From: Myroides odoratus
Lineage (GTDB): Bacteria; Bacteroidota; Bacteroidia; Flavobacteriales; Flavobacteriaceae
Length of the DNA: 64,000 bases
Reading direction: 5' to 3'
NCBI RefSeq assembly: GCF_001549985.1
Contig: NZ_LROZ01000009.1
Location: 1-64,000, forward strand
Shown: positions 1 to 64,000 of the stretch, piece after piece
Layout: each line of letters begins with the position of its first letter
Position numbering within the stretch: the first letter of the stretch is position 1
Program-made: the position numbers and the translations under genes
The notes under the pieces: generated by a model
Database searches by the model: none
Told to the model about the DNA's origin: nothing
Seen by the model: only the letters and a program-made list of their open reading frames with translations

Positions 1-291
1 ACAGCTCCTATTTTTTGTATTTCAATCCAAGGCCAACACAAAAATATTTACGCCAAATACAAGCTGTCTAAAAAAATAAATAAAAGTTCAATTTAGACAA
101 AGCATCAAAAAACAACAGCTCTTATTTTTTATATTTCGTACGAAGTACAACACAAAAATTTTTACGCCAAATACAAGCTGTCTAAAAAAATAAATACAAG
201 TTCAACTTAGACAAAGCATCAAAAAACAACAGCTCTTATTTTTTGTATTTCAATCCAAGGCCAACACAAAAATATTTACGCCAAATACAAG
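1..291. repeat. 114-bp tandem direct repeat, 2.5 copies
   Basis: Unit 1 is 1-114, unit 2 is 115-228, and unit 3 begins at 229 and matches to 291 before diverging. Units 1 and 3 differ at one base over their shared 63 bases. Unit 2 differs from unit 1 at roughly a dozen positions, most of them in one 12-base block (137-150 region). Read on the minus strand, each copy contains the end of a similar short reading frame (CIWRK-FCV-L--KYKK, then stop), so the array could derive from duplicated gene ends. The array may continue left of the window. No spacer/repeat architecture typical of CRISPR is seen. Confidence 0.85.
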
Positions 292-539
292 GCAAAATTT
301 CCATCTTCCCTTTTGTTACAATCCCCTCACATTTTAAATATTCTTCATCAAAGTACAGCTCCCTTTTTTTAGGCCAACGACAACGCGAAAAAAAATAAGA
401 AAACCTCGTTTTAATTTTCGTATACCTATCTTCTGGCCGAGTAAAAAAATATACGCAAACTACAGAGCGCAAAAAAAATAAAAATCTTTTCAAAAAGACC
501 ATTCAACAACAAAAAACAACAAGGAAGAAAAATTTAGAC

Positions 540-1004
540 TTATCAACGTTATCAACACTATAAATAATAGAATTAAAATCTTTTTAAAAATTAAAAAAAA
601 ACTTCTCTATTATATTGTTTGTTAATATGTACAATAACTTTTAAGCCAGAATTTGCAGATTTGACTTATAAAAACTTATTAACAGCTTATCATTTCTTAA
701 AACGCTTGAAAATAGCTTAATAGCTATCTTATTAACACGGTTAATAACCGTTATCAACAGCCTGTTTAATATAACTTGGGGTGTGTATTTCTGTTGATAA
801 GTGGTGAATGGAGTATGGATATCTAGCTAATAGAATCTAAAAAATAAATTTGCACAACTCTTACTTTGTGCTGTATTGTAATTTATTTCAATAAAACAAA
901 AAATACTTATTCTATTCTTTCCATACTTATCAACAAAAACTGTTGATTTAGTTTTCCTTCATTATCAGTGAATTAGCCTCTTTAAAAAAGAACCTTGTTG
1001 ATAA
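540..1004. other. candidate chromosomal replication origin (DnaA-box cluster)
   Basis: Nine-base boxes TTATCAACA (one change from the classic DnaA box TTATCCACA) occur on the + strand at 549-557, 751-759 and 927-935, with TTATCAACG at 540-548. They occur on the - strand at 792-800 and 996-1004. Relaxed versions lie at 676-684 and 729-737 (TTATTAACA) and 941-949. A 15-base palindrome (737-751) sits exactly between two boxes. The surroundings are very AT-rich and gene-free. Known: origins are gene-free AT-rich regions with clustered DnaA boxes. Inferred: this is oriC. dnaA is not in the window, which does not exclude the call because Bacteroidota origins need not flank dnaA. Confidence 0.6.
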
Positions 1005-1396
1005 GTGTTAGTATATTGTAAATCAAGTATTTATTGATTTTTTTGTACTTGAAACATTTTAGCTCCTAGTAAGAATTACCTGGTGTTTTTTCGTTTAATT
1101 GGGATAAAAATCACCCAGAATAAGGAAATAAATAAAAGAAAAATAGAGCATTTACGCGCTCATTTTTTGCATCAAAAATGAAATTTTAACCGATATTATT
1201 TGGGTTGATATGGTCAGAAGTAAGGGAAATAAAAGCGCTTTTATAAGGGAAAAAAATAAAAATATAGGTTACATTTTTTACTCAAAACTGCTTCTTTTTG
1301 GATCAAAAAAAGCCCTTTATAAAAGGAAAAATTCAATAGTAATAGTTGGATAATAGTTCCTATTTTTTTTCTTTCACGGGCTATTTTTTAAATAAA
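1005..1396. other. gene-free stretch right of the candidate origin
   Basis: No credible reading frame. It holds a 12-base palindrome AAAAGCGCTTTT (1231-1242). It also holds an imperfect inverted repeat: CTTTTATAAGGG at 1238-1249 against CCCTTTATAAAAG at 1313-1325. Their role is unknown; they could belong to the origin region. Confidence 0.5.
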
Positions 1397-1423
1397 AAAG
1401 CCTCGTCCATCGGACGAGGCTTT
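1397..1423 (-). terminator. intrinsic terminator of the halogenase-like gene
   Basis: A perfect 12-bp stem (1397-1408 with 1412-1423) with a 3-base loop. On the minus strand it is followed by a T-run. It lies about 30 bp past the stop codon of the minus-strand gene at 1452. Confidence 0.85.
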
Positions 1424-1451
1424 ACTTTATTATTGTATGCTGATTGGCCAT

Positions 1452-2687
1452 TTAAATGCCTTTTTCCATCTTAATTAAATGGGCCATATTGCGAATAACA
1501 CTGTTGTGTTTTAAGACAAATGGATTAGATTTATCCCAAACATAACCGGCCAAAACAGAACATATCTTGCGTTTCACGTCTGCATTTTCAGGTTGGTGGA
1601 AAAATAATTCTTGTAAGTTTCCGGTATACCATTCTTGAATATAAGTGGTGAAAACATCAATCCCCTCATTCATATAATCTTCATATTCTGTTTGCCAATC
1701 TACAGTTTCTCCTTGTAGTGTTCTATGAGCTAATTTAGCTGCTAACATACCTGATTCAGTCGCAAAACAAACACCAGAAGAAAAAACAGGATCTAAAAAT
1801 TCTGTGCTATTTCCAGTTAATACATAGCCTTCTCCAAACATTTTTGATACACTAGTAGAGTAATTCGATAGTTTTTTAGGTTCAAAATCAAAAGGCAATC
1901 CACCAAAGCGATTGATGTAAAAATCAGACAGATTAATGGCATTTTGCAAGGCTTCTGTCGATGTATGACCTAATTTTTCAATATAATCTGTAGGTCCTAC
2001 AATTCCCACACTTGTTTTTCCATTGGAAAAAGGAATGACCCAAAGCCAAACTTTGGTTTCTAGTATGTCAAAAGAAATTTGCGTTCCTTCTACTCCATCA
2101 GGTCTACGTTCATCTATAATATGGCTGAAAATTGCCGAGTGTGGGCTTAATTTTGATGCTGCATCTAAATGAAGCATACGCGGTAAAACACGCCCATATC
2201 CACTAGCGTCAATTAGAAATTTAGCGCGAATTTGAGATTCTTTTCCGTCAATATCTTGAAGGGTAGTTATTGAATCTGTCCCTTCAAATTGCACGTGGGT
2301 TACTTCTGTTTCAAATTGAATATCGATGCCTTTGCGCTGCATTTCATCCGTAATAGCTTTGTCAAAATCAGCACGAGGAATCTGCCAAGTCCAATCCCAA
2401 CCTGTAGAGAATTTATCGCTAAAGTCAAAAATACAGATTTCATTTCCTCGAATAAATCGCGCTCCTGGTTTCGGTTGAAAATTGTAGGTGTTCAATGCAG
2501 GTAGCAAATCTGCAGCTTCAAAATGATCCATAACACGAGGAATTAAGCTTTCCCCTACAACAATTCTAGGAAACTTTGTTTTTTCTACAATTTTAACATT
2601 TACGCCCATTTTGTGTAAGTAACTGCCTGCAACACTTCCAGATGGACCTGCTCCAATTATTAGAACATCGACATTTTCAATTGACAT
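1452..2687 (-). CDS. FAD-dependent halogenase / oxidoreductase, tryptophan halogenase family
   Basis: A 411-residue flavoprotein. The FAD Rossmann motif GAGPSG is at residues 12-17. The halogenase-type WxWxIP motif is W99-T-W-Q-I-P104. Lys73 sits in a KPGARF context like that around the active-site lysine of flavin halogenases. Flexirubin-type pigments are often chlorinated on an aromatic ring, so a role in chlorinating the pigment, or hydroxylating it if it acts as a monooxygenase, fits. It is divergent from the tyrosine ammonia-lyase gene across a 104-bp intergenic region with promoter-like elements both ways, so it is probably transcribed separately from the main operon. Substrate and true halogenase activity are inferred. 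Confidence 0.8.
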   Translation of the reverse strand: MSIENVDVLIIGAGPSGSVAGSYLHKMGVNVKIVEKTKFPRIVVGESLIPRVMDHFEAADLLPALNTYNFQPKPGARFIRGNEICIFDFSDKFSTGWDWTWQIPRADFDKAITDEMQRKGIDIQFETEVTHVQFEGTDSITTLQDIDGKESQIRAKFLIDASGYGRVLPRMLHLDAASKLSPHSAIFSHIIDERRPDGVEGTQISFDILETKVWLWVIPFSNGKTSVGIVGPTDYIEKLGHTSTEALQNAINLSDFYINRFGGLPFDFEPKKLSNYSTSVSKMFGEGYVLTGNSTEFLDPVFSSGVCFATESGMLAAKLAHRTLQGETVDWQTEYEDYMNEGIDVFTTYIQEWYTGNLQELFFHQPENADVKRKICSVLAGYVWDKSNPFVLKHNSVIRNMAHLIKMEKGI

Positions 2688-2689
2688 TG

Positions 2690-2723
2690 TTTGCTATTTA
2701 TTATGTTAATAGTATTAAATTTG
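2690..2723 (+). promoter_or_regulatory. Bacteroidota-type promoter for the flexirubin operon
   Basis: TTTG at 2690-2693 and TAAATTTG at 2716-2723 match the -33 TTG / -7 TAnnTTTG pattern, with 22 bp between. It lies about 70 bp before the ammonia-lyase start, giving a 5' leader of roughly 60 bases. Confidence 0.55.
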
Positions 2724-2766
2724 CCTCAGTTTTATGCACAAAATGAATGAGCATAAAATTATGATA

Positions 2767-2774
2767 CAAATATA
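2767..2774 (-). promoter_or_regulatory. -7 element of the divergent halogenase-like gene
   Basis: On the minus strand this reads TATATTTG, an exact TAnnTTTG match, about 80 bp upstream of the start at 2687. A clear -33 element at the right spacing is not seen. Confidence 0.4.
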
Positions 2775-2791
2775 ACTAATATACCAAGTTA

Positions 2792-4309
2792 ATGAACACG
2801 TTGAATGGTTTCTTATCTTTAGAAAATTTCATACAATATCTAAAGACTGAACAAGAATTAGTATTAGCTCCAGCGTTAAAAGAGCGAGTAGATGAAAGTT
2901 TTAATTTTTTAAAAGATTATGCGAAAAATAAAGTAATCTACGGTGTAAATACAGGATTTGGTCCTATGGCCCAATATCGTATTAAAGATGAAGAATGTGT
3001 TGCATTACAATATAATTTAATTCGAAGCCATTCTTCTGGAATTGGAAACCCCTTGAGCATTGAGCAAGTTCGCGCTGCAATTTTAGCGCGTTTGAATTCA
3101 CTTTCTTTAGGTTATTCTGGAATTAATTTGGAGGTTATTGAGTTGATGAAAACGTTATTGAATAAGGAAATTACTCCTCTAATTTTTGCACATGGCGGAG
3201 TTGGAGCAAGTGGAGATTTGGTTCAATTGGCTCATTTGGCTTTGGTATTAATAGGAGAAGGTGAAGTTTTTTATAAAGGCGAACGCAGAAGTACAAAAGA
3301 AGTATTTGAACTTGAAAAAGTAACCCCGATGCGCATTAGTATCCGCGAGGGAATTTCTTTGATGAATGGTACTTCAGTCATGACGGGGATTGGTATTTTA
3401 AATTGGAATAAAGCTCATATTTTATTGGATTGGTCGGTGAAAATTGCTTGTGCCATCAATGAACTAGTAGCTGCTTATGACGATCACTTATCTGCTGAAC
3501 TAAACGAGGCTAAATTGCACAAAGGACAACAATATATTGCCCAGCAAATGCGTCAAAATTTACAAGATAGTCAGTTGATTAAAAAAAGAGAGGAACACCT
3601 ATATAATGGTACCAATCAAGAAGAAATCTTCAAAGATAAAGTACAAGAGTATTACTCCATTCGTTGTATTCCTCAAATTTTGGGTCCTATATACGATACC
3701 ATTCAAGAAGTGGGTAAAGTTCTTGAAAATGAAATGAATTCAGCCAATGATAATCCTGTTATTGACGTTAAGAGTCAACAGGTATATCACGGTGGAAATT
3801 TCCATGGAGATTATATTTCGTTGGAAATGGATAAATTAAAATTGGTGGTTACGCGATTGACGATGTTAGCGGAACGCCAATTGAATTATTTGCTCAATGC
3901 TAAAATTAATGAACTATTGCCGCCTTTTGTCAATCTTGGAAAACTTGGCTTTAACTTTGGTATGCAAGGAGCGCAATTTACAGCAACTTCTACTACTGCG
4001 GAATGTCAAGCATTAGCTACTTCGATGTACATTCACAGTATTCCAAATAACAATGACAATCAAGACATTGTGAGTATGGGAACGAATGCAGCAGTATTGT
4101 GTGATAAGTTAATTGAGAATAGCTTCGAAGTTATGGCGATTGAAATATTAACTTTAGTTCAGGCAATTGATGCTTTAGCTTATAAGGATAAGGTTTCTGA
4201 AACGACGAAAAAATGGTATACAGAAATTCGTCAGATTATACCTGAATTTTCAGATGATCAGGCTTTATATCCGTATTTACAACAGATTAAAGAATATTTA
4301 AAAGCTTAA
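2792..4309 (+). CDS. tal: tyrosine ammonia-lyase (HAL/PAL/TAL family)
   Basis: A 505-residue lyase carrying the Ala139-Ser140-Gly141 triad that cyclises to the MIO electrophile (context GGVGASGDL). It also has the family motifs YGVNTGFG (50-57) and NSANDNPVID. The sequence strongly resembles, by recall, the characterised Flavobacterium johnsoniae tyrosine ammonia-lyase. Deamination of tyrosine to 4-coumarate would supply the aryl starter of the flexirubin polyene. Like that enzyme it keeps a Ser79-His80 pair in the selectivity region, which is also seen in histidine ammonia-lyases. The specificity call therefore rests on context and overall likeness; histidine ammonia-lyase is the alternative. 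It is the first gene of the + strand operon, and the WG-repeat gene follows after 4 bp. Confidence 0.85.
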   Translation: MNTLNGFLSLENFIQYLKTEQELVLAPALKERVDESFNFLKDYAKNKVIYGVNTGFGPMAQYRIKDEECVALQYNLIRSHSSGIGNPLSIEQVRAAILARLNSLSLGYSGINLEVIELMKTLLNKEITPLIFAHGGVGASGDLVQLAHLALVLIGEGEVFYKGERRSTKEVFELEKVTPMRISIREGISLMNGTSVMTGIGILNWNKAHILLDWSVKIACAINELVAAYDDHLSAELNEAKLHKGQQYIAQQMRQNLQDSQLIKKREEHLYNGTNQEEIFKDKVQEYYSIRCIPQILGPIYDTIQEVGKVLENEMNSANDNPVIDVKSQQVYHGGNFHGDYISLEMDKLKLVVTRLTMLAERQLNYLLNAKINELLPPFVNLGKLGFNFGMQGAQFTATSTTAECQALATSMYIHSIPNNNDNQDIVSMGTNAAVLCDKLIENSFEVMAIEILTLVQAIDALAYKDKVSETTKKWYTEIRQIIPEFSDDQALYPYLQQIKEYLKA

Positions 4310-4313
4310 TATT

Positions 4314-5429
4314 ATGGTGCGTATTTATCTTGTTTTATTGCTGCTTTTGGGTACTGGCTTAGTACAAGCTCAAGAATTAGCCTTAGTCAGAGAGAATAAA
4401 CTCTTTGGTTATTTGAATAAGGAGGGTGAATATGCCATTGCTCCAAAATATGTTGGAGCCAATTCTTTTGCTGAGGATTTAGCTTGCGTAAGTAATGGTG
4501 CTTTATGGGGATATATTGATCGACAAGGGCATTGGGTAATTGAACCAACTTTTGATGAGGCAAAGGATTTTAATTCTAGTTTGGCTTTAGTAAAAGTGGA
4601 TAAGGAATGGTTTTTTATTGATAAAAAAGGAAAAAGACTATCCTTAGGATCGACTATGGATGCTAGACAGTATCGTTTTTACAAAGGAACATCGATATAC
4701 AGGGTAGAGAAAAAAGTAGGATTGATCGATAGCCAAGGAACAATTATTGTAGAACCTAAGTACGAGGTTATCAAACGATTTACTGCTGATTATACGTCAG
4801 TAGCGCTAGACAAACGATGGGGAATCATTGATTATCAAGGAAAAGAAATCATTGCGCCTATCTATCAAAGCGTAGGTAAGTATGAAAATGGATTAACTTG
4901 GGTCAAACAGGATGATCAGTTGTATTTGTGGAAGCAAGGAACATTAGTAGCCATTCCATTTGTTGATCATGTGGTCAATAGCTCAAATCCGGATTTCATT
5001 ATTGTCAAACAAGGAAAAAAGTTTGGAATCATTAATGATAAAGGAGAAGTTGTTCTTCCATTTAAGTACGATAATTTAGGTCCATTAAAAGAAGGAATGA
5101 TACCCGCACAGCAAAATGGGTATTGGGGATATATAGATGAAAAAGGAAAACAAAAAATTGCGTTTACCTTTGAAAATGCTTTGCCTTTTAGTGAGGATGG
5201 TTTAGCCGGAGTCAAATTTAAAGAATGGGGCTTTATAGATAGAACAGGTAAAATTGTAATTCCTGCTCAATATAAAATCACTGCACATTTATTCTCTCCT
5301 CAGCTTAAGGACAAAGGATTTCATGATGGATTAGTCCGCGTTAAATACAAAAAAAAATGGGGCTTTTTGGATGTAAATGGAAATCTATTTACAAACAAAT
5401 GGTATAAAAATGTAGAATTATATAATTAA
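4314..5429 (+). CDS. exported WG-repeat protein
   Basis: A 371-residue protein with an N-terminal signal peptide (cleavage probably after the Ala-Gln near residue 20). About ten degenerate WG repeats follow (pattern W/F-G-[YFL]-[IL]-[ND]-x-x-G-x-x-x-I-x-P-x-[FY]). WG-repeat proteins are common secreted or periplasmic proteins of Bacteroidota, usually of unknown function. It lies in the operon between the ammonia-lyase (4 bp upstream) and the ketoreductase (10 bp downstream), which suggests but does not prove a pigment role, for example as a binding or assembly protein outside the cytoplasm. No catalytic motif is seen. Confidence 0.75.
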   Translation: MVRIYLVLLLLLGTGLVQAQELALVRENKLFGYLNKEGEYAIAPKYVGANSFAEDLACVSNGALWGYIDRQGHWVIEPTFDEAKDFNSSLALVKVDKEWFFIDKKGKRLSLGSTMDARQYRFYKGTSIYRVEKKVGLIDSQGTIIVEPKYEVIKRFTADYTSVALDKRWGIIDYQGKEIIAPIYQSVGKYENGLTWVKQDDQLYLWKQGTLVAIPFVDHVVNSSNPDFIIVKQGKKFGIINDKGEVVLPFKYDNLGPLKEGMIPAQQNGYWGYIDEKGKQKIAFTFENALPFSEDGLAGVKFKEWGFIDRTGKIVIPAQYKITAHLFSPQLKDKGFHDGLVRVKYKKKWGFLDVNGNLFTNKWYKNVELYN

Positions 5430-5439
5430 AATAGAACGA

Positions 5440-6171
5440 ATGAAAACCGCGATTGTAACTGGTGGATCTAGAGGAATTGGTAAAGCGATTTGCTTGCGTT
5501 TAGCACAAGAAAAGAATTATCACATTTTGATTAATTATCAATCCAACGAAGAAAAAGCGTTGGAAACGTTGCGTGAGGTTGAACAATTAGGAGCAACTGG
5601 AGAGATTCTTCGATTTGATGTGAGTAAAAATGAAGAAGTAACGGAAGTTTTATCGAAATGGGTGGAAAATAATCCAACAGCTATAGTAGAAGTTGTTATA
5701 AATAACGCTGGAGTTACAAGAGATGGATTGTTTATGTGGATGTCTTATGAAGATTGGAATACGGTCATTCAAACAAGCTTAAATGGCTTTTATAATGTGA
5801 CACAGTTTTTCATTCAAAAGATGTTGAGAAATCGATATGGACGAATTGTCAATATGGTATCTGTTTCAGGAATGAAGGGAACACCAGGACAAACCAATTA
5901 TTCAGCAGCAAAAGCTGCCATTGTTGGTGCAACAAAAGCACTAGCACAAGAAGTTGCGAAGCGAAATATTACAGTCAATGCAGTTGCACCTGGGTTTATT
6001 GAGACAGATATGACAGCCAATTTAGATGCTGCAGAATTAGTAAAATTAATTCCTGCTAATCGATTTGGTAAAACAGAAGAAGTAGCAGATTTAGTTGGCT
6101 TTTTAACTTCGAATAAAGCAGGCTATATTACAGGTGAAGTGATTAATATCAATGGTGGAATTTATTCATAA
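5440..6171 (+). CDS. 3-oxoacyl-ACP reductase, FabG-like (polyene ketoreductase)
   Basis: A 243-residue short-chain dehydrogenase/reductase. The NADPH motif TGGSRGIG is at residues 7-14 and NNAG at 88-91, with the catalytic set Ser141, Tyr154 and Lys158. The C-terminal ITGEVININGG is typical of FabG. It probably reduces 3-oxoacyl-ACP intermediates during aryl-polyene chain extension, working with the neighbouring ketosynthases, ACPs and dehydratases. It is a pathway-specific paralog, so I give no housekeeping symbol. It is tightly spaced in the operon (10 bp each side). Confidence 0.88.
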   Translation: MKTAIVTGGSRGIGKAICLRLAQEKNYHILINYQSNEEKALETLREVEQLGATGEILRFDVSKNEEVTEVLSKWVENNPTAIVEVVINNAGVTRDGLFMWMSYEDWNTVIQTSLNGFYNVTQFFIQKMLRNRYGRIVNMVSVSGMKGTPGQTNYSAAKAAIVGATKALAQEVAKRNITVNAVAPGFIETDMTANLDAAELVKLIPANRFGKTEEVADLVGFLTSNKAGYITGEVININGGIYS

Positions 6172-6180
6172 CTACGCTGG

Positions 6181-7401
6181 ATGGAAAGAAGAGTTGTTAT
6201 TACAGGAATGGGCATTTACTCTTGTTTAGGATTGAATCTCGACGAGGTAAAAACATCATTGTATGAAGGGAAATCTGGAATCATATACGATGAACAACGA
6301 CATGAAATGGGATTTCGTTCTGCCTTTACAGGTATGGTACCGCGTCCTGATTTAAAAGCAGATTTAAATCGCAGACAAAGGCTTTCTGTAGGTGAAGAAA
6401 CAGAGTATGCCTATGTAGCTACAATGGAAGCATTGAAAAATGCACAAATTAGCATGGACTTCTTAGAACAACGCGAAGTCGGAATCCTATATGGTAATGA
6501 TAGCGTGTCTAAAGCGGTAATTGAAGCAACGGATATTTTTAGAGATAAAAAAGATACGGCTTTAATTGGTTCTGGTGCCATCTTTAAGTCGATGAATTCT
6601 ACAGTAACGATGAATTTATCGACCATTTTCAAATTAAGAGGAGTGAATATGACCATTAGTGCTGCTTGTGCGAGTGGATCGCATGCCGTCGGTTTAGGAT
6701 TCGCTATGATTAAAAGTGGGATGCAAGATATTGTGATTTGTGGCGGTGCTCAAGAAATCAATCCTTTTGCAATGGCTAGTTTTGATGGATTAGGTGTATT
6801 CGCAGAAGAAGGAGTAGATCCTACTCAGGCTTCTCGCCCTTTTGATGCCCATAGAAATGGATTGGTTCCCAGTGGTGGAGGTGCAACGTTGATCTTAGAG
6901 AGCTATGAGTCTGCCATGGAGCGTGGAGCACCTATTATTGCTGAAGTAATTGGATATGGCTTTTCGTCAAATGGAGGACATATTTCAACACCCAATGTGG
7001 TTGGCCCTGCTACAGCAATGCGTAGAGCGATTGAAAATGCTGGTATTGCTGTGGATGAAGTAGGCTATATCAATGCACATGCAACTTCTACCCCATTAGG
7101 AGATGCTAATGAAGCCAAAGCTATTTATGAGGTGTTCAAGGATAGTATGCCACAAGTTACCTCAACGAAGTCCTTAACAGGACATGAATGCTGGATGGCT
7201 GGGGCGAGTGAGGTGGTTTATTCCACCCTGATGATGAATGCTAATTTTATTAGTCCAAATAAGAACTTTGAAGTTGGCGATGAAGACTCCAATAGACTTA
7301 ATATTGTTAAAAAAACGTTAGATAAAAAATTTGATATATATTTGTCCAATTCTTTCGGATTTGGGGGTACCAATTCGGCCCTTATAGTTAAAAAAATATA
7401 G
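6181..7401 (+). CDS. beta-ketoacyl-ACP synthase (KAS I/II type)
   Basis: A 406-residue condensing enzyme with a full catalytic set: Cys163 (AACASG), His300 (NAHATS), Lys330 (TSTKSLTGH) and His335. The C-terminal NSFGFGGTNSAL loop is present. It would catalyse decarboxylative Claisen condensation on ACP-bound chains. In aryl polyene and flexirubin clusters several such synthases extend the polyene. The second His context reads GHECWMAGASE instead of the usual GHxxGAAG, as in some specialised pathway KAS proteins. The ACP gene follows 7 bp later, consistent with a dedicated KS-ACP unit. Confidence 0.88.
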   Translation: MERRVVITGMGIYSCLGLNLDEVKTSLYEGKSGIIYDEQRHEMGFRSAFTGMVPRPDLKADLNRRQRLSVGEETEYAYVATMEALKNAQISMDFLEQREVGILYGNDSVSKAVIEATDIFRDKKDTALIGSGAIFKSMNSTVTMNLSTIFKLRGVNMTISAACASGSHAVGLGFAMIKSGMQDIVICGGAQEINPFAMASFDGLGVFAEEGVDPTQASRPFDAHRNGLVPSGGGATLILESYESAMERGAPIIAEVIGYGFSSNGGHISTPNVVGPATAMRRAIENAGIAVDEVGYINAHATSTPLGDANEAKAIYEVFKDSMPQVTSTKSLTGHECWMAGASEVVYSTLMMNANFISPNKNFEVGDEDSNRLNIVKKTLDKKFDIYLSNSFGFGGTNSALIVKKI

Positions 7402-7408
7402 TTGATAC

Positions 7409-7657
7409 ATGGATAATAAAGAGATTTTTGAAAAAATTAATCAAATTTTAGTTGAGGAGTTTGAAGTAGATCAAGAGGTAATTGAAGCTGAAAATAATTT
7501 AAGAGAAAGCTTAAATTTAGATAGTTTAGATTATGTTGATTTAGTGGTATTGATTGAATCAAATTTCGGCGTTAAATTAGTCGAAGCTGATTTTACAGCT
7601 ATTGTTACTTTTCAAGATTTCTATGATTTAATTGAACGCAAGATTACACAAAAGTAA
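7409..7657 (+). CDS. acyl carrier protein (first of two)
   Basis: An 82-residue acidic protein with the phosphopantetheine attachment motif around Ser39 (NLDSLDYVDL). Size and helix pattern match type II ACPs. It would carry growing polyene or alkyl chains as thioesters. It is sandwiched between a ketosynthase and the LpxL-type acyltransferase, and the other cluster ACP is at 17112. Which ACP serves the polyene and which the resorcinol half cannot be read from sequence. Confidence 0.92.
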   Translation: MDNKEIFEKINQILVEEFEVDQEVIEAENNLRESLNLDSLDYVDLVVLIESNFGVKLVEADFTAIVTFQDFYDLIERKITQK

Positions 7658-7665
7658 GATGACCA

Positions 7666-8553
7666 ATGGCTCAATGGCAAGGAAAATCTAAAGGTAATTT
7701 ACTCGGGTATAAAATTTTCGTTTTATGTATAAAAAAGCTCGGTATCAGAACGGCTTATAGCGTGCTGATATTTGTAGCTTTTTACTATTTTATTACCGCT
7801 TGGAAGTCAAATAGAGCCCTTTATTATTATCTTCATCGTAGACATCGATTTTCGGTATTGAAATCAATAGTCATGATGTATGCCAGCTATTTTAGATTTG
7901 GTCAGGTACTAATTGATAAAACAGCAATTTCTATCGGGTTACGCAATCGATTTACGTATGATTTTGACGGGATTGAAATTCTAAAAGAATTATTAGCAGA
8001 AAAAAAAGGAGCCATTTTAATTAGCGCCCATGTGGGCAATTTTGAAGTTGCTGAATATTTCTTTGCCGATATCGATTTTGACTGCCAAATTAACTTGGTT
8101 ACAACAGATCGAGAACACACATTTATTAAAGCATATTTTGATCAAATTTCGATTAAAACGAATTTGAATTTTATTATTGTAAGAGAGGATATGTCTCATA
8201 TCTTTGAGATTAATACTTGTTTGTCTAATAATGAAATCATTTGTTTTACTGGGGATCGATTTTTTCCTGGTAGTAAAACCTTACAAGAAGAATTTTTAGG
8301 GGAATCAGCTCTATTTCCCGCTGGCCCCTTCAGTATAGCATCGCGTATGAAAGTGCCGGTCGCCTATGTATATGTAATGAAAGAGCAAAATTTACACTAT
8401 CATTTATATACCCGACGAGCAGAAGTAAAACACCGTGATGCGCAACACCTGCTTCAATCGTATTGTGGTAGTGTAGAGCAAATAGTAAAAAAATATCCCT
8501 TACAATGGTTCAATTATTATGACTTTTGGGAACAACCCTCCCAAACTAAATAA
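7666..8553 (+). CDS. LpxL/HtrB-family acyltransferase
   Basis: A 295-residue protein with an N-terminal hydrophobic segment (about residues 28-46) and the lysophospholipid-acyltransferase-like HX4E motif (H122-VGNF-E127). In lipid A synthesis, family members move an acyl chain from ACP to a hydroxyl on a membrane lipid. Here it lies immediately before darA and darB. A role in acylating the resorcinol hydroxyl, forming the ester bond of flexirubin, is an attractive inference, and aryl polyene clusters carry comparable acyltransferases. It is probably at the inner membrane. Confidence 0.8.
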   Translation: MAQWQGKSKGNLLGYKIFVLCIKKLGIRTAYSVLIFVAFYYFITAWKSNRALYYYLHRRHRFSVLKSIVMMYASYFRFGQVLIDKTAISIGLRNRFTYDFDGIEILKELLAEKKGAILISAHVGNFEVAEYFFADIDFDCQINLVTTDREHTFIKAYFDQISIKTNLNFIIVREDMSHIFEINTCLSNNEIICFTGDRFFPGSKTLQEEFLGESALFPAGPFSIASRMKVPVAYVYVMKEQNLHYHLYTRRAEVKHRDAQHLLQSYCGSVEQIVKKYPLQWFNYYDFWEQPSQTK

Positions 8554-8559
8554 AAGACA

Positions 8560-9468
8560 ATGAAACGTGTATTAGTTATTTACTATAGTCAATCTGGACA
8601 GTTAAAGCGAGTATTAGATCAATTGGTGAGTCCTTTCGTTCAGGATGAAGCAATTGATGTAACGTGGTATGATATTGAACTTGAAAAGCCGTATGCTTTT
8701 CCTTGGAAAAAAGCAGATTTCTTTGAGGCTTTTCCAGAATCGTTCAAACAAATAGAACAGCCCCTTTTACCGCCTTCTGAGGCTATTTTAGCTTCTACAT
8801 ACGATTTAGTTATACTTGGTTACCAAGTTTGGTATTTAACGCCTTCTATCCCCATTAATTCCTTCATGAAAAGCGAATATGCGAAACAGCTACTAGCGAA
8901 TACACCTGTTGTGACAGTTAGTGGAAGTCGAAACATGTGGATTATGGCACAAGAGAAATTAAAAAAGCAAATTCAAGCCGTATCTGGTATATTGGTTGGC
9001 AATGTTGCACTTGTGGATAGAAATATTAATTTAGTAAGCGTAATTACGATTGTAGACTGGATGTTCTCTGGAATACAACGCAAGGTTTATGGAATATTAC
9101 CAAAGCCAGGGATTGCACCAGAAGAGATTTTGGCGAGTAAGCGATTTGGCGACACAATAAGAAAATATTTATATAGTACTAATTATCAAGGATTACAAGA
9201 AGAGTTAATTCAACAAGATGCAGTAGAAGTACGCCATTTTTTGGTGTCAATGGATCGAAAAGCCAATCGCCTTTTTGGTATTTGGTCTTCATTGATTTTG
9301 AAAAGTAGTCCACAGCGAAGACCTTTTTTATTAAAGTGCTTCAATGTGTATTTATTCATTGCTATTTGGTTGATTTCACCAATTGTACATTTAATACATA
9401 TCCTTTTGTATCCTTTGAAATACAAAAAAATCCAACGGGATAAATTGTATTTTCAAGGAATAAAGTAA
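8560..9468 (+). CDS. darA: dialkylresorcinol condensing enzyme DarA
   Basis: A 302-residue protein. The N-terminus looks like a flavodoxin/NADPH-quinone-reductase fold (VIYYSQSGQ at residues 5-13, the FMN phosphate loop pattern). The C-terminus holds a hydrophobic stretch (about 265-290), suggesting membrane association. In dialkylresorcinol pathways DarA works with the ketosynthase DarB: DarB joins two fatty acyl-derived thioesters and DarA takes part in forming the aromatic ring. Placement directly before the KASIII-like gene (5 bp gap) supports the name. The assignment rests on recall of this family in flexirubin loci. Confidence 0.8.
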   Translation: MKRVLVIYYSQSGQLKRVLDQLVSPFVQDEAIDVTWYDIELEKPYAFPWKKADFFEAFPESFKQIEQPLLPPSEAILASTYDLVILGYQVWYLTPSIPINSFMKSEYAKQLLANTPVVTVSGSRNMWIMAQEKLKKQIQAVSGILVGNVALVDRNINLVSVITIVDWMFSGIQRKVYGILPKPGIAPEEILASKRFGDTIRKYLYSTNYQGLQEELIQQDAVEVRHFLVSMDRKANRLFGIWSSLILKSSPQRRPFLLKCFNVYLFIAIWLISPIVHLIHILLYPLKYKKIQRDKLYFQGIK

Positions 9469-9473
9469 ACGTT

Positions 9474-10607
9474 ATGGGAAGAGTTTTTATAACCAAAGCC
9501 GCAAAATTTTTACCCAATGCTCCAATTTCCAATGATGAAATGGAAGAGGTATTGGGAAAAATAGATCAACAAGCGTCTAAAGCACGTCGAATTGTGTTGA
9601 GAAATAACGGAATTCAGACGAGATATTACGCGCTAACAAAACAAGGAAAAATAACGCATACCAATGCGCAATTAACGTTTGAAGCTATTCAAGCTTTATG
9701 TGATACTGATTTTGCATTATCCCAAATCGAAGTACTATCTTGTGGAACTTCAACACCCGATAGTTTATTGCCGTCACACGCAGCTATGGTACACGGATTA
9801 ATGAAAACGAATTCATTAGAATTAAATTCTTCTTCTGGTGTGTGTTGTTCAGGAATGAATGCCTTAAAATTTGGCTTTTTATCAATCAAAGCAGATACAG
9901 CAGCAAATGCAGTTTGTACAGGTTCGGAACGCGTATCAACTTGGATGAAATCAGAGAAGTTTGAAGAGGAAGTAGCGAATTTAAAGACTTTAGAGGAAAC
10001 CCCTATTATTGCTTTTAAAAAGGACTTTTTACGTTGGATGTTGTCGGATGGATGTGGGGCTTTCTTATTGGAAAATCAACCAAGAGGAGAAAGATCTGTT
10101 GAAATCTTGTGGATGGATTATTATTCGTATGCTTTTGAATTAGAAGCTTGCATGTATGCAGGGGGAGATAAATTAGCTGATGGAAGCATCAAGCCATGGA
10201 GCGATTATGCAGCACAAGAATGGTTAACAGAATCTGTATTCGCTTTGAAGCAAGACGTAAAAATATTAAACGAAAATATTTTAGATAAAGGAGTAGAAAG
10301 TATGAAAGCTACCTTGGAAAAAAATAAGATTTCAGTAGATGATATTGATTATTTTTTACCTCACGTATCTTCTCATTACTTTGTGGACGGTTTATATACC
10401 AAATTTGCCGAAGCGGGAATTGAAATTGCCAAAGACAAATGGTTTATGAATCTAAAACACGTAGGAAATGTGGGTTCTGCTTCCATCTATTTGATGTTTG
10501 AAGAATTAATGAATTCTGGTCAATTAAAGTCTGGAGATCGTATTTTATTATCTGTTCCAGAGAGTGGACGATTTTCATATGCTTATGCCTATTTAAAAGT
10601 AGTTTAG
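9474..10607 (+). CDS. darB: DarB-type KASIII-like ketosynthase
   Basis: A 377-residue thiolase-fold enzyme of the FabH/KASIII type. It has Cys125 (CCSGMNAL), His297 (LPHVSSH) and Asn332 (GNVGSAS), the Cys-His-Asn triad of KASIII rather than the Cys-His-His of KAS I/II. In dialkylresorcinol biosynthesis DarB condenses a beta-ketoacyl thioester with a second thioester before aromatisation. Here it would make the dialkylresorcinol half of flexirubin. It is adjacent to darA and followed after 2 bp by a hot-dog dehydratase-like gene. Confidence 0.85.
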   Translation: MGRVFITKAAKFLPNAPISNDEMEEVLGKIDQQASKARRIVLRNNGIQTRYYALTKQGKITHTNAQLTFEAIQALCDTDFALSQIEVLSCGTSTPDSLLPSHAAMVHGLMKTNSLELNSSSGVCCSGMNALKFGFLSIKADTAANAVCTGSERVSTWMKSEKFEEEVANLKTLEETPIIAFKKDFLRWMLSDGCGAFLLENQPRGERSVEILWMDYYSYAFELEACMYAGGDKLADGSIKPWSDYAAQEWLTESVFALKQDVKILNENILDKGVESMKATLEKNKISVDDIDYFLPHVSSHYFVDGLYTKFAEAGIEIAKDKWFMNLKHVGNVGSASIYLMFEELMNSGQLKSGDRILLSVPESGRFSYAYAYLKVV

Positions 10608-10609
10608 TC

Positions 10610-11044
10610 ATGGAAAAAAGAGAATTGATAGCAAAAGAATTGGTGGGAACTTTAATTCCTCAACGTGCACCAATAGTTATGGTTGATGCGTTATATCAAT
10701 TTGGAGATGATTTTATTGAAGCAGGTTTGTCTATTCAAAGGGATAACCTTTGTGTGGCCGATGAATATATGCAAGAACCAGGTATTATTGAACACATGGC
10801 TCAGGCAGTAGCATTACATACAGGATATGCTTATTACCTGAAAGATAAAGCTGCGCCAACAGGTTATATTGGTTCTATAAAAAAGATAGAAATTACGCAA
10901 TTGCCTAAAGTGGGAGATCAGCTCATCACGAGAGCTCAAATTTTACACGAGTTTATGGGGGTTACCCTTGTCGAATTGACGACAACTTGTAATGATATTA
11001 TAATAGCAACAGGACAGATGAAAACCGTTCTGGCACAATCTTAA
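10610..11044 (+). CDS. FabZ/FabA-like hot-dog protein lacking the catalytic His
   Basis: A 144-residue single hot-dog domain. It keeps the PGIIEHMAQ helix with Glu61, matching the acidic residue of FabZ (IEAMAQ). The GHFPxxPVMPG loop carrying the catalytic His is replaced by an unrelated shorter stretch (DNLCVADEYMQE). It is likely a dehydratase or dehydratase-like partner acting on 3-hydroxyacyl-ACP in polyene formation. The next gene encodes a related protein with the same defect, suggesting a heterodimer. Activity is uncertain because of the missing His. Confidence 0.72.
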   Translation: MEKRELIAKELVGTLIPQRAPIVMVDALYQFGDDFIEAGLSIQRDNLCVADEYMQEPGIIEHMAQAVALHTGYAYYLKDKAAPTGYIGSIKKIEITQLPKVGDQLITRAQILHEFMGVTLVELTTTCNDIIIATGQMKTVLAQS

Positions 11045-11050
11045 TTCTAT

Positions 11051-11506
11051 ATGGTCAATACTAAAGTAATTGAAATACAAAATTATTTGCCACATCGCGC
11101 TCCAATGCTGATGGTAGATATTATTACAGCAATCAATACCGATAGTGTTGCTACGCGATTTAGAGTGAAAGAAGATAATATTTTTGTAGAAAATAAGATC
11201 CTTTGTGAAGCTGGATTAATGGAAAATGCAGCTCAAACTTGTTCTGCAATTGTTGGGCAAACGTTCTTTTTTGATGAGAATCACCAAGAACGTCTAAATG
11301 TCAACGTACTGGGATTTATTAGTGCCATGAAAAAAGTCGAAATCTTGGGATTACCCCAAGTTGACGATGTTCTTTTTACCGAGGGCAAGCTAATTTCTCG
11401 TATGGATGGAGATGATTTTTCAATCTGCCTGATTGAGGTGACAACTCGCATAGAGACACAAACTTTATTGAGAGCAGAGGTCAACCTTTTTTTACAAAAA
11501 CAATAA
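11051..11506 (+). CDS. second FabZ-like hot-dog protein lacking the catalytic His
   Basis: A 151-residue hot-dog protein starting NYLPHRAPMLMVD, as FabZ does. It keeps the acidic helix (AGLMENAAQT, Glu58), but the GHFP segment is replaced by DNIFVENKILCE with no His. It is related to its upstream neighbour (6 bp gap). Possible roles are a paired dehydratase subunit or an acyl-binding protein that shapes chain geometry. The FabZ-like protein at 22329 shows the reciprocal pattern, with His present and Glu replaced. Confidence 0.7.
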   Translation: MVNTKVIEIQNYLPHRAPMLMVDIITAINTDSVATRFRVKEDNIFVENKILCEAGLMENAAQTCSAIVGQTFFFDENHQERLNVNVLGFISAMKKVEILGLPQVDDVLFTEGKLISRMDGDDFSICLIEVTTRIETQTLLRAEVNLFLQKQ

Positions 11507-11509
11507 GTG

Positions 11510-11914
11510 ATGAAAGAGTCTGAAGTACCACAAGATAAAAGTAGTTTACAGAATAATGACATTCAAGAGTTGTGTTATGCCGTAAATGAAAAAGGGGAAT
11601 ATGTTACGGCGTTGAGTTCAGGTTGGGAGACCAAAACGATTGTGCAAGAAGCAACTTTAGCGGGAATTAATGTCCGCGTTCAAGAAGCTAAAACACAAGT
11701 AGCAAATGGTTTGGTAAGTCCAATTGTGTACTTTATGGAAGTAAATCGCATGGATTTACCCACGTTAAGTGCTTATGTTTCGTTGTGGAGATGGCGCGTG
11801 AAGCGACACTTTAAACCTCATGTTTTTAAAAAATTAAGTACGAAAGTACTACAAAAATATGCTGATGCCTTTGATATTTCCGTAGCGGAATTAAAAGCAT
11901 TTAGCGGCAAATAA
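11510..11914 (+). CDS. small uncharacterised flexirubin-cluster protein
   Basis: About 134 residues, with no signal peptide or membrane segment. I chose the ATG at 11510 over the GTG at 11507. The second half (SPIVYFMEVNRMD to the end) reads like a helix-turn-helix fold of XRE type. Its final helix, LQKYADAFDISVAELKAF, resembles the last helix of such repressors. The first half is not recognised. It sits between dehydratase-like and BtrH-like genes with tiny gaps. It could be a regulator or a structural adapter. No function is assigned. Confidence 0.6.
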   Translation: MKESEVPQDKSSLQNNDIQELCYAVNEKGEYVTALSSGWETKTIVQEATLAGINVRVQEAKTQVANGLVSPIVYFMEVNRMDLPTLSAYVSLWRWRVKRHFKPHVFKKLSTKVLQKYADAFDISVAELKAFSGK

Positions 11915-11915
11915 G

Positions 11916-12911
11916 ATGAAGATAGATTTTGTACACAAACAGTCTGCCCATTGTGAAAATGGTGTAGCTTCAAATTTATTGAGTAACCAAGGTATTCAAA
12001 TCAGTGAACCCATGGCTTTTGGTATTGGTTCAGGTTTGTTTTTTGTTTACTTGCCCTTTATCAAAGTAAATCATGCTCCAGCTATTAGTTACAGACCAAT
12101 GCCTGGATTAATTTTTAATCGTTTAGCGAAGCGTTTAGGATTAAAAATAAAACGCATAAAATTCAACGATAAACAAAAAGCACAACGCGAATTAGAAGCG
12201 AAGATTGAGCAAGGAATTCCTTGTGGTCTGCAGGTAGGGGTTTATCATTTACCCTATTTTCCAGAAGAGTATCGCTTTCATTTTAATGCACATAATTTAG
12301 TTGTTTACGGTAAAAAAGAGGGGAATTTTTTAGTGAGTGATCCTGTTATGGCTACGACCACCGTATTAACTCCGAGTGAACTAGAAAAAGTGCGATTTGC
12401 TCAAGGAGCCTTTGCTCCTAAAGGGCAGATTTATTATCCTATTGCTATTCCGCAACAATTAGATTGGGAAAAGGCTATTGTCAAGGCGATTAAAAAAACG
12501 TGTAATGATATGCTTGCTCCTGTACCTATTGTTGGCGTACGCGGTATGCGAATGGTAGCCAAAGCCATTGTAAAATGGCCGAAAAAACACGGCGTACCTA
12601 AAGCCAATCACTTCTTAGCACAAATGGTGCGTATGCAAGAGGAAATTGGAACGGGTGGAGGTGGATTTCGCTTTATCTATGCTGCTTTTCTTCAAGAAGC
12701 GGCTAAAAAGATCAATAAACCCGTTTTAAACGAGTTTGCCACTGAAATGACATCCATAGGCGATGCATGGAGAGATTTCGCCGTAAATGCGGCCCGTGTG
12801 TATAAAAAGCGCAAAAATGGAGAGGATGTGTACCTTAGTTTAGCTAAGGAGCTCCACGTTTTAGCTGATCGAGAAGAACAATTCTTTAAAAAGCTCAAAA
12901 AAGCCTTGTAA
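11916..12911 (+). CDS. BtrH-like protein (butirosin BtrH N-terminal domain type)
   Basis: A 331-residue protein. Its N-terminus has a papain/C39-like layout: Cys13 (HCENGVASNLL), His126 (NAHNLVVYG) and Asp142 (VSDPV). This matches the BtrH N-terminal family. BtrH itself transfers an acyl group from an ACP onto an amino sugar in butirosin synthesis. The C-terminal half is helical and resembles the domain that usually follows in this family. By analogy it may transfer an ACP-bound acyl group, making it a candidate for joining polyene and dialkylresorcinol, or it may be a peptidase-like accessory of the ABC transporter encoded next (1-bp stop/start overlap). Family call fairly sure, role inferred. 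Confidence 0.72.
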   Translation: MKIDFVHKQSAHCENGVASNLLSNQGIQISEPMAFGIGSGLFFVYLPFIKVNHAPAISYRPMPGLIFNRLAKRLGLKIKRIKFNDKQKAQRELEAKIEQGIPCGLQVGVYHLPYFPEEYRFHFNAHNLVVYGKKEGNFLVSDPVMATTTVLTPSELEKVRFAQGAFAPKGQIYYPIAIPQQLDWEKAIVKAIKKTCNDMLAPVPIVGVRGMRMVAKAIVKWPKKHGVPKANHFLAQMVRMQEEIGTGGGGFRFIYAAFLQEAAKKINKPVLNEFATEMTSIGDAWRDFAVNAARVYKKRKNGEDVYLSLAKELHVLADREEQFFKKLKKAL

Positions 12912-13663
12912 TGAAAGACATTGTCATTGATATACAACGATTATACAAACAATATAAAGGAGCGGATTTCTTTTCTATTGAAGATGTCTCTTTGCAAATT
13001 TACAAGGGAGATTTTATTGGCGTATTAGGCCCAAATGGAGCAGGTAAAACAACGTTATTATCCATGCTTTATGGATTGATAAAGCCTACTTCGGGACTAG
13101 TCCAAATAGATGGTAAAACCTACCAACAAAACGAAAAAGAAATCAAGCGTATTATTGGTGTTGTTCCACAAGAATACGCCCTCTATCCTACCCTTTCAGC
13201 CTATGAAAATTTAATGTTTTTAGGAAGTATGTATGGGTTAAAAGGAAAAGAACTCAAACAAAAAATACAATACTATTTAGCTTATTTAGGTTTAGAAGCC
13301 TTTGCACATAAAAAAATTGACACCTTTTCTGGTGGAATGAAAAGACGGGTAAACCTCATTGCAGGTATTTTACATGAGCCTACTCTTCTTTTCTTAGATG
13401 AACCGACTGTTGGAGTTGATTTACAATCTCGCTTGTTGATTGTTTCTTTTTTGAAGGAACTCAATGCCAAAGGAACAACGATTATCTATACCTCTCATCA
13501 TTTGCATGAAGTACAGGAGCTGTGTACATCGATTGCTATTATCAATACAGGAAAAGTATTTGCGTTGGGAACAAGTGAAGCGTTGATGGCACAGACGCAA
13601 ACGGCGAATTTAGAAGAAGCATTTTTGCAGTTAACTGGGATAAATTTGAAGGACAATGTATAA
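12911..13663 (+). CDS. ABC transporter ATP-binding protein
   Basis: A 250-residue nucleotide-binding domain with Walker A GPNGAGKTT (about 40-48), signature SGGMKRR, Walker B LLFLDEPTVGVD and switch His (TSHHL). It overlaps the previous stop codon (TAATG) and the following permease start by 8 bp, so translation is probably coupled. Together with the permease it forms an ABC-2 type exporter half, likely moving a pigment precursor or a lipid across the inner membrane. The substrate is unknown. Confidence 0.93.
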   Translation: MKDIVIDIQRLYKQYKGADFFSIEDVSLQIYKGDFIGVLGPNGAGKTTLLSMLYGLIKPTSGLVQIDGKTYQQNEKEIKRIIGVVPQEYALYPTLSAYENLMFLGSMYGLKGKELKQKIQYYLAYLGLEAFAHKKIDTFSGGMKRRVNLIAGILHEPTLLFLDEPTVGVDLQSRLLIVSFLKELNAKGTTIIYTSHHLHEVQELCTSIAIINTGKVFALGTSEALMAQTQTANLEEAFLQLTGINLKDNV

Positions 13664-14933
13664 ATTACTCATGACTATCCGCAAAGAGGTGAAACTGTTG
13701 GCTAGAGATCTAGGTGGTTTAGCAGTTTTATTCATTATGCCTGTATTTTTGGTCATTGTGGTGACCTTGATTCAAAATAATACCTATGAAAATATAACCA
13801 ATCAACGATTGAAGTTGTTGGTTATTGATCACGATAACGACGAAGTGTCTCAAGCAATCTTTGATGAGGTTCATGCATTGGGAAGTTTTGAAATAATTAC
13901 CACCTTAGAAGGGGAACCTTTGACGGAAGAACGAGCAGCAAATGCGGTTTTAAAAGGGGATTATCAATTAGCCATTGTGATTCCAAAACAGTTGACACAA
14001 GAGATTCAAAGCTATATTGATGCGAATGTAGAGGAAGTACTCCAATTGGGGGACACAAGAACGCAACCAAAAGAAAAACCATTATTTAAGCAAAAAGAAG
14101 TGGTGTTGTATTTTGATCCAGCTTTGCAAATTGCGTATAAAGAGGGAATAAAGGCAGCTATTGATCGGATAGTAACCCAGACTGAAAATAAGTTTATCTA
14201 TGGTGCTTTTGCCTCACAATTAGACTTAGACAGTACTAGTACATTGTTGAAACAAGAAGCACTTTTTGCTTTTAAAGAAATATCTCCCCTTGATTTACAT
14301 CATGAAGTAAAACCGAATGCAGTGCAACACAATGTACCCGCTTGGTCTTTATTTGCTATTTTCTTCATCATTGTGCCTTTTGCTATGAACTTAGTCAAAG
14401 AAAAAAATCAAGGAACTAAAGTGAGATTGTATACCGCTCCAACGGGAATGGGTATTCTTTGGGCAGGCAAAATTATTACGTATCTCGTAATTTGCTTGTT
14501 GCAATTTTATTTGATTTTGGGAGTGGGAAAATTTGTTTTCCCTTCCTTAGGTTTGTTACCTTTTACAATTGGGAATCAATTGTTTAATCTAAGTGTATTG
14601 ACCTTGTGTATTGGTTTATCAGCCATCTCATTGGGGGTTGTTTTTGGGACAATCGCTCGAACACAAGAACAATCCTCTCCTTTTGGGGCTACTTTTGTTG
14701 TTATTCTTGCAGCCGTGAGTGGCGTTTGGGTACCGACTTTTGCAATGCCTACCCTCATGCAGTATATTGCTAAAATATCACCGATGAATTGGGGATTGGA
14801 AGGGTACTATACCCTTTTGCTTAGACAAGGTAGTTTATGGGAAATTAGAAATGAGATTATTTTGCTACTTTTGTTTGCTTTAGTACTGATCTCAATAGCG
14901 TTGTTTTATGATAAGAAAAAAAGATCTTTATAA
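13656..14933 (+). CDS. ABC-2 type transporter permease
   Basis: A 425-residue membrane protein. One N-terminal transmembrane helix (about 20-40) is followed by a large extracytoplasmic domain. A C-terminal block of about five helices begins near residue 230 (AWSLFAIFFIIVPF). This is the YhgE/NatB-like ABC-2 topology. Partner of the ATPase just upstream. The gene overlaps the thioesterase gene by 26 bp. Confidence 0.88.
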   Translation: MYKLLMTIRKEVKLLARDLGGLAVLFIMPVFLVIVVTLIQNNTYENITNQRLKLLVIDHDNDEVSQAIFDEVHALGSFEIITTLEGEPLTEERAANAVLKGDYQLAIVIPKQLTQEIQSYIDANVEEVLQLGDTRTQPKEKPLFKQKEVVLYFDPALQIAYKEGIKAAIDRIVTQTENKFIYGAFASQLDLDSTSTLLKQEALFAFKEISPLDLHHEVKPNAVQHNVPAWSLFAIFFIIVPFAMNLVKEKNQGTKVRLYTAPTGMGILWAGKIITYLVICLLQFYLILGVGKFVFPSLGLLPFTIGNQLFNLSVLTLCIGLSAISLGVVFGTIARTQEQSSPFGATFVVILAAVSGVWVPTFAMPTLMQYIAKISPMNWGLEGYYTLLLRQGSLWEIRNEIILLLLFALVLISIALFYDKKKRSL

Positions 14934-15360
14934 AGAAGTTTCCGAACTTACCGTTGAAGTAGAAACTAGAGTTCGATTCAACGAAACAGATGCTCTTGGA
15001 ATTGTCTGGCATGGTAACTATTTAGTGTATTTTGAAGATGCAAGAGAAGCCTTTGGTAGAAAATATGGCATTTCCTATTTAGATATGCTACAAGCGGGGT
15101 ATGTAACGCCAATTGTAGCCTCTTCTTGTGCGCATAAACTGACATTGAAGTACGGAGATGTTATTCGAATTCAAGCCACCTATGTAGCAAGTCCTGCTGC
15201 AAAAATTATATTTAGATTCAAGATTTTAAACGATCAAGACCAAGTGGTTTGTACAGGAGAAACAACACAAGTTTTCCTAGATCAAGCCAATAACTTGTCG
15301 TTAGCGATACCGCCTTTCTATGAAGAATGGAAAGCCAAATTAGGATTGACAGAAGCATGA
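14908..15360 (+). CDS. 4HBT hot-dog thioesterase
   Basis: A 150-residue acyl-thioesterase of the 4-hydroxybenzoyl-CoA type. The catalytic motif is NETDALGIVWHGNYLVYFEDAR, with Asp and the W-H-G-N-Y segment in the usual places. It could hydrolyse stalled or finished acyl-ACP/CoA thioesters, and comparable thioesterases occur in aryl polyene clusters. The start at 14908 overlaps the permease by 26 bp; no later ATG leaves an intact domain. The following ketosynthase starts inside its stop codon (ATGA). Confidence 0.87.
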   Translation: MIRKKDLYKEVSELTVEVETRVRFNETDALGIVWHGNYLVYFEDAREAFGRKYGISYLDMLQAGYVTPIVASSCAHKLTLKYGDVIRIQATYVASPAAKIIFRFKILNDQDQVVCTGETTQVFLDQANNLSLAIPPFYEEWKAKLGLTEA

Positions 15361-16478
15361 GAAAGGTTTACATCAATAAAGCAGAGTGTTTCAGTTCAAT
15401 AGGATTTGGTCAAAGTCAAAATTGGAAGGCAATACAACAACAGCAATCAGGAATTAGAAAAATAGACCAATTAGGGTGTATGACTGATTTTTATGCAGGG
15501 CAAATTGCCGATGCATGGCTTGGTGAACAAGCAGAAACGCTTGGCGAAGGTAAAGTTCCATTTACCCGTTTTGAGCGCCTGTTAATTAGTACGCTCAAAC
15601 CGATAGTAAGTCGAGAAACAATTACAGCTAAAACGGCTTTTGTTGTTTCTACAACGAAGGGAAATATTGCTGCTTTAGCAGAAGGAAAAGTAGAAGAAGC
15701 GGATATCAATCAAGCGGCACAACGAGTGGCTGATTTTTTTGGATTGACTACACAACCCATTGTCGTTTGTAATGCATGTGTTTCTGGTATTTTAGCCATT
15801 GCCGTTGCCAAACGACTAATTCAGATGGAACAATTTGATGAGGCTTATGTTGTAGCGGGAGATGAATTAACGCCTTTTGTAGTCTCAGGTTTTGCTAGCT
15901 TTCAAGCGATGAGCGAAGAACCTTGTAAACCCTTTGATGCAAATCGAAAAGGGGTAACCCTTGGTGAAGCAGCAGCCGCCGTTTACCTCAGCACAACAGC
16001 AGTAGAAGGCGAATCATTTGAAATCATTGGAGAAGCCTCTATTGCAGATGCCAATCACATCTCTGGACCATCCCGTACAGGAGAAGGTTTATTTTTAAGC
16101 ATACAACAAGCCCTAAATGAAGCACAAGTTACCGCAGATCAAATCGATTGTATTTGTGCACATGGTACAGCTACGGCCTATAATGATGAAATGGAAGCCA
16201 TCGCTTTTGATCGTTTAAGGTTGTCACATAAACCCATCCACAGTCAAAAGGGATATTTTGGTCATACTTTAGGCGCTGCAGGGTTATTAGAAGTGGTGAT
16301 GCTCATGCAAAGTATGAGACACAATGAATTAATTGTATCCAAGGGATTCGAGCAATTAGGAGTGTCAAGAACGGTGAATATCACGACTGCAAAAGAAAGT
16401 CAACCTTTGCAAATAGCCTTGAAAACGGCATCGGGATTTGGAGGATCAAATACAGCATTAATTCTCAGTAAAAAGTAG
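15357..16478 (+). CDS. beta-ketoacyl-ACP synthase (second KAS)
   Basis: 373 residues from the ATG at 15357, which overlaps the thioesterase stop (ATGA). An in-frame upstream ATG at 15327 would add ten residues unlike the family. The catalytic set is complete: Cys141 (NACVSG), His269 (CAHGTAT), Lys298 and His303 (GHTLGAAG). The N-terminal part is shortened and diverged. It is followed by a KS-like protein without catalytic residues, hinting at a KS/partner pair as in type II polyketide and aryl polyene systems. Confidence 0.85.
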   Translation: MRKVYINKAECFSSIGFGQSQNWKAIQQQQSGIRKIDQLGCMTDFYAGQIADAWLGEQAETLGEGKVPFTRFERLLISTLKPIVSRETITAKTAFVVSTTKGNIAALAEGKVEEADINQAAQRVADFFGLTTQPIVVCNACVSGILAIAVAKRLIQMEQFDEAYVVAGDELTPFVVSGFASFQAMSEEPCKPFDANRKGVTLGEAAAAVYLSTTAVEGESFEIIGEASIADANHISGPSRTGEGLFLSIQQALNEAQVTADQIDCICAHGTATAYNDEMEAIAFDRLRLSHKPIHSQKGYFGHTLGAAGLLEVVMLMQSMRHNELIVSKGFEQLGVSRTVNITTAKESQPLQIALKTASGFGGSNTALILSKK

Positions 16479-16485
16479 GTAGAAG

Positions 16486-17106
16486 ATGAAGGAAGAAACT
16501 TTTTATATCACAGATTATTGTACCATTAAGGCAGGAAAACTAGTCGTAAACGGCGAAGTCATTTTTACTGCGCAAGCAGAGGAGTCTGCGGATTTAGCCC
16601 TATTTTTAAAGCGCATATACAAAGAAAAAACAATGGAATACCCCAAGTTTTTTAAAATGGATATGTTGAGTAAATTGGCCTTTATCGGTGCAGAAATGGT
16701 GTTGAAATCAGCAGCGATGGAACAACCTTCCTATGATACTGCACTCTTTTTGAGTAATTCAACTTCCAGCTTGGATACGGATTTAAAACACAGCGCATCC
16801 ATTGCTGATCCAGAAACTTGTTACCCTAGTCCAGCTGTATTCGTGTATACCTTAGCAAATATCTGCTTGGCGGAAATAAGCATTAGACACCGCTTACAAG
16901 GGGAAAATGCCTTTTTTATGGCACCAACCTACGATACAGTAATGATGCACAACTATGCAACGTATGCCCTGCAAACGAAGCGCGCTGTAAAAGTAGTCTG
17001 TGGTTGGGTAGATTATTTAAATGGAGCATATGAATTGGTCTTGTATAGGGTTGAAAAACATGGACAAGTACCTCATACAATAGAAAATATTAAGCATTTA
17101 TTTTAA
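16486..17106 (+). CDS. ketosynthase-like N-terminal-half protein without active site
   Basis: A 206-residue protein resembling part of a ketosynthase fold: a stretch reading ALFLSNSTSSLDTDL, then SPAVFVYTLANICLAEISIRH where KS enzymes have their nucleophile helix. No catalytic Cys or His-His motifs are present, and it ends before the second half of the thiolase fold. It lies between a complete KAS (7 bp upstream) and an ACP (5 bp downstream). It is probably a non-catalytic partner (chain-length or scaffold protein) rather than a pseudogene, since the reading frame is intact and tightly packed. Confidence 0.65.
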   Translation: MKEETFYITDYCTIKAGKLVVNGEVIFTAQAEESADLALFLKRIYKEKTMEYPKFFKMDMLSKLAFIGAEMVLKSAAMEQPSYDTALFLSNSTSSLDTDLKHSASIADPETCYPSPAVFVYTLANICLAEISIRHRLQGENAFFMAPTYDTVMMHNYATYALQTKRAVKVVCGWVDYLNGAYELVLYRVEKHGQVPHTIENIKHLF

Positions 17107-17111
17107 CTGAA

Positions 17112-17369
17112 ATGGAAAATTTAAAAACAGAATTAAAAACGAAAATTATTGACGTTTTAAATCTTGAAGACATCGAAATCAATGATATTCAAGATACAGA
17201 CGCACTATTTGGAGACGGATTAGGATTAGACTCTATTGATGCATTAGAATTAATCGTATTGATGGATAAAGACTACGGAATCAAATTAAGTGATCCGAAA
17301 GAAGGAAGAGCTATTTTTCAATCGATTGAAACAATGGCAGCGTATATTTCAGCAAATAGAACAAAATAA
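17112..17369 (+). CDS. acyl carrier protein (second of two)
   Basis: An 85-residue acidic ACP with phosphopantetheine Ser41 (GLGLDSIDALEL). The GLDSIDALEL form is typical of ACPs in aryl polyene and flexirubin loci. The KAS at 17372 begins 2 bp after its stop, suggesting translation coupling and a dedicated KS-ACP pair. Confidence 0.92.
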   Translation: MENLKTELKTKIIDVLNLEDIEINDIQDTDALFGDGLGLDSIDALELIVLMDKDYGIKLSDPKEGRAIFQSIETMAAYISANRTK

Positions 17370-17371
17370 AT

Positions 17372-18568
17372 ATGCAAAATCGTATAGTCGTTACGGGTAT
17401 GGGAATTATTTCTGCAATTGGTCAAACCGTTGAAGAAAATTATCGTGCTTTGCTCTCTCATCAAGTAGGTGTGGGAACTTTAACCTTGTTTGATTCCATT
17501 CACAAGGATCATATCAAAGTAGGTGAAGTCAAAAGCACTACAAAGGAATTGATTCAACAACTACATATACCCGAAGAAAATAACTATACGAGAACAGCTT
17601 TATTAGGTGTCTATGCAGCAAAACAAGCGGTAAAGCAAGCCGATATACAAGATATTAATGCTGTTCGCACAGGATTAATATCTTCTACTTCGGTAGGTGG
17701 AATGGATTTTATAGAGCAGTATTATCAATCCTTTCAAACCGATGCTGCAGTTCGAAAATACGTATCCAGTCAAGAAGCTGGAGATTCAACGGAGAAAATT
17801 GCCGATTACTTAGGATTACAAGGCTATGTTTCAACGATTAGTACCGCCTGTTCTTCTGCGGCCAACGCCCTAATGATGGGCTGTCGCATGATTAAAGCAG
17901 GTAAATTAGATCGCGTGATTGTAGGCGGAACAGATGCTTTATCTAAGTTTACCGTAAATGGCTTTAATACGTTGATGATTCTATCTGATACGGATAACAC
18001 CCCTTTTGATCAGCATCGAAAAGGCTTGAATTTAGGCGAAGCAGCAGCTTATCTTGTTTTAGAACGTGAAGATGTTGCTCTTGCTCGCAATCAAGTAATT
18101 TTAGGAGTGGTTGCTGGCTATGGGAATGCCAATGATGCTTACCATCAAACGGCTTCTTCGGAAGATGGAGAAGGAGCATTTTTAGCCATGCAAAAAGCAT
18201 TGACAATGGCAAATCTGGAAGAAAAAGATATTGACTACATCAATGCACATGGAACAGCAACACCAAATAATGATTTATCAGAAGGACGAGCGATTCAGCG
18301 TATTTTTGGATCTCAAGCTCCTGTATTTAGCTCTACTAAACCTTTCACAGGTCATACATTAGCAGCAGCAGGTGCTATTGAAGCGGTTTACAGTATTTTA
18401 GCTCTACAACACAATGTGGCTTTTGCCAATTTGAACCATACAACACCGATGGAAGAATTAACACTTGTACCGCAAAAAGAGACCTTACATAAACCAATTC
18501 AAGCGGTTATGTCTAATTCTTTTGGATTTGGAGGAAATTGTTCAACGATTATTTTTACTAAAGCATAA
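17372..18568 (+). CDS. beta-ketoacyl-ACP synthase (third KAS)
   Basis: A 398-residue KAS II-type enzyme with Cys160 (STACSSAAN), His293 (NAHGTATPNND), Lys323 (SSTKPFTGH) and His328, and the C-terminal NSFGFGGNCS loop. It is full length for the family. It is the likely main elongating synthase of the aryl polyene, paired with the degenerate KS-like protein encoded 3 bp downstream, an arrangement like the KS/chain-length-factor heterodimers of type II systems. Confidence 0.88.
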   Translation: MQNRIVVTGMGIISAIGQTVEENYRALLSHQVGVGTLTLFDSIHKDHIKVGEVKSTTKELIQQLHIPEENNYTRTALLGVYAAKQAVKQADIQDINAVRTGLISSTSVGGMDFIEQYYQSFQTDAAVRKYVSSQEAGDSTEKIADYLGLQGYVSTISTACSSAANALMMGCRMIKAGKLDRVIVGGTDALSKFTVNGFNTLMILSDTDNTPFDQHRKGLNLGEAAAYLVLEREDVALARNQVILGVVAGYGNANDAYHQTASSEDGEGAFLAMQKALTMANLEEKDIDYINAHGTATPNNDLSEGRAIQRIFGSQAPVFSSTKPFTGHTLAAAGAIEAVYSILALQHNVAFANLNHTTPMEELTLVPQKETLHKPIQAVMSNSFGFGGNCSTIIFTKA

Positions 18569-18571
18569 CAG

Positions 18572-19558
18572 ATGAAAAAGGTATATATCAATGGATTATC
18601 CTCTATTTCAATCCAAGAACAAACCCGTAATTTTACTGTTGAATCACTTAAAAAAATTGAACAAGGGGTAAATGAAGCACATCAACCTTCATATAAAGAA
18701 TTGATTGCCCCTGCGATGGTAAGAAGAATGGCAAAAGGAGTAAAAATGGGAATTTATACCGCTCATTTTGCACTAGAAGAAGCTCAGATTGCAGTTCCAC
18801 AAGCCATCATTACCGGAACAGGATTAGGTTGTTTAGTGGATTCAGAAAAATTCTTAGAACTGCTGCTAGAAAATAACGAGAGTTATTTGACGCCTACGTC
18901 TTTTATTCAATCTACACATAATACCGTTGGAGGGCAAATCGCCTTACACTTAGGATGTAAAGGATATAATTTTACCTATGTACATCAAAACAGTTCGTTT
19001 GAATCAGCATTACTCGATGGATTCTTGCAAATTAAAGCAGAAGAAGTGGAAAATGCTCTAATTGGCGGTATTGATGAAGTAGGGAAAACAACCATAATCA
19101 ATCAGCAAGTGGCGGAATTAGTCAATACGGCTGATACGGTTTTTGAAAAAGGGATTAATACAGGTGAAGGAGCTACCTTTTTTGTATTGGATCAACACCA
19201 GACCCAAACGAGTTATGCAGAATTGGTTGATATACACATCAGCAATACAAAAACAAAGACCAGTTTAGTGGACTTTTTGAAACAAAATAGTCTGATTGCG
19301 AAAGATATCGATCTTGTATTTGTAGGAAGTTGTGATTTACCCGTAGATCAACAGTATTTCGATGAGGTATATAACACATGGAATCAAGAGGAAATTGTAA
19401 CGTATAAAGAATACGTGGGTCACCATCATACGGCTTCGTCTTTTGGCTTATTATTAGCTGCTGAGCGAATGAAAAAAGAAGATGGAATCCAGTATATACT
19501 CCTTTACAATCAATTTCAGGACAAAGATTACAGTTTTATATTGCTGAAAAAATGTTGA
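18572..19558 (+). CDS. degenerate ketosynthase / chain-length-factor-like protein
   Basis: A 328-residue thiolase-fold protein. The nucleophile position reads VHQNSSFESALLDG (around residue 140), with no Cys. The LIGGIDEVG and GEGATFFVLD segments of KS proteins remain. The second catalytic His region reads EYVGHHHTASSFGLLLAAE, so His residues persist although the Cys is lost. By analogy with chain-length factors it would dimerise with the KAS at 17372 and control polyene length. Confidence 0.75.
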   Translation: MKKVYINGLSSISIQEQTRNFTVESLKKIEQGVNEAHQPSYKELIAPAMVRRMAKGVKMGIYTAHFALEEAQIAVPQAIITGTGLGCLVDSEKFLELLLENNESYLTPTSFIQSTHNTVGGQIALHLGCKGYNFTYVHQNSSFESALLDGFLQIKAEEVENALIGGIDEVGKTTIINQQVAELVNTADTVFEKGINTGEGATFFVLDQHQTQTSYAELVDIHISNTKTKTSLVDFLKQNSLIAKDIDLVFVGSCDLPVDQQYFDEVYNTWNQEEIVTYKEYVGHHHTASSFGLLLAAERMKKEDGIQYILLYNQFQDKDYSFILLKKC

Positions 19559-20319
19559 GAAAAATAGTCCTTGGTCTAACCGTTGTTTACGTAGTTGTAG
19601 TGCTTTATTTGGTTGTAAATAATAGCCTATCTCTTGTGTGGTTACTGCCAGGACTGCTATTTTTTATAGGGTTATTTAGTTGGGGTGTTTTTGATATCCG
19701 CTTGGGATTCTTTATTCCCGTAGTCTTTAAAAGCCCAAATCCTCAACCCAAAACCATTGCCCTCACCTTTGATGATGGGCCTACTCTACATACGTTAGAA
19801 GTATTAGATTTGTTGCAGCAATATCAAGCTAAAGCCACTTTTTTTTGTATTGGTAAACAAATCGAACAATATCCTGAAATTGCACAACGAATCCTTGCCG
19901 AAGGACATACGATGGGCAATCACAGCTATTCACATCCCAATACGATGGGATTCCTCTCCACAGCAAAAGTCAAAGAAGAAATACAAAAATGCGAGGCAGT
20001 GATGCAGAAGTTTCTTCACATCGAAACACCTTTTTATCGACCACCTTTTGGAATCACCAATCCACATATTGCGAAAGCACTTCGTCAAACCAAACATCGT
20101 GTGATTGGTTGGAGTAATCGCTCACTAGATACGGTGATTGAGGATGAGAAAGCAATCTATAACCGCATATACAAGCGAATAGACAAACAATCTATTGTGC
20201 TTCTACATGATACAAGTGAACGATCAGTAAAAGCCTTAGCAAGACTTTTAAAACAATTGCAGCAAGAGAAGTATAAAATGGTTAATTTAGTAGAGTTCTT
20301 AAACGAAGGAAAACAATGA
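19552..20319 (+). CDS. membrane-anchored polysaccharide deacetylase-family protein
   Basis: 255 residues. Two N-terminal transmembrane helices (about 5-22 and 30-45) are followed by a NodB domain with TFDDGP (Asp74, Asp75) and HSYSH (His124, His128), the metal-binding set of carbohydrate esterase family 4. Also seen are RPPFG and LLHD motifs. A sugar substrate is not obvious in pigment synthesis, so it may act on another N- or O-acyl group or have been recruited for envelope assembly. It overlaps the KS-like gene by 7 bp and the LolA gene by 4 bp (ATGA). Confidence 0.85.
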   Translation: MLRKIVLGLTVVYVVVVLYLVVNNSLSLVWLLPGLLFFIGLFSWGVFDIRLGFFIPVVFKSPNPQPKTIALTFDDGPTLHTLEVLDLLQQYQAKATFFCIGKQIEQYPEIAQRILAEGHTMGNHSYSHPNTMGFLSTAKVKEEIQKCEAVMQKFLHIETPFYRPPFGITNPHIAKALRQTKHRVIGWSNRSLDTVIEDEKAIYNRIYKRIDKQSIVLLHDTSERSVKALARLLKQLQQEKYKMVNLVEFLNEGKQ

Positions 20320-20945
20320 AAAAAATAATCTTTACCGCTTTATTTCTCGGAACCACTCTGATGGGGTTTAGTCAAGAAAAAGCCATGACAAGTGATGAAA
20401 AAAATACATTCAAAAAGGAAATTGTCAGCACCACTAAAGATATAAAAACCCTTTCGACTGATTTTGTACAGTACAAAAACATGAGTTTCATGTCCAAAGA
20501 AATTGAATCGAAAGGACAAATGCAATTGAGTATTCCCAATAAATTACTCTGGAAATACACCAGTCCCTTCGCTTATAGCATTGCCTTTGCTGATAATAAA
20601 ATCACAATTAACGATCAAGGAAAAAAGAATAAAATAGATGTTGGAAACAATAAGAAGTTTGCCAAAATCAATACTTTGATTGTTGGAAGTATCAGTGGTA
20701 ATATGTTTGATGACAAGGAATTTACCATTACGTATTTTAAGAATAAAAACAGACGTATTGCTAAATTAGTTCCGTTGAGTAAGGAAATTGCGCAGTACAT
20801 CAGTGAGATTGTTCTGTATTTTGACGAAGGACAGAACACCGTTTCAGAGGTGAAATTGATTGAACCATCAGCAGATTATACCCGTATTGTATTCAGCAAT
20901 AAAAAAATAAATAGCAAATTAGATGAAAAGGCTTTTACTAACTAG
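20316..20945 (+). CDS. LolA-like periplasmic lipoprotein-carrier-family protein
   Basis: 209 residues with a cleavable signal peptide (about 1-19, ending FSQ). The body matches LolA: TLSTDFVQYKNMSFMSKEIESKG, then GQMQLSIPNKLLWKYTSPF. Known: LolA carries hydrophobic lipoproteins through the periplasm. Aryl polyene clusters encode LolA-like proteins thought to carry the lipid-like pigment to the outer membrane. The next gene, a lipoprotein, overlaps it by 23 bp. Confidence 0.85.
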   Translation: MKKIIFTALFLGTTLMGFSQEKAMTSDEKNTFKKEIVSTTKDIKTLSTDFVQYKNMSFMSKEIESKGQMQLSIPNKLLWKYTSPFAYSIAFADNKITINDQGKKNKIDVGNNKKFAKINTLIVGSISGNMFDDKEFTITYFKNKNRRIAKLVPLSKEIAQYISEIVLYFDEGQNTVSEVKLIEPSADYTRIVFSNKKINSKLDEKAFTN

Positions 20946-21540
20946 CTTAGTCGCTGTTTTGTTGTTTTCATGTAAGAGTTACCAAGGTCCTGTTACAAAC
21001 AAAGAAGACTACACCAAAGGCACGTACACCGTAGTCAATAACTATTTTGCTACCATTGGTGAAGAACACATCTTTCGCGCTCATATTCAGATCTTCAAAA
21101 AAGAAGTGAGTGGCTTATTAGTTGTCAAGCGCATGGATGAACAAGTACACCGTGTCGTTTTGACTTCTGATTTCGGGAATACCCTCTTCGATTTCTCGAT
21201 TTACAAAGACAAGCCGTATACCATTAATTACGTGATGCCAGATCTGGATAAAAAGATAATTCTCAACTTTTTAGCTAAAGATTTTAGCTATTTAGTAGAA
21301 GATACCTATGCATTAACGGGCAAAGCAACACAAGGCAATACAACAGTTTATAGCGGAACATACAAAAAGAAGAAGGCTTTTGTGGTTGTCAATCAACAAG
21401 AAGATGTTACAACTGTAATTGCGGCAAATGCTAGAAAACCAAAAATTGTATTTAACTATGCAACGAAAGAAGGGGAAGTATTGGAAATAAAACACGAGAA
21501 TTTCCCTTTAGAAATTCAGCTAACACCTTTAGAAAACTAA
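20923..21540 (+). CDS. outer-membrane-type lipoprotein of the pigment cluster
   Basis: 205 residues with a type II signal peptide (lipobox LFSC, Cys17). The rest is probably beta-rich and has no motif I recognise. Its place after LolA suggests a receptor role comparable to LolB, receiving pigment at the outer membrane; this is inference. It overlaps lolA by 23 bp and is followed 10 bp later by a beta-barrel gene. Confidence 0.72.
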   Translation: MKRLLLTSLVAVLLFSCKSYQGPVTNKEDYTKGTYTVVNNYFATIGEEHIFRAHIQIFKKEVSGLLVVKRMDEQVHRVVLTSDFGNTLFDFSIYKDKPYTINYVMPDLDKKIILNFLAKDFSYLVEDTYALTGKATQGNTTVYSGTYKKKKAFVVVNQQEDVTTVIAANARKPKIVFNYATKEGEVLEIKHENFPLEIQLTPLEN

Positions 21541-21550
21541 TATATACCTT

Positions 21551-22168
21551 ATGATTAAAAAATTACTACTAATTACGTGCGTAGCTTTAGGAGTTACTGC
21601 GAGCACTTATGCACAAAAGAAATTCACTCCTGGAATTAGAGGAGGTTTGAGTTTATCTACCATTACTAAGGCAGAAGCGGATTACAAAGCGGGTTTCTAT
21701 GTTGGAGTGCAATTTCCAATCCACTTAGCGAAGTTTTATACGTTACAACCAGAGTTGAATTATACCATGCAAGGAGCTAAAAATGCTAATTTAGATTACA
21801 TTCGAAACTCTAATTGGAATAACCACTGGCATAATGATGAAGTTAACTACTCCCATTCAGAAGATGTAAACTTGGCTTATATTGATATCAACGTAATTAA
21901 TAAATTCCGTTTTAATAAATTCAATGTACATGTGGGGCCTGGACTAGCACTGATGACACAAGGAAGAAGTAAAACAGACTTTTATGGGGATTTAACGCTA
22001 AACTTGGGGGTGGGTTATCAACTGACAGAACAGTTGGGAGTAGAAGCAAGATGGAGACAAGGTGTGGTTCGCGTAGTAGATAAAGATGACTATTTTTGGG
22101 ACAATTATTGGTACGATAACGATAGTTTCAACTCAAGTTTCCAAATTGGATTGACATTTACCTTCTAA
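21551..22168 (+). CDS. outer-membrane beta-barrel protein (PorT-like)
   Basis: 205 residues with a signal peptide ending TYAQ. The mature start GIRGGLSLSTI, alternating beta-strand pattern and terminal FQIGLTFTF (ending in Phe) are hallmarks of small Bacteroidota outer-membrane barrels (PorT / OmpA-beta-barrel-like). It is the last gene of the first operon: a terminator follows at 22188. It may anchor or host the pigment in the outer membrane. Confidence 0.8.
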   Translation: MIKKLLLITCVALGVTASTYAQKKFTPGIRGGLSLSTITKAEADYKAGFYVGVQFPIHLAKFYTLQPELNYTMQGAKNANLDYIRNSNWNNHWHNDEVNYSHSEDVNLAYIDINVINKFRFNKFNVHVGPGLALMTQGRSKTDFYGDLTLNLGVGYQLTEQLGVEARWRQGVVRVVDKDDYFWDNYWYDNDSFNSSFQIGLTFTF

Positions 22169-22187
22169 ACAAAGGGCTAAAAATAGG

Positions 22188-22218
22188 ACTCTCTTTCTTA
22201 ATTGAAAGAGAGTTTTTT
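22188..22218 (+). terminator. intrinsic terminator closing the first flexirubin operon
   Basis: A perfect 10-bp stem (188-197 with 204-213 of the 22,000 block) with a short loop, followed by TTTTTT. It is 20 bp past the beta-barrel stop. Confidence 0.85.
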
Positions 22219-22292
22219 GTTTGCATATTGCATGATAAAAACCATTTATATCAATATGAACGGTTTTTCCATAACTATATGTATTTTTTAAT

Positions 22293-22300
22293 TAGTTTTG
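22293..22300 (+). promoter_or_regulatory. -7 promoter element of the second flexirubin block
   Basis: TAGTTTTG, an exact TAnnTTTG match, is 28 bp before the FabZ-like start at 22329 and after the terminator. This implies that 22329-32531 is transcribed as a separate unit. Confidence 0.5.
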
Positions 22301-22328
22301 TGAAATTAAAAATGCAATCGGATATTTT

Positions 22329-22694
22329 ATGTTGATAAAGGATTTTTATCGTGTACTTTCAATTCAAAATGTAGAAACTGGATATCAAGCTAATATTGAG
22401 TTGAATAAAGATCATGCTGTGTTTGAAGGACATTTTCCAGACAATCCAGTGATGCCTGGAGTCTGTATGATACAGATCATCAAAGAATTGGTGGAAGAAA
22501 TAACGAGTAAAACGCTTTTCATGCAACAAGTATCGAATGTAAAATTCATGACGCTGATTAATCCACAAGTAGATCATACTTTAGTAGTGAATTTCTCAGT
22601 AGAAGAAAAAGAAGACCTGATAAAGGTGAAAAGCAGTATTAGCTTTCAAGATACAATAGCGCTCAAAATGAGCAGTGTATACACTCAAAAATAG
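22329..22694 (+). CDS. FabZ/ApeI-like dehydratase with Glu replaced by Gln
   Basis: A 121-residue hot-dog domain with the GHFPDNPVMPG loop (His35). The acidic residue expected 14 positions later is Gln49 (VCMIQII). Known: FabZ uses His and Glu for 3-hydroxyacyl-ACP dehydration. ApeI-type dehydratases of aryl polyene clusters are short proteins of this kind. It probably makes the conjugated double bonds, with or without help from the hot-dog proteins at 10610 and 11051, which keep Glu but lack His. First gene of the second block. Confidence 0.8.
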   Translation: MLIKDFYRVLSIQNVETGYQANIELNKDHAVFEGHFPDNPVMPGVCMIQIIKELVEEITSKTLFMQQVSNVKFMTLINPQVDHTLVVNFSVEEKEDLIKVKSSISFQDTIALKMSSVYTQK

Positions 22695-22701
22695 ATAAAA
22701 G

Positions 22702-23184
22702 ATGAAGGTAGCTTTGATTTGGTTCGTCAGTTTTATTAGCTTTTTTCAAGTTTCAACAACTGATTTGAGTAAGAGTTTTCAGCAAGCGAGTCTGTCTGCT
22801 GAACAAGCACAAGCTTTTTATGAAAAAGCGTTGACTATTAAGACAACAGATGAATCTGCTACACTTTATAAAGGAGCTGCCTTGGTTACTTTGGCTAAAT
22901 TTGAAAAGAAAATCAAAGTAAAAAAGGATTTGGTAAAGGAAGGCGCCTTGCTAATTGAAGCAGCAATAGAAAAAGAACCTGCAAATGTTGAATTTCGATT
23001 GGTTCGCTTAATCATCCAAGAGAATACACCCAAAATTGTCGGTTATTACAAAAATATCGACAGCGATAAAAACATGATTGTCAAACAGTACAGCCAACAA
23101 ACAACAGCATTGAAAAAATGGATTAAATCCTATGCTGAACAATCGAAAGCCTTTACTGCTGATGACCGGAATAAATTGCTTTAA
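22702..23184 (+). CDS. exported hypothetical protein, helical repeat-like
   Basis: 160 residues with an N-terminal signal-like hydrophobic segment (residues 3-17). The helical, alanine- and lysine-rich body resembles tetratricopeptide-type repeats (AFYEKALTI; ALLIEAAIEKEPANVEFR). I recognise no family. It is co-transcribed in the second flexirubin block (7-bp gap upstream, 11 bp downstream), so a periplasmic scaffold in pigment export is possible. Confidence 0.7.
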   Translation: MKVALIWFVSFISFFQVSTTDLSKSFQQASLSAEQAQAFYEKALTIKTTDESATLYKGAALVTLAKFEKKIKVKKDLVKEGALLIEAAIEKEPANVEFRLVRLIIQENTPKIVGYYKNIDSDKNMIVKQYSQQTTALKKWIKSYAEQSKAFTADDRNKLL

Positions 23185-23195
23185 CAAGCACAACA

Positions 23196-24386
23196 ATGAC
23201 AACACAGAATCCTGCAACCTATACAACTAAGCTAAAAGAATGGGGTATTTGCATCCTAATCCCCACTTATAATAACCATAAAACGTTACAACGTGTTTTA
23301 GATGGCGTTTTAGCGTATACAACAGATGTAATTGTTGTCAATGACGGTTCTACAGCTGAAACAGCTCTTATTTTAGAGGCGTATCAGCATCAAATTACCA
23401 TAATTCACCTTCCTGTAAACCGAGGAAAAGGAAATGCCTTGCAAATAGGATTTGCACAAGCAAAAACCTTGGGGTTTTCCTATGCGATTACCATTGATTC
23501 TGACGGACAACACTATCCTTCAGATATTCCTGTTTTTGTTGAGGCCTTAGAAGAAGCAAAAAACAAAGAATTGTTGCTTATTGGTTCAAGAAATATGAAT
23601 CAAGATGGCGTTCCTAAAAAAAGTAGCTTTGGCAATAAATTTTCTAACTTTTGGTTTTGGTTTGAAACGGGAATATCCCTTTCAGATACACAATCAGGCT
23701 ATCGTTTATATCCGTTAAATAAGTTAGCCAACAAGTTTTTTACACGCAAGTTTGAATTTGAAATAGAAGTAATTGTTCGTGCAGCTTGGAATAATGTTGA
23801 GGTAAAGAATGTACCCGTTCAAGTTTTATATGACAGCAGCGAACGAGTATCTCACTTTCGACCTTTCAAAGATTTTACTCGAATTAGCATCTTAAATACC
23901 GTATTGGTGTGTATTACGTTGTTGTACATCATCCCCAGAAATTTTCTTCGCAGCTTCAAAAAAAAAAGCTTTAAAGCCTTTATAACAGAAGATATCTTAG
24001 GAAGTAATGATACGGCTTCAGTTAAAGCGTTGTCGATTGGATTGGGAACCTTTATTGGATTATCCCCCCTCTGGGGCTTACAAACTTTCCTCGCTATATT
24101 TTTAGCGATTACGTTTCGATTGAATAAGGTTTTAGCATTTGCTTTTTCCAATGTCAGTATACCTCCAATGATTCCCCTAATTGTATACGCATCGTTGCAA
24201 TTGGGCTATTATATGGTTCCTCAGGGTAGTCCGCATATTTTGATTAGTGAATACAGTTTTGCGTCCATATCAGAGCATTTATGGCAATATATTTTAGGTA
24301 GCTTTGCACTCGCAATGATGGCTAGCTTTTGTTTAGGGTCTATCAGTTTCTTTTTAATCTCAATCGCTCAAAAACAGAAAAAGTAA
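23196..24386 (+). CDS. GT2 glycosyltransferase fused to a DUF2062 membrane domain
   Basis: 396 residues. Residues about 17-230 are a GT-A family 2 transferase with PTYNN, VVNDGS, DSDGQHYPSD (metal and nucleotide-sugar site) and SGYRLYP, close to dolichol-phosphate-mannose-type enzymes. From about 270 a DUF2062 domain follows (SIGLGTFIGLSPLWGLQTF) with two or three membrane helices. Similar proteins occur in aryl polyene and flexirubin loci though no sugar is reported in flexirubin, so its acceptor is unclear. Confidence 0.85.
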   Translation: MTTQNPATYTTKLKEWGICILIPTYNNHKTLQRVLDGVLAYTTDVIVVNDGSTAETALILEAYQHQITIIHLPVNRGKGNALQIGFAQAKTLGFSYAITIDSDGQHYPSDIPVFVEALEEAKNKELLLIGSRNMNQDGVPKKSSFGNKFSNFWFWFETGISLSDTQSGYRLYPLNKLANKFFTRKFEFEIEVIVRAAWNNVEVKNVPVQVLYDSSERVSHFRPFKDFTRISILNTVLVCITLLYIIPRNFLRSFKKKSFKAFITEDILGSNDTASVKALSIGLGTFIGLSPLWGLQTFLAIFLAITFRLNKVLAFAFSNVSIPPMIPLIVYASLQLGYYMVPQGSPHILISEYSFASISEHLWQYILGSFALAMMASFCLGSISFFLISIAQKQKK

Positions 24387-24388
24387 AA

Positions 24389-27300
24389 ATGGCAAATTGG
24401 TTTTATAAAATATATCAATGGGGAGAGAAAAATAAGTTGTTATTTTTCATCAGCGTTGTGCTGTTTATCAGCTGTATGGCCTTTGGAGCATGGAATATTA
24501 AATTTGAAGAGGATATTACGCGTATATTACCCAAAAGTGAAAAGTCCAATGTAACAGCAAAAGTATTGGAACAATTGCGCTTTTCGGATAAGATCACCGT
24601 CATCATTGAAAAACAAAAAGGAGGCACAACGGATGATATGGTTGCATTGGCATCCAATTTGTTTGATACTTTAGCAACAAAAGAAGCTTATATTAAACAT
24701 ATCCAAGGTAAAATTGAAGATGATAATATCAATGAAACGATTGCTTTTGTCTACCAAAATTTACCGTTATTTTTGGATGAAGCTGATTATCGAGAATTAG
24801 AGCAAAAAATACAACTTGACAGCATCGCTCAAACCGTAGAAGCCAACTATAAAACCTTAGTTTCGCCAACGAGTTTAGTCGCCAAGCAATTCATCCAAAA
24901 GGATCCTTTTGGCATAGGTTTTATCGCCTTAAAGAAACTGCAAAAACTAAATATTGGCGATGGGTTTCAATTAATCGATGGCTTTTTATTCAACAAAGAA
25001 GAGGATAAATTGTTGTTGTTTATTGATCCCGTTTACAGTGGGAGTGATACCGCACACAATACCGATTTTATCGCCTTTTTAAACGGAATAAAAGAAGAAT
25101 TTAACCACAAACAAGACGAAGTTACGATAGATTATTTTGGTGCTTCTTTTGTAGCCGTTGCCAATGCAACGCAAATTAAAAGCGATATTCAGCAAACTGT
25201 AGCAATCTCAATTACCGTTTTGATGCTTTTGCTCATTGCCTTTTATAGACGAATAACAATTCCAGTTATTCTTTTTATTCCCACTTTTATTAGCGCTTTA
25301 GTTGCCTTGTTCTTCTTGTATTTTATGACCGATACGATTTCGGCTATTTCATTGAGTATTGGCGCAATATTAATTGGAATTACCATTGACTATGCCTTGC
25401 ATATCATGACACATTATAAACATTGTAATGATATCAAGCAACTATATCAAGAAATTACAAATCCTATTATGATGAGTGCCTCTACAACAGCCATTGCCTT
25501 TTTATGCTTGGTTTTTGTACACTCTGAAGCATTGAGAGATTTAGGTGTTTTTGCCTCCATTACGGTAATGGGAGCAGGAATCATATCGCTTTTATTGATT
25601 CCTCATTTATACAAACCTTCAGAGAAAGACCGACTCAATCAGTCCAACTCTCTTTTAGATAAAATAGCTCATTTTCCTTTTGACCAAAGCAAAGTACTTC
25701 TAGGGCTGTGTGCTTTAATTGTAATTATCAGTCTATTTACGTTTAAAAACGTCAAATTTAATAGCGATTTATCTTCGTTAAATTACTTCCCAGAAGAATT
25801 AAAACAAGCGGAACAAAAACTAGAATCTACGGTTGATAGTGGTTCAAAATCCCTGTATTTAACGTGTTTTGGAGAGGATCTCGAACAAGTCGTGGAGCAA
25901 AATGTGGCTTTGGCAAAGCAATTAGAACAAGCCAAAGCGAAAGGAGAAATTTTACACTTTAGTTCTTTGGGTGATTTTGTACTATCTACCCAACAACAAC
26001 GAGCAAAAATTGCCCAATGGGAGCATTTCTGGTCGAAAAAGAACGCCAACCAATTCATGGAACGATTCAATCAAGAAGGAGCAAAATACGGTTTTAATGA
26101 AACAGCCTATCAGCCCTTTTTTGCCCTGTTGAAGAACACGTTTGAACCCATAGGAATTAAAGATTATTCAGCCTTAAATCCAGAAATTATAGATGAATTT
26201 TTAATCGAAAAAAACGGACATTATACCCTGAGTACAGTGGTAAAATTACCAGAAGAGCACAGACAAGCCTTCATGGAAAACTTTCCTTCTTCTGATCATT
26301 TTATTGTGATTGATCGAAAAGAGATGAATGAAACGTTTTTAGGTAATATTGTCAACGATTTTAATGATCTAATCAACTATTCCTTTTTGGCAGTATTTGC
26401 TATTTTATGGCTGTTCTTTAAAAGAATTGAATTAGTTATTGTCTCTATGATTCCCATCGTTATTACAGGATTAATAACAGCAGGTTTGATGGGATTATTC
26501 CATATTGAATTCAATATTTTCAGTACAATTGTATGTACCATTATTTTTGGACAAGGAGTTGATTTTACTATTTTCATTACCAATGCCCTCCAAAAAGAGT
26601 ATACCACTGGAGAAGAAAGTATGCCAACGTATCGCGCTTCCATTATTTTAGCCGTATTGACTACTTTATTGGCTGTTGGAACACTTGTATTTGCAAAACA
26701 TCCAGCTTTGAAATCTATTTCGTTTGTTTCCATTATTGGGATGAGTGTTGCAGCAATCAATGCCTTTGTAATTTACCCACGTCTGTTTAAAATATGCTTT
26801 GTCAATAGACAACAGAGGGGTAATTCGCCAATTACTTTGCGTTTGCTGTTACACAGCATGGTGTCTTTCCTATACTTTGGGGTATTTGGATTTTTGTATT
26901 CTATGGTGTCTAAAGTATTCCTACTCTTAGCTCCAGGTAAAGAGCGAACCAAATTACGCATGTTCAGCAAAGGGATGCATTGGTACATGACCTCAGTTTT
27001 GTATCTCAATGCTTTTGTACGTAAAAAAGTACGAAACCCACACAATGAAACCTTTGAAAAACCCGCAATCATAATTGCCAATCACACCTCTTTTTTAGAT
27101 TCGTTAGTGATGGGCATGGTTTATCCCAATGTTGTATATCTCGTAAATGATTGGGTGTATAAATCCCCTATCTTCGGAAAGGCTATTCAATCCGCAGGTT
27201 TTTATCGCGTTTCTGAAGGCGTGGACAACAGCATTGATCACCTAAAGAAAAGAGTAGAAATGGGCTTTTCCTTAATGATTTTTCCTGAAGGTACCCGTTC

Positions 27301-28066
27301 ATCGTCCAATGCGGTGCAACGCTTCCATAAAGGAGCTTTTTTCTTGGCAGAAACCCTGCAACTAGATGTTGTACCAGTTTATATTCACGGTAATTCAGAA
27401 ACTATCCCCAAGGGAGATTACATCATCTATGATGGACATATTATAGCCACCGTTGGCAAGCGAATTCAACATAATGATACCTCATTTGGCACTACTTATG
27501 CACAGCGAACAAAAGCGATTAGTAAGCATTTTAAAGCTGAATTTGCTCAACTAAGAACAGAACTAGAAGACGTAGATTACTTTAAGAAAAAAATAGGCTG
27601 GGCGTATCTATATAAGTTTCCATATGTAGTAAAAGCAGTCAAAGCCGATTATAAACAATACCGTAACCTTTACTTTGAAGTAAATCAACATGTTCCCATA
27701 GAAGGAGGTATCCATCATCTTGCGGATGATTATGGACAATTGAATCTGTTATTGACCTTACAACAAAGCAAGCGAAAAATTTACAGCTATATTGCAGATA
27801 AAGAACACCGTGATGTAGCTAATACACTTTATATCGTTAAGAAAAGAAAGATCCATTACGTAGATACTTTAGAAGTACAAAGCAAGTGTGATACACTCCT
27901 AGTAAGTAGTGCAAACACAACTTTAACCCCTGAATTTATGGCACATTATCAGACGATTGTGATAATGAAAAAAGAAGGAGTACGGATAGAAACGTATGAA
28001 GGATTTACAAAAATAAGTGAAGACAACTATGTTGTCGTTTGGAATAAGAGACAAGATGGGAAATAA
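24389..28066 (+). CDS. MMPL/RND exporter fused to PlsC-type acyltransferase and a methyltransferase-like tail
   Basis: 1225 residues from the ATG at 24389, just after the previous stop; an in-frame ATG at 24329 lies inside the upstream gene. Residues about 1-830 form an MMPL-type RND exporter with two sets of membrane helices and large periplasmic loops. A PlsC acyltransferase follows, with N898-H899-TSFL-D904 and FPEGTRS (965-971). The last 150 residues resemble a class I SAM methyltransferase, but the glycine-rich motif I reads HHLADDYGQLN, so SAM binding is doubtful. Such three-part fusions are known in Bacteroidota. Likely role: pigment export with an acyl-transfer step at the inner membrane. 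Overlaps the next gene by 11 bp. Confidence 0.85.
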   Translation: MANWFYKIYQWGEKNKLLFFISVVLFISCMAFGAWNIKFEEDITRILPKSEKSNVTAKVLEQLRFSDKITVIIEKQKGGTTDDMVALASNLFDTLATKEAYIKHIQGKIEDDNINETIAFVYQNLPLFLDEADYRELEQKIQLDSIAQTVEANYKTLVSPTSLVAKQFIQKDPFGIGFIALKKLQKLNIGDGFQLIDGFLFNKEEDKLLLFIDPVYSGSDTAHNTDFIAFLNGIKEEFNHKQDEVTIDYFGASFVAVANATQIKSDIQQTVAISITVLMLLLIAFYRRITIPVILFIPTFISALVALFFLYFMTDTISAISLSIGAILIGITIDYALHIMTHYKHCNDIKQLYQEITNPIMMSASTTAIAFLCLVFVHSEALRDLGVFASITVMGAGIISLLLIPHLYKPSEKDRLNQSNSLLDKIAHFPFDQSKVLLGLCALIVIISLFTFKNVKFNSDLSSLNYFPEELKQAEQKLESTVDSGSKSLYLTCFGEDLEQVVEQNVALAKQLEQAKAKGEILHFSSLGDFVLSTQQQRAKIAQWEHFWSKKNANQFMERFNQEGAKYGFNETAYQPFFALLKNTFEPIGIKDYSALNPEIIDEFLIEKNGHYTLSTVVKLPEEHRQAFMENFPSSDHFIVIDRKEMNETFLGNIVNDFNDLINYSFLAVFAILWLFFKRIELVIVSMIPIVITGLITAGLMGLFHIEFNIFSTIVCTIIFGQGVDFTIFITNALQKEYTTGEESMPTYRASIILAVLTTLLAVGTLVFAKHPALKSISFVSIIGMSVAAINAFVIYPRLFKICFVNRQQRGNSPITLRLLLHSMVSFLYFGVFGFLYSMVSKVFLLLAPGKERTKLRMFSKGMHWYMTSVLYLNAFVRKKVRNPHNETFEKPAIIIANHTSFLDSLVMGMVYPNVVYLVNDWVYKSPIFGKAIQSAGFYRVSEGVDNSIDHLKKRVEMGFSLMIFPEGTRSSSNAVQRFHKGAFFLAETLQLDVVPVYIHGNSETIPKGDYIIYDGHIIATVGKRIQHNDTSFGTTYAQRTKAISKHFKAEFAQLRTELEDVDYFKKKIGWAYLYKFPYVVKAVKADYKQYRNLYFEVNQHVPIEGGIHHLADDYGQLNLLLTLQQSKRKIYSYIADKEHRDVANTLYIVKKRKIHYVDTLEVQSKCDTLLVSSANTTLTPEFMAHYQTIVIMKKEGVRIETYEGFTKISEDNYVVVWNKRQDGK

Positions 28067-29594
28067 ATATGATGTAGTCATTATTGGAAGTGGAATTGGT
28101 GGATTGGCCTCTGCTGTTATTCTTGCAAAAGAAGGCAAGAAAGTATGTGTATTGGAAAAAAATAACCAATATGGAGGTAATTTACAGACATTCTCGAGAG
28201 AGAAATCCATTTTTGATACGGGCGTACACTATATTGGTGGATTAGAGAAAGGACAGAATCTATACAAGTACTTTTCTTATTTGGGTATTATGGATAAGCT
28301 AAAATTGAAGCAAATGGACCTCAACGGATATGATTTGATTTCTTTTGGCGATGACATGATCCAATATCCCCACGGACAAGGATATGAAAACTTTGTACAG
28401 CAATTATTGGTTCATTTTCCTGAAGAAGAATCAGCTTTGCGTCAATACATGGAGAAAATCCAAGCAATTTGCAATAGCTTTCCGATGTATAATTTAGAAC
28501 AAGGAACAGGCTATAACGATCAAATTGTATCTTATAAATTATGCGACTTCTTAGATGAAATTACGACCAATGAACGCTTAAAAGCGGTGTTGGTAGGATC
28601 AAATTTTCTCTACGTAGCCAACAAAGAAAAGACCCCCCTATATGTACATGCGTTGACTGTGAATTCTTATATTCAAAGTGCTTGGCGCTGTATCAATGGC
28701 GGAAGTCAAATCAGTAAATTGCTCATTGCCGAATTAAAAAAATATGGTGGTGAGGTTTATAAAAATACAGAAGTAGTTGACTTTGCATTTGATGGAGAGC
28801 GAATTACGAGTTGTAAAACCAAAGAAGGCAAAATCTTTATAGGCGAACAATTCATCTCCAATATCAATTTGAAACAGACCATTCGAATGGTTGGACCCAA
28901 TCATTTTTCGAAACCTTTTGTCAAGCGAATCATGAGTTTGGAAGAAGTAACATCTGTTTTTTCATTGTATATTGTCTTTAAAAAAGACCAATTTCCATAT
29001 CATAACAACAATATTTACCATTATAACAGTACAGCAGATATTTGGGATACCAATGGAAAATGCAATGCAAGTTGGCCCAATTTAGTCGTTGCCTCGATGA
29101 ATGCAAATAAGACGGAACAAACATTTGCAGATAGCATGACAGCAATGACGTATATGGATTTCTCAGAAGTAGAACGATGGGAACAAACCTATAATGTTTC
29201 TACAATTAAATCCTTAACACAACGCGAGGAGTCATATGAACTGTTTAAGGCTGAAAAGGCTGAATTACTCATTCAAAAGCTCGAAAAAATATACCCCGGC
29301 ATTCGAGAGGCTATTCAGGGAATATATACTTCCACTCCACTAACCTATCGCGATTTTATCGGATCAGAAAAGGGAAATATGTACGGGTTCATTAAGGATG
29401 CGAATAGCCCAATGAAAACGTTTATTTCACCACGTTCTAAAATAGGTAACCTATTCTTCAGTGGACAAAATGTGCGTATGCACGGGATTATGGGGGTAAC
29501 AATCGGTGCTTTTGTTACTTGTATGGAAATGATTGATCGAGAAGTATTAACCCAAAAATTAAATCAATATCGAGATGACGCCATACATACATAG
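28056..29594 (+). CDS. CrtI-like NAD(P)/FAD-dependent oxidoreductase
   Basis: 512 residues from the ATG at 28056; an earlier in-frame ATG (28017) would add 13 residues unlike the family and a larger overlap. The FAD motif GSGIGGLASAVILAKEGKKV is at the N-terminus. The C-terminal GQNVRMHGIMGVTIGAF segment matches phytoene desaturase / retinol saturase relatives. It could adjust oxidation of the polyene chain or the aromatic ring. Homologs are regular members of flexirubin loci, but the reaction is not known to me. It overlaps both neighbours (11 bp and 20 bp). Confidence 0.82.
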   Translation: MGNKYDVVIIGSGIGGLASAVILAKEGKKVCVLEKNNQYGGNLQTFSREKSIFDTGVHYIGGLEKGQNLYKYFSYLGIMDKLKLKQMDLNGYDLISFGDDMIQYPHGQGYENFVQQLLVHFPEEESALRQYMEKIQAICNSFPMYNLEQGTGYNDQIVSYKLCDFLDEITTNERLKAVLVGSNFLYVANKEKTPLYVHALTVNSYIQSAWRCINGGSQISKLLIAELKKYGGEVYKNTEVVDFAFDGERITSCKTKEGKIFIGEQFISNINLKQTIRMVGPNHFSKPFVKRIMSLEEVTSVFSLYIVFKKDQFPYHNNNIYHYNSTADIWDTNGKCNASWPNLVVASMNANKTEQTFADSMTAMTYMDFSEVERWEQTYNVSTIKSLTQREESYELFKAEKAELLIQKLEKIYPGIREAIQGIYTSTPLTYRDFIGSEKGNMYGFIKDANSPMKTFISPRSKIGNLFFSGQNVRMHGIMGVTIGAFVTCMEMIDREVLTQKLNQYRDDAIHT

Positions 29595-31242
29595 AATCAC
29601 AGGGTTAATTCTACTGGCTGTATTGGTTGCGAATTGTGGAATTAAAAAGGGACTGAAAGACTTCCCTCCTATTGAAAAATACGACACAATTGTGCCTCTA
29701 TTGTCGTATGATACCGATACGTTGAAAATTACAACACAAGCCTATTTGTATCAAAATAAACAAAAGCTTTGGGAACTCTATGTACAAGGAGATCCCTATC
29801 AAATTGGACTGCAAATGGGTGCCTTGACACAAAAACTATATCAAAAGCAAGAAACCGTTTTTTTTGCTAAAGTAGAGGAATTTGTACCTTCTGCTTTCAA
29901 ACAAAAGATGTTAGTCAAAATGCTTAAATTTTACAACAGACATCTGTATCGCTATATCCCTGAAGAGTTTAAAACTGAGATTTACGGTGTATCTCAGTAT
30001 GCCACGGATCGCTTCGCTTATTTAGGGGATGCCTATCATCGAAACCTGTATTTGCACGGTGCACACGATATTGGGCATGCGTTTCAAGATCTAGCCCTTG
30101 TTGGCTGTTCTTCTTTGGCTGTTTGGGGAGAGCATTCGGAAGATGGAGGATTGCTTATTGGGCGTAACTTTGATTTTTATGCAGGAGATGAATTCGCAGA
30201 AAACAAAATTATCGCTTTTGTCAAACCCAATCAAGGACATGCGTTTATGTCTGTGACTTGGGGAGGTATGACAGGGGTTGTCTCAGGTATGAATCAAGAA
30301 GGATTAACCGTGACGTTAAACGCAGGAAAATCGGCCATACCTCTAAAAGCAAAAACGCCTATTTCTGTTGTGGCACGTGAAATTCTGCAGTATGCCTCAA
30401 CAATTGACGAAGCAATCGCTATTGCCCAAAAGAAAGAAGTTTTCGTTTCTGAATCGATTTTAGTGGGAAGTGCTAACGATCAAAAAGCCGTTATTATTGA
30501 AATAGCACCTAAAAATTTTGGCGTATATGATATGCCTAATGTATCCTCGGTGATCTGTTCCAATCACTTCCAAAGCGAAGCTTTTGCTAAGGATAAACGC
30601 AACCTCAAACAAATTGAAGAAAGTCATTCGCAATACCGCTGGGAGAAAATAAAGGAAATCGTGGACGAGGAACACCAATTGTCCCCGTTAAAGATGGCGC
30701 ATTTACTGCGTAATACGGAAGGATTAGACAACAAAGCATTAGGATATGGGAACGAAAAAGCTTTAAATCAACTCCTTGCCCATCACGGTATTATTTTTCA
30801 ACCTGAAAAGCGTCTGGTTTGGGTATCTTCAAATCCCTACCAATTAGGGGAATTCGTAGCTTATGACCTCAATACTGTTTTTTCGAATACCTTTGAAGAA
30901 GTGCATTCGTATGCTATTGATAGTCTAACGATTGCTGAGGATCCATTTATACACACCAAGGCGTATGCAGATTATGAAGCATTCAGAAAAGAAAATCGCG
31001 TGATAGAGCAGCAAATAAAGCATAATGAAAAAATAGAGGCAGCAACACTTAAAGCCTATCAGCAATTGAATCCTGAGTACTGGTTGGTTTATTACCGCTC
31101 AGGTGTATATTACTACAACCAAAAAGAATATCAATTGGCCAAAGAAGCTTTTGAACAAGCCTTGACCAAAGAAGTGACAACGGTGAATGCCGAAAAAGAA
31201 ATAAAAAAATACCTCAAAAAAATAAATAGAAAATGGAACTAA
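29575..31242 (+). CDS. C45-type Ntn-hydrolase lipoprotein (acyltransferase/amidase family)
   Basis: 555 residues. A lipoprotein-like N-terminus (LLAVLVANC, Cys21) is followed by the peptidase C45 / acyl-CoA:6-aminopenicillanate acyltransferase fold. The probable self-processed nucleophile is Cys178 (LVGCSSLAVWG). GGLLIGRNFDFY and SNHFQSEAF motifs follow. A C-terminal tetratricopeptide-like helix pair is seen near residues 520-545. Family members hydrolyse amides or transfer acyl groups. Outside the cytoplasm it could finish or remodel the pigment ester. Role inferred. Confidence 0.78.
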   Translation: MTPYIHRITGLILLAVLVANCGIKKGLKDFPPIEKYDTIVPLLSYDTDTLKITTQAYLYQNKQKLWELYVQGDPYQIGLQMGALTQKLYQKQETVFFAKVEEFVPSAFKQKMLVKMLKFYNRHLYRYIPEEFKTEIYGVSQYATDRFAYLGDAYHRNLYLHGAHDIGHAFQDLALVGCSSLAVWGEHSEDGGLLIGRNFDFYAGDEFAENKIIAFVKPNQGHAFMSVTWGGMTGVVSGMNQEGLTVTLNAGKSAIPLKAKTPISVVAREILQYASTIDEAIAIAQKKEVFVSESILVGSANDQKAVIIEIAPKNFGVYDMPNVSSVICSNHFQSEAFAKDKRNLKQIEESHSQYRWEKIKEIVDEEHQLSPLKMAHLLRNTEGLDNKALGYGNEKALNQLLAHHGIIFQPEKRLVWVSSNPYQLGEFVAYDLNTVFSNTFEEVHSYAIDSLTIAEDPFIHTKAYADYEAFRKENRVIEQQIKHNEKIEAATLKAYQQLNPEYWLVYYRSGVYYYNQKEYQLAKEAFEQALTKEVTTVNAEKEIKKYLKKINRKWN

Positions 31243-32531
31243 ATTCGTCAGTAATGAATCAATCAGTTGATGAGATAAAACATTTTCAAGAGCAAAAACT
31301 CAGAGAAGTGTTGCGTTATGTCAGTCAACATTCGCCTTTTTATAAGCAATTGTACCAAGAGCAACACGTTGATCTTTCAGCCATCCAAACCCTGGAAGAC
31401 CTCTCTTTATTGCCGTTAATTACCAAAGACGATTTGCAGAGAAATAACGATGATTTCTTTTGTGTGGACAAAACGCAAATCATTGATTATGCCACTACAT
31501 CAGGGACATTAGGAGATCCTGTAACCTTTGGGTTAACCGATAAAGATTTAGATCGATTGGCTTTTAACGAAGCCACTTCTTTTACCATTGCAGGTGTTCA
31601 AAAAGGAGATACGGTGCAACTCATGACGACCATTGATCGCCGATTTATGGCAGGATTGGCTTATTTTTTAGGTTTGCGTAAATTAGGGGCTGGCGTTATT
31701 CGTGTTGGTGCTGGAATTCCACAATTGCAATGGGATTCTATTCTAAAATACCAACCGAAATACTTGATTGGAGTACCGTCCTTCCTACTAAAACTCATTG
31801 ATTATGCGGAAAAAGTAGGAATTGATTATAAAAATAGCAGTGTGCAAGGTGTGATATGCATTGGAGAAGCGCTGCGTACAGCAGATTTGCAGCCTAGTAT
31901 TTTGGCGAATCGAATTTTGGAGAAATGGCCGTTGGAGTTATTTTCTACCTATGCTTCCACAGAAATGGGAGCCGCTTTTACAGAATGCCACTTGCATCAA
32001 GGAGGCCATGTGATTCCAGAATTAATTATAACTGAAATTGTAGATGAGGCCAATATACCCGTACAAGAAGGGGAACTAGGAGAGTTAGTTATTACAACGC
32101 TTGGTGTCGAAGGTATACCGTTGGTGCGATTTAAAACAGGTGATATGGTGCGAAAGCATACAACACCCTGTTTATGTGGGCGCAATTCTTATCGCTTAGG
32201 GCCTGTAGAAGGACGTAAAAAGCACATGATTAAATACAAAGGGACCACGTTTTATCCCCCCGCGATTCACGATATACTAAATGCCTTTAAATCCATTCAA
32301 ATGCATTTGGTAGAGGTGAAAACCAATGATATTGGAACAGATGAAATTGTCATTCGATTGGTGAGTACCGATACCTCAGACGAATACATGAAGCAAATTA
32401 AAGATACGTTTCGCGCTAAATTAAGGGTAACCCCACAGGTCGTATTTGAAGAAATAGAGGTTTTACAGCCCATTATTTTTAATGCATTAAGCAGAAAACC
32501 CATCACGTTTATTGATAAACGCGTACAGTAA
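31233..32531 (+). CDS. PaaK-type adenylate-forming ligase (probable coumarate activation)
   Basis: 432 residues of the phenylacetate-CoA ligase family: ATP-binding TSGTLGDPV, STEMGAAF, the C-terminal hinge and GRxxxKHMIKYKG segment. A Cys pair (CLC) near residue 310 matches the metal-binding insert of PaaK relatives. Activation of 4-coumarate from the ammonia-lyase, as a CoA or ACP thioester, is the natural job in this cluster. It is the last gene of the second block and overlaps its neighbour by 10 bp. Confidence 0.8.
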   Translation: MELNSSVMNQSVDEIKHFQEQKLREVLRYVSQHSPFYKQLYQEQHVDLSAIQTLEDLSLLPLITKDDLQRNNDDFFCVDKTQIIDYATTSGTLGDPVTFGLTDKDLDRLAFNEATSFTIAGVQKGDTVQLMTTIDRRFMAGLAYFLGLRKLGAGVIRVGAGIPQLQWDSILKYQPKYLIGVPSFLLKLIDYAEKVGIDYKNSSVQGVICIGEALRTADLQPSILANRILEKWPLELFSTYASTEMGAAFTECHLHQGGHVIPELIITEIVDEANIPVQEGELGELVITTLGVEGIPLVRFKTGDMVRKHTTPCLCGRNSYRLGPVEGRKKHMIKYKGTTFYPPAIHDILNAFKSIQMHLVEVKTNDIGTDEIVIRLVSTDTSDEYMKQIKDTFRAKLRVTPQVVFEEIEVLQPIIFNALSRKPITFIDKRVQ

Positions 32532-32605
32532 AACCCCAAAAGAAAGTTTTAAATTTTATAAATGATTTTAAAGGCATTACAACTTTATAAAAACGATAGT
32601 TGTAG

Positions 32606-32613
32606 TATCTTTG
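32606..32613 (+). promoter_or_regulatory. -7 promoter element of gltX
   Basis: TATCTTTG matches TAnnTTTG exactly, 20 bp before the gltX start. No clear -33 element is visible, but the surroundings are AT-rich. Confidence 0.5.
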
Positions 32614-32633
32614 TAAAAATATAATGAATCAAA

Positions 32634-34145
32634 ATGGCTAATCAAGTTCGCGTGCGTTTTGCACCTAGTCCTACAGGACCTTTACACATTGGTGGTGTTA
32701 GAACAGCATTATTTAATTATTTATTTGCTAAACAGAATAACGGTGTTTTCTATGTGAGAATTGAGGATACAGATCAAAATAGATTTGTTCCTGGAGCAGA
32801 AGCCTATATTTTAGAAGCATTGGAATGGTTGGGTATTTCTCCTGATGAAACAATGGGAAAAAACGAAAAGTTTGGACCTTATAGACAAAGTGAACGCAAA
32901 GCATTATACCAACAATACGCAGACCAACTGATTCAAACAGGATGGGCGTATTATGCTTTTGATACAGCAGAAGAATTAGACGAATTGCGTAAAAAAGCAG
33001 AAGAAGCTGGGCAAACGTTTATCTATAATCACAGCAACAGAGAACAATTAAAAACGTCTTTGAACCTGTCAAAAGAAGAAGTAGATCAGTTAATTGCTTC
33101 TGATGTACCTTATGTCATTCGCTTCAAAACACCAGTAGGTGAAACCTTGTTGTTGAATGATCTTATCCGTGGGGATATTAAGTTTGAAACAAATTTATTA
33201 GACGATAAAGTATTATTTAAGAGCGACGGAATGCCAACGTATCACTTGGCGAATATCGTAGACGACCATTTAATGGAAACTTCACACGTAATTCGCGGAG
33301 AAGAATGGTTGCCATCTCTTCCATTACACGAATTGCTATATAAAGCATTCGGATGGGAAGCTCCTAAATTTGCACACTTGCCATTAATCTTGAAACCAGT
33401 AGGAAATGGTAAATTGTCTAAACGCGATGGTGATAAATTGGGATTCCCTGTGTTTCCATTAGATTGGCAAGACCCTATTTCAGGTGAGAAATCATCAGGA
33501 TACCGCGAAAAAGGATTCTATCCAGAAACCGTACTTAACTTTTTAGCATTATTGGGATGGAATGATGGTACTGATCAGGAAATTTTCTCTTTAGAAGAGC
33601 TAGTAGCAAAATTTGATCTAGGACGCGTGCATAAGGCTGGTGCGAAGTTTGACCCAGAAAAAAATAAATGGTTCAACCAGCACTATTTAAAACAGCAAAA
33701 AGACACAGATCTAGCGCAATCTTTCCAAGTAATCTTAAAAGAAAAGGGAATTGAAGCAACGGATGCCTATGTAGAACAAGTGGTAGCTTTAATCAAAGAA
33801 CGTGCAACCTTCGTTTCTGATTTCTTTGAATTGAGCGATTTCTTTTTCCAAGCACCCTCAGCGTATGATCCAAAAGCATTAAAGAATTGGAAAGAAGACA
33901 CCGCTGATTTGATGCAACAAGTGGCTCAAGTCATTGAGAACATAACTAGTTTCGAAGCGCTTGCAATTGAAAAAGAAGTGAAAGATTGGATCAATGAACA
34001 AGGTATCGGTATGGGGAAAGTCATGCAGCCACTACGCGTATGTGTTGTGGGGGAATTGAAAGGACCAGATTTATTTCAAATCATCGAATTGATCGGAAAA
34101 GAGGAAACGCTAAAGCGAATCAAGCAAGCAATTGCAACAATATAA
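32634..34145 (+). CDS. gltX: glutamyl-tRNA synthetase
   Basis: 503 residues, the usual length. The class I signature is PTGPLHIGGVRTA near the N-terminus and the KMSKS-equivalent is KLSKRDGD. It charges tRNA-Glu with glutamate in the cytoplasm. Because this genome also encodes GlnS (38181), GltX is probably discriminating. A strong terminator follows immediately, so it is a single-gene unit. Confidence 0.97.
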   Translation: MANQVRVRFAPSPTGPLHIGGVRTALFNYLFAKQNNGVFYVRIEDTDQNRFVPGAEAYILEALEWLGISPDETMGKNEKFGPYRQSERKALYQQYADQLIQTGWAYYAFDTAEELDELRKKAEEAGQTFIYNHSNREQLKTSLNLSKEEVDQLIASDVPYVIRFKTPVGETLLLNDLIRGDIKFETNLLDDKVLFKSDGMPTYHLANIVDDHLMETSHVIRGEEWLPSLPLHELLYKAFGWEAPKFAHLPLILKPVGNGKLSKRDGDKLGFPVFPLDWQDPISGEKSSGYREKGFYPETVLNFLALLGWNDGTDQEIFSLEELVAKFDLGRVHKAGAKFDPEKNKWFNQHYLKQQKDTDLAQSFQVILKEKGIEATDAYVEQVVALIKERATFVSDFFELSDFFFQAPSAYDPKALKNWKEDTADLMQQVAQVIENITSFEALAIEKEVKDWINEQGIGMGKVMQPLRVCVVGELKGPDLFQIIELIGKEETLKRIKQAIATI

Positions 34146-34149
34146 AAAG

Positions 34150-34180
34150 AAAGAGAGCTAGATTGTTAGCTCTCTTTTTT
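34150..34180 (+). terminator. intrinsic terminator of gltX
   Basis: A perfect 11-bp stem (150-160 with 167-177 of the 34,000 block), 6-base loop and T-run, 5 bp past the gltX stop. Confidence 0.9.
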
Positions 34181-34222
34181 GTTAAAAATAATGCGTAATT
34201 TTAAGGACATAAATCATATGAA

Positions 34223-34738
34223 ATGAAAAAATTGATGGCTATTTTGACCGTGATACTGCTGTTTGGAACAGCGTGCTCAAAGGAAGAGGATAACACAGCA
34301 GAGCGAGCAGAAAAAGAGTGGACGAAATTCATTCAGAAACACCTTGTTGGTGAATGGAAGCCCGAATCTATTGAGGTGAAACCCTTGTTGGGGGCTGTGT
34401 TACTTGAGAAAAAATACGAGAATTTACAACCAGTAGGCACCCAAGATATCCTGACGTTAAATCAAGATTATACAGGACAGTTCCATACGTTCCTTGCACA
34501 AGGAACAAGGAAAACTATTTCCTTCAAATGGTATCATAAATTAGATGAATTAGGGGTAATACTAGAAGATAAACGCGAATTTAAAAGTATAATCCTAGAT
34601 AAATCAGAAGAGAAACTTCAAGTCTCTCTCCCGCTACAAATGGTAATGGATGATTTAAAGGCTTATTTACCCGAATTAGAAGATATAGAAGCAAGTGAAA
34701 GAGGACTTTTGTTTGTTCACCTCACGTTTGTTAAATAA
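34223..34738 (+). CDS. lipocalin-like lipoprotein
   Basis: 171 residues with a lipoprotein signal peptide (FGTACSK, Cys19). The start of the mature domain, LVGEWKPESIEV, and the later TLNQDYTGQF and SFKWYHK resemble the lipocalin-like domain of small Bacteroidota lipoproteins. Probably surface or periplasmic; ligand unknown. The next gene encodes another lipoprotein with a similar C-terminal domain, but it has its own promoter-like element. Confidence 0.75.
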   Translation: MKKLMAILTVILLFGTACSKEEDNTAERAEKEWTKFIQKHLVGEWKPESIEVKPLLGAVLLEKKYENLQPVGTQDILTLNQDYTGQFHTFLAQGTRKTISFKWYHKLDELGVILEDKREFKSIILDKSEEKLQVSLPLQMVMDDLKAYLPELEDIEASERGLLFVHLTFVK

Positions 34739-34787
34739 ATAACATTTTTACGTTAATTTAATTTTAAATAATAAAGATAATAAGTTG

Positions 34788-34795
34788 TATATTTG
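34788..34795 (+). promoter_or_regulatory. -7 promoter element
   Basis: TATATTTG, an exact TAnnTTTG match, 22 bp before the lipoprotein start at 34818. Confidence 0.5.
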
Positions 34796-34817
34796 AGGGT
34801 TAACTAAAAATGATTTT

Positions 34818-35780
34818 ATGAAAAAAGTAGTTTTAACCTTTTCATTAGCAGCACTTGTCCTAGCAGGAACCGTTTCTTGTAGTAGTGATGATAATAGTTC
34901 AGAGCAACAACAAAAACAAACCTTGGTGTTAGCTTCTGCTAATGGTACAGACGTAACAGTGAATGAAGAAGTTACTTTTGTAGTAACCGTAGGTACAGAA
35001 GTAATTAAAGATGTTCAAATTGAAGTAAACGGTAAGGCAGCGAAGAATCCATATGCTTTTACTGAAGCGGGAACATATAAAGTAGTGGCCAAGAAAAATG
35101 GCTATAATGCAAGTAATGAGATTACTATTACAGTTTCTGAAGTTGGGATTGCTAAAATGATGACTTTAGCTGTAGATCATGATACTATCTCGGTTGGTGA
35201 AGCGGTTGCGTTTACTGTAACAGAAGGAAACCAAGCCGTTACAGGAGCTGAATTGTTTATGGGAGATACTAAAATTACAAGTCCATATACTTTTACACAA
35301 GCAGGAGAATTTACTGTCATAGCAAAAAAACAAGGCTATGTGGATAGTAATCGCGTAACAATCAAAGTAAAAGAAGTCGTAGATGAAAGACCTATTGTAG
35401 GCACATGGATTCCTGTTAATGTGGTAGTGACGGGCGTGGTGGATATGCCATACCCTAAAAAGGAAAATTGCGAGGATGATACCTTGACATTTAATAGTAA
35501 TCAAACCGTTAAATTTGATTATCACGATGATAGTTGTGCGGTAGAGTCAACTGGTGCTACCTGGTCTTTGAATGAGGCAGGTACGGTGCTAAATATGAGT
35601 TTATTTGGACAAACAATGACGGTAGATGTAGTTACAAATTCGGCTAGTAAATTAATTATCAAGGCGAAAGGCGATCAATTTGCAGCATTGATTCCAATTT
35701 TAGTTCCTGATTTAGCTGGTAGTATTCCTCCAGAATTTTTAGCGTTTGTAACAGTACAATTAGAATTGAATAAATTATAA
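34818..35780 (+). CDS. lipoprotein with two Ig-like repeats and a lipocalin-like C-terminus
   Basis: 320 residues with lipobox TVSCSSDD (Cys21). Two tandem repeats of about 75 residues follow, each with a V/IxVGEEVxFTV start, a NPYAFTEAGTYKVVAKKxGY centre and an IT(I/V)xV end, typical of bacterial Ig-like domains. The C-terminal 120 residues begin IVGTWIPVNV and resemble the lipocalin-like domain of the preceding gene. Probably exposed at the cell surface; function unknown. Confidence 0.78.
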   Translation: MKKVVLTFSLAALVLAGTVSCSSDDNSSEQQQKQTLVLASANGTDVTVNEEVTFVVTVGTEVIKDVQIEVNGKAAKNPYAFTEAGTYKVVAKKNGYNASNEITITVSEVGIAKMMTLAVDHDTISVGEAVAFTVTEGNQAVTGAELFMGDTKITSPYTFTQAGEFTVIAKKQGYVDSNRVTIKVKEVVDERPIVGTWIPVNVVVTGVVDMPYPKKENCEDDTLTFNSNQTVKFDYHDDSCAVESTGATWSLNEAGTVLNMSLFGQTMTVDVVTNSASKLIIKAKGDQFAALIPILVPDLAGSIPPEFLAFVTVQLELNKL

Positions 35781-35784
35781 GAAG

Positions 35785-35811
35785 AAAATCTCCAGCAATG
35801 GAGATTTTTTT
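35785..35811 (+). terminator. intrinsic terminator
   Basis: 9-bp stem (785-793 with 800-808 of the 35,000 block), loop AGCAAT and a T-run directly after the lipoprotein gene. Confidence 0.85.
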
Positions 35812-35843
35812 GTATTTTAACGTACGAATAAATAAATTTTGTT

Positions 35844-36776
35844 ATGTATTTAATATTTCTTGTACCCGTATTGATTATTTTATTTTTGAGCTTCTTTACG
35901 GTTAAACAACAATCTTCTGCGATTGTAGAGCGTTTTGGTAAGTTCAAAAGTATTCGCCATTCGGGTTTACAGTTGAAAATACCTGTAGTTGATCGTATTT
36001 CGGGCGTAGTCAATTTGCGTATTCAGCAATTGGATGTGATGATTGAAACAAAAACAAAAGACAATGTTTTTGTCAAATTAAAAGTAGCTGTTCAATTTAA
36101 AGTGATTGCGGATCGCGTTTATGATGCTTTCTATAAATTAGAATATCCGCATGACCAAATTACGTCCTATGTATTTGATGTAGTTCGCGCAGAAGTGCCG
36201 AAGTTAATTTTGGATGATGTTTTCGAAAGAAAAGACAATATTGCAATAGCTGTTAAACGCGAATTGAATGAAGCGATGACCACCTATGGCTATGATATTA
36301 TCAATACGTTGATTACAGATATTGACCCAGATATTCAAGTGAAAAATGCAATGAATCGAATCAATGCTGCCGATCGTGAAAAAGTAGCCGCGGAGTATGA
36401 AGCAGAGGCAAGTCGAATTCGAATTGTAGCGAAAGCAAAGGCTGAAGCTGAATCAAAGCGCTTACAAGGACAAGGAATTGCAGATCAACGCCGTGAGATT
36501 GCTCAAGGATTGGTAGAAAGTGTGGATGTATTAAATAAAGTGGGGATTAACTCTCAAGAGGCTTCTGCCCTGATTGTGGTAACGCAACACTATGATACAC
36601 TACAAGCAGTCGGAGCAGATTCTAAATCGAATTTAATCTTATTGCCCAATTCACCTACTGCAGCAAGTGATATGTTAACCAATATGGTTACTTCTTTTGC
36701 AGCGAGTGCAAAAGTATCTGAAATGAACGCAGGAGCACCATCTAAGCCTTCTAAGAAAGATAATACACACGAATAG
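35844..36776 (+). CDS. SPFH/band 7 (stomatin-like) membrane protein
   Basis: 310 residues. One N-terminal membrane helix (about 2-18), then the band 7 domain (SSAIVERFGKF, VNLRIQQLDV, DRVYDAFYKL, YVFDVVRAEVP) and a long alpha-helical EA-rich coiled coil (AAEYEAEASRI to RLQGQG). Stomatin-like proteins form membrane-bound oligomers in microdomains and are often linked to proteostasis. No NfeD partner lies next to it. It is monocistronic here, with terminator structures downstream. Confidence 0.92.
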   Translation: MYLIFLVPVLIILFLSFFTVKQQSSAIVERFGKFKSIRHSGLQLKIPVVDRISGVVNLRIQQLDVMIETKTKDNVFVKLKVAVQFKVIADRVYDAFYKLEYPHDQITSYVFDVVRAEVPKLILDDVFERKDNIAIAVKRELNEAMTTYGYDIINTLITDIDPDIQVKNAMNRINAADREKVAAEYEAEASRIRIVAKAKAEAESKRLQGQGIADQRREIAQGLVESVDVLNKVGINSQEASALIVVTQHYDTLQAVGADSKSNLILLPNSPTAASDMLTNMVTSFAASAKVSEMNAGAPSKPSKKDNTHE

Positions 36777-36855
36777 TATTAGTATAGCAAATAAAAATAA
36801 AAGGCCTTTAAAGGCTTTGTTTTAGATAAAAAAATCAATGAAGAGCCTAAACAAG

Positions 36856-36893
36856 ACAAGCTTGAGTGAATGAATCGCTCAAGCTTGTTTTTG
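36856..36893 (+). terminator. strong intrinsic terminator downstream of the SPFH gene
   Basis: A 13-bp stem (36856-36868 with 36876-36888, one G-T pair) containing AAGCTT, a 7-base loop, then a T-run. Confidence 0.8.
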
Positions 36894-36995
36894 TATCAGG
36901 TGATTTGCCCTAAGCAGGTGAAGCATGGCGTGCATGTAACGCTATCAAAACAAAAGAAACAGACCGAGCGAACTGAATGGGTCTAAGAAGAAATG

Positions 36996-37052
36996 AAAAA
37001 GGTAATAGAAGCGGATCTTCTGTATTAAAAGATCTACTCCTATTACCTTTTT
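36996..37052. terminator. bidirectional terminator
   Basis: An outer 13-bp stem (36996-37008 with 37040-37052) has an A-run on one side and a T-run on the other. An inner stem GATCTT/AAGATC (37014-37019 with 37029-37034) lies within it. It sits between convergent genes, 42 bp past the minus-strand stop at 37094. Confidence 0.75.
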
Positions 37053-37093
37053 CTATAGGATAACTTGAATGCTATCAGTTGTGATTAGCTGTG

Positions 37094-37339
37094 TTATTTT
37101 CTAAACTTTCGAATGACATACTTCAGGATAGACGTAACGAGTAAAGTTTGTATACCACCAGAGTTTCGCAATAGAGATCCAGCCGAACCCAGCGTATTTT
37201 TAATTAAATTTTGCGGGGCCGTTTCTTCTTTTAATTCGTCAAAAGCCAAATTAATTTTTTGATAATGAATCTCCCTTTCAATACGTAAAATCTGTAAATC
37301 TTGATTAATTTGCTCAAAGGAGGAATAACTCTTTCTCAT
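37094..37339 (-). CDS. small DUF6327-like protein
   Basis: 81 residues. An amphipathic helical N-terminus (YSSFEQINQDLQILRIEREIHYQKI) is followed by a glycine-containing hydrophobic C-terminus (TLLVTSILKYVIRKFRK). It resembles the small DUF6327 proteins of Flavobacteriaceae, which accompany holin-like and YtxH proteins, as here. Probably membrane-associated; function unknown. Third gene of a minus-strand trio, 21 bp after its neighbour. Confidence 0.68.
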   Translation of the reverse strand: MRKSYSSFEQINQDLQILRIEREIHYQKINLAFDELKEETAPQNLIKNTLGSAGSLLRNSGGIQTLLVTSILKYVIRKFRK

Positions 37340-37360
37340 AGTAGTGTAATATTTACGGTC

Positions 37361-37711
37361 TTACTCATTAAAAATAGCCTCTGAAAGCTTTTTAATTAGG
37401 GGTCTATCGACAATATATTTTCGAAAAGTAAAGACAACAATGCTAATTAATAAATAAAATAATCCAACATAGAGGAAACCAAGGGATGGACTCTCCACTT
37501 GCTCGCCAATAGCGATTGCTGCAAATAAAGAAACAAAAAATAGCGAAAGTAGAAAGAAGACACCTACAGCAAATACAGTCATGAAAATGATTGCAGTTTT
37601 TGCCGTAATCTTAAGCCCCCACAAACGGAAATAGTCCATACTCGTATTGAGGTATTGTTCCGAATGCTCTTTTATTTCGTTAATGTTGTTTTTGATTTCT
37701 TGGAATGCCAT
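37361..37711 (-). CDS. holin-like two-helix membrane protein
   Basis: 116 residues with two transmembrane helices (about 36-60 and 72-96). The N-terminal amphipathic region (EIKNNINEIKEHSEQYLN) is like that of Bacteroidota proteins annotated as phage holin family / Phage_holin_3_6-like. There are no phage genes nearby, so it is probably a cellular envelope-stress protein, not a lysis holin. Middle gene of the trio. Confidence 0.7.
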   Translation of the reverse strand: MAFQEIKNNINEIKEHSEQYLNTSMDYFRLWGLKITAKTAIIFMTVFAVGVFFLLSLFFVSLFAAIAIGEQVESPSLGFLYVGLFYLLISIVVFTFRKYIVDRPLIKKLSEAIFNE

Positions 37712-37732
37712 GCTTCAGTTGTTATAAACGGA

Positions 37733-38074
37733 TTATTTTTTTGCGCTTTCTGCCAATTCTTTTCCTTGCTTTTTAAGCTCAGCTAATTTATGCTCTAAAG
37801 CAGAAATTACCTCATCTCTTTTTTTGCCAGCTGAATTGATGAAATCCTCAATACCATCTTCGATGCTATTTGATTTTCGATCGACAACACTGCGCACTTG
37901 TTTTTTTAAATCATCAATTCTGTGTGAAAGCTCATCTTTCGACTCGTCAAACGATCTTCTAATTTTTTTTCTCGTTTTCTTTCCTTCATCAGGAGCGAAC
38001 AGTATTCCAATACCTACTCCTATTGCTGCTCCAGCTACTAAAGCTGCTAATGTACTACCTAAACGATCTGACAT
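37733..38074 (-). CDS. YtxH-domain protein
   Basis: 113 residues. A glycine-rich membrane segment with the YtxH motif (GAAIGVGIGILFAPDEGKKTRKK, residues about 15-37) is followed by a charged coiled coil to the C-terminus. YtxH-like proteins are small general-stress membrane proteins. First gene of the trio; spacing of 21 bp to each next gene suggests an operon. Confidence 0.85.
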   Translation of the reverse strand: MSDRLGSTLAALVAGAAIGVGIGILFAPDEGKKTRKKIRRSFDESKDELSHRIDDLKKQVRSVVDRKSNSIEDGIEDFINSAGKKRDEVISALEHKLAELKKQGKELAESAKK

Positions 38075-38110
38075 AATAATTATATTTTATGGTTATCTCA
38101 TAAAGTTAAT

Positions 38111-38159
38111 AAAAAAAGGCGCTTTTAACAGTTAATATAACGTTAAAAACACCTTTTTT
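38111..38159 (-). terminator. terminator of glnS
   Basis: A long stem (about 18 bp with two mismatches) pairs AAAAAAAGG...TTTTAAC with GTTAAAA...CCTTTTTT. On the minus strand it lies 22 bp past the glnS stop and ends in a T-run. Confidence 0.7.
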
Positions 38160-38180
38160 CAATTTTATTACTAAAAAATA

Positions 38181-39863
38181 TTAGTTCTGATCTAATTTAG
38201 CCCATGTATCTCTAAGCCCTACAGTTTTGTTAAATACAAGGTGGTTAGCTGTGCTATCTTTATCTACACAGAAGTATCCCATGCGTTGAAATTGGAATTT
38301 ATCGCCTTCTTTCGCTTCTTGTAAACTAGGTTCCAAATACCCTTTGATTACCGATAATGAATTTGGATTGATGAAGGCTAAGAAGTCAACTTCTTTATTT
38401 CCATCTGGGTTTTCATTGGTAAATAAACGATCGTATATGCGAATCTCTGCTTCCACTGCATGTGGAATAGAAACCCAGTGAATCGTTCCTTTTACTTTTC
38501 GCTTACTCGCCTCTGTTCCACTTCCACTTTTACTGTCTGGATCATAGGTTACGTGAATCTCCGTGATATTGCCTTCTTCATCTTTGATTACACTTTCTCC
38601 TTTGATGATATAAGCATTTTTAAGACGTACTTCTTTGCCTAATGTTAAACGGAAGAATTTGCTATTTGCTTCTTCTTTAAAGTCTTCTCGCTCGATGTAT
38701 AATTCTCTTGAAAAAGGAACTGTTCTGAACGTCATTACTTCTTCTTCCGGGTTGTTTTCCGCATCTAACCATTCTTCTTGCCCTTCAGGATAGTTTGTAA
38801 TAACTAATTTTACTGGATCAAGAACTGCCATTACACGTGGAGCGATTTTGTTTAAATCCTCGCGAACACAGAATTCCAACAACGAAACATCAATTAAGTT
38901 GTCGCGTTTTGCAATTCCAATTGTATCAGCATAGTTACGGATTGAAGCTGGTGTATAACCTCTTCTTCTCAAACCTGAAATGGTAGACATTCTCGGGTCA
39001 TCCCATCCTGTAACATGGCCTTCAGCCACTAGTTTCGCTAATTTACGCTTACTTACAACGGTATGAGATAAGTTTCTACGCGCAAATTCGCGTTGTTTTG
39101 GACGGATATGCTCCTCTTCTACTACTTGATCTAAGAACCAATCATATAATTCTCTGTGTGGTAAAAATTCAAGCGTACAGAATGAATGGGAAATACTTTC
39201 TAAGTAATCACTTTCTCCATGTGCCCAATCGTACATTGGATAAATACACCAATCGTTTTGCGTTCGGTGGTGTGCTTTATTGATGATGCGGTACATAATA
39301 GGATCACGCATCAACATATTGGTATGTGCCATATCAATCTTAGCACGTAAAATATGAGTTCCTTCTGCAAATTCTCCTTTTTTCATTCGTTCGAATAAAT
39401 CAAGGTTCTCTTCTACACTGCGATCTCTATATGGGCTATTTACCCCTGGCACTGTTGGTGTTCCTTTTTGTTGGGCCATCTCTTCTGAAGTTTGACTATC
39501 TACATAAGCCTTCCCTTCTTGAATCATGCGTACTGCCCAATCGTATAATTGCTGGAAATAATCCGATGCATAAACTTCATTTGCCCATTGATATCCTAGC
39601 CATTCTACATCGTATTTGATTGCGTCAACAAATTCCTGTTCTTCTTTTGAGGGATTTGTATCGTCAAAACGCAAGTTTACTGGCGCATTGTACTTTAATC
39701 CCAATCCAAAGTTTAAACAAATAGAACTCGCATGACCTACGTGTAAATAACCATTAGGCTCAGGCGGAAAACGGAAATGTAGTTTTTCTGTTGGCAAACC
39801 ATTTTTTAAATCTTCTTCAATGATTTGCTCAATAAAATTTAATGATTTCTCTTTTGTTGACAT
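38181..39863 (-). CDS. glnS: glutaminyl-tRNA synthetase
   Basis: 560 residues. Class I signature [13 protein letters not shown] near residue 34 and KMSKS-like VVSKRKL are present, with the two-part beta-barrel anticodon-binding C-terminal half. It charges tRNA-Gln directly. Length and motifs match bacterial GlnS. Together with gltX in the same window it indicates a direct Gln-tRNA route. It has its own promoter and terminator. Confidence 0.97.
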
Positions 39864-39883
39864 GGATATAAATATTATAACTA

Positions 39884-39891
39884 CAAAGGTA
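39884..39891 (-). promoter_or_regulatory. -7 promoter element of glnS
   Basis: On the minus strand this reads TACCTTTG, an exact TAnnTTTG match, 20 bp upstream of the glnS start. Confidence 0.5.
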
Positions 39892-39992
39892 TCAAAAAAC
39901 TATAGAAGTTTGAAGTATTTTACCTAGACAAAAGAGGATATCTAACTAAAAATAGTCGTAATTTTAGCTTTTAATCTATAAAGAAGGATATC

Positions 39993-40349
39993 ATGGGGAT
40001 TATTAGGCTCAACAATATCAGAACATTTTCGTTCCATGGCTGTATGCCAGAAGAAGCAAAAATCGGGTCAGAATACCGTGTAGATGTAACGGCTGCAGGG
40101 AATTTTAGAGATGCTGCAGCGACGGATCAGTTAGTATATGCGGTTGACTATGTACAGTTGAATCAAATTGTGAAAGAAGAAATGGACAAGCGTTCTAATT
40201 TATTGGAGACGGTTGTACAGCGTATTATAGACCGCATACTGTTAGAAATAAAGCTCGTTGAGAAAGTAACAGTGGCTGTTTCAAAAATTAATCCACCAAT
40301 TGGCGGAGATGTAGAATACGTAACAGTTGAAATGCAGGGAGTTAGATAG
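39993..40349 (+). CDS. folB: dihydroneopterin aldolase
   Basis: 118 residues, the normal length. FHGCMPEEAKIGSEYRVDV near the N-terminus and INPPIGGDVEYVTVE near the end are typical of FolB. It converts 7,8-dihydroneopterin to 6-hydroxymethyl-dihydropterin in folate synthesis. It stands between glnS (divergent) and tRNA-Cys. Confidence 0.93.
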   Translation: MGIIRLNNIRTFSFHGCMPEEAKIGSEYRVDVTAAGNFRDAAATDQLVYAVDYVQLNQIVKEEMDKRSNLLETVVQRIIDRILLEIKLVEKVTVAVSKINPPIGGDVEYVTVEMQGVR

Positions 40350-40410
40350 TTTTCATTGCATTGGACACAAAAAACTCGCTAAATAGGTTTTTAAATTTAA
40401 AAAATAGTAG

Positions 40411-40418
40411 TAAGTTTG
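40411..40418 (+). promoter_or_regulatory. -7 promoter element of tRNA-Cys
   Basis: TAAGTTTG, an exact TAnnTTTG match, 18 bp before the tRNA 5' end. Confidence 0.5.
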
Positions 40419-40436
40419 CATCCAATTAATGGATAC

Positions 40437-40507
40437 GGCATCGTGTCCGAGTGGCTAGGAAGCGGTCTGCAAAACCGTCTACAGCGGTTCGAATCCGCTC
40501 GATGCCT
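40437..40507 (+). tRNA. tRNA-Cys (GCA)
   Basis: A 71-base cloverleaf. The acceptor stem GGCATCG (40437-40443) pairs with CGATGCC (40500-40506), with discriminator T. The anticodon loop is CTGCAAA with anticodon GCA, and the T-arm carries GGTTCGAATCC. The 3' CCA is not encoded (CAG follows), so it must be added after transcription. Its own terminator lies just downstream. Confidence 0.96.
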
Positions 40508-40512
40508 CAGAG

Positions 40513-40541
40513 AAAAGGATAGCATTTGCTATCCTTTTTTT
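40513..40541 (+). terminator. intrinsic terminator of tRNA-Cys
   Basis: An 11-bp perfect stem (513-523 with 528-538 of the 40,000 block), loop ATTT, and T-run. Confidence 0.9.
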
Positions 40542-40699
40542 GTTTATCGTTGATTTGTTCTTTATCGCTTCATTTAGCTATGCGGATCAGTTAACCCCTA
40601 CCCCTGTTGTACGCCCCATACCTCATACCTCATAACTGTATAATTATCACTAGTATACAAATAAAAATCATTTTAGTGTAAAAAAAGTAGGTAAAACTA

Positions 40700-40729
40700 T
40701 TGACAGATTGAATTTTTGTCGTATATTTG
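40700..40729 (+). promoter_or_regulatory. promoter of tRNA-Pro
   Basis: TTG (40700-40702, within TTGACA) and TATATTTG (40722-40729) are separated by 19 bp. This is the best match in the window to the Bacteroidota promoter consensus, ending 18 bp before the tRNA. Confidence 0.7.
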
Positions 40730-40747
40730 CACTCACGATACCGAAAG

Positions 40748-40822
40748 CGGGGTGTAGCGTAGCCCGGTCATCGCGCCTGGTTTGGGACCAGGAGGTCGCA
40801 GGTTCGAATCCTGCCACCCCGA
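40748..40822 (+). tRNA. tRNA-Pro (TGG)
   Basis: A 75-base cloverleaf. Acceptor CGGGGTG (40748-40754) pairs with CACCCCG (40815-40821), discriminator A. The anticodon loop TTTGGGA gives anticodon TGG. The T-arm is GGTTCGAATCC. The 3' CCA is not encoded. Confidence 0.96.
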
Positions 40823-40830
40823 CTTACTAA

Positions 40831-40859
40831 AAGCTCTAACGAAAGTTAGGGCTTTTTTT
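40831..40859 (+). terminator. intrinsic terminator of tRNA-Pro
   Basis: A 10-bp stem (831-840 with 845-854 of the 40,000 block, one G-T pair), GAAA loop and T-run. Confidence 0.9.
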
Positions 40860-40900
40860 GTTTAGTTTACTTTTAACGGTAAACTGTTAACCGTAAACTA

Positions 40901-40927
40901 AAAAAGATAGCGAGAAGCTATCTTTTT
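40901..40927 (-). terminator. intrinsic terminator of the LysE-type gene
   Basis: An 11-bp stem (901-911 with 917-927 of the 40,000 block) with A- and T-runs, adjacent to the minus-strand stop at 40931. It may work both ways. Confidence 0.85.
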
Positions 40928-40930
40928 ACT

Positions 40931-41608
40931 TTATTTTCGTTCTAATTTAGGAAGAGGCAGATTTAATTCTTTATCTGATGTTGGAATAAAGGCTTTAATC
41001 ATAATAACAAAACCAAAAATAATCAGTAGAATACTGCTGATTTTCTTCACTTTGAGGATGTTTTCAGCGGTTAATTTCTTTCTCAATTGCTTTGCTAGTA
41101 ATATTTTGAAAATATCGGTGATAAAATAGGCAGCAATAGCAAATAAAAAGAAGATAAACATCCGTTCAGTATCCATATCCATCTGAGGACCTAGAGTGAT
41201 GATAATCGCTAACCAAAAACCTAAAACCCCTACATTGATAAAGTTCAGCAAGAAGCCTTTGACAAATAAGTTCAAGTATTCTCTTTTTAGGTTAGGCGGT
41301 GCAATTTGAATGGTGTGTACTTGCACTTTTTTGAGCTTAACAAAGGAAATAATCCCATAAGTCAACATCAATAGTCCGCCAAAAATAAATAAGGCAGGAT
41401 CGTCTTTAATGGAGTTGATTAAGCGAAAACTACTAAAAAAGGCAATGGTGAAAAACAAAGCATCGGCGAGAATTACACCCATATCAAAAGCTAGAGCAGC
41501 ACGAATTCCCCTTGTTATACTTGTTTCAATAAGAATAAAAAAAACAGGCCCAATCATGAAACTTAGGAAGAAACCTAAGGTAACGCCTGTAATTAAATCA
41601 TCGATCAT
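40931..41608 (-). CDS. LysE/RhtB-family transporter
   Basis: 225 residues with about six transmembrane helices. The N-terminal signature GVTLGFFLSFMIGPVFFILIET matches the amino-acid exporter family (LysE/RhtB), whose members export amino acids or related compounds across the inner membrane. Substrate unknown. It has its own terminator and lies downstream of the rnr-GIN pair, separated by a hairpin. Confidence 0.9.
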   Translation of the reverse strand: MIDDLITGVTLGFFLSFMIGPVFFILIETSITRGIRAALAFDMGVILADALFFTIAFFSSFRLINSIKDDPALFIFGGLLMLTYGIISFVKLKKVQVHTIQIAPPNLKREYLNLFVKGFLLNFINVGVLGFWLAIIITLGPQMDMDTERMFIFFLFAIAAYFITDIFKILLAKQLRKKLTAENILKVKKISSILLIIFGFVIMIKAFIPTSDKELNLPLPKLERK

Positions 41609-41619
41609 TTACCACAATT

Positions 41620-41649
41620 AAAAATGCCAATATACTTGATATATTGGCA
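41620..41649 (-). terminator. terminator of the rnr-GIN operon
   Basis: A perfect 10-bp stem (625-634 with 640-649 of the 41,000 block), loop of 5, and on the minus strand a short T-run. It lies 69 bp past the GIN-domain stop. Confidence 0.65.
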
Positions 41650-41717
41650 CCTATGTTAATTACCTTTTGCAAGGTACGGCTTTTTATGACAATAGCGCAG
41701 GAAAAAAATAAATACTT

Positions 41718-42386
41718 TTAGTTCTCTTTCTTAATGCTACCACCCATTACCACCTTTTCATTTATTTTTTTAGGCTTGCCGAAGATGATGATCTCTCCTC
41801 CTGCTCGGGTCTTAGCATCTACTAGATCCGTTGCATTTACTTTGGCAATACCACCCGCATTTACAGTTACAGTAGTTTGGGTGCTTTGCAGCTTCTCATT
41901 GTATACAGTCGCCCCAGCATTAGCTAAAATATCTTGGGTATTCGTTTTTCCAGTTAGGCTAATTGTACCTCCTGTATAACTTCTTACCGTTAGTTTCTCA
42001 GCATCTACTTTTAATGCTACAGAAGCACCTGTTTTACTGTGAATCGTTAAGTTTGTTGCTTTCACAACCTCTTTACTTTCAATACTAGCGCCTTCTTCTG
42101 CAATGATTTCTTCAAGCTCTTTATAATACAATTTCACTTGGGTATTACTCCCTTGGAAACTATTGGCAAAATTCATTTTAATTTTTAGATTTCCATTTTT
42201 GTTTACAAAAGTTACCTCTTCTGTATTACTTCCAGAAACCTCCATCTTCGTTTCTTTAGCGGGAATTAAGGTTAGCTCAATTTTATCAAAAGCATTGACG
42301 CGTTTGAACTCCCCTACTTCTTTTACTTCTTGTGCAAAACTTATCGTTCCACAAAGTGCAACAAATAATAAAGCGATTTTCTTCAT
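41718..42386 (-). CDS. exported head-GIN (DUF2807) domain protein
   Basis: 222 residues with a signal peptide ending SFA-QE. The rest is a repetitive right-handed beta-structure typical of DUF2807/GIN auto-transporter adhesin-like domains (VGEFKRVNAFDKIELTLIPA at the start; repeated I-x-x-x-x-G-A-S/T units). Probably an envelope protein. It starts 1 bp after the rnr stop, so the two share an operon, although no functional link is known. Confidence 0.85.
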   Translation of the reverse strand: MKKIALLFVALCGTISFAQEVKEVGEFKRVNAFDKIELTLIPAKETKMEVSGSNTEEVTFVNKNGNLKIKMNFANSFQGSNTQVKLYYKELEEIIAEEGASIESKEVVKATNLTIHSKTGASVALKVDAEKLTVRSYTGGTISLTGKTNTQDILANAGATVYNEKLQSTQTTVTVNAGGIAKVNATDLVDAKTRAGGEIIIFGKPKKINEKVVMGGSIKKEN

Positions 42387-42387
42387 C

Positions 42388-44565
42388 TTAGCTTAGTTTT
42401 TGTATGTAATTAAAGTCCAATTGTTTTTTAACCAAATCTGCATTTTTAACCGAAACCACAACCGTATCTCCCAATTGAAGTGTATTGTTTGTCGCTTGGC
42501 CAATAAGTGCATATTGTTTCTCGTCATATACGTAGTAATCTTCTTTGATCTCGCGTATACGCACCATTCCTTCACATTTATTTTCAATGATTTCCACGTA
42601 AATACCCCATTCCGTAACTCCAGAAATAACACCAGTAAAGGCCTTATCTTGCTGGTCTTTCATGTATTTAACTTGCATGTATTTGATGCTATCTCGCTCT
42701 GCATTTGCCGCTAAACTCTCCATAGCTGAACAGTGCTTGCATTTTGTTTCATACTCTTCCGCATTGACTGAATTCCCTCCATGTAGGTATAACTCCAATA
42801 AACGATGAGCCATCACGTCCGGATAACGGCGAATTGGCGATGTAAAGTGTGAATAGTAATCAAATGCTAAACCGTAGTGTCCAATGTTTTGAGTCGAATA
42901 ACTAGCTTTACTCATGCTTCGAATCGCTAAAGTATCAACCAAGTTTTGTTCCTTCTTCCCTTGTACATTTTTCAATAGTTCATTTAACGATTTAGAAATG
43001 GTATCTCTCGATTTGAAGTTTAGTGAATGCCCAAATCTTGAGATTATCGCTTGTAAACCAAATAATTTATCTTGATCGGGTTCATCGTGAATACGATAAA
43101 CAAACGTTTTCTTTTGTTTACCAATGAATTCAGACACCTTGCGGTTGGCTAATAGCATGAATTCTTCAATCAAGTGGTTGGCGTCTTTCGCTTCTTTAAA
43201 GAAAACACCTACAGGTTCACTCTCGCTGTTTAAGTTGAATTTTACCTCCACTTTATCAAATGATATGGCTCCTGCTTTCATTCGTTTTTGACGTAAAATA
43301 AGCGCCAATTTATTCAGCGTTAGCACCGCATGAGCGACTTCTTCACTAACCTCCTGTACTTCTCCTGTAATAGAAATCGATTCTGGAATGCTACGATCTT
43401 GTGTTTCAATAATGTATTGCGCTTCTTCATAGGCCATACGTTGATCAGAATGCGTTACCGTACGACCAAACCAAGAATTGACCAATTCTCCTTTTGTATT
43501 CATCTCAAATACAGCAGAGAAGGTGTATTTATCTTCATGTGGTCGAAGTGAACATGCAAAATTAGATAATACTTCAGGTAACATCGGAACAGTACGGTCC
43601 ACTAAATATACCGAAGTAGCACGGTGAAAGGCTTCATCGTCTAGAATTGTACCTTCGCGTACATAGTGTGATACGTCCGCAATGTGCACCCCAATTTCAT
43701 AGTTTCCGTTTTCTAGCGTTTGGAAGGATAAAGCATCATCAAAGTCTTTCGCATCTTTTGGATCGATGGTAAAGGTTAATACATCACGCATATCACGGCG
43801 TTTCGCTACTTCTTCTTCTTGAATTGAGGTATCTAATTTGTTGGCAAACTCCTCTACTTCTTTCGGAAATTCATTGGGTAATCCATATTCTGCTAGTATA
43901 GCGTGGATTTCTGTATTGTGTTCCCCTTGTTTACCTAATACTTTGACTACTTTACCAAACGGACTGTCTGCTTTTTCTGGCCAATCTTCTAAATCAACCA
44001 AAACAACATCTCCAGGTTGTGCACCTAAAAACTTGTCTTTCGGGATAAAGATATCGGTATACATTTTTGCATCTGCCGTAGTAACAAAAGCAAAGTTTTT
44101 CTGTATGTCAATCACCCCAACAAATTGCGTACGGTGGCGTTCTAAAACTTCTACAACTTCTCCTTCTGGTTTTCTTCCTTTTCGCTTGTTGTAAATATAA
44201 GCCTTAACTAAATCGCCATCCAACGCTTTATTTAGATTGTTCGTTGGTATGAATACATCTTCTTCTAACTCCTCACTAACTAAGTACGCGGTTTTTTTAC
44301 TTGTCATATCAATATGACCCTCTACGTAATTTGCTTTAGGTACAAAGCGATATTTCCCTAGTTCAACTTCTTCAATTAGGGTTTTGGAAAGTAAGAATTT
44401 AAGTTCTTTAATAATTTCATTTCTGCCTTGTGTATCTACTACTTCTAATTGGGCAGCCACTTGTTTATAGTTATAAGATTTTGAAGGATTTTTTCCTAAA
44501 AATTTTAAAATCTTATTCGAAAAATCAAATTGTTTTTTCTTTTTATGTTTAATTTTTTTTGCCAT
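42388..44565 (-). CDS. rnr: ribonuclease R
   Basis: 725 residues. The order is an N-terminal winged helix and cold-shock domains, the RNB catalytic domain with the acidic cluster DPKDAKDFDDALS, and a C-terminal S1 domain (GVISGVTEWGIYVEI). It is a 3'-5' exoribonuclease that degrades structured RNA and helps ribosome quality control. The short basic N-terminus (KKIKHKKKKQ) is common in Bacteroidota members. First gene of the rnr-GIN pair. Confidence 0.95.
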   Translation of the reverse strand: MAKKIKHKKKKQFDFSNKILKFLGKNPSKSYNYKQVAAQLEVVDTQGRNEIIKELKFLLSKTLIEEVELGKYRFVPKANYVEGHIDMTSKKTAYLVSEELEEDVFIPTNNLNKALDGDLVKAYIYNKRKGRKPEGEVVEVLERHRTQFVGVIDIQKNFAFVTTADAKMYTDIFIPKDKFLGAQPGDVVLVDLEDWPEKADSPFGKVVKVLGKQGEHNTEIHAILAEYGLPNEFPKEVEEFANKLDTSIQEEEVAKRRDMRDVLTFTIDPKDAKDFDDALSFQTLENGNYEIGVHIADVSHYVREGTILDDEAFHRATSVYLVDRTVPMLPEVLSNFACSLRPHEDKYTFSAVFEMNTKGELVNSWFGRTVTHSDQRMAYEEAQYIIETQDRSIPESISITGEVQEVSEEVAHAVLTLNKLALILRQKRMKAGAISFDKVEVKFNLNSESEPVGVFFKEAKDANHLIEEFMLLANRKVSEFIGKQKKTFVYRIHDEPDQDKLFGLQAIISRFGHSLNFKSRDTISKSLNELLKNVQGKKEQNLVDTLAIRSMSKASYSTQNIGHYGLAFDYYSHFTSPIRRYPDVMAHRLLELYLHGGNSVNAEEYETKCKHCSAMESLAANAERDSIKYMQVKYMKDQQDKAFTGVISGVTEWGIYVEIIENKCEGMVRIREIKEDYYVYDEKQYALIGQATNNTLQLGDTVVVSVKNADLVKKQLDFNYIQKLS

Positions 44566-45261
44566 TTTTTGAGTTTTTTTCCCAGCCTATTGGCCATGGA
44601 AAGTTGTTTAAATGTACGAAATACTCTTTATTCTAAGGAATAAAAGTCTGTTTTTTGTGTTATTATTGTGAATTACTTGGGCTAAAAAGTGTGCTAATCT
44701 TCACTATATCAAAATATAGTTTTTCATTTTTTGGTAAAGGACACAAGAAAAATCAGTTGAGGTCTAAGTCTTTTCAATGGTTTTTTTCTCGTCAAATTCC
44801 TTAAAAAGTGTAATTCACTTGGAAAACTGAGGTCAAAAGTATTTCTTTTTTCCCATTAAGTCTATATTTATTTCATTTTTCTCTTAAAACTTAGCTGAAA
44901 TTTGGCAATACATCGCGTCTTTTTGGCAAAGGAGAAAAAAACAGCTCTTGCAAGTGGGGCTAATTGCTTTGGGTTTTGTTCCGCTATGCGTCGACATTGT
45001 GTCGACATTACGTGGAGTTTACTTGGATAGAACTGTCATTTGTCGAAGCATACTCCTAGGATTGTCGAAGCATATTCCTAGGATTGTCCAAGCAATCTCC
45101 TTGGATCCTCTTTCGTGTCTCCGGGTAAGGATTTGCCTTTATTTAGTGATAACGTGCCCACAAAGTAGGTATTTTAGTCCATAAGCGATTGAGTAAAGTA
45201 GTAAACCTCTACTTTTTTTTGTACTTTAGAAAAACCAACCAGTAAAAAACTAAAACAAACA
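44566..45261. other. gene-free region before the acyl-CoA ligase
   Basis: Nearly 700 bp without a credible gene. It contains the 22-bp minisatellite at 45047-45112 and an 11-bp direct repeat GTCGACATT (44990-44998 and 45001-45009). The rest is AT-rich with no clear RNA fold that I can see. Confidence 0.6.
45047..45112. repeat. 22-bp tandem minisatellite with an 11-bp sub-period
   Basis: Three 22-bp units start at 45047, 45069 and 45091. Units 1 and 2 differ at one base; unit 3 differs at more. Each unit reads as two 11-bp halves, GAAGCATACTC + CTAGGATTGTC in unit 1. The upstream pair GTCGACATTGT / GTCGACATTAC (44990-45011) keeps the same 11-bp phase roughly, so the array may be longer and degenerate. 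Confidence 0.75.
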
Positions 45262-46875
45262 ATGAAAGCAATATCTTACGTGCATGGTGCTTCTAATATT
45301 CCATTATTAGGAGAAACAATCGGCGAGAATTTGAGAAAAATAACGGAATTATATCCCGATAAGGAAGCCTTAGTTAGTGCACATCAAAATTATAGAGCGA
45401 CCTACCGCGAATTTCATCAACAAACAGCACAAGTGGCGAAAGCGCTTTTGGCTTTGCAAATTGAGAAAGGAGATCGCGTGGGAATTTGGGCACCCAATTG
45501 CTATGAGTGGGTGCTATTGCAATATGCTACGGCACGTGTGGGAGTAATATTAGTTAATCTAAATCCTGCCTATCGTGCGCATGAGTTAGAATTTGCGGTG
45601 AATCAATCTGAAATCAAGGCCATTATTTCTGCAGAATCTTATAGAGCAAGTGATTATCGAAAAATGATTTCGATGGTACGCGAAGATTGTCCTTCTTTAA
45701 AAGAAGTGGTATTCTTAGGGGAAGAATGGGAGCAGTTTGTCTCTAAAGGAAATGAGATAGATAAAGCCGTTTTGAATGAAATTGAAGCATCTGTACAATT
45801 TGGCGAGGCTGTTAATATTCAATATACTTCTGGAACGACTGGATTTCCAAAAGGAGTGACGTTAACGCATCACAACATCTTGAATAATGGTTATTTCATC
45901 GGAATTCGATTGAAATATACAGTGGATGACCGGGTGTGTATTCCGGTGCCTTTTTACCACTGTTTTGGTATGGTTATCGGCAATTTGTGCTGTACTTCTC
46001 ATGGTGCAACAATTGTCATTCCCAACGACAGCTTCGATGCCGCTACAACATTAGAAGTAGTAGAACGAGAAAAGTGCACTTCGCTCTATGGGGTACCGAC
46101 CATGTTTATTGCGGAACTACAGCTGCCCAATTTTAAAAAATACAACCTTTCGACTTTGCGTACAGGAGTGATGGCGGGATCTTTATGTCCAGAACACGTG
46201 ATGAAACGCGTGAAAACGGAGATGAATATGGATGAAATTAGTATTTGTTATGGAATGACTGAAACGTCTCCCGTATCAACGCAAACGCATATTGGCATTG
46301 ATATCAAAAAACAAGTGAGTACTGTAGGAACGGTTCAAGATCATTTGGAAATTAAAATTATTGATCCAGAAACGGGCGGAATTGTTCCACGTGGTGAAGC
46401 GGGTGAATTGTGTACACGAGGGTATTCTGTGATGTTGAAGTATTGGAATAATCGTACCCTAACGGCGGAAGTATTAGACGAAAATAGATGGATGCATACG
46501 GGGGATTTAGCGACGATGGACGAGGAAGGGTTTATTGCTATTACAGGGCGAATCAAGGATTTGATTATCCGCGGTGGAGAGAATATCTCACCCAAGTGGA
46601 TTGAAGATTTCTTGTATACCCATCCCGATGTAGCCGATGTACAGGTAATTGGCGTGCCGAGTGAGAAATACGGAGAAGAAGTGATGGCGTGGATTATCCT
46701 CAAAGAAGGAAAAACTGCAACTGGTGAGAGTATGCGCGCTTTTTGTGATCAGAAAATCGCCCATTACCGCATTCCCAAGTATTGGAAGTTCGTTTCTTCC
46801 TTTCCGATGACGATTTCAGGTAAAGTTAGAAAGGTGGAAATGCGTCAAATAGCCGTAGAAGAATTAGGATTATAA
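45262..46875 (+). CDS. AMP-binding acyl-CoA ligase
   Basis: 537 residues of the ANL adenylate-forming family. P-loop YTSGTTGFPKGVTLTH, YGMTETSPVSTQ (A5), TGDLATMDEEGFI (A7), GRIKDLIIRGGENISP (A8) and the C-terminal SGKVRKVEMR lysine region (A10) are present. It is close to medium/long-chain acyl-CoA synthetases related to FadD3/AtoE-type ligases. It probably activates fatty acids for catabolism. It is a single gene, separated from rpiB by 47 bp with a promoter element. Confidence 0.92.
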   Translation: MKAISYVHGASNIPLLGETIGENLRKITELYPDKEALVSAHQNYRATYREFHQQTAQVAKALLALQIEKGDRVGIWAPNCYEWVLLQYATARVGVILVNLNPAYRAHELEFAVNQSEIKAIISAESYRASDYRKMISMVREDCPSLKEVVFLGEEWEQFVSKGNEIDKAVLNEIEASVQFGEAVNIQYTSGTTGFPKGVTLTHHNILNNGYFIGIRLKYTVDDRVCIPVPFYHCFGMVIGNLCCTSHGATIVIPNDSFDAATTLEVVEREKCTSLYGVPTMFIAELQLPNFKKYNLSTLRTGVMAGSLCPEHVMKRVKTEMNMDEISICYGMTETSPVSTQTHIGIDIKKQVSTVGTVQDHLEIKIIDPETGGIVPRGEAGELCTRGYSVMLKYWNNRTLTAEVLDENRWMHTGDLATMDEEGFIAITGRIKDLIIRGGENISPKWIEDFLYTHPDVADVQVIGVPSEKYGEEVMAWIILKEGKTATGESMRAFCDQKIAHYRIPKYWKFVSSFPMTISGKVRKVEMRQIAVEELGL

Positions 46876-46888
46876 AAGGCAAAAGTTT

Positions 46889-46896
46889 TACCTTTG
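46889..46896 (+). promoter_or_regulatory. -7 promoter element of rpiB
   Basis: TACCTTTG, an exact TAnnTTTG match, 26 bp before the rpiB start. Confidence 0.45.
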
Positions 46897-46922
46897 TCGG
46901 TGAATAATAACACACAACACAC

Positions 46923-47354
46923 ATGAAAATAGCAATCGGAAATGATCACGCGGGGCCAGCTTATAAAAAGGCTATTGTCGATTTTTTGCAAGCCAAAGGA
47001 TATGAAGTAACAAATTATGGAACAGATAGTTTCGATTCAGTCGATTATCCTGATTTTGGACATCAAGTAGCCACAGCAGTGGAAAATGGAACGGTAGATT
47101 TTGGTATTGTTATTTGTGGAAGTGGAAATGGAATTGCCATGTCAGCAAACAAACACCAAGGTGTGCGTTGTGCATTGTGTTGGACGAAAGAAATTGCGGA
47201 ATTGGCCCGTTTGCACAACGATGCAAATGTCATCAGTATTCCTGCGCGTTTTACTTCAATTGAACAAGCTGTTGCAATGGTAGAAACCTTCTTAGCAACT
47301 GCTTTTGAAGGAGGAAGACACGCCAATCGAGTGAATAAAATTGCTTGTTCGTAA
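46923..47354 (+). CDS. rpiB: ribose-5-phosphate isomerase B
   Basis: 143 residues. GNDHAGPAYK at the N-terminus, GIVICGSGNGIAMSANK with the catalytic Cys, and ARLHNDANVISIPARF match RpiB. It interconverts ribulose-5-phosphate and ribose-5-phosphate. Length is normal. Convergent with the DUF1294 gene across a shared terminator. Confidence 0.95.
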   Translation: MKIAIGNDHAGPAYKKAIVDFLQAKGYEVTNYGTDSFDSVDYPDFGHQVATAVENGTVDFGIVICGSGNGIAMSANKHQGVRCALCWTKEIAELARLHNDANVISIPARFTSIEQAVAMVETFLATAFEGGRHANRVNKIACS

Positions 47355-47379
47355 GTACAGAATAAGTATACAAGATAAC

Positions 47380-47412
47380 AAAAAGGTATTTACGCAAGTA
47401 AATGCCTTTTTT
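47380..47412. terminator. bidirectional terminator between rpiB and the DUF1294 gene
   Basis: A 14-bp perfect stem (380-393 with 398-411 of the 47,000 block) with loop GCAA, an A-run before and a T-run after. Confidence 0.88.
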
Positions 47413-47419
47413 TAGTTGA

Positions 47420-47683
47420 TTATCTGCGAAATAGCGCAAAAAACAACACAACTTGAATAATAAAAACAGCGTAAAACTTCAACTTAAAACTTTGTTTGGC
47501 GTTTTTGTGGCGCAACTGTCGCATGGCCAACCATCCGCCGAGACTACCACCCAAGAAGCAAAGAGTCAATAAATTTTTTTCTGAAATTCGATTCCTGTGT
47601 TTTTGCGCCCGCTCTTTGTCTATTTTGAACATAGAGTAGGTGATGTAGTTGATGGCAAAAATGTAAAAGAATAAAAACTTCAT
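47420..47683 (-). CDS. DUF1294 membrane protein
   Basis: 87 residues. The sequence YSMFKIDKERAQKHRNRISEKNLL-LCFLGGSLGGWLAM, the signature of DUF1294, is flanked by hydrophobic segments. It is a small inner-membrane protein; function unknown. In other bacteria this domain is often fused to a cold-shock domain, which is absent here. Confidence 0.85.
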   Translation of the reverse strand: MKFLFFYIFAINYITYSMFKIDKERAQKHRNRISEKNLLTLCFLGGSLGGWLAMRQLRHKNAKQSFKLKFYAVFIIQVVLFFALFRR

Positions 47684-47739
47684 CTGATTTATTTATTGGC
47701 GCAAAGGTAGTATTTTAGCTATTCTTAAAATAATATATT

Positions 47740-49863
47740 ATGACGTTGATTCATTTTATTCAACAAGCGCTAGATGCTTCTGCTAAAAGTATTGAAAACA
47801 CCTTAGCCTTGTTAGATGAAGCCTGTACCATTCCTTTTATTGCACGCTATAGAAAAGATAGAACTGGAAATTTAGACGAAGTGGCTATCGAAAAGATTGC
47901 CAAGTACCGCGATTTATATACGGGTATCGTCAAACGCAAAGAATCCATTTTAGCGTCGATTGAAGAGCAAGGAAAATTGACAGATGAATTGCGTACCAAA
48001 ATTGAGCAGAGCTTTGATTTAATTGAAATTGAAGATTTGTACTTACCGTATAAGAAAACGCGTAAAACCAAGGCTGATACCGCTAGAGAACAAGGGTTAG
48101 AGCCATTGGCTAAAATAATCATGGCACAAAATGCCACAGATATTGAAGGAATTGCAGCGAAGTATATCAGCAAAGAAGTTGAAGATGAAGACAAAGCTAT
48201 TCAAGGGGCTTGTGATATTATAGCCGAATGGGTGAATGAGCATTTGTTTATCCGCAAGGCCTTGAGAAGAAAGTTTCAACGGGAATCAGTTGTAAAGACC
48301 AAAGTCGTTAAAGCAAAAATAGAAGAAGAAGGAGCACAGAAATTCGAACAGTATTTTGATTGGTCTGAGCCATTATACAAAATGCCAGCGCATCGATTAT
48401 TAGCGGTATTGCGTGCAGAAAAAGAAGGTTATATTCGAATGAATATTGCGGTTGATAAAGAGGAAGCAACTCAATTTATGGAGCAAACCCTGATCAAGGG
48501 AAAAAGTGATGCAAGGCCTTATTTACAAAAGGCTATTGCTGATAGCTATAAGCGATTATTAGAGCCTGCGTTGTCCAATGAAGTACTCGGTGAAGCCAAA
48601 GCTAAAGCGGATGCCAATTCAATTGCTGTATTCTCAGATAATTTAGCCCAATTGTTATTAGCTTCCCCTTTGGGAGAAAAGCGCATTTTGGCGATTGATC
48701 CAGGCTATAAAACAGGTTGTAAAATTGTTTGTTTAGATGAAAATGGCAACTTGTTGTACAACGAAACCATTTATCCGCATCCCCCACAAAAGGACAGTGT
48801 AATTGCCATGAAAAAGGTGCGTTCGATGGTCAATTCCTACCGCATTGAAGCAATTGCTATTGGAAACGGAACAGCATCAAGAGAAACGGAGTTTTTTATC
48901 AAGAAGATTGCCTTTGACAAGCCTGTCCAAGTTTTTGTCGTGAACGAAGCAGGAGCCTCGGTTTATTCGGCTTCTAAAATTGCAAGGGAGGAATTCCCCA
49001 ACTACGATGTAACGGTGAGAGGATCCGTTTCTATTGGAAGGCGATTAGCCGACCCGTTGGCCGAATTGGTGAAGATTGATCCCAAATCCATTGGCGTAGG
49101 GCAGTACCAACACGATGTAGACCAAACGTTATTGAAAAGCGAGTTGGATGCAGTGGTGATGAAGTGTGTAAATAAAGTGGGAATCAACATCAATACGGCA
49201 AGTAAATCGCTGTTGAGCTATGTTTCAGGTATTGGGGAGAAAATGGCAGAAAATATTGTGCAATATCGCACAGAGCATGGAGCGTTTGCCTCGCGTGTGG
49301 AGTTGAAAAAAGTACCGCGTTTGGGCGAAAAAGCGTACCAACAAGCAGCAGCCTTTATTCGTATTAAAAATGCCGAAAACCCCCTAGATGATTCTGCTGT
49401 ACACCCAGAAGCCTATCCAATTGTCCAAAAGATGGCCAAAGACCTTAAAATAACGGTAGACCAATTGATTTCCAATGCAGAAATCATTCGAAAAATCGAC
49501 GTAAAACAGTATGAAACCGCTGATATCGGGATGTTGACCTTGACAGATATTGTCAAAGAGTTGGAAAAACCAGGACTAGATCCTCGAAAAGCAGCGAAAG
49601 TTTTTGAATTTGATCCATCCGTGAAGCAAATGTCCGATTTGAAAATAGGGCAAGTATTGCCAGGTATCGTCAACAACATTACCAATTTTGGTTGTTTTGT
49701 CGATGTGGGAATTAAAGAAAGTGGTTTGGTGCATATTTCTCAACTGAAGGAAGGGTTTGTTTCCGATGTCAATGAGGTAGTAAAACTCCACCAACATGTT
49801 CAGGTCAAGGTAGTTGATGTGGATCAAGCGAAAAAACGCATCCAATTATCTATGATTTTATAA
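47740..49863 (+). CDS. tex: Tex RNA-binding transcription accessory protein
   Basis: 707 residues. The Tex N-terminal domain (TIPFIARYRKDRTGNLDE), a YqgF/RNase H-like domain (ILAIDPGYKTGCKIVCLDENG), helix-hairpin-helix motifs (TASKSLLSYVSGIGEKMAENIV) and a C-terminal S1 domain (ILPGIVNNITNFGCFVDVG) are in the usual order. It is a conserved cytoplasmic nucleic-acid-binding protein that influences transcription. A terminator follows at 49991. Confidence 0.95.
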   Translation: MTLIHFIQQALDASAKSIENTLALLDEACTIPFIARYRKDRTGNLDEVAIEKIAKYRDLYTGIVKRKESILASIEEQGKLTDELRTKIEQSFDLIEIEDLYLPYKKTRKTKADTAREQGLEPLAKIIMAQNATDIEGIAAKYISKEVEDEDKAIQGACDIIAEWVNEHLFIRKALRRKFQRESVVKTKVVKAKIEEEGAQKFEQYFDWSEPLYKMPAHRLLAVLRAEKEGYIRMNIAVDKEEATQFMEQTLIKGKSDARPYLQKAIADSYKRLLEPALSNEVLGEAKAKADANSIAVFSDNLAQLLLASPLGEKRILAIDPGYKTGCKIVCLDENGNLLYNETIYPHPPQKDSVIAMKKVRSMVNSYRIEAIAIGNGTASRETEFFIKKIAFDKPVQVFVVNEAGASVYSASKIAREEFPNYDVTVRGSVSIGRRLADPLAELVKIDPKSIGVGQYQHDVDQTLLKSELDAVVMKCVNKVGININTASKSLLSYVSGIGEKMAENIVQYRTEHGAFASRVELKKVPRLGEKAYQQAAAFIRIKNAENPLDDSAVHPEAYPIVQKMAKDLKITVDQLISNAEIIRKIDVKQYETADIGMLTLTDIVKELEKPGLDPRKAAKVFEFDPSVKQMSDLKIGQVLPGIVNNITNFGCFVDVGIKESGLVHISQLKEGFVSDVNEVVKLHQHVQVKVVDVDQAKKRIQLSMIL

Positions 49864-49990
49864 GGATACTACAAGAAAACGCAACTTGGCACAGTATTTG
49901 TATTTCTCTAAAGCAAGAAGAAGAAAATCTTTTATTTGGTATAGAGCAGATATAAGTTAAGTAGTGTTTTTATTATGTTTTATAAGTGAG

Positions 49991-50028
49991 GCGCCCATTA
50001 AATATTGTTTTTAATGGGTGCTTTTTTT
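49991..50028 (+). terminator. intrinsic terminator downstream of tex
   Basis: An 11-bp stem (49991-50001 with 50011-50021, one G-T pair) and a long T-run. Confidence 0.85.
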
Positions 50029-50040
50029 GTTTAGCGCAAA

Positions 50041-50074
50041 TAAAAAATGCGCTAAACCATATGGGATAGCGCAT
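50041..50074 (-). terminator. intrinsic terminator of tatA
   Basis: 8-bp stem ATGCGCTA/TAGCGCAT (50047-50054 with 50067-50074). On the minus strand it is followed by T6. It lies 24 bp past the tatA stop. Confidence 0.78.
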
Positions 50075-50097
50075 GTCAATATCTAGATTCTACTGAA

Positions 50098-50316
50098 TTA
50101 TTCTGTTTTAGACGTGTCTTCTTTTGTTGTTTCTTTCTTAGATGTCTGTTGGGTATTTTCATCCTTTGTAGCATCCTTGAATTCTTTGATTCCAGTTCCT
50201 AATCCTTTCATCAATTCAGGAATTTTCTTACCACCAAATAACAACAGGATTAAGGCAACAATAATTACAATTTGCCATGGCCCAACCATTCCTAAAAAAA
50301 TATGTAATGAGTTCAT
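50098..50316 (-). CDS. tatA: twin-arginine translocase subunit TatA
   Basis: 72 residues. One membrane helix (about 10-27), the FGGKKIPELMKGLGTGIKEF amphipathic helix of TatA/E and an acidic/basic hydrophilic tail are seen. It would form the pore-like component of the Tat protein export system. TatC is not nearby. Monocistronic with its own promoter element and terminator. Confidence 0.94.
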   Translation of the reverse strand: MNSLHIFLGMVGPWQIVIIVALILLLFGGKKIPELMKGLGTGIKEFKDATKDENTQQTSKKETTKEDTSKTE

Positions 50317-50345
50317 ATTAATTTGTTTGAAGATTTTAATAAAAA

Positions 50346-50353
50346 CAAATATA
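50346..50353 (-). promoter_or_regulatory. -7 promoter element of tatA
   Basis: On the minus strand this reads TATATTTG, an exact TAnnTTTG match, about 30 bp before the tatA start. Confidence 0.5.
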
Positions 50354-50482
50354 GGAAGAAAAACCGGTTCGGCTTATTGTTCGATTCGATTATTTAACTT
50401 TTTGACCAATAATATTAACATTATGATCTATTTAATATGTGAATAAAAGCAAAAAAGACAAGAAGTCAACTTTTTTAATGTT

Positions 50483-50490
50483 TATATTTG
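50483..50490 (+). promoter_or_regulatory. -7 promoter element of the M23 peptidase gene
   Basis: TATATTTG, an exact TAnnTTTG match, 19 bp upstream of the start at 50510. It probably drives the M23, GH3 and following genes. Confidence 0.5.
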
Positions 50491-50509
50491 TGTAGAAAAC
50501 AGCGGATTT

Positions 50510-51385
50510 ATGTCTAAGAAAGGACTTCAATGGAAAAAATGGAAGAAAAGACTTCTAGATAAATATAGGGTAGTAGTAGTAAATGATCGAACATTTGAAG
50601 ATGTGAGTTCGTTTAAATTAAATCTTTTGAATGTGGTTGGTGCTACGACAACCATTGTTTTTTTATTACTCGTTTCCAATGTAATCTTGTTGATTGTTAC
50701 TCCATTAAAAGAATATATTCCAGGATATTCTTCGTCTGAATTAAAGCAACAGGCGGTGGATTTAGCATTAAAAGTAGATTCCCTCGAATCGGAAATCAAG
50801 AAAAATGAACAGTATGTAGCGGCGGTAAAACGCGTTTTACTAGGAGATATTGAAATTACATCAGCTAGTGTTGACTCCTTGATGAAAACGGATACGCCTC
50901 TTCATGCGATTGAACATACCCAACCGAGTGAAAAAGATTTAGAACTACGGGAATATGTGCGATTGGAAGATAAGTACAACATTTTTACCAATGCAGAAGC
51001 TAGAGTAAGTATGGTTCTTTTTGCACCAATTGAAGGAACGATTGTGCGTAAATATGATCCCAAATCGACCCACTTTGGTCTTGATTTTACTGCAGCTAAA
51101 AATGCCATGGTTAAATCGGTAGCCAAGGGAACTGTTATTTTTGTGGATTGGACCATCAAGGATGGGTATACTGTAATTGTGTTGCATGAAGAAGGAGTAA
51201 GCTCAGTGTATAAGCATTTGTCTTCTCTAACGAAAAGTGTATATGAAACGGTACAAGCAGGAGATGTATTAGGGTTGTATAATCAGGTAGAGGCAAACTC
51301 GAAAATGAGTCAACCGTATCTGCATTTCGAATTGTGGAAAGACAATTATCCGTTAGATCCTACATTATTTATTGATTTAGAATAA
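50510..51385 (+). CDS. M23-family metallopeptidase, membrane-anchored
   Basis: 291 residues. One membrane helix (about 38-62), a short coiled coil, then a LytM/M23 domain with the zinc motif HFGLDF (H...D), VLHEEGVSSVYKHL and LHFELW. All expected zinc ligands are visible, so it should be an active peptidoglycan endopeptidase rather than a degenerate one. It precedes the GH3 gene by 5 bp. Confidence 0.88.
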   Translation: MSKKGLQWKKWKKRLLDKYRVVVVNDRTFEDVSSFKLNLLNVVGATTTIVFLLLVSNVILLIVTPLKEYIPGYSSSELKQQAVDLALKVDSLESEIKKNEQYVAAVKRVLLGDIEITSASVDSLMKTDTPLHAIEHTQPSEKDLELREYVRLEDKYNIFTNAEARVSMVLFAPIEGTIVRKYDPKSTHFGLDFTAAKNAMVKSVAKGTVIFVDWTIKDGYTVIVLHEEGVSSVYKHLSSLTKSVYETVQAGDVLGLYNQVEANSKMSQPYLHFELWKDNYPLDPTLFIDLE

Positions 51386-51390
51386 AAATT

Positions 51391-52878
51391 ATGTCTATAA
51401 AATCTTTTGGAGCGAAGATATTTGCTTCGATTATTCACAAGAAAACACAAAAATGGCTAAAAAATCCAGTGGAAACTCAAGCGAAAGTTTTAGCGGATTT
51501 AGTTGAACAAGCGAAACATACAGCTTTTGGTCAGGACCACGATTTTATGGCTATTACGGATGCCAAGACGTTTGCTCAGCGGGTGCCTATACGCGATTAT
51601 GAAGGGTTAAAACCGTATGTGGATCGCGTAGTCAAAGGAGAAGAGGATGTATTGTGGAAAGGTAAACCTTTGTACTTCGCTAAAACTTCAGGAACTACTT
51701 CGGGAGCAAAGTATATTCCCTTGACTAAAGAGTCTATGCCGTATCATATTGAAGCAGCACGGAATGCTATTTTAGCGTATGTCCATGAAACGGGTATTGC
51801 TGATTTTGTAGATGGCAAAATGATCTTTTTACAGGGAAGTCCCATTTTAGAACAGAAGAACGGAATTAACTTAGGACGATTATCGGGTATTGTTGCCCAT
51901 TATGTTCCTGCCTATTTGCAAAAAAATAGATTGCCGAGTTGGGAAACGAATTGCATTGAGGATTGGGAAACCAAGGTAGATGCCATTGTAGAAGAAACGG
52001 TACATGAAAACATGACCGTGATTTCTGGAATTCCAAGCTGGGTACAAATGTATTTTGAGCGTTTGAAAGCAAGAGAAGGCAAAGGAGTAGGTGAAATCTT
52101 TAAAAAGTTCAATTTATTTATTTACGGCGGGGTTAATTATGAGCCTTATCGTGCTAAATTTGAACAGCTGATTGGAAGAAAGGTACCTTCTATCGAGCTA
52201 TTCCCTGCTTCGGAAGGATTCTTTGCTTACCAAGATTCACAAACAGAAAAAGGATTGCTGTTGTTGTTGAATGCAGGAATCTTTTATGAGTTTATCAAAG
52301 TGGAAGAATTCTTTGCAGCTAACCCAAGACGCTATACCATTGGAGAAGTTGAATTAGGCGTTAATTACGTATTGATTATCTCAACGAATGCCGGATTATG
52401 GGGGTACAACATTGGTGATACGGTTCAATTTGTAAGCTTGAAACCTCACCGAATTGTTGTTTCAGGACGTATTAAGCACTTTATCTCTGCTTTTGGTGAA
52501 CATGTAATTGGAAAAGAAGTAGAAACAGCTTTGCAACAAGCGATGGAGGGAACAGGAGTCCAAGTGAATGAATTTACGGTAGCCCCTCAAATTACACCAG
52601 CAGATGGATTGCCTTATCACGAGTGGTTTATTGAATTTGGTCAAGCACCAGAGGATATGGAAGCATTTGCGTTGCGAATTGATGAGGCGTTGCGCAAACA
52701 AAATGTATACTATGATGATTTAATTGTAGGGAAAGTATTGCGTACGTTAGTCATTCGATCTGTAGAAAAAGATGGCTTTCAAGCCTATATGAAAAGCATT
52801 GGAAAGTTAGGAGGGCAAAATAAATTGCCGCGATTGAGCAATGATAGAAGCATTGCCGATCAATTAAAAATAGAATAA
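51391..52878 (+). CDS. GH3-family acyl-adenylating protein
   Basis: 495 residues resembling plant GH3 auxin-conjugating proteins: FAKTSGTTSGAKYIPLT (ATP-binding P-loop), YGGVNYEPY, ELFPASEGFFAYQ, and WGYNIGDTVQF in the expected order. Plant members form acyl-amino-acid conjugates. Bacterial members are widespread in Bacteroidota with unknown substrate. It lies 23 bp before the DUF6909-like gene. Confidence 0.9.
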   Translation: MSIKSFGAKIFASIIHKKTQKWLKNPVETQAKVLADLVEQAKHTAFGQDHDFMAITDAKTFAQRVPIRDYEGLKPYVDRVVKGEEDVLWKGKPLYFAKTSGTTSGAKYIPLTKESMPYHIEAARNAILAYVHETGIADFVDGKMIFLQGSPILEQKNGINLGRLSGIVAHYVPAYLQKNRLPSWETNCIEDWETKVDAIVEETVHENMTVISGIPSWVQMYFERLKAREGKGVGEIFKKFNLFIYGGVNYEPYRAKFEQLIGRKVPSIELFPASEGFFAYQDSQTEKGLLLLLNAGIFYEFIKVEEFFAANPRRYTIGEVELGVNYVLIISTNAGLWGYNIGDTVQFVSLKPHRIVVSGRIKHFISAFGEHVIGKEVETALQQAMEGTGVQVNEFTVAPQITPADGLPYHEWFIEFGQAPEDMEAFALRIDEALRKQNVYYDDLIVGKVLRTLVIRSVEKDGFQAYMKSIGKLGGQNKLPRLSNDRSIADQLKIE

Positions 52879-52901
52879 TTAGGAAATAAAAATGGAAGAC
52901 T

Positions 52902-54581
52902 ATGAGAGAGATTAAAAATATTTCAAGAACAAGAGCACAGGTTTCTTCAGCTGCTATTGAGCGTATTTATATTACGATGCGCCATTTATTTAACCGAGGG
53001 TTTTATAAACCCATGGGAGTGTCTGGAGATACATTAAGAGAGGCTCTACTTGAATTGCGTCCAGAAATTTATGGTACAATTGCTGAGGAAAAGGTAGAAT
53101 TAGACGGATTACTGTACGTGATTGAACGTTTGCCTATTGGAATTGAAGAGTGTAGATACATCAATTTAACGTCGGATGAAGGCTATTCTTTTTCTCATTT
53201 TCAAGCGATTGTGCCTCCAAAAAGAAGAAGAAACTGCTACCGCATTGACGAGGAGCAAATGAATATCGAAATCACCAGAGGACGTTCAGACATCTATGAT
53301 GTTTTAACGCATTTGACGTTTATCTTCATTGAATCTCATAAAATTAAAAATAGAGTTTTAATAGATGAGGAAGGAAGAGTTACACGTGATTGGAAAAAAA
53401 TAGAGTTAGCGGCAAAACAAGCAGAACCTTTAGAGCTACAACACAAAGAAGTGACGATATCTCATTTAGCGAATGTATTAGGGCGCTCATTTGCTGAGGT
53501 TTTAGCCGTGTATGAGAAGTTTGCGATTCCTGAAAATCCAGATCGCTTCTTAGATGTGATCTATTGGTTAGGGAAGTTGGCTATTGAAGAGGAAGTAGAC
53601 AACAATAAGCGAACAATTACGTTTAGCCCGTTGTTGCGTGAGCGATTGGGACACCATATTTACGGTGAAATCTGGTCTAACCGCATCAAAGAGGTATTGG
53701 TAGAAAAAGGATTGTTAGAACGCCCGATTCACATCATTAGTGCCAATATGCACAGTGTAATGAATTCTATTTTTGCACCTTATGTTATGCAAGGGGAAAT
53801 TGAAGTTTCGGAAGAAGTAGAGATTTATGAAGAGTTGAGTAAGCCTGAAAATAAAGCCTTACGCAACTTAGTGAGAGAACGCGCAGAACGAGAAGGAATG
53901 GTCTTTTTATCGGATGAATCAGGTACAAATATTGACGTTCAAATTTTTGATACAGCAAAGATTAAGTTTGAGCAAACGAATTTCAAAGGAGCTTCTTTTG
54001 AAGGGGAATCACCTGTAATTATTGTAATGGATTATGCTTTTGGAGAACAAGCTTATGAAACGATAGATGAGTTATTGAAGCCGTATAAAAAACAAATTCG
54101 CCTCAATGTTGAGTCTGTATCAATCATGGGGAAAGCTGGGATTTTAGAAGGAGGAAAAGGAGATATCATGATTCCATTCGCTCATATCAACGAAGGAACA
54201 GGGGATAACTATCCTTTCGATAATGAATTGACTGTGGATATGTTTGAAAATCATGGCATCCCAGTTGTTGGAGGAACGATGGTTACGGTATTGGGAACCT
54301 CTTTGCAAAACAAGGATTTATTGAAGTTTTTCCATGACTCTACTTGGGGAGTAATTGGATTAGAGATGGAAGGTGCTCACTATCAAAAAGCGATTCAATC
54401 GGCTTCTAAAATACGCAAAAGTATAAACCCTGAGGTGAAAGTGAGATATGCTTATTATGCTTCAGATAATCCATTAGAAACAGGAAGTACATTGGCTTCA
54501 GGAGGATTGGGAACGACAGGTGTAAAGCCGACGTATTTGATAACGATAAAAATTTTAGAGCAGATTTTTAATAGCAATTAA
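52902..54581 (+). CDS. DUF6909-like protein with nucleoside-phosphorylase-like C-terminal half
   Basis: 559 residues, no signal peptide. The N-terminal half is not recognised. The C-terminal half contains G410-KAGILEGGKGD followed by a long spaced EMEG (488-491), the order seen in the purine nucleoside phosphorylase/MTAN superfamily (G-x-A-G-x-L...GD, then MEG/MEA near the end). I recall the whole-protein family as DUF6909; the fold remark is mine and needs structure comparison. The N-terminus (RTRAQVSSAAIERIYITMRHLF) is helical. It lies between GH3 and Wzz-like genes with short gaps. Confidence 0.72.
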   Translation: MREIKNISRTRAQVSSAAIERIYITMRHLFNRGFYKPMGVSGDTLREALLELRPEIYGTIAEEKVELDGLLYVIERLPIGIEECRYINLTSDEGYSFSHFQAIVPPKRRRNCYRIDEEQMNIEITRGRSDIYDVLTHLTFIFIESHKIKNRVLIDEEGRVTRDWKKIELAAKQAEPLELQHKEVTISHLANVLGRSFAEVLAVYEKFAIPENPDRFLDVIYWLGKLAIEEEVDNNKRTITFSPLLRERLGHHIYGEIWSNRIKEVLVEKGLLERPIHIISANMHSVMNSIFAPYVMQGEIEVSEEVEIYEELSKPENKALRNLVRERAEREGMVFLSDESGTNIDVQIFDTAKIKFEQTNFKGASFEGESPVIIVMDYAFGEQAYETIDELLKPYKKQIRLNVESVSIMGKAGILEGGKGDIMIPFAHINEGTGDNYPFDNELTVDMFENHGIPVVGGTMVTVLGTSLQNKDLLKFFHDSTWGVIGLEMEGAHYQKAIQSASKIRKSINPEVKVRYAYYASDNPLETGSTLASGGLGTTGVKPTYLITIKILEQIFNSN

Positions 54582-54583
54582 AA

Positions 54584-55525
54584 ATGGATAAATACGAGAA
54601 ACAACATAGCGAATTCGATGACGCTAGTGCAGTAGATATAAAAAAAGCCGCAGTATCTTTATTAGATGCTGTTGGCTTTTTTGCCTATAGTATAATTAAA
54701 TACCTAGGGAAGAAATGGATCTATATACTTCTTGGGGTGATTCTAGGTTTAGCTTTGGGGTACAAAAAATACAACAGTCATCAGAAGATGTTGCAAACTG
54801 CTGAATTTAGTGTTAATAATGAGATGGAATACAGTATTCTGCTTGCTCCACAATTCAATAGTATAGATTATTTGGATCAATTAGTACAAACTAAATTTAG
54901 AGATAAATTGAGCTATACTGATATTCAAATGGCTAAATTGGAAGGGTTGGATGATCTATTTGAGTTTATAGCTCAAGATAGTTTACATGGGAAGACACTT
55001 CAAAGCCTATCATCGAATGTAAGTTCAATCAGTGAGTTGGTTAAGAGTTATCCTGTAAGCAAAAATTACGTATATCAGCTATTGACAATTAAGGCAACAC
55101 AGCCTTTCGAAATAGAAACTTTTATTGCGGATTTACAAGCTCATTTTAATCAACAACCCTATTTTGCTATGCGTAAACAAATTGCATTGAAAGAACAAGC
55201 GGCAGATCAAGTTAGAATTGAAGAAGAACTAGCCTTGGTTACTCTTGAGGTAAAGAAAGCGTTAGAAAAAGGGATAAATACCTCACAAGAGGTCTTAGAT
55301 AAAAGAAAAACACTGATTGAAGAACGAGCCCAGTTAGCAATCAAACAATTGGAAGGGAATCAAGTGGTATTTGTTCAAGGCTATATTGAAAAACCATCAG
55401 AATTGCTTGGAGAGAATACCTCCATAGAGAAGCAAATTGTCAAAGATATTGTGAAATGGGTACTTTTATTTTTACTGATCGGGATGTTTGTTGACTTTGT
55501 ACGTTATTATAAAAGAAGAGGATAA
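54584..55525 (+). CDS. Wzz-like chain-length determinant-type membrane protein
   Basis: 313 residues. Two transmembrane helices, about 47-66 (IYILLGVILGLALGY) and 284-302 (WVLLFLLIGMFVDF), frame a large periplasmic domain with a coiled coil, the topology of Wzz proteins. It would regulate polysaccharide chain length. It begins 2 bp after the DUF6909-like stop and leads the polysaccharide genes. No tyrosine-kinase domain is fused. Confidence 0.75.
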   Translation: MDKYEKQHSEFDDASAVDIKKAAVSLLDAVGFFAYSIIKYLGKKWIYILLGVILGLALGYKKYNSHQKMLQTAEFSVNNEMEYSILLAPQFNSIDYLDQLVQTKFRDKLSYTDIQMAKLEGLDDLFEFIAQDSLHGKTLQSLSSNVSSISELVKSYPVSKNYVYQLLTIKATQPFEIETFIADLQAHFNQQPYFAMRKQIALKEQAADQVRIEEELALVTLEVKKALEKGINTSQEVLDKRKTLIEERAQLAIKQLEGNQVVFVQGYIEKPSELLGENTSIEKQIVKDIVKWVLLFLLIGMFVDFVRYYKRRG

Positions 55526-55528
55526 GAA

Positions 55529-56077
55529 ATGAAAGTTGAATCGACAGTATTTAAAGATTGCTTTATCATACAACCCCGAGTAATTTCGGACCATAGAGGT
55601 TATTTTTTTGAAAGTTTTAATCAAGCTGTTTTTGAAGAAAAAACAGGATTAAAAATTGATTTTGTACAAGATAATCAGTCGTATTCTCAAAAGGGAACTT
55701 TAAGAGGATTGCATTTTCAAAGAGGAAGTGCTCAACAAGCGAAATTGGTTCGTGTGATCCAAGGGGAAATTTGGGATGTAATCGTTGATTTAAGACAAGA
55801 TTCTCCTACTTATGGACAACATCTGGCTATATTATTGAATGATAAAGAGCAAAAACAATTGTTTGTTCCCAGAGGATTTGCCCATGGTTTTCTTGTACTG
55901 AGTGATACTGCTACTTTTGCTTATAAATGCGATAATTACTATGTTAAAGAAGCAGAAGGTGGAATCTTCTATAAGGATGCTGATTTAGCAATCGCTTGGC
56001 CTGAATTAGACAGTGAATTTATTCTATCCGATAAAGATTTAGTTCTTCCTTCATTTAAAACCATTGAACCGCTATGA
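55529..56077 (+). CDS. rfbC: dTDP-4-dehydrorhamnose 3,5-epimerase
   Basis: 182 residues, normal length. The cupin enzyme has FESFNQAVFEE, LRGLHFQRG with the catalytic His, IWDVIVDLRQDSPTYG and FVPRGFAHGFLVLSD. It makes dTDP-L-lyxo-4-hexulose for rhamnose. It overlaps rfbD by 4 bp (ATGA). rfbA and rfbB are not in the window. Confidence 0.95.
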   Translation: MKVESTVFKDCFIIQPRVISDHRGYFFESFNQAVFEEKTGLKIDFVQDNQSYSQKGTLRGLHFQRGSAQQAKLVRVIQGEIWDVIVDLRQDSPTYGQHLAILLNDKEQKQLFVPRGFAHGFLVLSDTATFAYKCDNYYVKEAEGGIFYKDADLAIAWPELDSEFILSDKDLVLPSFKTIEPL

Positions 56078-56841
56078 TCCAAATTCTTATAACTGGTGCA
56101 AATGGACAAATGGGACAAGCTTTACAATCAATAAGCAATCAATTCATTGGCGTTAATTTTATTTTTTTATCGAGCAATGAGTTAAATATTTCAAAAATTG
56201 AAAATTGTAACGCCGCTTTTGATAGCTATAAACCGAAAATATGTGTTAATTTTGCGGCTTATACGAATGTAGAAAAGGCCGAAGAGGAAGTTGCATTAGC
56301 CTATCAGATTAATGCAGAGGGAGTTAAGAATTTGGCTGAGGTTTGTTTGAAATATGATACAACATTAGTTCATATCTCTACTGATTTTGTGTTTGATGGA
56401 CAACAGAACATTCCGTATAAACCAACAGATGTTCCTAACCCAATTAATGTTTATGGTGCATCGAAATTAAAAGGAGAACAATATATTCAAGCTTTATTAG
56501 TTAAGTATTATATTATTCGAACCTCTTGGGTCTATTCTGAATTTGGGCATAATTTTCGCAATACAATGCTGAAGTTGGCGCAAACAAAAACAGAAATCAA
56601 TGTTGTGCATGATCAAATAGGTTGTCCAACACATGCGGTTTCGATTTGTCAGTATATGATGACGCTATTACAAAACCAACCGTATGGTTTGTATCATTTT
56701 AGAGGAGAGACAGTCTGCAGTTGGTATGATTTTGCTGTAGCAATTTTTAAAGAAAACAAGATAAAAATAAAAGTAAACCCAATAACAACAGCGGAGTATC
56801 CTACCAAAGCGAAACGACCAAAGTACAGTGTTTTGGGGTAA
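56074..56841 (+). CDS. rfbD: dTDP-4-dehydrorhamnose reductase, C-terminally short
   Basis: 255 residues. ITGANGQMGQAL, Thr103 (STD), Tyr127 and Lys131 (YGASK) and RPKYSVLG match RmlD/RfbD, an SDR that completes dTDP-L-rhamnose. The protein stops at RPKYSVLG, where family members continue with roughly 25-35 more residues forming a final helix. No likeness to the missing tail is found in the other frames after the stop, so it seems a real truncation next to the acetyltransferase gene. The catalytic residues survive; activity is uncertain. Confidence 0.85.
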   Translation: MIQILITGANGQMGQALQSISNQFIGVNFIFLSSNELNISKIENCNAAFDSYKPKICVNFAAYTNVEKAEEEVALAYQINAEGVKNLAEVCLKYDTTLVHISTDFVFDGQQNIPYKPTDVPNPINVYGASKLKGEQYIQALLVKYYIIRTSWVYSEFGHNFRNTMLKLAQTKTEINVVHDQIGCPTHAVSICQYMMTLLQNQPYGLYHFRGETVCSWYDFAVAIFKENKIKIKVNPITTAEYPTKAKRPKYSVLG

Positions 56842-56855
56842 AAAAAAAGCGAACT

Positions 56856-57293
56856 ATGTTAATGACTATGCACCGAGTAGCTCATGCTATTTACAAGAGT
56901 AGAATACCTGTTTTACCACGTCTTATTTATGTGTTACAGTATTTTGTCTCCAATTCGGCCATTCCACCTTCTGCTCAGATTGGTAAAGGAACAAAGTTTG
57001 CCTACCGAGGCATTGGAGTTGTTATCCATAAAAATGCCGTTATTGGTAAGAATTGTATGATTGGACAAGGAATGACGATAGGTGGAAGGAGTAAACATAT
57101 TGAGGTACCCATTATAGGTGATAATGTGTATTTAGGTGCAGGATCTAGAGTCTTGGGTCCAATAAAAATAGGAAATAATGTAATTATTGGTCCTAACGCA
57201 GTTGTCTTACAAGATATTCCAGATAATTGTATTGCAGTCGGAATCCCAGCTAGGATTATTAAAGAGAATATTAAAGTAGAGGATTTTATATAA
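56856..57293 (+). CDS. serine O-acetyltransferase-like hexapeptide protein
   Basis: 145 residues. A helical N-terminus (HRVAHAIYKSRIPVLPRLIYV) is followed by left-handed beta-helix hexapeptide repeats (AQIGKGTKFAYRGIGVVIHKNAVIGKNCMIGQ, VIIGPNAV) ending in the typical PDNCIAVGIPARIIK. It resembles CysE-type acetyltransferases of exopolysaccharide loci, which O-acetylate sugars or sugar precursors. Confidence 0.9.
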   Translation: MLMTMHRVAHAIYKSRIPVLPRLIYVLQYFVSNSAIPPSAQIGKGTKFAYRGIGVVIHKNAVIGKNCMIGQGMTIGGRSKHIEVPIIGDNVYLGAGSRVLGPIKIGNNVIIGPNAVVLQDIPDNCIAVGIPARIIKENIKVEDFI

Positions 57294-57295
57294 AA

Positions 57296-58531
57296 GTGAA
57301 TATACAAGTAGTCAAGGATTTAATACTGAATAACTTGTCTCAAGGTCTTCAGTTTGGATTGCAATGGGTATTGAATATCATAATTCTCACTATGTTGGGG
57401 GTTGAGTTCTTTGGAGCATTTTCTTTTTATTATTCAATTGCCAATTTTTTAATGCCAATTTTGCCTTTTGGGAGTTATGTCTTTTTGATGAAAAAAGAAT
57501 TTGATACGCAAGAGCAGGCAAGTAGAGAACTCGCATTATCCTTTCAACTTCAATGTGGTTTTTTTGCGGCAATAGCCGTGTTTAGTTCTGTATTTTGGTT
57601 GATTTACCCTAATGAAGAAAGTTTCTTGGCTTTAGCTGTAGCATTGTTAAATGGTTTTTTCTTGAGTTTGAATACCTTGCTATTTATCTTTCACAAGAGT
57701 TTGGGTGATTTTAAAATTGAACTTGTAATCAATATTTTTAAATCTCTATTAATTGGGGGACTAATTGTGGGCGTGTATAGCGTGCCCAATATTTCTGTAC
57801 TAAGTGTCCTCGTGTTATTGCTTTTAATTAATGCTATTACGGCTTTTTTGACTGTTATTAAATCTAAGGTGTTAAAAATCAGTGATCTTACTTTGTTTTT
57901 TTCTTTCGATTTTAACCTTTTAAAAAAACAGTTTATTGCTCAAAAATACTATGGTTTACAAGACATTTTAACGGTTTCCTTTGTACAAGGAGGAATGTTG
58001 TTACTCCCTCTTTTGGTTGTAAATGAAATTTATGGTATGTACCGTGGATTGTTGCTTATTGTGGCTCCGTTTGGCTTGTTGAATCTTACTTTTTCACAGG
58101 TTTTATTGAATCAAATAAAAACAAAGACAGTCGTTGAAAAAGGCAAACTATTTCATTCGATGCAAAAAATAGCAGTAAGTGTATTGATCGTTATTCTTGT
58201 GATATTGTATGTATTGCGCGATTTTGTCTTAGAAAAAATTGCTAAAATTGAGCTGAATGAAGAAACAAATATCGCCTTCATTGGTCTGTGTATCTTGATT
58301 TTAAGTAGCTTTATTTATTCGGGTTATGAGATGTTATTAGTGGCACTAAATAAGCAAAAAATACGTTTGAGTATTATGATTGTAGGAGCTGCTGTAAATT
58401 TAATAGCCATCTTTAGTTTGTTACCACAATATGGTTTATTAGGCGCCATAAGTACTAATATCATTTCTTCAGTTGTTGTATTCATCATTATGATGGGAAT
58501 AGCAGAAAGAGAATTGAAAAAAGAACAGTAA
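57296..58531 (+). CDS. Wzx-like oligosaccharide flippase
   Basis: 411 residues with about 12 transmembrane helices, in the polysaccharide biosynthesis protein / MATE-like fold. It would flip undecaprenyl-linked repeat units across the inner membrane. The start codon is GTG at 57296; a later ATG would remove part of the first helix region (NLSQGLQFGLQW). Tightly follows the acetyltransferase gene. Confidence 0.85.
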   Translation: MNIQVVKDLILNNLSQGLQFGLQWVLNIIILTMLGVEFFGAFSFYYSIANFLMPILPFGSYVFLMKKEFDTQEQASRELALSFQLQCGFFAAIAVFSSVFWLIYPNEESFLALAVALLNGFFLSLNTLLFIFHKSLGDFKIELVINIFKSLLIGGLIVGVYSVPNISVLSVLVLLLLINAITAFLTVIKSKVLKISDLTLFFSFDFNLLKKQFIAQKYYGLQDILTVSFVQGGMLLLPLLVVNEIYGMYRGLLLIVAPFGLLNLTFSQVLLNQIKTKTVVEKGKLFHSMQKIAVSVLIVILVILYVLRDFVLEKIAKIELNEETNIAFIGLCILILSSFIYSGYEMLLVALNKQKIRLSIMIVGAAVNLIAIFSLLPQYGLLGAISTNIISSVVVFIIMMGIAERELKKEQ

Positions 58532-58542
58532 TATTTTGATAT

Positions 58543-60366
58543 ATGTGTGGAATCTTAGGAAGTATAAACTTACCAATTACGGAACAAAGTTTAAATACGA
58601 TTTTTCATCGTGGGCCAGATAGTGGTGCAATTGAGAAATTTGATATTAGAGGAAGTACATTATATTTTGGACATAGAAGACTAGCTATCGTTGACTTAAC
58701 TGTAACGGGGCACCAACCCATGTTGACACAAGATGGGCAGTTTGTTATTATATTTAACGGAGAGATTTACAATCACCTTGAACTGAGAAAAAAAATAAAA
58801 AACATTGTGTTTAAAGGCAGTTCAGACACAGAAACTATTTTGTACTATTTGGCGCAATATGGCATTGAAGGGGTTGCAGATTTTAATGGTGTTTTTAGCT
58901 TAAGTTTTCTTGATATTCAACGAGAAAAAATGTATTTGGTTCGCGATCCTTTTGGTGTGAAACCTTTATACTATAAAGTTGAAAATAATACGCTTTTATT
59001 TGCCTCAGAAATTCGCCCGATTCGCTATTTGCAAGAGGAAACGTTGTTGGATAAAGAGAATATAGCTTCTTTATTAAAACTTCGATATAATGCTGCTCCA
59101 GATACGATTTATACAGATATACAAAAACTTCGACCAGGTCATATTTTAGCTTGGGATTTGCGTCAGCAGTCCGATTGTGTTTCGATTTCTTCCTATTTAA
59201 AACCAGTGGCTATTTCAAAACAGTACAGTTTTACACAAGCCGTTGAAAAATATGGGGAATTATTTGAAGCTGCAGTGAAGCGCCAACTTATGGCAGATGT
59301 TGAAATTGGATCCTTGTTGAGTGGTGGTATTGATTCTGCTTTAGTAACGTATTTTGCGCAAAAGCATTCGTTGACGAAGATGAAGACGTATACGGTAGGT
59401 TTTGAAGATCGTGCATTTGCCAATGAATTAGAAGAAGCGCAACGTTCTGCTGATTTTTTGCAAACGGATCATCAAAGTATTGTAATCTCTGCGGAAAATT
59501 TCCAAACCATATTTGAAGAAACGTGTCGCATTGTAGAAGAGCCTTTAGGAACAACCTCTATCCTGCCGATGTACTATTTGAATCAGGCAGTTAGCAAGGA
59601 TTTAAAAGTTGTTTTAACTGGACAAGGAGCAGATGAGCCATTGGGAGGATATACGCGGTATAAAGGAGAAATGCTCGCACAGCGTTATCCTTCTTTGTTG
59701 TTTGATTTGCTGCGCCCTGTGGCTAACTTATCTAAAAAAGAAACTTGGATTCGCGCAACCCATTCGCTATCGATTAAAGATCCAATTAGACGTTGGGAGC
59801 ATATTTATGCTCTTTTTTCAGATCAAGAGATTCAAGGTTTACTTGGTGTTCAAGATACAAAGAGTAGAAGCCGTATTCAGTATTTCTACGACCTGTTAGC
59901 GTGTCAAAATAAAAAAGGAGTAGAGGGAATGATGGCCGTTGATACGCGAATGAACTTAGCCGACGACTTATTGATGTACACGGATAAAGTGTCCATGAAT
60001 TTTACCATAGAAACACGGGTGCCGATGTTGGATTTAGAATTGGTTGCTTTTTTAGAATCCTTACCTGTGGACTATAAAATTGGAGAAAATCAAACCAAGC
60101 GCATTCATCGTGCTTTTGCTTCGCAAGTGTTACCTCAAGAGATTATTAATCGACCTAAAAAAGGTTTTTTATCTCCTACGGAGAAGTGGTTTAGAGAAGA
60201 ATTAGGTGATTATTATATAAATTTATTGAGTAATAGCAATAAAAGTGTTTATTTTGAACTTTTTGACAAGAAAGCTGTTTTACAAGTTTTTAAAGAACAC
60301 AAGGCAGGGTACAATAGAGAAAAGCAAATTTTTACCCTATTGTCGCTGTACTATTTGATACACTAA
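58543..60366 (+). CDS. asnB: asparagine synthase (glutamine-hydrolysing)
   Basis: 607 residues. N-terminal glutaminase with Cys2 (MCGILGS) as nucleophile, GRGPDSG and NGEIYNH; C-terminal synthetase with SGGIDSALV and KAxGRxxR-like GQGADEPLGGY. In polysaccharide loci such AsnB paralogs often amidate sugar uronic acids rather than making free asparagine. The residue Cys2 is present, so glutamine use is likely. Confidence 0.93.
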   Translation: MCGILGSINLPITEQSLNTIFHRGPDSGAIEKFDIRGSTLYFGHRRLAIVDLTVTGHQPMLTQDGQFVIIFNGEIYNHLELRKKIKNIVFKGSSDTETILYYLAQYGIEGVADFNGVFSLSFLDIQREKMYLVRDPFGVKPLYYKVENNTLLFASEIRPIRYLQEETLLDKENIASLLKLRYNAAPDTIYTDIQKLRPGHILAWDLRQQSDCVSISSYLKPVAISKQYSFTQAVEKYGELFEAAVKRQLMADVEIGSLLSGGIDSALVTYFAQKHSLTKMKTYTVGFEDRAFANELEEAQRSADFLQTDHQSIVISAENFQTIFEETCRIVEEPLGTTSILPMYYLNQAVSKDLKVVLTGQGADEPLGGYTRYKGEMLAQRYPSLLFDLLRPVANLSKKETWIRATHSLSIKDPIRRWEHIYALFSDQEIQGLLGVQDTKSRSRIQYFYDLLACQNKKGVEGMMAVDTRMNLADDLLMYTDKVSMNFTIETRVPMLDLELVAFLESLPVDYKIGENQTKRIHRAFASQVLPQEIINRPKKGFLSPTEKWFREELGDYYINLLSNSNKSVYFELFDKKAVLQVFKEHKAGYNREKQIFTLLSLYYLIH

Positions 60367-60376
60367 ATTAAAATTC

Positions 60377-61498
60377 ATGAAGTTAGCCCTAATCACATCT
60401 AGATATCCGAAAGAAAATCAACCCTATAATCACATGTTTGTTCACGTTCGGGCGTTGTATTTTCAATCTCAACATGTAGAGGTGACTATCTTGGTTCCGG
60501 CTTGTGAGTCGAATGAATATAAATATCAAGGGATAACTGTCATAGAAGACACGGCTCAAGCTTTAAAACGCAAATTAGGAAGTTTTGATGTGTTGTATTT
60601 ACATTTGTTAAATCAGTATCCTTTAAAAAATGGAGGATATCATCTCTATCAAGAGATCATGAAGCGCAAGTATCCGACAGCTATTTATTTGCACGGTGCA
60701 GATGTATTGGTCTATCCAGAATATCTCTATGATTTTACTTGGACCCTAAAAGGAATTTGTAAGTATGGGTATGTACAAACTTGGAATCATTATAGGATGA
60801 AGCGTTTTTTAAATCAGATTAGTACATTTGATCACTACCTGATGCTGACTCCTTCAAATTGGATGAAAAACCATACAGAAAAGATTTTTAAACGCAAGTT
60901 TGATCAATTTTATGCCATCCCTAATGGGATTGATACCGCGCTATTTGATGTTCCTTTCGATTATGAAACGCGCTATAAGTTAATCACCATACGTCCACTT
61001 TCTGATCCAAAGTATGGGGTGGATATGGCTATAACGTTAATGCGTTTTCTTCCTGATCTCTACACGTTAGATATTTATGGAAAAGGAGACTTAAAAGCAT
61101 CGTATGAGGCGTTAATTCGAAAGTATAATTTAGAGAAACGCATTCGAATTATAGATACTTTTATTGAACGAGAAGAATTGCCTGTTTTATTTTCAAAGTA
61201 TGGAATATTCTGTGCTTTCTCTCGTTTTGACTCTCAAGGTGTCATTATGTGTGAAGCAATGGCAGCAAGATTGTTGACTATTAGTAATTATAATTCAGCA
61301 ATTCCAGAATTTATTAAAAATGAGCAAACCGGCTTGCTCAACGATGATTTGGAACAATTAGCGGCTACTATTGTGAAGGTCTCAGCGAATGAAAATCAAT
61401 GGGCAGAATTGGTAGAAGGAGGTCGAAGCAGTATGGAAGCTATTAATTGGGAAAAACAAGGAGAAAAAGAATTAACGGTACTGCGTAAACTGATGTAA
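60377..61498 (+). CDS. GT4-family glycosyltransferase
   Basis: 373 residues in a GT-B fold. The C-terminal nucleotide-sugar region includes YGKGDLKASYEALIRKYNLEKR, FSRFDSQGVIMCEAMAA (the E(x7)E-like segment) and NYNSAIPEFI. It transfers a sugar in repeat-unit assembly. Donor and acceptor are unknown. Confidence 0.88.
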   Translation: MKLALITSRYPKENQPYNHMFVHVRALYFQSQHVEVTILVPACESNEYKYQGITVIEDTAQALKRKLGSFDVLYLHLLNQYPLKNGGYHLYQEIMKRKYPTAIYLHGADVLVYPEYLYDFTWTLKGICKYGYVQTWNHYRMKRFLNQISTFDHYLMLTPSNWMKNHTEKIFKRKFDQFYAIPNGIDTALFDVPFDYETRYKLITIRPLSDPKYGVDMAITLMRFLPDLYTLDIYGKGDLKASYEALIRKYNLEKRIRIIDTFIEREELPVLFSKYGIFCAFSRFDSQGVIMCEAMAARLLTISNYNSAIPEFIKNEQTGLLNDDLEQLAATIVKVSANENQWAELVEGGRSSMEAINWEKQGEKELTVLRKLM

Positions 61499-61511
61499 AA
61501 GAATAAAGAAA

Positions 61512-62747
61512 TTGAAACTAAAGATTCAAGATATAGATGTAATCATTTGGGCATTGTTGTTGCCCATTCTAATCATTGATTCCCTTAATGGTTGGCTATA
61601 TGAAAATAGTATAGTTACTCCTTTTTCAATTAGTCAAGTGTATAAATTAGTTCTGGTTGGTCTCTTTTTAGTGCGATTGATAAAAACACCTAAGTATCTC
61701 TTGTTTGTTTTTGCTTTATTTGCCTTTATGATTTTTCCTACTTGTGTGCAATGGATAAAGGGGATTGTAGATTGGAAGGTCATTATTCAAGACTTGATTT
61801 TTGCTTTTAAATATTTGATTACCATTATCGCCTTTTTTTATTTTAAGGTTGTGTTATCCATGGTAGACAAATATAAGATACCCAAATACTTTGTTTGGAT
61901 TAAGCTCTCCTACTTTGTATTAGCATTGAATCTAAGCTTAAAATTAGTAGGTTTAGGCTATCCAATGTATACCAATGGTAATATTGGGTCACGCGGATTT
62001 TTTATTGCGGGAAATGAGATTTCTGCTTTGCTTATTATTTTGGCGTCTATCTTAGGCTATTACTATTGGGTGATTAATAAAAATTGGCGCCTTTTTGTCT
62101 TGTATGGTGTTCTTAGTTTTTTATTGGGACTTCTCATCAGTTCTAAAACAGGAATGTTGGGGATTATACTGGTTCATATGTTAATCATTGGTAGTACAGT
62201 TACCCTTGATTTTAGCCAGAAAAAGACCTTCAAACGATTGTTATACGTCCTATTTTCTGGTGTACTTTGCTTGAGCGGAATTGTATTATTTGTTAAACAC
62301 TCAGCCATTATGGCTCGTTATATGTATTTCTGGGATAAAATGGATTTTCTTACTTTTATTCTCTCAAGTAGAAACATTTTTTTAGCGGAAATGCTCCCTA
62401 TTTTCGAAACTAGTTATTCTCGCTTAGAGCAATGGATTGGCGTAGGAAATTACAGGTTTGAAGCTTTAGCAAATCAAAAAATTGAAATTGATGTGCTTGA
62501 TATTCTATTCACCTATGGGTATTTAGGTGCATTACTCTTTTGTGGACTAATAACTGCGTACCTTGTAAACCTTGCAAAACAGGTGAAATACAGTCGTTTT
62601 TTTTTATATGCAAAATTAAGTCTCCTATGCTGTCTGGTGCTTGTTTTATTGTCTTGTCTTTCAGGTCATATTTTTAATTCAGGGATTGCGGGTATATTCA
62701 TTGGCTTTGTTTTGTCTCTAGCCTATTATAAGAAATCAGATGGATAA
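61512..62747 (+). CDS. polymerase-like multi-spanning membrane protein
   Basis: 411 residues with about 10-12 transmembrane helices. It lies between a glycosyltransferase and an O-antigen ligase/polymerase gene. The segment SSRNIFLAEMLPIFETSYSRLEQWIGVG with a long periplasmic loop is reminiscent of Wzy proteins, but likeness is weak. The start is a TTG at 61512 (KLKIQDIDVIIW begins the first helix); no ATG is available upstream. It overlaps the next gene by 8 bp. Confidence 0.65.
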   Translation: MKLKIQDIDVIIWALLLPILIIDSLNGWLYENSIVTPFSISQVYKLVLVGLFLVRLIKTPKYLLFVFALFAFMIFPTCVQWIKGIVDWKVIIQDLIFAFKYLITIIAFFYFKVVLSMVDKYKIPKYFVWIKLSYFVLALNLSLKLVGLGYPMYTNGNIGSRGFFIAGNEISALLIILASILGYYYWVINKNWRLFVLYGVLSFLLGLLISSKTGMLGIILVHMLIIGSTVTLDFSQKKTFKRLLYVLFSGVLCLSGIVLFVKHSAIMARYMYFWDKMDFLTFILSSRNIFLAEMLPIFETSYSRLEQWIGVGNYRFEALANQKIEIDVLDILFTYGYLGALLFCGLITAYLVNLAKQVKYSRFFLYAKLSLLCCLVLVLLSCLSGHIFNSGIAGIFIGFVLSLAYYKKSDG

Positions 62748-64000
62748 AAAATTTGTTTTATATGCCGCAGCATTATTTGGAGTGATCACCCCTATTTATA
62801 CGAAATTAGGAAATGTTGCTTTGGGGCTTTTTGCTGTATTAATGGTCGTTTATTTACTAAAAAAAGGCCAGCGATTTTCACCAAGCCTATCGAATGTTAG
62901 TAAAATAATTTTTGGTACAACTATTTTTATTATTGCTTTACTGCTGATTGGCTTGCTCTATACGGAGTATGTAAGCCGTGCAATTAAGTTATTTGAAAAT
63001 TATTTGTCCTACATTTTAGTGCCTCTTATCTTTATGTTTGCTCCTTTTGATTTGCTCCAAGGTGTAAGAGAAAAGGGCACGCGATTTTTTGTATATGGTT
63101 GCGTAATCAGCAGTCTTGTTTTGTTAGGGCACAATTTTTATAGCTACTTTTTAGCTAAGGGAGAATGGGTAATAGAAGAAGACTTATTTGGTTATTATTA
63201 TACCTACCACGAATTTGCTTCATTGCTCAAGTTTCATCCAACACTCCTGGGAACATACTATGTTTTCGCTCTTGTGATTCTTAATGAAACGAAAGAGTGG
63301 CTAAATGAATATGCGAAATTTGGCATCAGTTGCGTTTTAGTTTTGTGTATTCTATTTCTCAATTCTAGAGCGGTATATTTGATACTCGCTTTATATGGGG
63401 TATACTACTTCATTCAACGTGGAAAACTCCTGTATGCAAAGCGTAAAGGATTATTGGCAGGGCTTATTGTGTTATTAGGCGCTCTGATGTCTGTAGGAGT
63501 AATTTTAGTGAAAGATACCTATATCTATGAACGTATGACAGATCAGTTGATTTGGGAGCTTGAAGAGAATAAAGGGACGCTTTATGACGATCAACATACA
63601 AATGATAGTAGAGTTTCACGTTGGGAGGCCATTTACGAACATGCCATGCAAAAACCATGGATGGGCTATGGCTCAGGGAGTGAGGATGAAGAGGTTTTGA
63701 AGGCGTATAAAGAAGATAATTTGCAACATGCTCTGGAATCTGAATATGGACCGCATAATCAATACTTATCTTTCTTATTGGAGTATGGACTCATCGGATT
63801 GGGATGCTTTGTCTTTTATTTGTGCTATCAATTGCGATTGGCACTCTTACACAAGGATATCATCTATTTTTGTTTAGTTGCTGCGATTGCGATATCTTGT
63901 ATTTTTGATTCGGTACTCTATCTCAATACGAATATTATCTTTTTTGCGTTCTTTGGGAATCTATTTACCTTTTTAAGTTGGAGAAACAAAACGACAGATT
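62740..64000 (+). CDS. O-antigen ligase/polymerase family protein (partial, 3' end outside window)
   Basis: About 420 residues read open to the window end. It begins with an ATG overlapping the previous stop by 8 bp. Multi-spanning, with the Wzy_C/WaaL-type segment SRWEAIYEHAMQKPWMGYGSG and GPHNQYLSFLLEYGLIGL, in which the PHNxYL and GxxG pieces are typical of the family. It would polymerise or transfer polysaccharide to lipid carriers. The C-terminus is cut off by the window. Confidence 0.85.
   Translation, partial: MDKKFVLYAAALFGVITPIYTKLGNVALGLFAVLMVVYLLKKGQRFSPSLSNVSKIIFGTTIFIIALLLIGLLYTEYVSRAIKLFENYLSYILVPLIFMFAPFDLLQGVREKGTRFFVYGCVISSLVLLGHNFYSYFLAKGEWVIEEDLFGYYYTYHEFASLLKFHPTLLGTYYVFALVILNETKEWLNEYAKFGISCVLVLCILFLNSRAVYLILALYGVYYFIQRGKLLYAKRKGLLAGLIVLLGALMSVGVILVKDTYIYERMTDQLIWELEENKGTLYDDQHTNDSRVSRWEAIYEHAMQKPWMGYGSGSEDEEVLKAYKEDNLQHALESEYGPHNQYLSFLLEYGLIGLGCFVFYLCYQLRLALLHKDIIYFCLVAAIAISCIFDSVLYLNTNIIFFAFFGNLFTFLSWRNKTTD

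Follow-up and report, generated by a model that had tools for sequence, protein, structure and literature searches.

The very probable chromosomal origin of a Myroides-clade bacterium carries a lineage-specific DnaA-box-like sequence that recurs as an in-gene array, a candidate DnaA sink

The window analysed here covers the initial 64 kb of contig C76 (132.9 kb in full), part of a draft genome (G000) of 4.09 Mb and 76 contigs. It begins with a 114-bp tandem repeat of 2.6 copies (positions 1-291, at the contig end), followed by a cluster of DnaA-box-like 9-mers at 540-1004, a gene block at 1452-32531 and gltX (32634-34145, plus strand). A sequence-only reading of this DNA, which had proposed a candidate chromosomal replication origin at 540-1004, described the region as AT-rich and gene-free and the genes to its right as lying mostly on the plus strand; both descriptions were confirmed, with an AT content of 74.8% over 540-1004. 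The gene block starts with halogenase-like and aromatic amino acid lyase genes and is presumably a pigment cluster; its first gene adjoins the origin region in G076, G359 and G158. gltX is the right-hand neighbor of the homologous region in G058, G219, G123, G020 and G259, and another gene block precedes it in the window's genome, G076, G359 and G158. The names gltX, ybeY, mnmG and those of other genes without a Pfam hit are ones that we presume from their sequences.

The cluster contains five exact TTATCAACA boxes and one TTATCAACG, whose previously reported positions were reproduced by our scan. A tandem pair on the plus strand (540-557) consists of TTATCAACG starting at 540 and an exact TTATCAACA starting at 549, and adjoins an AT-rich stretch. 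The remaining exact copies lie at 751-759 and 927-935 on the plus strand and at 792-800 and 996-1004 on the minus strand. Three relaxed boxes had also been claimed; besides TTATCAACG, two one-mismatch TTATTAACA boxes are present on the plus strand, at 676-684 (where L139 and L141-L143 have TTATCAACA) and at 729-737, and a third was not identified. The 15-base palindrome at 737-751 is real, though built of 7-bp arms around one unpaired central base. In the clade alignment it is kept only in L135-L138 and absent in L139 and L141-L143, and hence does not belong to the core of the origin. The tandem TTATCAACG-TTATYAACA arrangement is kept in all eight homologues read in register (L135-L139 and L141-L143; L140, mis-cut near a contig end, was left out), and box positions are conserved across the alignment. 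The AT-rich block at 548-642 (plus strand), in which AT reaches 90% in 60 bases, is the most widely matched part of the origin and a candidate DNA unwinding element. A DnaA-trio reading of 558-590, judged by eye, can be fitted to this AT-rich sequence in several frames.

The window holds six exact boxes against 1.32 expected, a number reached by none of 100 shuffles, and the genome holds 111 (66 + 45), compared with 38 + 47 for a reversed-pattern control. At a rate of 111 per 4.09 Mb, five exact boxes within 456 bp correspond to a Poisson P of ~2e-12 and are therefore far beyond chance. The box was said to differ from the textbook TTATCCACA at one base, so that a default search could miss it; the remark holds for the group, and a one-mismatch search would still detect the box. 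Counting the window's own locus, 26 loci matched, in some cases weakly; among them the tally is 23 for TTATCAACA, 23 for TTATTAACA, 20 for TTTTCAACA and 2 for TTATCCACA. The DnaA protein of this genome (L001:1075-2514) has alanine in domain IV at the positions of both E. coli P423 and T435 (numbering counted on the 1j1v alignment). Among 27 readable of 30 Bacteroidota DnaA loci, the first place is K in 25 and the second is S (19) or T (7), and one locus, L257, has alanine at both places like the window's genome. Both residues belong to the DNA-contact set named in a passage of PMC5043019. A link between these alanines and the TTATCAACA box is possible, and we offer it only as a lead. The same box also forms a pair, 20 bp apart, between genes that we take to be fmt-like and HU-like in five of five loci (L188, L191, L192, L196 and L197; ~1501-1529), with similar pairs also listed in other genomes of the genus, and the HU promoter may be a site of DnaA action.

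Homology and compositional skew both point to an origin at this site. Window positions 530-1015 matched strongly in 9 of 11 clade genomes (E 3e-27 or lower), with no convincing match in the other two, the drafts G336 and G296 (140-190 contigs; best E 0.006). A 621-base query returned some match in 44 of 101 genus genomes, many of the weak matches surely being something other than oriC, and none in 57; in 16 additional genomes of the genus the best match, at 73-78% identity, covered window 548-642 (query part 69-162/163). The sequence-only reading had suggested looking for the GC-skew minimum here, and a minus-to-plus change was indeed found at the homologous site in seven of seven relatives (six in one contig, G158 in two), as read from sampled stretches rather than whole-chromosome curves. 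Left and right skew in the adjoining 10 kb is -0.155 and +0.144 in G076 and -0.167 and +0.034 in G058; over 16.5-20 kb it is -0.086 and +0.078 in G219, -0.202 and +0.144 in G158, and -0.008 and +0.149 in G123; in the more distant G042 and G096 it is -0.120 and +0.073, and -0.106 and +0.145. The signal is uneven in places: the left side of G123 is weak (only -0.008 to -0.011), G219 is at -0.017 in the first 10 kb rightward and positive afterwards, and one G076 sample 50 kb leftward of the site is +0.044.

In the genome itself, the left flank of the origin has to be inferred, because the draft places oriC at a contig end. Contig C13 starts with ybeY and mnmG and also has the repeat that stands at the window's start (87% over 108 bases), which was found nowhere else in the 384 kb of own DNA compared. 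Since a similar 114-bp repeat stands at both contig ends, C13 and C76 probably adjoin there, meeting at the window start. Skew per 10 kb is -0.16 to -0.059 along the reversed C13 on the left and +0.053 to +0.154 in the window on the right. ybeY-mnmG also lies left of oriC in the three relatives examined for it (G058, G076 and G219). AT-rich tandem repeats with units of 93-114 bp are found on the ybeY side in the window (1-291), G058 and G219 (L016:204-1142; the end of L167); none was reported in the G076 and G123 loci, and only a short one in G158. dnaA lies on a separate contig (C6:38023) with no box cluster there, and Bacteroidetes origins are commonly far from dnaA according to a passage of PMC4755523. 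A plasmid origin was considered and rejected, window 1-3000 giving no megablast match among 72,556 plasmid records. We conclude that 540-1004 is almost certainly the chromosomal origin, oriC, of this Myroides-clade bacterium (Flavobacteriaceae). The origin itself is ordinary in kind, with a lineage-specific box that is useful for oriC prediction in Flavobacteriaceae.

Equally dense box clusters at many other sites had been named as a result that would speak against this assignment. Among 100 of the 111 sites listed, we found one such cluster, outside the window at C5:22163-22382 (L003:2163-2382), with five exact boxes on one strand, as many as at oriC in half the length. This C5 array lies inside a 210-codon ThiE-like gene located downstream of thiC, between what we take to be thiC and thiD, and a TPP riboswitch precedes thiC. 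The host gene matches Pfam TMP-TENI at 36.9 bits (cut-off 27), which identifies it as a ThiE/TenI family member and a putative enzyme. Its boxes fall in different codon frames, reading as YQH, VINN, LINS and LST, and the ThiE-like proteins of the clade carry ~14 extra residues relative to aligned homologues outside it, part of them encoded by boxes. Relative to a reference box at 0, boxes of the in-gene arrays start at -42, sometimes -20, 0, 32, 55 (minus strand), 86 and 125. In G058, with all 92 sites listed, only oriC and the array have at least four exact boxes in 500 bp, and one place, at 762 kb, has three; in G076 the same two places are the only ones with at least four among 100 of 115 sites listed. 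In these two genomes a convergent box pair with starts 11 bp apart was also observed (G058 C1:1624810-1624829; G076 C1:1732092-1732111), ~190 kb and ~229 kb from oriC, respectively.

The array has a narrow distribution. Of 398 genus genomes, 13 have a 41-base two-box core pattern (a reversed pattern matched none), and the array gene was detected by DNA similarity in 12, all of which carry the array; the thirteenth pattern carrier is G020. In a collection of 84,980 species, which may omit records near the window's genome, a three-box pattern returned 10 stretches, 9 of them within ThiE-like genes from records labelled Myroides or Flavobacterium. The window's genome shares the array with eight records of Myroides (M. 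odoratimimus, M. phaeus, M. marinus, M. pelagicus and the strains N17-2, NP-2, WP-1 and 1354) and with one MAG labelled Flavobacterium, and it is on this sharing that we provisionally assign the genome to the Myroides clade. The remaining stretch, in a Clostridiales MAG (L131), falls outside any reading frame of the size looked for, none of the listed box types recurs within 400-500 bp of it, and it is taken as chance. Among 30 ThiE-like loci, arrays occur in the three that belong to the Myroides clade; of the other 27, including the truncated L108 that gave no core, one contains a single TTATCAACA and two contain a single TTTTCAACA. A related-locus search with the ThiE-like protein as query found no relative. 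In the thiC tree, from which duplicate species records were left out and in which bootstrap values are not settled, two genomes without the array (G018 and G072) sit inside the 16-row group that holds the array carriers, and the array label needs two changes; a single gain is therefore not shown.

In G020 a natural loss of the gene allows the function of the DNA to be told apart from that of the protein. No ThiE-like hit was found there at E 1e-5, and thiC is followed directly by non-coding DNA in which stops interrupt each of the three sense frames. Eight boxes, five of them exact, nevertheless stand there at -63, -42, -20, 0, 32, 53, 85 and 124. The thiC tree groups G020 with G123, G296 and G158 (88/88), all of which carry the gene. 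The array outlived its gene, or at least can do without it. Two other clusters are present elsewhere in G020, one with three and one with four exact boxes (L233:9866-10025 and L234:9110-9271). The gene loss in G020 also bears on the reading in which DnaA at the in-gene array controls thi expression, perhaps as a roadblock to transcription, rather than initiation. Its appeal is that the array sits in genes behind a TPP riboswitch and that DnaA, as PMC11317965 describes, also acts as a transcription regulator; yet the boxes lie far inside the gene rather than at a promoter, and in G020 they remain without the ThiE-like gene and with the next gene on the opposite strand. We regard thi regulation as unlikely.

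Orientation and spacing of the boxes speak to what kind of element the array is. In all arrays read, G020 included, the exact copies are on the sense strand, as would be expected if UUAUCAACA repeats acted in the mRNA as an RNA-level element with no relation to DnaA. The same 9-mer is, however, the oriC box, present there on both strands, and a minus-strand TTATTAACA at +55 is conserved in seven of nine named arrays. Moreover, box starts in four arrays are helically phased, with a coherence of 0.75-0.90 at 10.5 bp that random placement matches in 0.00045-0.026; one-mismatch boxes were counted in, and the four arrays are related and so not independent. An RNA-level role is accordingly quite improbable, and a DNA element of the DnaA-box type is the preferred reading.

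The array also keeps its place relative to oriC. In five of five relatives (four in one contig, one in two), it lies 296-363 kb from oriC on the same arm, which is 0.080-0.095 of the chromosome. The homologous gene without the array lies 0.120-0.147 from oriC in three genomes, and the constancy of distance may thus be partly plain synteny, since the gene is oriC-proximal even without the array. Because the array equals oriC in number of exact boxes in half the length, it might itself be taken for the true origin, or for one of two. The skew samples contain no minus-to-plus change at the array: G076 is negative at 1.30, 1.60 and 1.75 Mb, G058 is positive at 1.65 and 1.90 Mb, and over the 20 kb around the array G219 is positive in both halves while G158 and G123 run from about zero to minus. 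The array is also missing from most of the genus sample, in which pieces of the oriC block are more widespread. Lying inside a gene and without the expected change in the samples, the array is not a likely second origin; we rejected this candidate on the sampled skew and give it almost no credence.

DNA-level selection on the array boxes is well supported. When synonymous codons were shuffled within the gene, the observed number of boxes was reached by 0-1 of 5000 shuffles in every one of the 15 genes, with averages of 0.22-0.85 boxes against 4-6 observed; in this set L113 gave no reading frame and the frame picked for L087 resembles the neighboring canonical ThiE, which leaves six sound comparisons among the seven outside genes. 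When the box columns were defined from G000 alone, codons for the same amino acid were identical to those of eight far species in 92 of 106 box columns versus 340 of 663 elsewhere. This definition supersedes a partly circular one, in which box columns were taken from all sequences and identity was 96% versus 58%. Taken by species, the codon test fell below P 0.05 in seven of eight, G219 (P 0.10) not being significant alone. The explanation that the boxes arose by chance, or are dictated by the protein and its codon usage in a region where Leu, Ser, Thr, Ile and Asn abound and shuffled genes still average some boxes, is contradicted by the shuffle and codon tests and by the survival of the boxes without a reading frame in G020; we rejected it and count it as scarcely tenable.

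The skew change, homology, gene neighborhood, conservation of the boxes and selective constraint on the array at the DNA level are computed observations, around which we propose the following working model. At oriC, the TTATCAACA-type boxes of either strand are very probably bound by DnaA, which the tandem pair at 540-557 probably loads onto the adjoining AT-rich block at 558-642. This block would then open, and forks would depart in both directions. The C5 array would be duplicated soon after initiation, and the duplicated array could take up DnaA and discourage re-initiation, either by simple titration or by datA-like hydrolysis of DnaA-ATP. The C5 array in all likelihood binds DnaA; by analogy with E. 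coli datA, we lean toward an oriC-proximal sink as its role. We consider the explanation as a whole, namely an oriC in the window plus a datA-like DnaA sink on C5, to be likely. A more speculative extension is that thiamine pyrophosphate, by governing transcription across the array, alters how much DnaA the array can bind and so ties vitamin status to initiation, the gene having died in one lineage while the array stayed; we think this improbable. Riboswitch-controlled transcription through the array would be a testable, if speculative, link, given that read-through affects datA in the account of PMC10950094.

If these proposals are right, Bacteroidota would have in this array a DnaA-sink candidate overlaid on protein-coding sequence, and with it an independent lineage for testing DnaA titration and oriC-proximal placement. 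Evidence on these in E. coli is described in PMC12371093 as lacking until recently. Among the top-ranked papers of a full-text literature search, mostly outside subscription journals, we found none on an in-gene DnaA-box array of this kind.

Compared with known systems, the window's origin resembles the Bacteroidetes-type oriC in its skew change, DnaA-box cluster, AT-rich block and distant dnaA, with mnmG nearby in relatives, and differs in that its box is TTATCAACA or TTATTAACA rather than TTATCCACA. The tandem boxes beside an AT-rich stretch at 540-642 are reminiscent of the BUS, the combination of tandem DnaA-boxes and DnaA-trios outlined in part of PMC8287927. The C5 array shares with E. 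coli datA a cluster of DnaA boxes about a tenth of the chromosome from oriC (datA is at 0.10 in Table 1 of PMC5010248) and a position beside transcription that may read through it; in E. coli, datA follows a tRNA operon whose read-through transcription affects it, according to PMC10950094. Known datA and DARS are non-coding, and transcription through them is called detrimental in part of PMC5010248, whereas every array read apart from that of G020 lies within a transcribed gene that codes for protein. Because of this difference, we class the C5 array as working like datA rather than as a datA. It likewise resembles the box clusters (DBCs) of Bacillus subtilis, reported to titrate DnaA in a passage of PMC5010248, and differs from them in being one main cluster, and a coding one.
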